Positions 1 to 14,435 of a stretch of DNA of 14,435 bases are shown piece after piece (within the stretch, counting starts at the first letter, position 1; every line of letters starts with the position of its first letter). This stretch comes from Actinomycetes bacterium (lineage in GTDB: Bacteria > Actinomycetota > Acidimicrobiia > Acidimicrobiales > RAAP-2), in NCBI GenBank assembly GCA_021787255.1, contig JAJYMD010000200.1, positions 1 to 14,435 of the forward strand. Reading direction: 5' to 3'. Made by a program: the position numbers and the translations under genes. Under the pieces are notes generated by a model. The model saw nothing but the letters and a program-made list of their open reading frames with translations. It ran no database searches and was not told the origin of the DNA.

Positions 1-628
1 GGACGAGGTGCATCCCGGTCGTGTAGTCACAGAACGTCGTCGGGTAGACGCTGAGCGGCAGGTCGTCGCTCTGGCGCCGCCACATGAGGCCCGTGTAGGC
101 CTGCGCGAGGACATCCTGGCCGCCTTTGTGCCGGAGCGGCCCGCGCTCGCCGAACCCGGTGCCCGAGACCCAGATGATCCTGGGGTTGAACGCGCGCACC
201 GCCTCGTAGCCGAAGCCGAGACGGTCCATCACACCCTGGCGGAAGTTGCTCACCACGACATCCGCGCAGACGAGCAGGCGGCGCAGGACCTCCTTGCCGT
301 CCTCGCTGCGGACGTCGACCGTGACGCTCTTCTTGTTGCGATTGATCGACAGGAACACCGGGTTGTCCAGCCCGTCGGGGTCCGGGATGGAGGTCCTGCT
401 CAGGTCTCCGGCGCCCGGCCGCTCGACCTTGATCACCGTCGCGCCGAAATCACCGAGGATCTGCGTGCAACACGGGCCCATGTAGACCTGGGTCAGGTCC
501 ACGACGGTGACCCCGACCAACGGTCCTGGCGCGAAGGAGGCCGCGCCATCCGCGGGCTCCGGGCGCGGGTGCGCCTCATCGGGGTGCCCGGCGTCGTCGG
601 TCTGCGAGCCCGAAGAGCGCGCGGTCAC
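1..628 (-). CDS. Class III CoA-transferase (CaiB/BaiF family), 3' end outside the window
   Basis: This gene encodes the N-terminal 209 residues of a family III CoA-transferase; the frame is still open at the window edge, so the C-terminal half or more is missing. Members move CoA between a carboxylic acid and an acyl-CoA donor in the cytoplasm. Visible family signatures are the opening GPLVGVTVVDLT (35-46), LGDFGATVIKVERPGAGD (58-75), the NRNKKSVTVDV stretch (96-106), the GFGERGP stretch (158-164) and GGQDVLAQAYTGLM (169-182). Asp201 in FCDYTTG aligns with the catalytic aspartate that forms the acyl anhydride in this family. The GTG start at 628 overlaps the stop of the upstream FAD oxidoreductase as GTGA, which implies translational coupling. 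About 34 unconserved residues, rich in Pro, Asp and Glu, precede the usual N-terminus; no better start lies downstream. The donor and acceptor acids cannot be inferred. The family call is firm. Confidence 0.93.
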   Translation of the reverse strand, partial: MTARSSGSQTDDAGHPDEAHPRPEPADGAASFAPGPLVGVTVVDLTQVYMGPCCTQILGDFGATVIKVERPGAGDLSRTSIPDPDGLDNPVFLSINRNKKSVTVDVRSEDGKEVLRRLLVCADVVVSNFRQGVMDRLGFGYEAVRAFNPRIIWVSGTGFGERGPLRHKGGQDVLAQAYTGLMWRRQSDDLPLSVYPTTFCDYTTGMHLV

Positions 629-1959
629 GCCAGTGGTCCTGCCACCTCGACGGTGGCGTTCGGCGCGGGGACGTCTCCTGGGTCTGCGCCCTGTTTGCGC
701 ATGCCCTCTTGGATCCGGCAAGCAGGCACCTCCCTCACGGGCACGCGCTCTTGGACGCTCAGCGCCGCAGCGATGCCGGCGGCCTGCCCCATCGCCATGC
801 ACGGCGGGATCTCCCTCGAGATCCGTTGCGCGTCGGGGGTCGCGGAGTAGTGGCGGCCTGCGACGAGCAGCTGATCGACCTCCTTGGGGAGAAGAGCACG
901 ATAGGGGGTGTAGTAGTCGCGCCCCCTGCACACTGCGTCGGGGAAGTGTCGGCAGCTCTGGACGTCGTCTTTGGTCACGACGTACTCGCCTTCGAGCAGC
1001 CTGGTCTGACGGACACCGATCTGCTCGGCGGTGTCCACGACGAAGCAGCGCTCGAAGCCGGGAAGCTCTGCGCGGGCCAGCTCGACAACCTCCGCGATGC
1101 GCGTGCGCGCCTCGCGGTCCGCAGCAGTCAAGGACGCCGGGTCCGTCCCGTCGTAGCCGGTCATGTGCGGGCAGTTGCACCAGACGATCCCTGGCAGCGG
1201 CGTCTTCAGCCACCATAGGTCCCAGGCGCCGCCGAGGAGGCGCTTGATCTTCCGGTCGACCCGACGGGCCTCCTGCTCGTTCGCGAACCTGAACTCCTCG
1301 GCGGCCTCCGTGTCGACCCCCCCGAGCCGGAACACGAGGGTCACCATGTACCTGTCGTGCACGAAGGCCGCCCCTGCCCTGGACGCGACGTCGAGGTCGC
1401 CGGTGGCATCGACCACCACCTCACCGAGGAACGCCTGCCTTCCGGACTTGGTCTCGCAGACGACCCCCTTCGTGGCACCGTCCTCCACCAGGGGATCGGA
1501 GAACCAGCTGTGCAACCGGAGCTTCACCCCGCTCTCGTGCACGAGGTCAGAGGACACCCGCTTCCACCCGTCAGGGTCGAAGGCGACCGCATAGCAGATC
1601 GGCTTGATCGGCTCGCGAGAGTGGAAGTCGAACAGCCCCCACCTGCTCCAGCGTCGCCACGTCTCCGGAGAGGACACACGGTCTTGCTCAGGGGGGTAGA
1701 CGGCAAGCCCGAGGGCCTCGAGACGGTCGACGTACTCCTCCACGATCCCGGTGACGCTGATCTCCGACCCGTTGCACATGTCGTCCAGGACGAGCACCAT
1801 CCCGCCTGACGCGAGCCCTCCGAGGGACCCGTAACGCTCGAGCAGGACGACGTCGGCACCCACCCGCGCGGCCGCGACCGCAGCGCTGACGCCTGCAGGT
1901 CCCCCTCCGACGACGACCACGTCGGACCGCCCGACCACCGGGGCGTCCGCGCCGGTCAC
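625..1959 (-). CDS. FAD-dependent oxidoreductase (FAD_oxidored-type flavoprotein)
   Basis: The product is a 444-residue flavoprotein. The N-terminal Rossmann motif GGGPAG (18-23) follows a hydrophobic beta strand and is followed by an acidic strand end (LLERYGSLGG), the classic FAD-binding fold. Further family marks are VVDATGDLDVASRAGA mid-protein, GVRQTRLLEGEYV, and a C-terminal CMAMGQAAGIAAAL helix that contacts FAD. The fold matches PF12831-like oxidoreductases whose substrates are mostly unknown; I see no membrane segment or Fe-S motif. It lies 106 bases downstream of a 7Fe ferredoxin gene, so ferredoxin is a plausible electron partner (inference). The start is taken as GTG 1959 because the Rossmann strand follows within a dozen residues. 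That GTG has no well-placed Shine-Dalgarno of its own and instead overlaps the stop of an 8-codon leader ORF. The 3' end overlaps the CoA-transferase start by 4 bases. Confidence 0.9.
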   Translation of the reverse strand: MTGADAPVVGRSDVVVVGGGPAGVSAAVAAARVGADVVLLERYGSLGGLASGGMVLVLDDMCNGSEISVTGIVEEYVDRLEALGLAVYPPEQDRVSSPETWRRWSRWGLFDFHSREPIKPICYAVAFDPDGWKRVSSDLVHESGVKLRLHSWFSDPLVEDGATKGVVCETKSGRQAFLGEVVVDATGDLDVASRAGAAFVHDRYMVTLVFRLGGVDTEAAEEFRFANEQEARRVDRKIKRLLGGAWDLWWLKTPLPGIVWCNCPHMTGYDGTDPASLTAADREARTRIAEVVELARAELPGFERCFVVDTAEQIGVRQTRLLEGEYVVTKDDVQSCRHFPDAVCRGRDYYTPYRALLPKEVDQLLVAGRHYSATPDAQRISREIPPCMAMGQAAGIAAALSVQERVPVREVPACRIQEGMRKQGADPGDVPAPNATVEVAGPLA

Positions 1960-1982
1960 GCCACGGCCTTCCTCGTCTGCAT
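1956..1982 (-). CDS. Eight-codon leader ORF (MQTRKAVA) coupled to the flavoprotein gene
   Basis: An ATG at 1982 opens an eight-codon frame encoding MQTRKAVA. Its TGA overlaps the GTG start of the FAD oxidoreductase as GTGA. A purine-rich Shine-Dalgarno (GGGAGGAAGGG on the minus strand, about 1983-1993) sits at ideal distance from this ATG and much too far from the GTG. Ribosomes would therefore load at the ATG and reinitiate at the flavoprotein start. The peptide shows no run of a single amino acid that would suggest attenuation. The alternative is a one-base indel separating the true ATG start from the flavoprotein frame. Confidence 0.4.
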   Translation of the reverse strand: MQTRKAVA

Positions 1983-2065
1983 CCCTTCCTCCCTTTCCCT
2001 TTCTCCCGAGCGCCGAGCAGGAGCGACCCTCCAGGTGCTCGAGGACGGCTCGGATCCGGGGCTGC

Positions 2066-2431
2066 TCACGTCACCGCACCCGAGCGGTCCGCCGCCTGGG
2101 CTCGCGTCCGGGAGACGAGCGGCGTGTCCACCCCCACCCTCCCGACTCCCGACGCGCCGCCGGGGGAGCCGAGCGGCTCCCGGCGGCCGGGCAGGACCTC
2201 GAGGAAGAACCGCGCGTTGTCCTCTCTGAACGCGAGCCACCGTGCCGGCACCTCGTCGTCTCGGTAGATCGCCTCGACGGGGCACGCCCCTTCGCACGCG
2301 CCGCAGCCGATGCACTCGTCCGGGTGCACGTACACGGCTCGAGCGCCTTCGTAGATGCAGTCGACCGGGCACACGTCGATGCAGCCACGATCGAGCACGT
2401 CGATGCAGGGGGCGGTGACGACGAAGATCAC
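2066..2431 (-). CDS. fdxA: 7Fe ferredoxin [3Fe-4S][4Fe-4S], FdxA type
   Basis: A 121-residue soluble ferredoxin. The two cluster motifs are C9-x7-C17-x3-C21-P and C40-x2-C43-x2-C46-x3-C50-P. By homology to Azotobacter ferredoxin I and mycobacterial FdxA, C9, C17 and C50 hold a [3Fe-4S] cluster and C21, C40, C43 and C46 a [4Fe-4S] cluster, with C25 free. DCIYEGARAVYVHPDEC and the later LGSPGGAS stretch are typical of the actinobacterial FdxA group. The start is the GTG at 2431, preceded by a GAGGG-type ribosome site 4 bases away and overlapping the TGA of a small upstream ORF. The last 20 or so residues after VDTPLV are not conserved and may be a lineage tail. Its likely role is electron supply to the adjacent FAD oxidoreductase; that pairing is inferred from gene order only. 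Confidence 0.92.
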   Translation of the reverse strand: MIFVVTAPCIDVLDRGCIDVCPVDCIYEGARAVYVHPDECIGCGACEGACPVEAIYRDDEVPARWLAFREDNARFFLEVLPGRREPLGSPGGASGVGRVGVDTPLVSRTRAQAADRSGAVT

Positions 2432-2603
2432 CGGTCCCTCGCCTTGGCCAGCGCACGGTACTCGCGCGCTCGGAGACGATGGAGCCGCGGATCGCGTCCT
2501 GGACCATCTCCGAGAGGCCCTGGGACTCGTCGATCGACGGAGACAGCCTCTCGAGCAGGGCCGCCGAGGCCGCCGCCTCGAGCGCCCGGCGGACTCGGTG
2601 CAC
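2428..2603 (-). CDS. Small unrecognised ORF with an apparent 1-base frameshift, upstream of ferredoxin
   Basis: I do not recognise this product. From the GTG at 2603, about 46 codons have a G or C third base in all but two, a strong coding signal here, and read through RALEAAASAALLERL and SEMVQDAIRGSIVSE. Near 2466-2471, in a CGCGC run, that frame loses its codon bias. The bias then continues in the neighbouring frame as REYRALAKARDR, ending in a TGA that overlaps the ferredoxin GTG as GTGA. One missing base in the CG run would restore a helical, charged protein of about 58 residues. The start is uncertain because no strong ribosome site is seen before 2603. It may be a real gene with a sequencing error, or a decayed gene. 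Confidence 0.4.
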
Positions 2604-2628
2604 GAGATCTCGTATCCAGCACTTCGGT

Positions 2629-2659
2629 ACACCATGTCCTCTACACTGCCGCCGGTCAA
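2629..2659 (-). promoter_or_regulatory. Candidate minus-strand promoter for the ferredoxin/flavoprotein/CoA-transferase operon
   Basis: On the minus strand TTGACC (2659-2654) resembles a -35 box. A poor -10 (CATGGT) follows after 17 bases, placing a start near 2629, just ahead of the small ORF. The -35 is reasonable and the -10 is weak, so this is only a candidate in the 116-base gap between the divergent genes. On the plus strand, TACACT (2642-2647) could be a -10 for the hydratase gene but lacks a matching -35. Confidence 0.2.
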
Positions 2660-2719
2660 GTCCCGCAGGTGAGGCAAAAGGCAAGCAGGCAAAAGAGCTA
2701 CAAGAGAGGAACGAGGCCG

Positions 2720-3496
2720 TTGCCCGTCGATTACGTGCTGGAAGACCACGTCGCGTGGGTCACGCTCAACCGACCGGAGCGACGCAATGCCCTCGACGCC
2801 GCGATGCATGCCGAGCTCGCTTCGATCTGGGCCGAGATCGAAGCGAGCGCTGACGCGCGGGTCGTGGTGCTCACGGGGGCAGGCGACCAGGCGTTCTGCG
2901 CAGGCGACGACATGAAGAGCGAAGGGGGCAAGACCGGGACGGACTACTGGCTGGACTTGCGTCCTGACGGCTTCGGTCATCTGACGCTGCGCCGGACGCT
3001 CTCGGTCCCCGTCCTCGCCCGCGTCAACGGCCACGCGCTCGGCGGCGGGTTGGAGCTGGTGTGCGGGTGCGACCTCGCGGTCGCCGCGGACAGTGCGGAG
3101 TTCGGCTTCGTAGAGCCCCGACTGGGCCGCCTCCCGCTCGACGGGGGGATCGTCGCCCTCGTGCGCCAGCTCCCTGCCAAGTGGGCCATGGAGGTCCTTT
3201 TGACGGGACGCCGGTTCACGGCAGAGGAAGCGGCCCGTCTGGCGCTCGTGAACGAGGTCGTCCGCCCGGACGAGCTGGACGCCGCGGTCGAACGATGGCT
3301 CGGCTGGCTGCTCGCCTGCGCGCCGCTCTCGCTCCGGGCGATCAAGGCGGTCACGAAGGCCACGGAGGGCATGACGGCTCGCCACGCACGGCTCCAGCAG
3401 GTGCCCGAACTGCTCGCATGCCTCGGGTCGAACGACGGGCGTGAAGGCGTCCAGGCGTTCCTCGAGAAGCGCGCGCCGAGATGGACCGGCACCTGA
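2720..3496 (+). CDS. Enoyl-CoA hydratase/isomerase (crotonase) family protein
   Basis: A 258-residue cytosolic crotonase-fold enzyme, the usual length for the family. LNRPERRNALD (16-26), the first oxyanion-hole segment AFCAGDD (58-64) and the second, NGHALGGGLEL (103-113), are all present. Both acidic residues used by classical hydratases are kept: Glu112, and Glu132 in GFVEPRLG. It should therefore be able to do acid-base chemistry on an enoyl-CoA or related thioester. TGRRFTAEEAARLALVNEVV and the LPLDGG segment recall the carnitinyl-CoA dehydratase and enoyl-CoA hydratase branches, but the substrate cannot be read. I chose TTG 2720: AGAGAGGA lies 9 bases upstream and the protein then starts like its relatives. 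The frame stays open far upstream, but that part is antisense to ferredoxin. The gene is divergent from the ferredoxin operon and 97 bases ahead of the phosphorylase. Confidence 0.93.
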   Translation: MPVDYVLEDHVAWVTLNRPERRNALDAAMHAELASIWAEIEASADARVVVLTGAGDQAFCAGDDMKSEGGKTGTDYWLDLRPDGFGHLTLRRTLSVPVLARVNGHALGGGLELVCGCDLAVAADSAEFGFVEPRLGRLPLDGGIVALVRQLPAKWAMEVLLTGRRFTAEEAARLALVNEVVRPDELDAAVERWLGWLLACAPLSLRAIKAVTKATEGMTARHARLQQVPELLACLGSNDGREGVQAFLEKRAPRWTGT

Positions 3497-3593
3497 CGCC
3501 GAGCACGTCCACCGGCGCCGACCACGCGACCGACCCCAAGCTCGCGCTACTCGGTAGGGTGTGGGCCGTCCAAGGCCGATCGGGAGGCTCACC

Positions 3594-4385
3594 GTGGACG
3601 TCCAGCCGATCCTGCGCGAGCTGTTCCAACGGTCCGACCTGCCGAGGACCGCGCTCCTCCCCGGAGACCCGGGTCGCGTCGACCTCATCTGCCGGAACTG
3701 GACCGACACCGAAGAGGTGCACGCCGTGCGTGGGTACCGTGCCGCCCTCGGACGGCTGACATCGGTCCCCATCGCTGCGATCTCCACCGGGATCGGGGGA
3801 CCTTCGAGCGAGCTCGTCGTCGCCGAGGCGGCCGCGCTCGGCTTCACCTCCCTCATCCGCGTCGGGACGAGCGGGAGCCTTCACGAGCGCGTACGTCCCG
3901 GCGACCTCGTGATCAACGAAGCGTCCGTCCGCCTGGACGGCACCTCGGAGCTGTACGCACGAGCCACGTACCCCGCCGCCGCCGACCACAGGGTCACCGC
4001 AGCGCTCTGCGACGCTGCCGCCGCGTTGGGATGCACCTACCACGTGGGGGTCGGCTGCACCTCGGCGTCGTTCTTCGCCGGGCAGGAACGCGCGACCCCC
4101 CAGGGATACCTACCGCCGGCCGCGCACGGCCTCATGGAGGAGATGCGCGCGCTCAGCGTGCTGAACTTCGAGGAGGAAGCTGCGACGCTCTTCGTCCTCG
4201 GCCGCCTCCTTGGCGTGCAGACGGGCGCTGTGCTCGCGATCATCGGCAACCGTGTCTCGGGCGACTACCCGGACCCGACCGAGGCGGTTCGGCGCGCGGT
4301 CGACGTCGCGAACCGGGCGGCGGTGCTGCTGCACGCTCGGACGGCCGTCGAGGCACCGAAGCGAGCCGGGGAGACGGCCACGTGA
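3594..4385 (+). CDS. udp: Uridine phosphorylase-like nucleoside phosphorylase
   Basis: A 263-residue NP-I family enzyme, close to E. coli uridine phosphorylase (253). It should cleave a nucleoside with phosphate into a free base and pentose 1-phosphate. Phosphate-site elements are LLPGDPGRV (21-29), Arg46, and Arg89 with Thr92 in RVGTSGS; STGIGGPSS lies at 64-72. GQER (163-166) keeps Gln164 and Arg166, matching the Gln166/Arg168 pair that reads uracil in E. coli Udp, so a pyrimidine base is favoured. The ribose-binding motif reads NFEEEAAT (191-198). Glu195 matches the ribose-binding Glu198, but the usual Met before it is Glu194, which may signal an altered sugar. The GTG start at 3594 has GGGAGG 6 bases upstream; an in-frame GTG at 3561 lacks this. 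The stop overlaps the next gene as GTGA. No clear promoter lies in the 97-base gap upstream. Confidence 0.9.
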   Translation: MDVQPILRELFQRSDLPRTALLPGDPGRVDLICRNWTDTEEVHAVRGYRAALGRLTSVPIAAISTGIGGPSSELVVAEAAALGFTSLIRVGTSGSLHERVRPGDLVINEASVRLDGTSELYARATYPAAADHRVTAALCDAAAALGCTYHVGVGCTSASFFAGQERATPQGYLPPAAHGLMEEMRALSVLNFEEEAATLFVLGRLLGVQTGAVLAIIGNRVSGDYPDPTEAVRRAVDVANRAAVLLHARTAVEAPKRAGETAT

Positions 4386-5536
4386 GCCACGTGAGCGCTC
4401 CACCTGGCTGGGGATGCCGGCTCATCCGTGAGGCCGCGACGTACCGGGACGGCGTGATCTCCATCCTCGACCGCAGACGGTACCCCCTCGACGTCGTCCG
4501 GGTCGACTGCCGGAGCGTGGAGGAGGCCGCCGCCGCGATCGAGCAGATGGTGACCCAGAGCGCCGGTCCCGCTCGCGTGGCCGCGTACGCGATGTGCCTC
4601 GCGGCGAGGGAGCCGGCTGCCAACGGCGAGACACGCGCACGCCACCTGGCGGACGCCGCGACGCGCCTCGTCGACACCCGTCCGACGAACGACCAGATCG
4701 CGAACGTCGTGAACGAGATCCGAGCGTTCGCCTCCGCCGCGCCCGGCGGAGGGACCGAGGAGGAGATCCTCGGGTTCCTCGAGAGCCGCTGGCGCGCGCG
4801 CGACGCCGAGCTGCGGCTGCTCGGCTCTTCGGGGGCCGACGTCGTACCGCCGACAGGACGCGTCCTCACGCACTGCTGGGCGGAGCACGGGCTGATCGCA
4901 GTGCTCGAGGCGTGCATCGCGCGCGGGGACCATCCCGGCGTCTACTGCACGGAGACCCGGCCCTACCTCCAGGGTGCGCGCCTCACGGCATCGAGCGTCA
5001 TGGAGCTCGGGCTCGAGGCAACCGTGGTGACCGACGGCATGGCCCCGTGGCTCATGGCCCAAGGAATGGTCGACGTGGTCGTCGTGGGCGCCGACCGTGT
5101 GGCCGCCGACGGATCGGTGGTGAACAAGATCGGCACCCTTTCGGTCGCGCTCGGCGCCAAGCATGCCGGGATCCCCTTCTATGCGTGCATCGTCGAGCCG
5201 GACCTTTCGGTCGCCACCGGAAGCCAGGTCGCCATCGAGGCGCGCGACCCCGCGGAAGTGCTGAGCTGTCTGGGCGTGCGGACGGCTGCCCCAGGCTCGC
5301 ACGGCTGGTACCCGGCCTTCGACGTCACCCCGGCCGAGCTCGTGACCGGTCTCATCACCCCGCGAGGGGTCCTCGCCCCGCCGGACCTCGCCGGAGCCTT
5401 CGATGACACGTCCCGGAGCGTGGCCGGCGGCGCGCCGGCGAACGCCGCGGCGGACCGCCTTCAGAGCTCCCGCCTCACTCGCCGTAGCGGCGCCTGCGCA
5501 TCTCCTCCCACACGGCGTCGAGCTCGACCCCGGTGA
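4382..5536 (+). CDS. MtnA/eIF2B-alpha family aldose-1-phosphate isomerase, divergent
   Basis: A 384-residue member of the family that isomerises aldose 1-phosphates to ketose 1-phosphates (MtnA on methylthioribose 1-phosphate, DrdI on 5-deoxyribose 1-phosphate, archaeal ribose-1,5-bisphosphate isomerase). Cys165 (VLTHCW) and Asp238 (GADRVAADGSVVNKIGT) match the catalytic Cys160 and Asp240 of Bacillus MtnA. ETRPYLQGARLTA (191-203) and VVTDGMA (215-221) are also canonical. It departs from true MtnA in two places: the residue after the catalytic Cys is Trp rather than the CNAG sequence, and the early RGAPAIG motif is replaced around 59-66 (QSAGPARV). A sugar without the methylthio group, such as ribose 1-phosphate or a 5-deoxy- or modified pentose 1-phosphate, is therefore plausible. 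The GTG start overlaps the phosphorylase stop, tying the two steps together. The conserved fold ends near residue 343; the last 40 residues are unconserved and partly antisense to the aldolase gene. Confidence 0.85.
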   Translation: MSHVSAPPGWGCRLIREAATYRDGVISILDRRRYPLDVVRVDCRSVEEAAAAIEQMVTQSAGPARVAAYAMCLAAREPAANGETRARHLADAATRLVDTRPTNDQIANVVNEIRAFASAAPGGGTEEEILGFLESRWRARDAELRLLGSSGADVVPPTGRVLTHCWAEHGLIAVLEACIARGDHPGVYCTETRPYLQGARLTASSVMELGLEATVVTDGMAPWLMAQGMVDVVVVGADRVAADGSVVNKIGTLSVALGAKHAGIPFYACIVEPDLSVATGSQVAIEARDPAEVLSCLGVRTAAPGSHGWYPAFDVTPAELVTGLITPRGVLAPPDLAGAFDDTSRSVAGGAPANAAADRLQSSRLTRRSGACASPPTRRRARPR

Positions 5537-6188
5537 GGATCCTTGGTACGCCGTAGGAAAGCGACCGGCGGTACACGCCACAGAGCCACTCGAGCAAGAG
5601 CGCGCGTTCGTACGCGCGCTCGAGCGTCTCGCCGTAGGTGAGCGCGCCGTGGTTCTCCAGGATCGCAGCGCTGCGTCCGGCAAGCGCCGTGCCCACCGCG
5701 CGCGCGAGGTCCACCGATCCGAACCGGGCGTAGGGGGCCACTCGGACCGGACCCCCCAGCGCGACGATCGCGTAGTGGACCGCCGGGAGCACCTCGAGGG
5801 TCGCGGAGAGGGCGACCACCTCCGTCGAGTGCGTGTGGACCACCGCCCGAGCGTCCGTCGTCACGTACACCTCGTGGTGCATCGGCCACTCCGAGGACAC
5901 CTCGCCGCGTCCCGACACCTTGGTGCCGTCGAGGCGCACGACGCAGACGTCCTCGGGTCGCATGGACTCGTAGCTCGCCCCCGACGGCGTCACCACGACG
6001 TGGTCGCCCACCCGTACGCTGAGGTTGCCGGCGGTGCCGACGGCCAACCCGTCGGGGCCGAGGCGCCGGGCGTAACGAACGATCTCTGCGCGCTCGGCCT
6101 CGAGGTCGTCGCCGTCCGCGATCCGCTGCGAACCGCGCGCACCCGGGTCGGCCCCGGGGCCGTCAGCTTCTGGACCTGACGCGCCCAC
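5475..6188 (-). CDS. Class II aldolase, L-fuculose-1-phosphate aldolase-like
   Basis: A 237-residue zinc aldolase of the FucA/AraD/adducin family. It would split a ketose 1-phosphate into dihydroxyacetone phosphate and an aldehyde. All zinc ligands are present: Glu100 (SSEW), His118 and His120 (VVHTHS) and His180 (LENHG), matching E73, H92, H94 and H155 of E. coli FucA. GTAGNLSVR (51-59) and TPSGASYE (67-74) form the phosphate-binding part. HYAIVALGG and APYARFG also follow FucA closely. Ribulose 1-phosphate or a 5-modified ribulose 1-phosphate from the neighbouring isomerase is the expected substrate (inference). GTG 6188 is well supported by GAGG 6 bases upstream and lies 3 bases after the lacI stop, so the two are co-transcribed. 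About 28 unconserved residues precede the fold. The 3' end overlaps the isomerase gene by 62 bases. Confidence 0.92.
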   Translation of the reverse strand: MGASGPEADGPGADPGARGSQRIADGDDLEAERAEIVRYARRLGPDGLAVGTAGNLSVRVGDHVVVTPSGASYESMRPEDVCVVRLDGTKVSGRGEVSSEWPMHHEVYVTTDARAVVHTHSTEVVALSATLEVLPAVHYAIVALGGPVRVAPYARFGSVDLARAVGTALAGRSAAILENHGALTYGETLERAYERALLLEWLCGVYRRSLSYGVPRILTGVELDAVWEEMRRRRYGE

Positions 6189-6191
6189 CGC

Positions 6192-7298
6192 TCACCTCAG
6201 AGGGGATCGGGGCGACCCCGAACGATCGGTCCCAGCGATGACGGCTCTCTGCGGGCGCTCCTCCACCTCTCCGGTCGACGCTCTGACGACCAGACTCGGC
6301 TGCAGCGTGACGCGTGCGGCCGCGTGAGCTCCACGCTCCTTGGTTCGGTCGAGGAGCTCGATGCTCGTCATCGCGAGCTCGTCGGTGGGCTGTCGAACGG
6401 TGGTCAACGGAGGATGAGCGACCGCGCTGAACCACACGTCGTCGTACCCCGTCACCATCAAGTCGGACGGGACGCGAACCCCGGCCTCGTGGCAGGTCTG
6501 CAAGACGCCGAACGCGATGGCGTCGTCCCCGCATACGACTGCGTCGGGCAGACGGTTGCGTACCAGGAGCTGCTTGCTCGCGTCACGACCCCAGTCGGAG
6601 GTGAACTCTCCAAGCGCCGGATCCGAAACGGGACGGAGGCCGAGACGTCCCACGGTGGCACTGAATGCCTTCAGCCTCCGTCGTGCAGTCGAGCTCTCGT
6701 CCCGAGCGCTGACGAAGTGCACGGTCTTCGCCCCTCTTTCGGCAAGGTGCGCGAGGACCAGCCGGATCCCGACCTCGTCGTCGACCCCGATCCAATCTGC
6801 GTCGAGACGGTCGGCTTCCCGGTCCAGCTGGACGACCGGCACTCGCTCCGCGACCCTGGCCAAGGCAGCACGGCTCCTCTTCGAATCGCACGGCACGATG
6901 ATGAGCCCGTCGATGCGACGCTCGACCAGCTCCTGCAGCCGACGGCCCTCGAGCTCTGCATCGCTCCCCGAGGCAGACAGGAGGAGCGTCCGACCAGAGC
7001 GTTGGAGCTCCTTCTCTACGGCCTCGGCGCACATCGCGAAGAAGGGATTGGCGATGCTCGGGACGATCATGCCGACAGTGCTCGAGGACTTCAGACGCAA
7101 CCCCTGCGCGAGGGCATTGGGTCGGTACCCGAGGTCCTCTGCTGCACGCCGTACCCGCGCGACCAATTCAGGCTGGACGTGACGCTTGCCGTGCAGCGCG
7201 CGAGAGACGGTCGCGACGGACACGCCTGCGCGATTCGCGACGTCACGGATGGTCGGCGTCTGGGCGTCCCAGAGACCCTCTCTTTTCACGCTCTCCAC
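6192..7298 (-). CDS. LacI-family transcriptional repressor
   Basis: A 368-residue LacI/GalR regulator. The DNA-binding helix-turn-helix spans about residues 16-41 (TIRDVANRAGVSVATVSRAL at 16-35), followed by the hinge helix PNALAQGLR (60-68). A periplasmic-binding-protein-like effector domain follows from about residue 73 (VGMIVPSIANPFFA). FGVLQTCHEAGVRVPSDL and GYDD are typical of the sugar and nucleoside sensing branch (RbsR, PurR, CytR relatives). The GTG start at 7298 has GGGAGGA about 5 bases upstream. The gene is followed immediately by the aldolase and diverges from the dioxygenase/ABC transporter operon. A perfect 14-bp operator lies between, so it likely represses both directions. 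The ligand is expected to be a nucleoside, a pentose or a pathway intermediate; the sequence does not say which. The C-terminal 30 residues are Arg- and Ser-rich and unconserved. Confidence 0.95.
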   Translation of the reverse strand: MESVKREGLWDAQTPTIRDVANRAGVSVATVSRALHGKRHVQPELVARVRRAAEDLGYRPNALAQGLRLKSSSTVGMIVPSIANPFFAMCAEAVEKELQRSGRTLLLSASGSDAELEGRRLQELVERRIDGLIIVPCDSKRSRAALARVAERVPVVQLDREADRLDADWIGVDDEVGIRLVLAHLAERGAKTVHFVSARDESSTARRRLKAFSATVGRLGLRPVSDPALGEFTSDWGRDASKQLLVRNRLPDAVVCGDDAIAFGVLQTCHEAGVRVPSDLMVTGYDDVWFSAVAHPPLTTVRQPTDELAMTSIELLDRTKERGAHAAARVTLQPSLVVRASTGEVEERPQRAVIAGTDRSGSPRSPLR

Positions 7299-7324
7299 CG
7301 GATCCTCCCGGGCGGCAGCCGGCC

Positions 7325-7353
7325 TTGACGCACTTCCGCTCGGCCGCTATCGT
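7325..7353 (+). promoter_or_regulatory. Operator-controlled promoter for the transporter operon
   Basis: TTGACG (7325-7330) and TATCGT (7348-7353) are separated by exactly 17 bases, a good sigma-70-type promoter. Transcription would start near 7360, a few bases before the LacI-type operator, leaving an untranslated leader of about 160 bases before the dioxygenase gene. Confidence 0.55.
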
Positions 7354-7377
7354 ACCCTTGATGGAGGGAAAACGTTT
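7349..7377 (-). promoter_or_regulatory. Candidate lacI-aldolase promoter overlapping the operator
   Basis: On the minus strand TACGAT (7354-7349) is a fair -10 element for lacI, with a start near 7342 and a leader of about 44 bases. The -35 position, 17 bases upstream, falls inside the operator and matches the consensus poorly. The -10 shares its bases with the -10 of the plus-strand promoter, so the two polymerases would exclude each other. Confidence 0.35.
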
Positions 7378-7380
7378 TCC
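7367..7380. promoter_or_regulatory. LacI-family operator, perfect 14-bp palindrome
   Basis: GGAAAACGTTTTCC is a perfect inverted repeat with the central CG step that LacI/GalR proteins bend with their hinge helices. It is the only such site I see in the window. It starts about 7 bases after the predicted plus-strand transcription start and covers the -35 position of the minus-strand lacI promoter, so it can block both. Confidence 0.8.
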
Positions 7381-7465
7381 ATTCCCGCACGGGGCCCCGG
7401 CGAGCGGTCAGTCGGGCCAAGTCCACACCCCGCGCCCACGAACGCACAGGTCAACACCAACCAAC

Positions 7466-7494
7466 TTGATCGCGCACCGCAGGTCTATTACGAT
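7466..7494 (+). promoter_or_regulatory. Possible second promoter for the dioxygenase/transporter operon
   Basis: TTGATC (7466-7471) and TACGAT (7489-7494) are 17 bases apart, giving a start near 7501 and a leader of about 22 bases. It lies roughly 90 bases from the operator, so it would escape simple steric repression. It may give basal expression. Confidence 0.4.
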
Positions 7495-7522
7495 TCCGTG
7501 ACGCAACGGAGGGAGGGGTCGC

Positions 7523-8359
7523 TTGCGCCAGACAGTGTCCGAGCGAGAGGTCGCCTTCTACCGAGACAACGGCTTCGTCGTGCTCCCCGACCTGCTCGAC
7601 CCACACGACCTCCGCATCTGGCGCCACGCGGTCACCAGAGCGCTCGGCGAGCGAACGGGTCGGTTTCCGAGAGCCGACTCTCAGTACGCGCCGTTCTTCA
7701 GCGAAGTCCACGAGTACCATGACAAGGTCTTCACGCAGAAGATCAACCTGTGGATGACGAGCCCCGACGTCCGGGAACTGGTCCTCGACCGGCGCCTCGG
7801 ACGCATCGCCGCCACGCTGGCCGGCGTCGATGCCGTGCGCATCTACCTCGACCAGGCTCTCGTCAAGGAGCCCTACGCCAACCCCACCGCGTTCCATCTC
7901 GACGTTCCGTACTGGGCGTTCAGTGCAAGCAACGCGCTGACGATCTGGATCGCGCTCTCGGACGCGACCGTGGAGAACGGGTGCCTCTGCTATCTCCCCG
8001 GAACGCATCGCGACGAGCGGTACGACAACGTCCAGATCGACAAGGACATCGGCGCGTTGTTCGACGTGTACCCGGACTGGGGGAAGATCGAGCCGATCTT
8101 CTGCCCCGTGCCCGCAGGGGGGGCCGTGGTCCACAACGGGCTGACGGCGCACGGCGCCGGTGCGAACATGACCCCCCACCGACGAACCGCCATGACCGTC
8201 GCGTACATGCCCGACGGCGCCCGCTTCAACGGGTCCCAGGATGTGTACACGAAAGAGCAGGTCAGAGGCATGGCGCTCGGCGACGTGCTCGACGACGAGG
8301 CACAGAACCCGCTCGTCTTCTCCGTGTCTACGGGCTCTTCGGCACGTTCCTCGCACTGA
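7523..8359 (+). CDS. Phytanoyl-CoA dioxygenase (PhyH)-family Fe(II)/2-oxoglutarate oxygenase
   Basis: A 278-residue non-haem iron oxygenase of the PhyH family; members hydroxylate very diverse small molecules using O2 and 2-oxoglutarate. The iron triad is His125-x-Asp127 (AFHLDVPYW) and His210 (NGLTAHGAG). Arg220 or Arg221 (PHRRTAM) is placed to bind the 2-oxoglutarate carboxylate. ENGCLCYLPGTH (151-162) is the conserved strand between them. The opening SEREVAFYRDNGFVVLPDLL is the usual N-terminus. The TTG start at 7523 has GGAGG 6 bases upstream; an in-frame GTG at 7535 is the alternative. It is the first gene of the ABC transporter operon, which suggests it acts on the imported compound, perhaps a hydroxylation or dealkylation of a modified nucleoside or sugar. 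That role is inference; the fold and iron site are clear. No signal peptide, so it is cytoplasmic. Confidence 0.9.
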   Translation: MRQTVSEREVAFYRDNGFVVLPDLLDPHDLRIWRHAVTRALGERTGRFPRADSQYAPFFSEVHEYHDKVFTQKINLWMTSPDVRELVLDRRLGRIAATLAGVDAVRIYLDQALVKEPYANPTAFHLDVPYWAFSASNALTIWIALSDATVENGCLCYLPGTHRDERYDNVQIDKDIGALFDVYPDWGKIEPIFCPVPAGGAVVHNGLTAHGAGANMTPHRRTAMTVAYMPDGARFNGSQDVYTKEQVRGMALGDVLDDEAQNPLVFSVSTGSSARSSH

Positions 8360-8418
8360 CCCCGTCGATATGAGCGTCCCGTGATCGGTTTTGAGTCTGT
8401 GACAGAGGGCGAGCAGCG

Positions 8419-9465
8419 ATGACGGTCACGCAGCCGCCGCAGATGACGGTCCCCGCGGAACCCTCACCCGCAGGCCGCCCCAGACGACGACCTCGCCGCC
8501 AATGGAGCTTCGCCCAGCGCTACGGGGTGATCGGCGTGTGGGCCATCCTCATCGTGATCTTCGGCGCGCTCAAACCTGCCGAGTTCTTGACCACGACCAA
8601 CTTCGAGACGATGTTCGACTCCCAAGGGACCCTCCTGCTCCTCGCGCTCGGGTTCATCGTTCCCCTCATCGCCGGCGAGATCGACCTCTCTTTGGCCGGG
8701 AGCTTCACCATCGAAGTCGTGCTCATCGGGAGGCTCGACATCGTCCACCACTGGGGCTATGCGCCGGTCTTCCTCTCGATCATCGGGCTCGGCATCGTCG
8801 TCGGCCTCCTCCAGGGCTTCCTCATCGTCACCCTCGGACTGAACTCGCTCATCGTCACGCTCGGTACCGGCACCGCGTTCCTGGGCATCGCCCTCGGCAT
8901 CGACACAACGCCGAGATCCGGCGTCGGCGCGGGGTACGCCCAGGCGTTCTCCGGCTCCTTCCTCGGCCTCGAGCTGTCGTTCTGGCTCGCGCTGGTCGCG
9001 GTGCTCGTGACGTGGTACGTCTTCTCCTACACGCCTCTCGGCCGGCGCATGTTCTTCGTCGGTGCCAACCCGAACGTCGCTCGCCTGTCAGGCATCAACG
9101 TGACGCGCATCAAGTTCTCCTCGCTCGTCGTCTCGAGCGTCGTCGCGGCCCTCGCGTCGATCGTCGCCGTCGGTTACCTGAATGGCACCGACCCGACCCT
9201 GGGATCGGACCTCCTCCTGCCGATGCTGTCCAGTGCGTTCCTCGGGACGACGATGTTCGACGTCGGTCGCCCGAGCGCATGGGGGACCTTCGTCGCGACC
9301 TACCTCTTGGTGACCGGGTACACGGGACTCGAGATCATCGGCCTTGCCGGATGGATCCAAGACGTCTTCTACGGCGGGGCGCTCGTGATCGCCCTTGCCG
9401 TGTCGAGCCTCACGGTGAAAGGAGGTGTGGGAAACACGATCGGGCTGACGGTGGAGGCCCAGTAA
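8419..9465 (+). CDS. ABC transporter permease, RbsC-like (sugar/nucleoside type)
   Basis: A 348-residue integral membrane protein of the BPD_transp_2 family, which serves ribose, other sugars, autoinducer-2 and nucleosides. A basic, Pro-rich cytoplasmic N-terminus (1-34) precedes the first membrane helix (about 35-51). Alternating hydrophobic segments fit about 8-10 helices. GEIDLSLAG (86-94) is a variant of the family's GGIDLSVG, and ARLSGINV (221-228) is the usual cytoplasmic-loop motif that couples to the ATPase. Only one permease gene is visible, so a homodimer is likely. The ATG 8419 follows GAGGGCGAGCAGCG. It lies 59 bases after the dioxygenase, with no terminator seen between, and its mRNA continues to the binding protein through a stem-loop. 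Confidence 0.93.
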   Translation: MTVTQPPQMTVPAEPSPAGRPRRRPRRQWSFAQRYGVIGVWAILIVIFGALKPAEFLTTTNFETMFDSQGTLLLLALGFIVPLIAGEIDLSLAGSFTIEVVLIGRLDIVHHWGYAPVFLSIIGLGIVVGLLQGFLIVTLGLNSLIVTLGTGTAFLGIALGIDTTPRSGVGAGYAQAFSGSFLGLELSFWLALVAVLVTWYVFSYTPLGRRMFFVGANPNVARLSGINVTRIKFSSLVVSSVVAALASIVAVGYLNGTDPTLGSDLLLPMLSSAFLGTTMFDVGRPSAWGTFVATYLLVTGYTGLEIIGLAGWIQDVFYGGALVIALAVSSLTVKGGVGNTIGLTVEAQ

Positions 9466-9467
9466 GC

Positions 9468-9507
9468 ACCGCGTGCGGCAGGGTTCGCAAGGTTGCAAGC
9501 ACGCGGT
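9468..9507 (+). other. Intercistronic stem-loop between permease and binding protein
   Basis: ACCGCGTGC (9468-9476) pairs perfectly with GCACGCGGT (9499-9507) around a 22-base loop, itself able to form a small GCAA/TTGC hairpin. There is no U-run, so it is unlikely to be a terminator. Such structures often protect the 5' end of a highly expressed binding-protein message or mark a processing site. Confidence 0.5.
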
Positions 9508-9546
9508 CGGCGCAATGACATGACGTTGAGACAATGGAGGTCGCTC

Positions 9547-10752
9547 ATGATCAGGAATCGAAGTGGCTGGCAGCATTCGCTTGTCGCGGGGTGCGCCGTG
9601 CTCGCCGTCGCGCTCGGGACGAGCATGCTCGCCACTGGCACCGCGACCGCGACCGCGGCGCATGCCGGCGGGCAGCGCGAAGCTGGCCTCACCGGGCCCC
9701 AGGTGAAGGCGCTGAAGCGCGCGCTGAGCGCGACAGAAGGAGCATCCAGGTTCGTCGCGCCCGGGCCGGCGCTTCCCGCGGCGAAGGTCAGGGCTCTCAA
9801 GGGTGACTCGATCATGTTCCTCGGCGTCGGCGAGAACACCTTCAACACCGAGTACCTGACCGGTGTCCAGCAGGCAGCGAAAGCGGTAGGGATGCACGTC
9901 ATCTACGACAACGCGCTCACAGCGGCGACACAGGTCCACGACATCGACAGCGCGATCGCGCAGAACGCGAAGGCGATCATCCTCGAGTGCATCGTGCCCA
10001 CATCGGTGTCGAGCGCGCTCACGAAGGCCAAGGAGGCGCACGTGACCGTCGTCGTCGGGTGCACAGGAGACCCGCGCCTGCCCACAGCGAAAGTCAAGGC
10101 CTTGGGGGTGTTCGGAGAGGTCACCTACAGCTACACGCACTCGGGAAAGCTCATCGCCGAGTACGACGTGCTGAAGACCGACGGCAAGGTCGATGCGCTC
10201 GTCCAGTGGTTCAAGGGGCTCGGCGCGTCCGACGACACGGTCGCTGGCTTCAAGTCGGTCCTGCAGAAGTACTGCCCGAAGACCTGCTCGGCGACCTACA
10301 CCGACATCCCGCTCACCTCGAGTGGCGAGACCTCGACGCTCCAGAGCTCGGCGACGGCGGCGGTCGCGAACCCGTCGGTCAACGTGTTCTTCCCCGTGTA
10401 CGACTTCATGGTCACATACGACGAGCCGATCATCACGTCCGCGCACGCCAACTCGCGCATCATCCTTGCGACGCAGAACGCGGATCTCGCGCCCATGCAG
10501 GAGCTCGCTGCCGGCAACACCGCGATCAAGGCCGAGGTCGGCGACCCGACCACCTGGGAGGGCTGGGCTTCTGTCGACCAGGCGTTGCGAGGGATGGTCG
10601 GCATGCCAGCCGTCGCGAACGAGCACGTGCCCACCAGGCTGTTCGACACAGCCAACATCAAGAAGATCAACCTGAAGGCTCCGCTCACAACCTGGTACGG
10701 GCCCGCGAACTACCGCCTCGACTACGAGAGACTGTGGGGCGTGGCGAAATAG
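9547..10752 (+). CDS. Secreted sugar-type substrate-binding protein (Peripla_BP_4-like)
   Basis: A 401-residue extracytoplasmic binding protein that captures the ligand for the neighbouring permease and ATPase. A Sec signal is clear: basic n-region (MIRNR), hydrophobic core about 12-29, and an AHA cleavage site near residue 40. The mature part opens with a linker and then a ribose-binding-protein-like domain: IMFLGVGENTFNTEYLTGVQQ, then a KAIILECIVPTSVSSAL segment, ending DYERLWGV. Closed-cleft ligand residues cannot be named safely. Two cysteines (KYCPKTC) may form a small disulfide. ATG 9547 is chosen because GGAGG lies 6 bases before it and the signal peptide starts there; ATG 9520 and TTG 9493 in the same frame lack this. 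A Cys at residue 16 sits in a VAGC context, but at the start of the hydrophobic core, so a lipoprotein anchor is unlikely. Stem-loops flank the gene. Confidence 0.88.
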   Translation: MIRNRSGWQHSLVAGCAVLAVALGTSMLATGTATATAAHAGGQREAGLTGPQVKALKRALSATEGASRFVAPGPALPAAKVRALKGDSIMFLGVGENTFNTEYLTGVQQAAKAVGMHVIYDNALTAATQVHDIDSAIAQNAKAIILECIVPTSVSSALTKAKEAHVTVVVGCTGDPRLPTAKVKALGVFGEVTYSYTHSGKLIAEYDVLKTDGKVDALVQWFKGLGASDDTVAGFKSVLQKYCPKTCSATYTDIPLTSSGETSTLQSSATAAVANPSVNVFFPVYDFMVTYDEPIITSAHANSRIILATQNADLAPMQELAAGNTAIKAEVGDPTTWEGWASVDQALRGMVGMPAVANEHVPTRLFDTANIKKINLKAPLTTWYGPANYRLDYERLWGVAK

Positions 10753-10779
10753 GTTGCGGCGTCGTCCGCGAGCTCGGCA

Positions 10780-10817
10780 CGACCGCCGGGGGCGTACCCG
10801 GACGCCTCCGGCGGTCG
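10780..10817 (+). terminator. Strong intercistronic hairpin after the binding-protein gene (possible partial terminator)
   Basis: Starting 28 bases after the binding-protein stop, bases 10780-10795 pair with 10802-10817 across 16 positions (15 Watson-Crick plus one G-U at 10790/10807) around a 6-base ACCCGG loop. A pyrimidine-rich, not pure-T, tract (CTCCTTCTTCCTC) follows. It could attenuate transcription into the ATPase gene or stop 3'-5' decay, making binding protein more abundant than ATPase. Confidence 0.65.
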
Positions 10818-10845
10818 CCGGTCTCCTTCTTCCTCACCGGTCCCA

Positions 10846-12384
10846 ATGGAACTCGCTGTCGAACACCTGACGAAGTCCTTCTCCGGCACGCCGGTGCTGA
10901 ACGACGTGTCGTTCACGCTCAAAAGCGGCGAGGTCGTGGCCCTGCTCGGTCAGAACGGCAGCGGGAAGTCCACGCTCATCAAATTGCTGACCGGCTTCCA
11001 CGTTCCGGACCCCGGGTCCAACGCGGCCCTCGTGCTCGACGGCACTCGGTACCCCTTGCCGGTCGTCGACCAGCAGCTCCCGGACTTCAGGATCGGGGCG
11101 GTCCACCAGGACCTCGGGCTCGTCGTGTCCGCCAGCGTCGGAGAGAACCTGCTCCTCGGGCAGCCGGGGACGACGGGGCTCCGCCCCATCCGGTGGTCGA
11201 AGTTCTACGCAAAAGCCGACCAGATGCTCGCCCGCGTCGGCGCGAAGAACGTTCCGGCGCGCGCGGTGGTGCGAGACCTGCCAGCCGTCCAGCGCGCGGC
11301 CGTGGCGATGGCCCGTGCCGTCGGGCATGTCGCGGGGCGCGGCCTGCTCATCCTCGACGAGGTCACCGCCTTCTTGACCCAAGACGGTGTCGACGAGCTG
11401 TTCGAGCTGGTCCAGGAAGCGTCCAAGGCCGGGGTCATGGTCCTCTTCGTCTCCCACCGGCTGGAGGAGATCTGGCGCATCTGCTCCCGGGCGATCGTGC
11501 TGCGCAACGGCAACCTGGTCGCCGACACGAACCTGCAGGGCAAGACCAACGACGATCTGGTCGACGCGATCGTCGGGCAGCCGCTGGACTGGCTGTACCC
11601 GCCCAAGAGCGAGGTGTCAGGCCCCGTCAGGCTCCGCCTCGGCGTGGAGGACGAACCGAGGTCCGCTGGGTTCCAGATCCAGGCACGGGCCGGGGAGATC
11701 CTGGGCGTCACCGGTCTTCGAGGCATGGGGTACCAGCGCGTCATCCGCACCCTGTACGGGGAGCTGCCGCGGAGAGGGCATCTGCAGATCGACGACGACG
11801 AGATCGACCTGCTCGACATGAACCCCATCCGTGCATACCGGCTCGGCATCCGCCTCGTTCCCTCCGATCGGCTGAAGAACGCAGCGTTCGGCGACGCGAG
11901 CGTGAGCGAGAACGCGTCGCTACCGGTCCTCGCGCAGTTCATGCGACACGGCCTGTACCGGCGAAGGTCCGAGGCCGCCTGGGTCGAGGAGCTCGTGCAC
12001 GACTACGGCATCGTTCCCCAGGACCCCGTTGTCCCGTTCCGCGCGCTCAGCGGCGGGAACCAGCAGAAGGTCGTCGTCGCCCACTGGCTCGAGACCCAGC
12101 CCCGGGTGCTCTTGCTGGACGAGCCGGTCCAGGGCGTCGACGTGGGAGCGAGACGCGACATCTTCCTGCGCATCGTGCAGTCTGCGAACAGCGGTGTCAC
12201 GATCGTGTACTCGTCGAGCGAACCGGACGACCTGGCCGAATTGTGCCACCGGGTCCTCGTCTTTCGCGACGGACGGATCTCCGGCGAGCTCTCGGGGGCC
12301 GCCGTCACCGCGCACAGCATCAGTCGCATGAGCTGGACGGCTCCTGGCGACGCCGAAAAGTTCGAGGCGGAGCACCATGGATGA
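10846..12384 (+). CDS. ABC transporter ATP-binding protein with two nucleotide-binding domains (RbsA/MglA-like)
   Basis: A 512-residue double ATPase that powers the RbsC-like permease. Domain 1 has a good Walker A (GQNGSGKST, 35-43), Q-loop Gln88, Walker B ending LILDE (168-172) and switch His204. Its signature is degenerate (LPAVQR, 145-150, instead of LSGGQ or LSVGQ), and the usual DEPT reads DEVT. Domain 2 has the degenerate P-loop expected in this family (GLRGMGYQR, 290-298), a perfect signature LSGGNQQK (401-408) and Walker B LLLDEP (422-427). This arrangement, one competent Walker A paired with the second domain's signature, fits RbsA-type proteins with a single active ATP site. ATG 10846 has no evident Shine-Dalgarno and lies 93 bases after the binding-protein gene behind a strong hairpin, so low expression is likely. 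The 3' end overlaps the kinase start by 8 bases. Confidence 0.93.
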   Translation: MELAVEHLTKSFSGTPVLNDVSFTLKSGEVVALLGQNGSGKSTLIKLLTGFHVPDPGSNAALVLDGTRYPLPVVDQQLPDFRIGAVHQDLGLVVSASVGENLLLGQPGTTGLRPIRWSKFYAKADQMLARVGAKNVPARAVVRDLPAVQRAAVAMARAVGHVAGRGLLILDEVTAFLTQDGVDELFELVQEASKAGVMVLFVSHRLEEIWRICSRAIVLRNGNLVADTNLQGKTNDDLVDAIVGQPLDWLYPPKSEVSGPVRLRLGVEDEPRSAGFQIQARAGEILGVTGLRGMGYQRVIRTLYGELPRRGHLQIDDDEIDLLDMNPIRAYRLGIRLVPSDRLKNAAFGDASVSENASLPVLAQFMRHGLYRRRSEAAWVEELVHDYGIVPQDPVVPFRALSGGNQQKVVVAHWLETQPRVLLLDEPVQGVDVGARRDIFLRIVQSANSGVTIVYSSSEPDDLAELCHRVLVFRDGRISGELSGAAVTAHSISRMSWTAPGDAEKFEAEHHG

Positions 12385-13369
12385 GGTGGGCATCGTGGCG
12401 GACGACATGACCACGCCCGGATGGTCATGCGACGCCCCTGCTCCTGCTCCCGATCACACTCGCGCCGGCGCAACCGCCTCGGTGGTCGTGGTCGGTTCCA
12501 TCAACACCGACCAGGTCGTGCGCATCGAGCGGCGCCCAGGCCCAGGGGAGACGGTCGGCAACGGGACGATCGAGCTCCACTCGGGGGGAAAGGGCGCGAA
12601 CCAGGCGGCGGCCGCAGCTCGCTGCGGCGCGACCGTGGCGATGGTGGGCCGCGTCGGCAACGACCCCTACGGCCATGCTCAGCGCGAGGCCCTCTCGGAC
12701 GACGCGCTCGACGTCTCCTTCGTCGAGGTGACCGACGGCGTCCCGACGGGCCTTGCGATCGTGATGGTGACCCCTGACGGCGAGAACTCGATCATCGTCG
12801 TGCCGGGCGCCAACCGGCGTCTCAGCGCTGCGGACGTGGACGCCGCCGCGCCGCTCGTCACGACCGCCAGGGTCCTCGTGGCCCAGCTCGAGGTTCCCCT
12901 CGAGGCCGTGCAGCGAGCCGTCGATCTCGCCGCAGAAAGCGGCGGTTTCGTCGTCTTGAACTGCGCGCCGTTCAGCGCACTGCCGGTCTCCGTCCTCGCC
13001 TCGACGACCGTCCTCGTCGCCAACGAAGTCGAAGCCGCCGCGCTTGCCCGCTGCCCCACGGGGAGCCTCGAGGAGGCCTTCGACGCCGCGTCTCGGATCC
13101 ACACCATGGGGCCCCGCTACGCGGTGATCACCCTGGGTCCCCTCGGAGCGGTGGTCGTGGGTGCCCACGAGCACGCGCACGTTCCCGCGAAGAGCGTCCC
13201 GGTCGTCGACACGACCGGCGCAGGGGACGCGTTCGTCGGGGCCCTGGCAGCCGCCCTGTCCAAAGGGCGCGGCATCGTCGACGCGGTGCGCTTCGGGGTC
13301 GACGTCGGGTCCGCGACGACCACGAGCTTCGGGGCGCGTGCGGTCGTCCCCAGCAGGCTCTCGTCGTGA
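12377..13369 (+). CDS. rbsK: Ribokinase-like PfkB-family sugar kinase
   Basis: A 330-residue PfkB kinase closest in pattern to ribokinase, which makes ribose 5-phosphate from ribose and ATP. VVVVGSINTDQVV (36-48) and HSGGKGANQ (68-76) form the substrate-binding N-terminal signature. DTTGAGDAF carries the anion hole (GAGD, 281-284) with Asp284 as the catalytic base. ITLGPLGAVV is the nucleotide-side strand. Ribose released by the adjacent nucleoside hydrolase is the obvious substrate; a related pentose or nucleoside cannot be excluded, since PfkB kinases vary. The ATG at 12377 has GGAG 5 bases upstream and overlaps the ATPase stop. It gives a 34-residue N-terminal extension not found in E. coli RbsK; GTG 12395 is an alternative start. 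The stop overlaps the nucleoside hydrolase GTG as GTGA, so the two are coupled. Confidence 0.88.
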   Translation: MDEVGIVADDMTTPGWSCDAPAPAPDHTRAGATASVVVVGSINTDQVVRIERRPGPGETVGNGTIELHSGGKGANQAAAAARCGATVAMVGRVGNDPYGHAQREALSDDALDVSFVEVTDGVPTGLAIVMVTPDGENSIIVVPGANRRLSAADVDAAAPLVTTARVLVAQLEVPLEAVQRAVDLAAESGGFVVLNCAPFSALPVSVLASTTVLVANEVEAAALARCPTGSLEEAFDAASRIHTMGPRYAVITLGPLGAVVVGAHEHAHVPAKSVPVVDTTGAGDAFVGALAAALSKGRGIVDAVRFGVDVGSATTTSFGARAVVPSRLSS

Positions 13370-14412
13370 CCGAGCCGAGATCGCCGACGCCAAGCGGTAC
13401 CGATCGGACGCCGCCGATCGCCGAGCAACCCCAGCCGGACGCCGGTCGTGCGCGCAAGATCGTCCTCGACTGCGACCCGGGGCACGACGACGCCGTCGCG
13501 ATCACCCTCGCGGCCGCCAGCCCGGCCGTCGACCTCGTCGCGATCACCACCGTCGCCGGCAACCAGACCGTCGACAAGACGACGCGCAACGCCTGCGTGA
13601 TGTCCAGCCTCCTCGGCCTCACCGAAACCCCCGTGGTCGCGGGCTGCGCGGGACCGCTCGTGCGCTCCTTGCGCATCGCGCCGGAGTTCCACGGGCAGTC
13701 AGGTCTCGACGGTCCTGCGCCCGTCGTGCCGGTCGTGCAGCCGTCGCCCGGTCACGCCGTCGACCGGATCATCGACGTGCTGATGGCGAACCCCGGCGAG
13801 GTCACGCTCGTCGCAACCGGGCCGCTCACCAACGTGGCGATGGCCCTGCGCAAGGAGCCCGCGATCGTGTCGGCAGCTCGCGAGATCGTCATCATGGGAG
13901 GTGCCTACGCTCGGGGGAACATCACGCCCGCGGCGGAGTTCAACGTCTACGTGGACCCGGAGGCTGCGCGGGCGGTGTTCGAGGCGCCGTGGCGCCTCAC
14001 GATGCTGGGCCTCGAGGTGACGCACCAGGCCACGTTCACCCGCGCCGAGGAGCGCCGGCTCGAGGAGATCGGGACGCCCCTCAGCCGGTTCCTGGTCGAG
14101 CTGCTGCGCTACTTCCGGGATGCCTACCGGTCCGCAGCCGGGTTCGAGGATCCCCCCGTGCACGACCCGTGCGCCGTCGCCTACGTGATCGACCCGACGC
14201 TGTTCGAGGTGCAGAGCGCACGCGTCGAAGTCGAGACGGCCGGGGTGTGGACGACGGGCATGACGGTCACGGACTTCCGGCCCGCGAACGCCGACGCGCA
14301 CCGCGTCGGGGTCGGGACGGCGCTCGACCGCAGTAGGTTCTGGGACCTCGTGCTCACGGCCGTCGAGCGAGCCGGGAGCGCCCCTGCGGACCCCATGGCC
14401 GCGAGGTCCTAG
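13366..14412 (+). CDS. Nucleoside hydrolase (inosine/uridine-preferring, IunH/Rih family)
   Basis: A 348-residue calcium-dependent N-ribohydrolase that splits nucleosides into base and ribose in the cytoplasm. The diagnostic DCDPGHDDA (35-43) carries the calcium and ribose ligands. GNITPAAEFN (184-193) is the second ribose-binding loop. His266-Asp267 in HDPCAVAY match the leaving-group histidine and the calcium aspartate of the family. TGPLTNVA and MGGAY are also standard. About 30 Pro-rich residues precede the fold; they may be a linker, or the true start may be later, though GTG 13366 overlapping the kinase stop is the natural choice. Base preference cannot be assigned. With the ribokinase-like gene it forms a complete nucleoside to ribose to ribose 5-phosphate route downstream of the transporter. 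The 23 bases after its stop are too few to identify a next gene. Confidence 0.94.
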   Translation: MTEPRSPTPSGTDRTPPIAEQPQPDAGRARKIVLDCDPGHDDAVAITLAAASPAVDLVAITTVAGNQTVDKTTRNACVMSSLLGLTETPVVAGCAGPLVRSLRIAPEFHGQSGLDGPAPVVPVVQPSPGHAVDRIIDVLMANPGEVTLVATGPLTNVAMALRKEPAIVSAAREIVIMGGAYARGNITPAAEFNVYVDPEAARAVFEAPWRLTMLGLEVTHQATFTRAEERRLEEIGTPLSRFLVELLRYFRDAYRSAAGFEDPPVHDPCAVAYVIDPTLFEVQSARVEVETAGVWTTGMTVTDFRPANADAHRVGVGTALDRSRFWDLVLTAVERAGSAPADPMAARS

Positions 14413-14435
14413 GTGGCAAGCCCCGTGAGATCGGA

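What the first reader, a model, noticed from the sequence alone, without database searches (positions are those of the whole stretch)
3594..6188. Candidate non-oxidative nucleoside degradation route: phosphorylase, MtnA-like isomerase, class II aldolase
Seen: a uridine-phosphorylase-type enzyme overlaps by 4 bases with an MtnA-family isomerase that keeps its catalytic Cys and Asp, and both converge on a FucA-like aldolase with all four zinc ligands. Known: MtnA/DrdI isomerases and class II aldolases convert methylthioribose or 5-deoxyribose 1-phosphate to dihydroxyacetone phosphate plus an aldehyde (the DHAP shunt). Inference: here the phosphorylase feeds a nucleoside-derived pentose 1-phosphate directly, giving base + DHAP + glycolaldehyde (or acetaldehyde from a 5-deoxy sugar) without phosphopentomutase. 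I do not know this exact trio, controlled together with an ABC nucleoside-type transporter, as an established system.
Basis: partly seen in the sequence, partly recalled or inferred. Interest (0 to 1): 0.75.

Follow-up and report, generated by a model that had tools for sequence, protein, structure and literature searches.

The report
Nucleoside-to-DHAP shunt with unusual phosphorylase
Three neighbouring bacterial genes look able to split a nucleoside and cut its sugar into a glycolysis intermediate plus a small aldehyde; this is a known kind of pathway, but its first enzyme belongs to an unexpected family, so its true substrate is open.

Summary
The three genes are real and intact: a uridine-phosphorylase-family enzyme, an MtnA-family isomerase overlapping it by 4 bases, and a class II aldolase facing them. 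The trio in itself is not new: phosphorylase (or kinase), MtnA-like isomerase and FucA-like aldolase, sometimes with transporters, is the published 5-deoxyribose disposal route / DHAP shunt. Relatives of this isomerase share a locus with methylthioadenosine/methylthioinosine-type phosphorylase in 8 of 20 isomerase loci, with the aldolase too in 3 of those 8. Unusual is the first enzyme, of uridine-phosphorylase rather than MTAP type. It belongs to a clade of 37 sequences, one of them listed with an organism name, that keeps the phosphate, ribose and base residues but has mostly lost the histidine motif at the sugar's 5' end. The aldolase lies behind a LacI-type gene, divergent from a nucleoside-type ABC operon with a perfect GGAAAACGTTTTCC palindrome; no such site precedes the phosphorylase-isomerase pair. 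I favour a DHAP-shunt variant for a 5'-deoxy or 5'-modified nucleoside.

The parts
3594..4385 (+). uridine-phosphorylase-family nucleoside phosphorylase (263 aa), GTG start behind a GGGAGG
4382..5536 (+). MtnA-family isomerase (384 aa) of the MVTQ/HCW clade; Cys165 and Asp238 kept
5475..6188 (-). FucA-like class II aldolase (237 aa), Glu100/His118/His120/His180
   Evidence: PF00596; best NCBIfam model NF053831 ribulose-1-phosphate aldolase 182 bits, below its 300 cut-off; residue positions
6192..7298 (-). LacI-family regulator, RbsR/UriR-like, directly upstream of the aldolase
   Evidence: PF00356 + PF13377; NF047341 225 bits, NF051853 UriR 192 bits, both below cut-off
7325..7353 (+). promoter-like site TTGACG-17-TATCGT before the ABC operon
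   Evidence: 1 found in 3300-7600, 0.1 expected in shuffles
7367..7380 (.). perfect palindrome GGAAAACGTTTTCC, LacI-family operator-like
   Evidence: only match in the window at up to 3 mismatches, 0.14 expected
7523..8359 (+). PhyH-family dioxygenase, first gene of the divergent operon
   Evidence: PF05721 104.8 bits
8419..9465 (+). ABC sugar/nucleoside-type permease
   Evidence: PF02653
9493..10752 (+). ABC substrate-binding protein
   Evidence: PF13407
10846..12384 (+). ABC ATPase of the ribose (RbsA) type
   Evidence: PF00005; NF008030 303 bits, below its 745 cut-off
12377..13369 (+). ribokinase-like PfkB kinase
   Evidence: TIGR02152 292.7 bits, cut-off 299.65
13366..14412 (+). UriH-like nucleoside hydrolase
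   Evidence: PF01156; NF052221 396.8 bits, cut-off 450

Best explanation
The trio is a DHAP-shunt-type module. The phosphorylase splits an imported nucleoside with phosphate into base and a pentose 1-phosphate; the MtnA-like enzyme isomerises that aldose 1-phosphate to the ketose 1-phosphate through Cys165 and Asp238; the zinc aldolase cuts it to DHAP and a two-carbon aldehyde. A uridine-phosphorylase-type enzyme takes the place of the usual MTAP/MtnP. The likelier substrate is a 5'-deoxy or otherwise 5'-modified nucleoside, with the neighbouring UriH-like hydrolase and ribokinase handling ordinary ribonucleosides in parallel. Shown: families, intact catalytic residues, gene order, clade membership, neighbourhoods of relatives. 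Inferred: the order of reactions, that the three enzymes work together, and the substrate.
For: Families and residues. The isomerase belongs to a clade (MVTQ in 120 of 120 listed homologues) whose members, in 20 isomerase loci, have within about 3 kb an MTAP/MTIP-type phosphorylase in 8, MTR kinase in 4, and MtnC+MtnB in 5; the full trio phosphorylase + isomerase + class II aldolase is present in 3 (L002, L003, L018) and kinase + isomerase + aldolase in 3 (L001, L020, L021) (family models for part of these). The same trio is described in print. The phosphorylase alignment keeps invariant, in 32 rows, the residues that by recalled numbering bind phosphate (R28, R46, R89), ribose (E195) and uracil (Q164, R166, R220). 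Its clade of 37 mostly lacks the canonical Y-H-[ILV] motif near residue 8. Same-length contigs suggest co-occurrence elsewhere: isomerase/phosphorylase pairs P0002/P0122 (8460 bases) and P0073/P0132 (30667), isomerase/aldolase pair P0003/P0242 (5457). A hydrolase plus ribokinase is already there for ordinary ribonucleosides.
Against: The 5'-site argument is weak: the window has Arg8 at the aligned column, but its 84% identical relative P0122 has His there. The base pocket looks pyrimidine-like, whereas the known 5'-deoxynucleosides of the shunt are adenosine derivatives. The aldolase's best named model is ribulose-1-phosphate aldolase, and it is only 29% identical to E. coli Ald2. Among phosphorylase homologues in genomes, 0 of 23 short and 0 of 20 long Actinomycetota loci and 0 of 30 short and 0 of 38 long Chloroflexota loci have an MtnA or class II aldolase match nearby. 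The aldolase is on the opposite strand, in the LacI unit.
Confidence: 0.5

Rival explanations
1. One reading: an ordinary ribonucleoside such as uridine gives ribose 1-phosphate, which the MtnA-like enzyme isomerises directly to ribulose 1-phosphate, and the aldolase cuts that to DHAP and glycolaldehyde.
For: Uridine-phosphorylase family with conserved Q164/R166/R220; best named aldolase model is haloarchaeal ribulose-1-phosphate aldolase, 182 bits against 151 for the next; LacI/ABC/ribokinase/UriH neighbours point to ribonucleosides; haloarchaea make DHAP plus glycolaldehyde from guanosine by way of ribulose 1-phosphate (PMC9700705).
Against: The listings show no paper whose title or abstract start claims a ribose 1-phosphate isomerase (I opened one's papers, by passages); the isomerase clade keeps company with MTR/5-deoxyribose enzymes; haloarchaea use a kinase, a bisphosphate isomerase and a phosphatase for the same conversion; UriH plus ribokinase would make the route redundant.
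Confidence: 0.3
2. The genes do not form one pathway: the phosphorylase-isomerase pair serves salvage (for example of a methylthio-nucleoside), and the aldolase belongs to the LacI/ABC unit for another sugar phosphate.
For: Opposite strands; aldolase directly behind LacI; operator-like palindrome only at the LacI/ABC divide; the listed aldolase relatives stay at 59-68% identity from P0244 on, while the isomerase list drops to 51% or less after its first three entries and the phosphorylase list to 59% or less after its first two.
Against: P0003 and P0242 (isomerase and aldolase, 75% and 74%) have the same longest-contig length and source, as expected if they stay together; class II aldolase near MtnA is a known pattern.
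Confidence: 0.15
3. A nucleotide version: the altered 5' site with Arg8 accepts a 5'-phosphate, giving ribose 1,5-bisphosphate and then RuBP, cut by the aldolase to DHAP and glycolaldehyde phosphate.
Confidence: 0.05

Closest known systems
5-deoxyribose disposal (drd) clusters / DHAP shunt, phosphorylase variant (MtnP-MtnA-Ald2)
   Same: Phosphorylase or kinase, MtnA-like isomerase and FucA-like class II aldolase in one cluster, sometimes with transporters; chemistry ends in DHAP plus an aldehyde (PMC6079011, PMC10986504; passages).
   Different: Here the phosphorylase is of the uridine-phosphorylase type, not MTAP/MtnP; isomerase only 30% and aldolase 29% identical to the E. coli ATCC 25922 DHAP-shunt proteins; LacI/ABC/ribokinase/UriH/PhyH neighbours.
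Non-carboxylating pentose bisphosphate pathway of haloarchaea
   Same: A uridine-phosphorylase-family enzyme (guanosine-preferring) and a ribulose-1-phosphate aldolase in one nucleoside-degrading pathway (PMC9700705).
   Different: That route uses a ribose-1-phosphate kinase, ribose 1,5-bisphosphate isomerase and RuBP phosphatase; the window has an MtnA-type isomerase and a ribokinase-type kinase, and no HAD phosphatase among the 13 window proteins scanned.
Uridine utilisation operons with UriR, RbsK and UriH (Corynebacterium type, recalled)
   Same: LacI-type regulator, transporter, ribokinase and UriH-like hydrolase together.
   Different: ABC instead of a secondary transporter (recalled); PhyH dioxygenase and the trio are additional.
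Fluorometabolite route of Streptomyces cattleya
   Same: 5'-fluoro-5'-deoxyadenosine to fluoroacetaldehyde plus DHAP, cited as precedent in PMC6079011 (passage); recruitment of MTR-1-P isomerase discussed in PMC7408626 (passages).
   Different: No fluorinase among the 13 window proteins scanned; the phosphorylase family of that route is recalled, not tested.

Membership tests
DHAP shunt / 5-deoxyribose disposal cluster | MtnA-like isomerase with catalytic Cys and Asp | tested here: met
   NF004326 290 bits over cut-off; Cys165, Asp238 invariant in 25 rows
DHAP shunt / 5-deoxyribose disposal cluster | FucA-like class II aldolase next to it | tested here: met
   PF00596, convergent, overlapping by 62 bases
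DHAP shunt / 5-deoxyribose disposal cluster | MTR kinase or MTAP/MtnP-type phosphorylase in the cluster | tested here: not met
   Only a uridine-phosphorylase-type enzyme; no MTAP or MTR-kinase model among the hits shown for the ten window proteins scanned at E 0.001 (three of the ten lists were cut at 25)
DHAP shunt / 5-deoxyribose disposal cluster | activity on 5-deoxyribose 1-phosphate or MTR-1-P | not testable with these tools
   needs enzymology
Uridine phosphorylase (TIGR01718 equivalog) | score over curated cut-off | tested here: not met
   225.4 against 280.3 bits
Uridine phosphorylase family (fold and base/phosphate residues) | NP-I fold and conserved binding residues | tested here: met
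Uridine phosphorylase family (fold and base/phosphate residues) | 5'-OH-binding histidine (His8 of E. coli, recalled) | tested here: inconclusive
   canonical motif mostly lost in the clade; Arg8 in the window, His8 in P0122; register at the N terminus uncertain
Canonical MtnA (TIGR00512) | score over cut-off and RGAP phosphate loop | tested here: not met
   243.5 against 279 bits; MVTQ in place of the RGA loop
Haloarchaeal non-carboxylating pentose bisphosphate pathway | ribose 1,5-bisphosphate isomerase (TIGR00511) | tested here: not met
   155 against 314 bits
Haloarchaeal non-carboxylating pentose bisphosphate pathway | ribulose-1-phosphate aldolase (NF053831) | tested here: inconclusive
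   best model for the window aldolase, but 182 against 300 bits
Haloarchaeal non-carboxylating pentose bisphosphate pathway | ribose-1-phosphate kinase | tested here: not met
   window kinase scores 293 bits for ribokinase, 87 and 77 for the two ribose-1-phosphate kinase models (cut-offs 500 and 330)

The most novel reading that the evidence does not exclude
A bacterial shortcut for ordinary pyrimidine ribonucleosides: uridine to ribose 1-phosphate, direct isomerisation to ribulose 1-phosphate by an MtnA-clade enzyme, then DHAP plus glycolaldehyde, with no phosphopentomutase, kinase or pentose phosphate pathway. It would be the first ribose 1-phosphate isomerase I know of.
Probability: 0.25. 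Interest if true: 0.65.

Novelty: new variant of a known kind. Interest (0 to 1): 0.4.

Why it matters
If the phosphorylase accepts 5'-modified pyrimidine nucleosides, it adds a substrate class to a shunt known for adenosine-derived waste. If it works on uridine, it would be a route from nucleosides to glycolysis that skips the pentose phosphate pathway, which I know only from archaea, by way of bisphosphates. Either way it marks a phosphorylase clade, listed almost without organism names, whose altered sugar pocket can be tested directly, and it gives the MVTQ-type MtnA clade a new partner.

Tried and rejected
Rejected: that the isomerase is a new kind of enzyme because it lacks the RGAP loop. 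The MVTQ clade sits in methionine-salvage and DHAP-shunt neighbourhoods, so loop loss alone does not mean a new reaction. Rejected: ribose 1,5-bisphosphate isomerase. Weakened on inspection: 'the phosphorylase lost its 5'-OH histidine, hence a 5'-deoxy substrate'; P0122, 84% identical, has His at the aligned column.

Led nowhere: phosphorylase neighbourhoods. Actinomycetota, 21 of 396 genomes with a match: 0 of all 23 short loci (1.5 kb each side where the contig allows) and 0 of 20 longer regions (20 of the 21 genomes; G175, a fragment at a contig end, left out) show MtnA or aldolase. Chloroflexota, 71 of 350 genomes: 0 of the 30 short loci given and 0 of 38 longer regions from 35 of the 71. 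Alphaproteobacteria and Pseudomonadota, 4 of 240 and 12 of 200 genomes, some genomes in both: 18 matches; 1 of 18 short loci has MtnA nearby, and that one (L155) is the L016 gene met before; 0 of 8 longer regions (6 of 6 and 2 of 12 matches), all 8 with the canonical histidine. Class of G020: 22 of 31 genomes have an MtnA match, all 22 of the THCN form. Aldolase search: 2 of 198 Actinomycetota genomes at 1e-55, best 50-51% identity, no MtnA in their short loci. A LacI-consensus scan gave no more hits than chance. Plasmid searches: no match at 60% identity or more. Contig-length coincidences at 4927 and 1298 bases were set aside: the two proteins come from different sources in each case, and 1298 bases cannot hold both genes.
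Full report
What is there. Pfam and NCBIfam scans identify the three genes as stated: a uridine-phosphorylase-family enzyme (3594-4385, +), an MtnA-family isomerase (4382-5536, +) and a FucA-like class II aldolase (5475-6188, -). The first two share bases 4382-4385. The isomerase and aldolase frames overlap tail to tail by 62 bases. The aldolase follows a LacI-family gene (6192-7298, -) after 3 bases. Divergent from LacI runs an operon: PhyH-type dioxygenase, ABC permease, binding protein, ATPase, ribokinase-like kinase and UriH-like nucleoside hydrolase. No whole genome is held for the window, so I could not ask what else the organism has. The one aldolase homologue listed with an organism name is Acidimicrobiales (P0252); the window's own taxon is not established.

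The isomerase clade. All 120 listed homologues carry MVTQ in place of the canonical VRGAP loop, and 117 of 120 carry HCW in place of HCN; the list is the best 120 of 7863 matches. In a 65-sequence tree all 40 MVTQ sequences plus the N-terminally cut L018 piece fall on one side of a node with modest support, 0.68. The E. coli DHAP-shunt MtnA is canonical and lies outside, 30% identical to the window; so do the 22 MtnA of the class of G020 and the second MtnA-like gene of L016. I examined the neighbours of 20 isomerase loci: 16 from genome contigs and 4 plasmid loci, three chosen from the 120 records matched by the isomerase and one for holding both an isomerase and a phosphorylase match. Within about 3 kb of the isomerase are an MTAP/MTIP-type phosphorylase in 8 (L002, L003, L009, L010, L012-L014, L018), MTR kinase in 4 (L001, L019-L021), MtnC and MtnB in 5 (L004, L006-L008, L015; four of these also have a gene 32-33% identical to MTR kinase), a uridine/purine-phosphorylase-like gene in 1 (L016), and nothing clear in 2 (L005, near a contig end; L011, weak hits only). 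A FucA-like aldolase joins in 6: with MTIP in L002, L003 and L018, with kinase in L001, L020 and L021. NCBIfam scores pass the curated cut-off for the MTR kinases of L001 and L019, the MTIP of L018 and MtnC and MtnB of L004; the phosphorylase of L009 and the aldolases of L001 and L018 have these families as best models but below cut-off. The others rest on similarity to those proteins. So the trio phosphorylase-isomerase-aldolase exists elsewhere with this isomerase clade, but with an MTAP-type phosphorylase.

What is in print. Beaudoin et al. 2018 (PMC6079011; passages) searched for clusters of kinase-or-phosphorylase, MTR-1-P-isomerase-like and FucA-like proteins, found them in six phyla, some with sugar transporters, and assayed the kinase, isomerase and aldolase. 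PMC10986504 (passages) names the variant in which MtnP replaces nucleosidase and kinase. PMC9700705 (abstract, passages and discussion) shows DHAP plus glycolaldehyde from guanosine in haloarchaea, by way of bisphosphates, with a uridine-phosphorylase-family enzyme that prefers guanosine. PMC12632272, PMC6302742 and PMC7408626 were seen as passages. Searches for 'ribose-1-phosphate isomerase', 'ribulose-1-phosphate aldolase' with nucleoside and isomerase, 'uridine phosphorylase' with methylthioribose and with 5-deoxyribose listed no paper whose title or abstract start describes this trio with a uridine-type phosphorylase. The library lacks most subscription papers.

The phosphorylase clade. 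Among the 120 listed homologues I picked by eye 37 without the canonical Y-H-[ILV] motif. In a tree of 186 sequences (those 120 plus 66 from fetched loci) exactly these 37 form one node with support 1.0. The set was chosen from the same alignment, so this is description, not a blind test. A mechanical check found no His within one column of the canonical position in 34 of the 37; P0122, P0125 and P0134 have one, and P0133 is too short there to tell. The window has Arg8 at the aligned column, its 84% relative P0122 has His8 exactly there, and many others have Phe, Leu, Ile or Arg. If the structural alignment, which begins at residue 3 opposite E. coli 5, runs without gaps, Ile6 lies opposite His8. 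So the usual 5'-OH contact may be absent, but this is not secure. The window also has Glu194 where the clade nearly always has Met. Of the 37, only P0125 (Thermomicrobiales) is listed with an organism name. Of the 66 sequences from loci, only L016, L061 and a cut-off L117 lacked His by the mechanical check, and all three fall outside the clade.

Is the trio conserved? For the closest relatives only indirect evidence is available. P0002 (isomerase, 78%) and P0122 (phosphorylase, 84%) list the same longest contig length, 8460, and source; P0003 (isomerase, 75%) and P0242 (aldolase, 74%) share 5457; P0073 (46%) and P0132 (48%) share 30667. For isomerase against phosphorylase lengths of at least 5 kb, a limit set after seeing the lists, 2 coincidences are seen where jittered lengths give 0.115 on average, and 2 or more in 0.55% of trials. 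Against the first 43 of 120 aldolase lengths there is 1 coincidence, 0.047 expected; the phosphorylase/aldolase match at 13182 is the window's own proteins and was not counted. The DNA itself was out of reach. Against conservation: none of 20 long and 23 short Actinomycetota loci, and none of 38 long and 30 short Chloroflexota loci, around phosphorylase homologues has an MtnA or aldolase match; nearly all of those aligned are of the histidine-bearing type.

Control. A perfect 14-base palindrome, GGAAAACGTTTTCC, lies at 7367-7380, 13 bases downstream of a promoter-like site that faces the ABC operon. It is the only match in the window at up to 3 mismatches and looks like a LacI-family operator (recalled resemblance). 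It could control LacI-aldolase and the ABC operon together. Nothing similar precedes the phosphorylase-isomerase pair, so joint control of the whole trio is not shown.

Judgement. Between 5'-modified nucleosides and ordinary uridine, the isomerase clade and the presence of a separate UriH/ribokinase route favour the former; the aldolase model and the base pocket favour the latter. I put the former at about 0.5 and the latter at about 0.3.

Noticed in passing
7523-8359: A PhyH-type dioxygenase opens a nucleoside-type ABC/ribokinase/UriH operon; a role in unmasking a modified nucleoside (for example a 2'-O-methyl one) is a guess.
   Followed up: no
7367-7380: Perfect palindrome GGAAAACGTTTTCC behind a promoter-like site between the LacI and PhyH genes, a likely operator.
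   Followed up: partly
625-2395: FAD-dependent oxidoreductase (PF12831) and a ferredoxin (PF00037) on the minus strand, possibly one unit.
   Followed up: partly
2714-3496: Enoyl-CoA hydratase (PF00378) 97 bases upstream of the phosphorylase, same strand; no evident link.
   Followed up: partly
L016:9926-15546: A gammaproteobacterial locus with two MtnA-like genes and a convergent uridine/purine-phosphorylase-like gene beside the first: another non-MTAP phosphorylase next to an MVTQ isomerase.
   Followed up: partly
L004:11008-11763; also L007, L008, L015: A distant UriH-like hydrolase gene (138 bits, cut-off 450, for L004) directly behind an MVTQ-type MtnA, ahead of MtnC and MtnB; that it replaces the nucleosidase of methionine salvage is a guess.
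   Followed up: partly
L018:4887-9013: Polaromonas plasmid: the isomerase lies in two frames and is annotated as two hypothetical proteins; the aldolase match is also in two frames.
   Followed up: no
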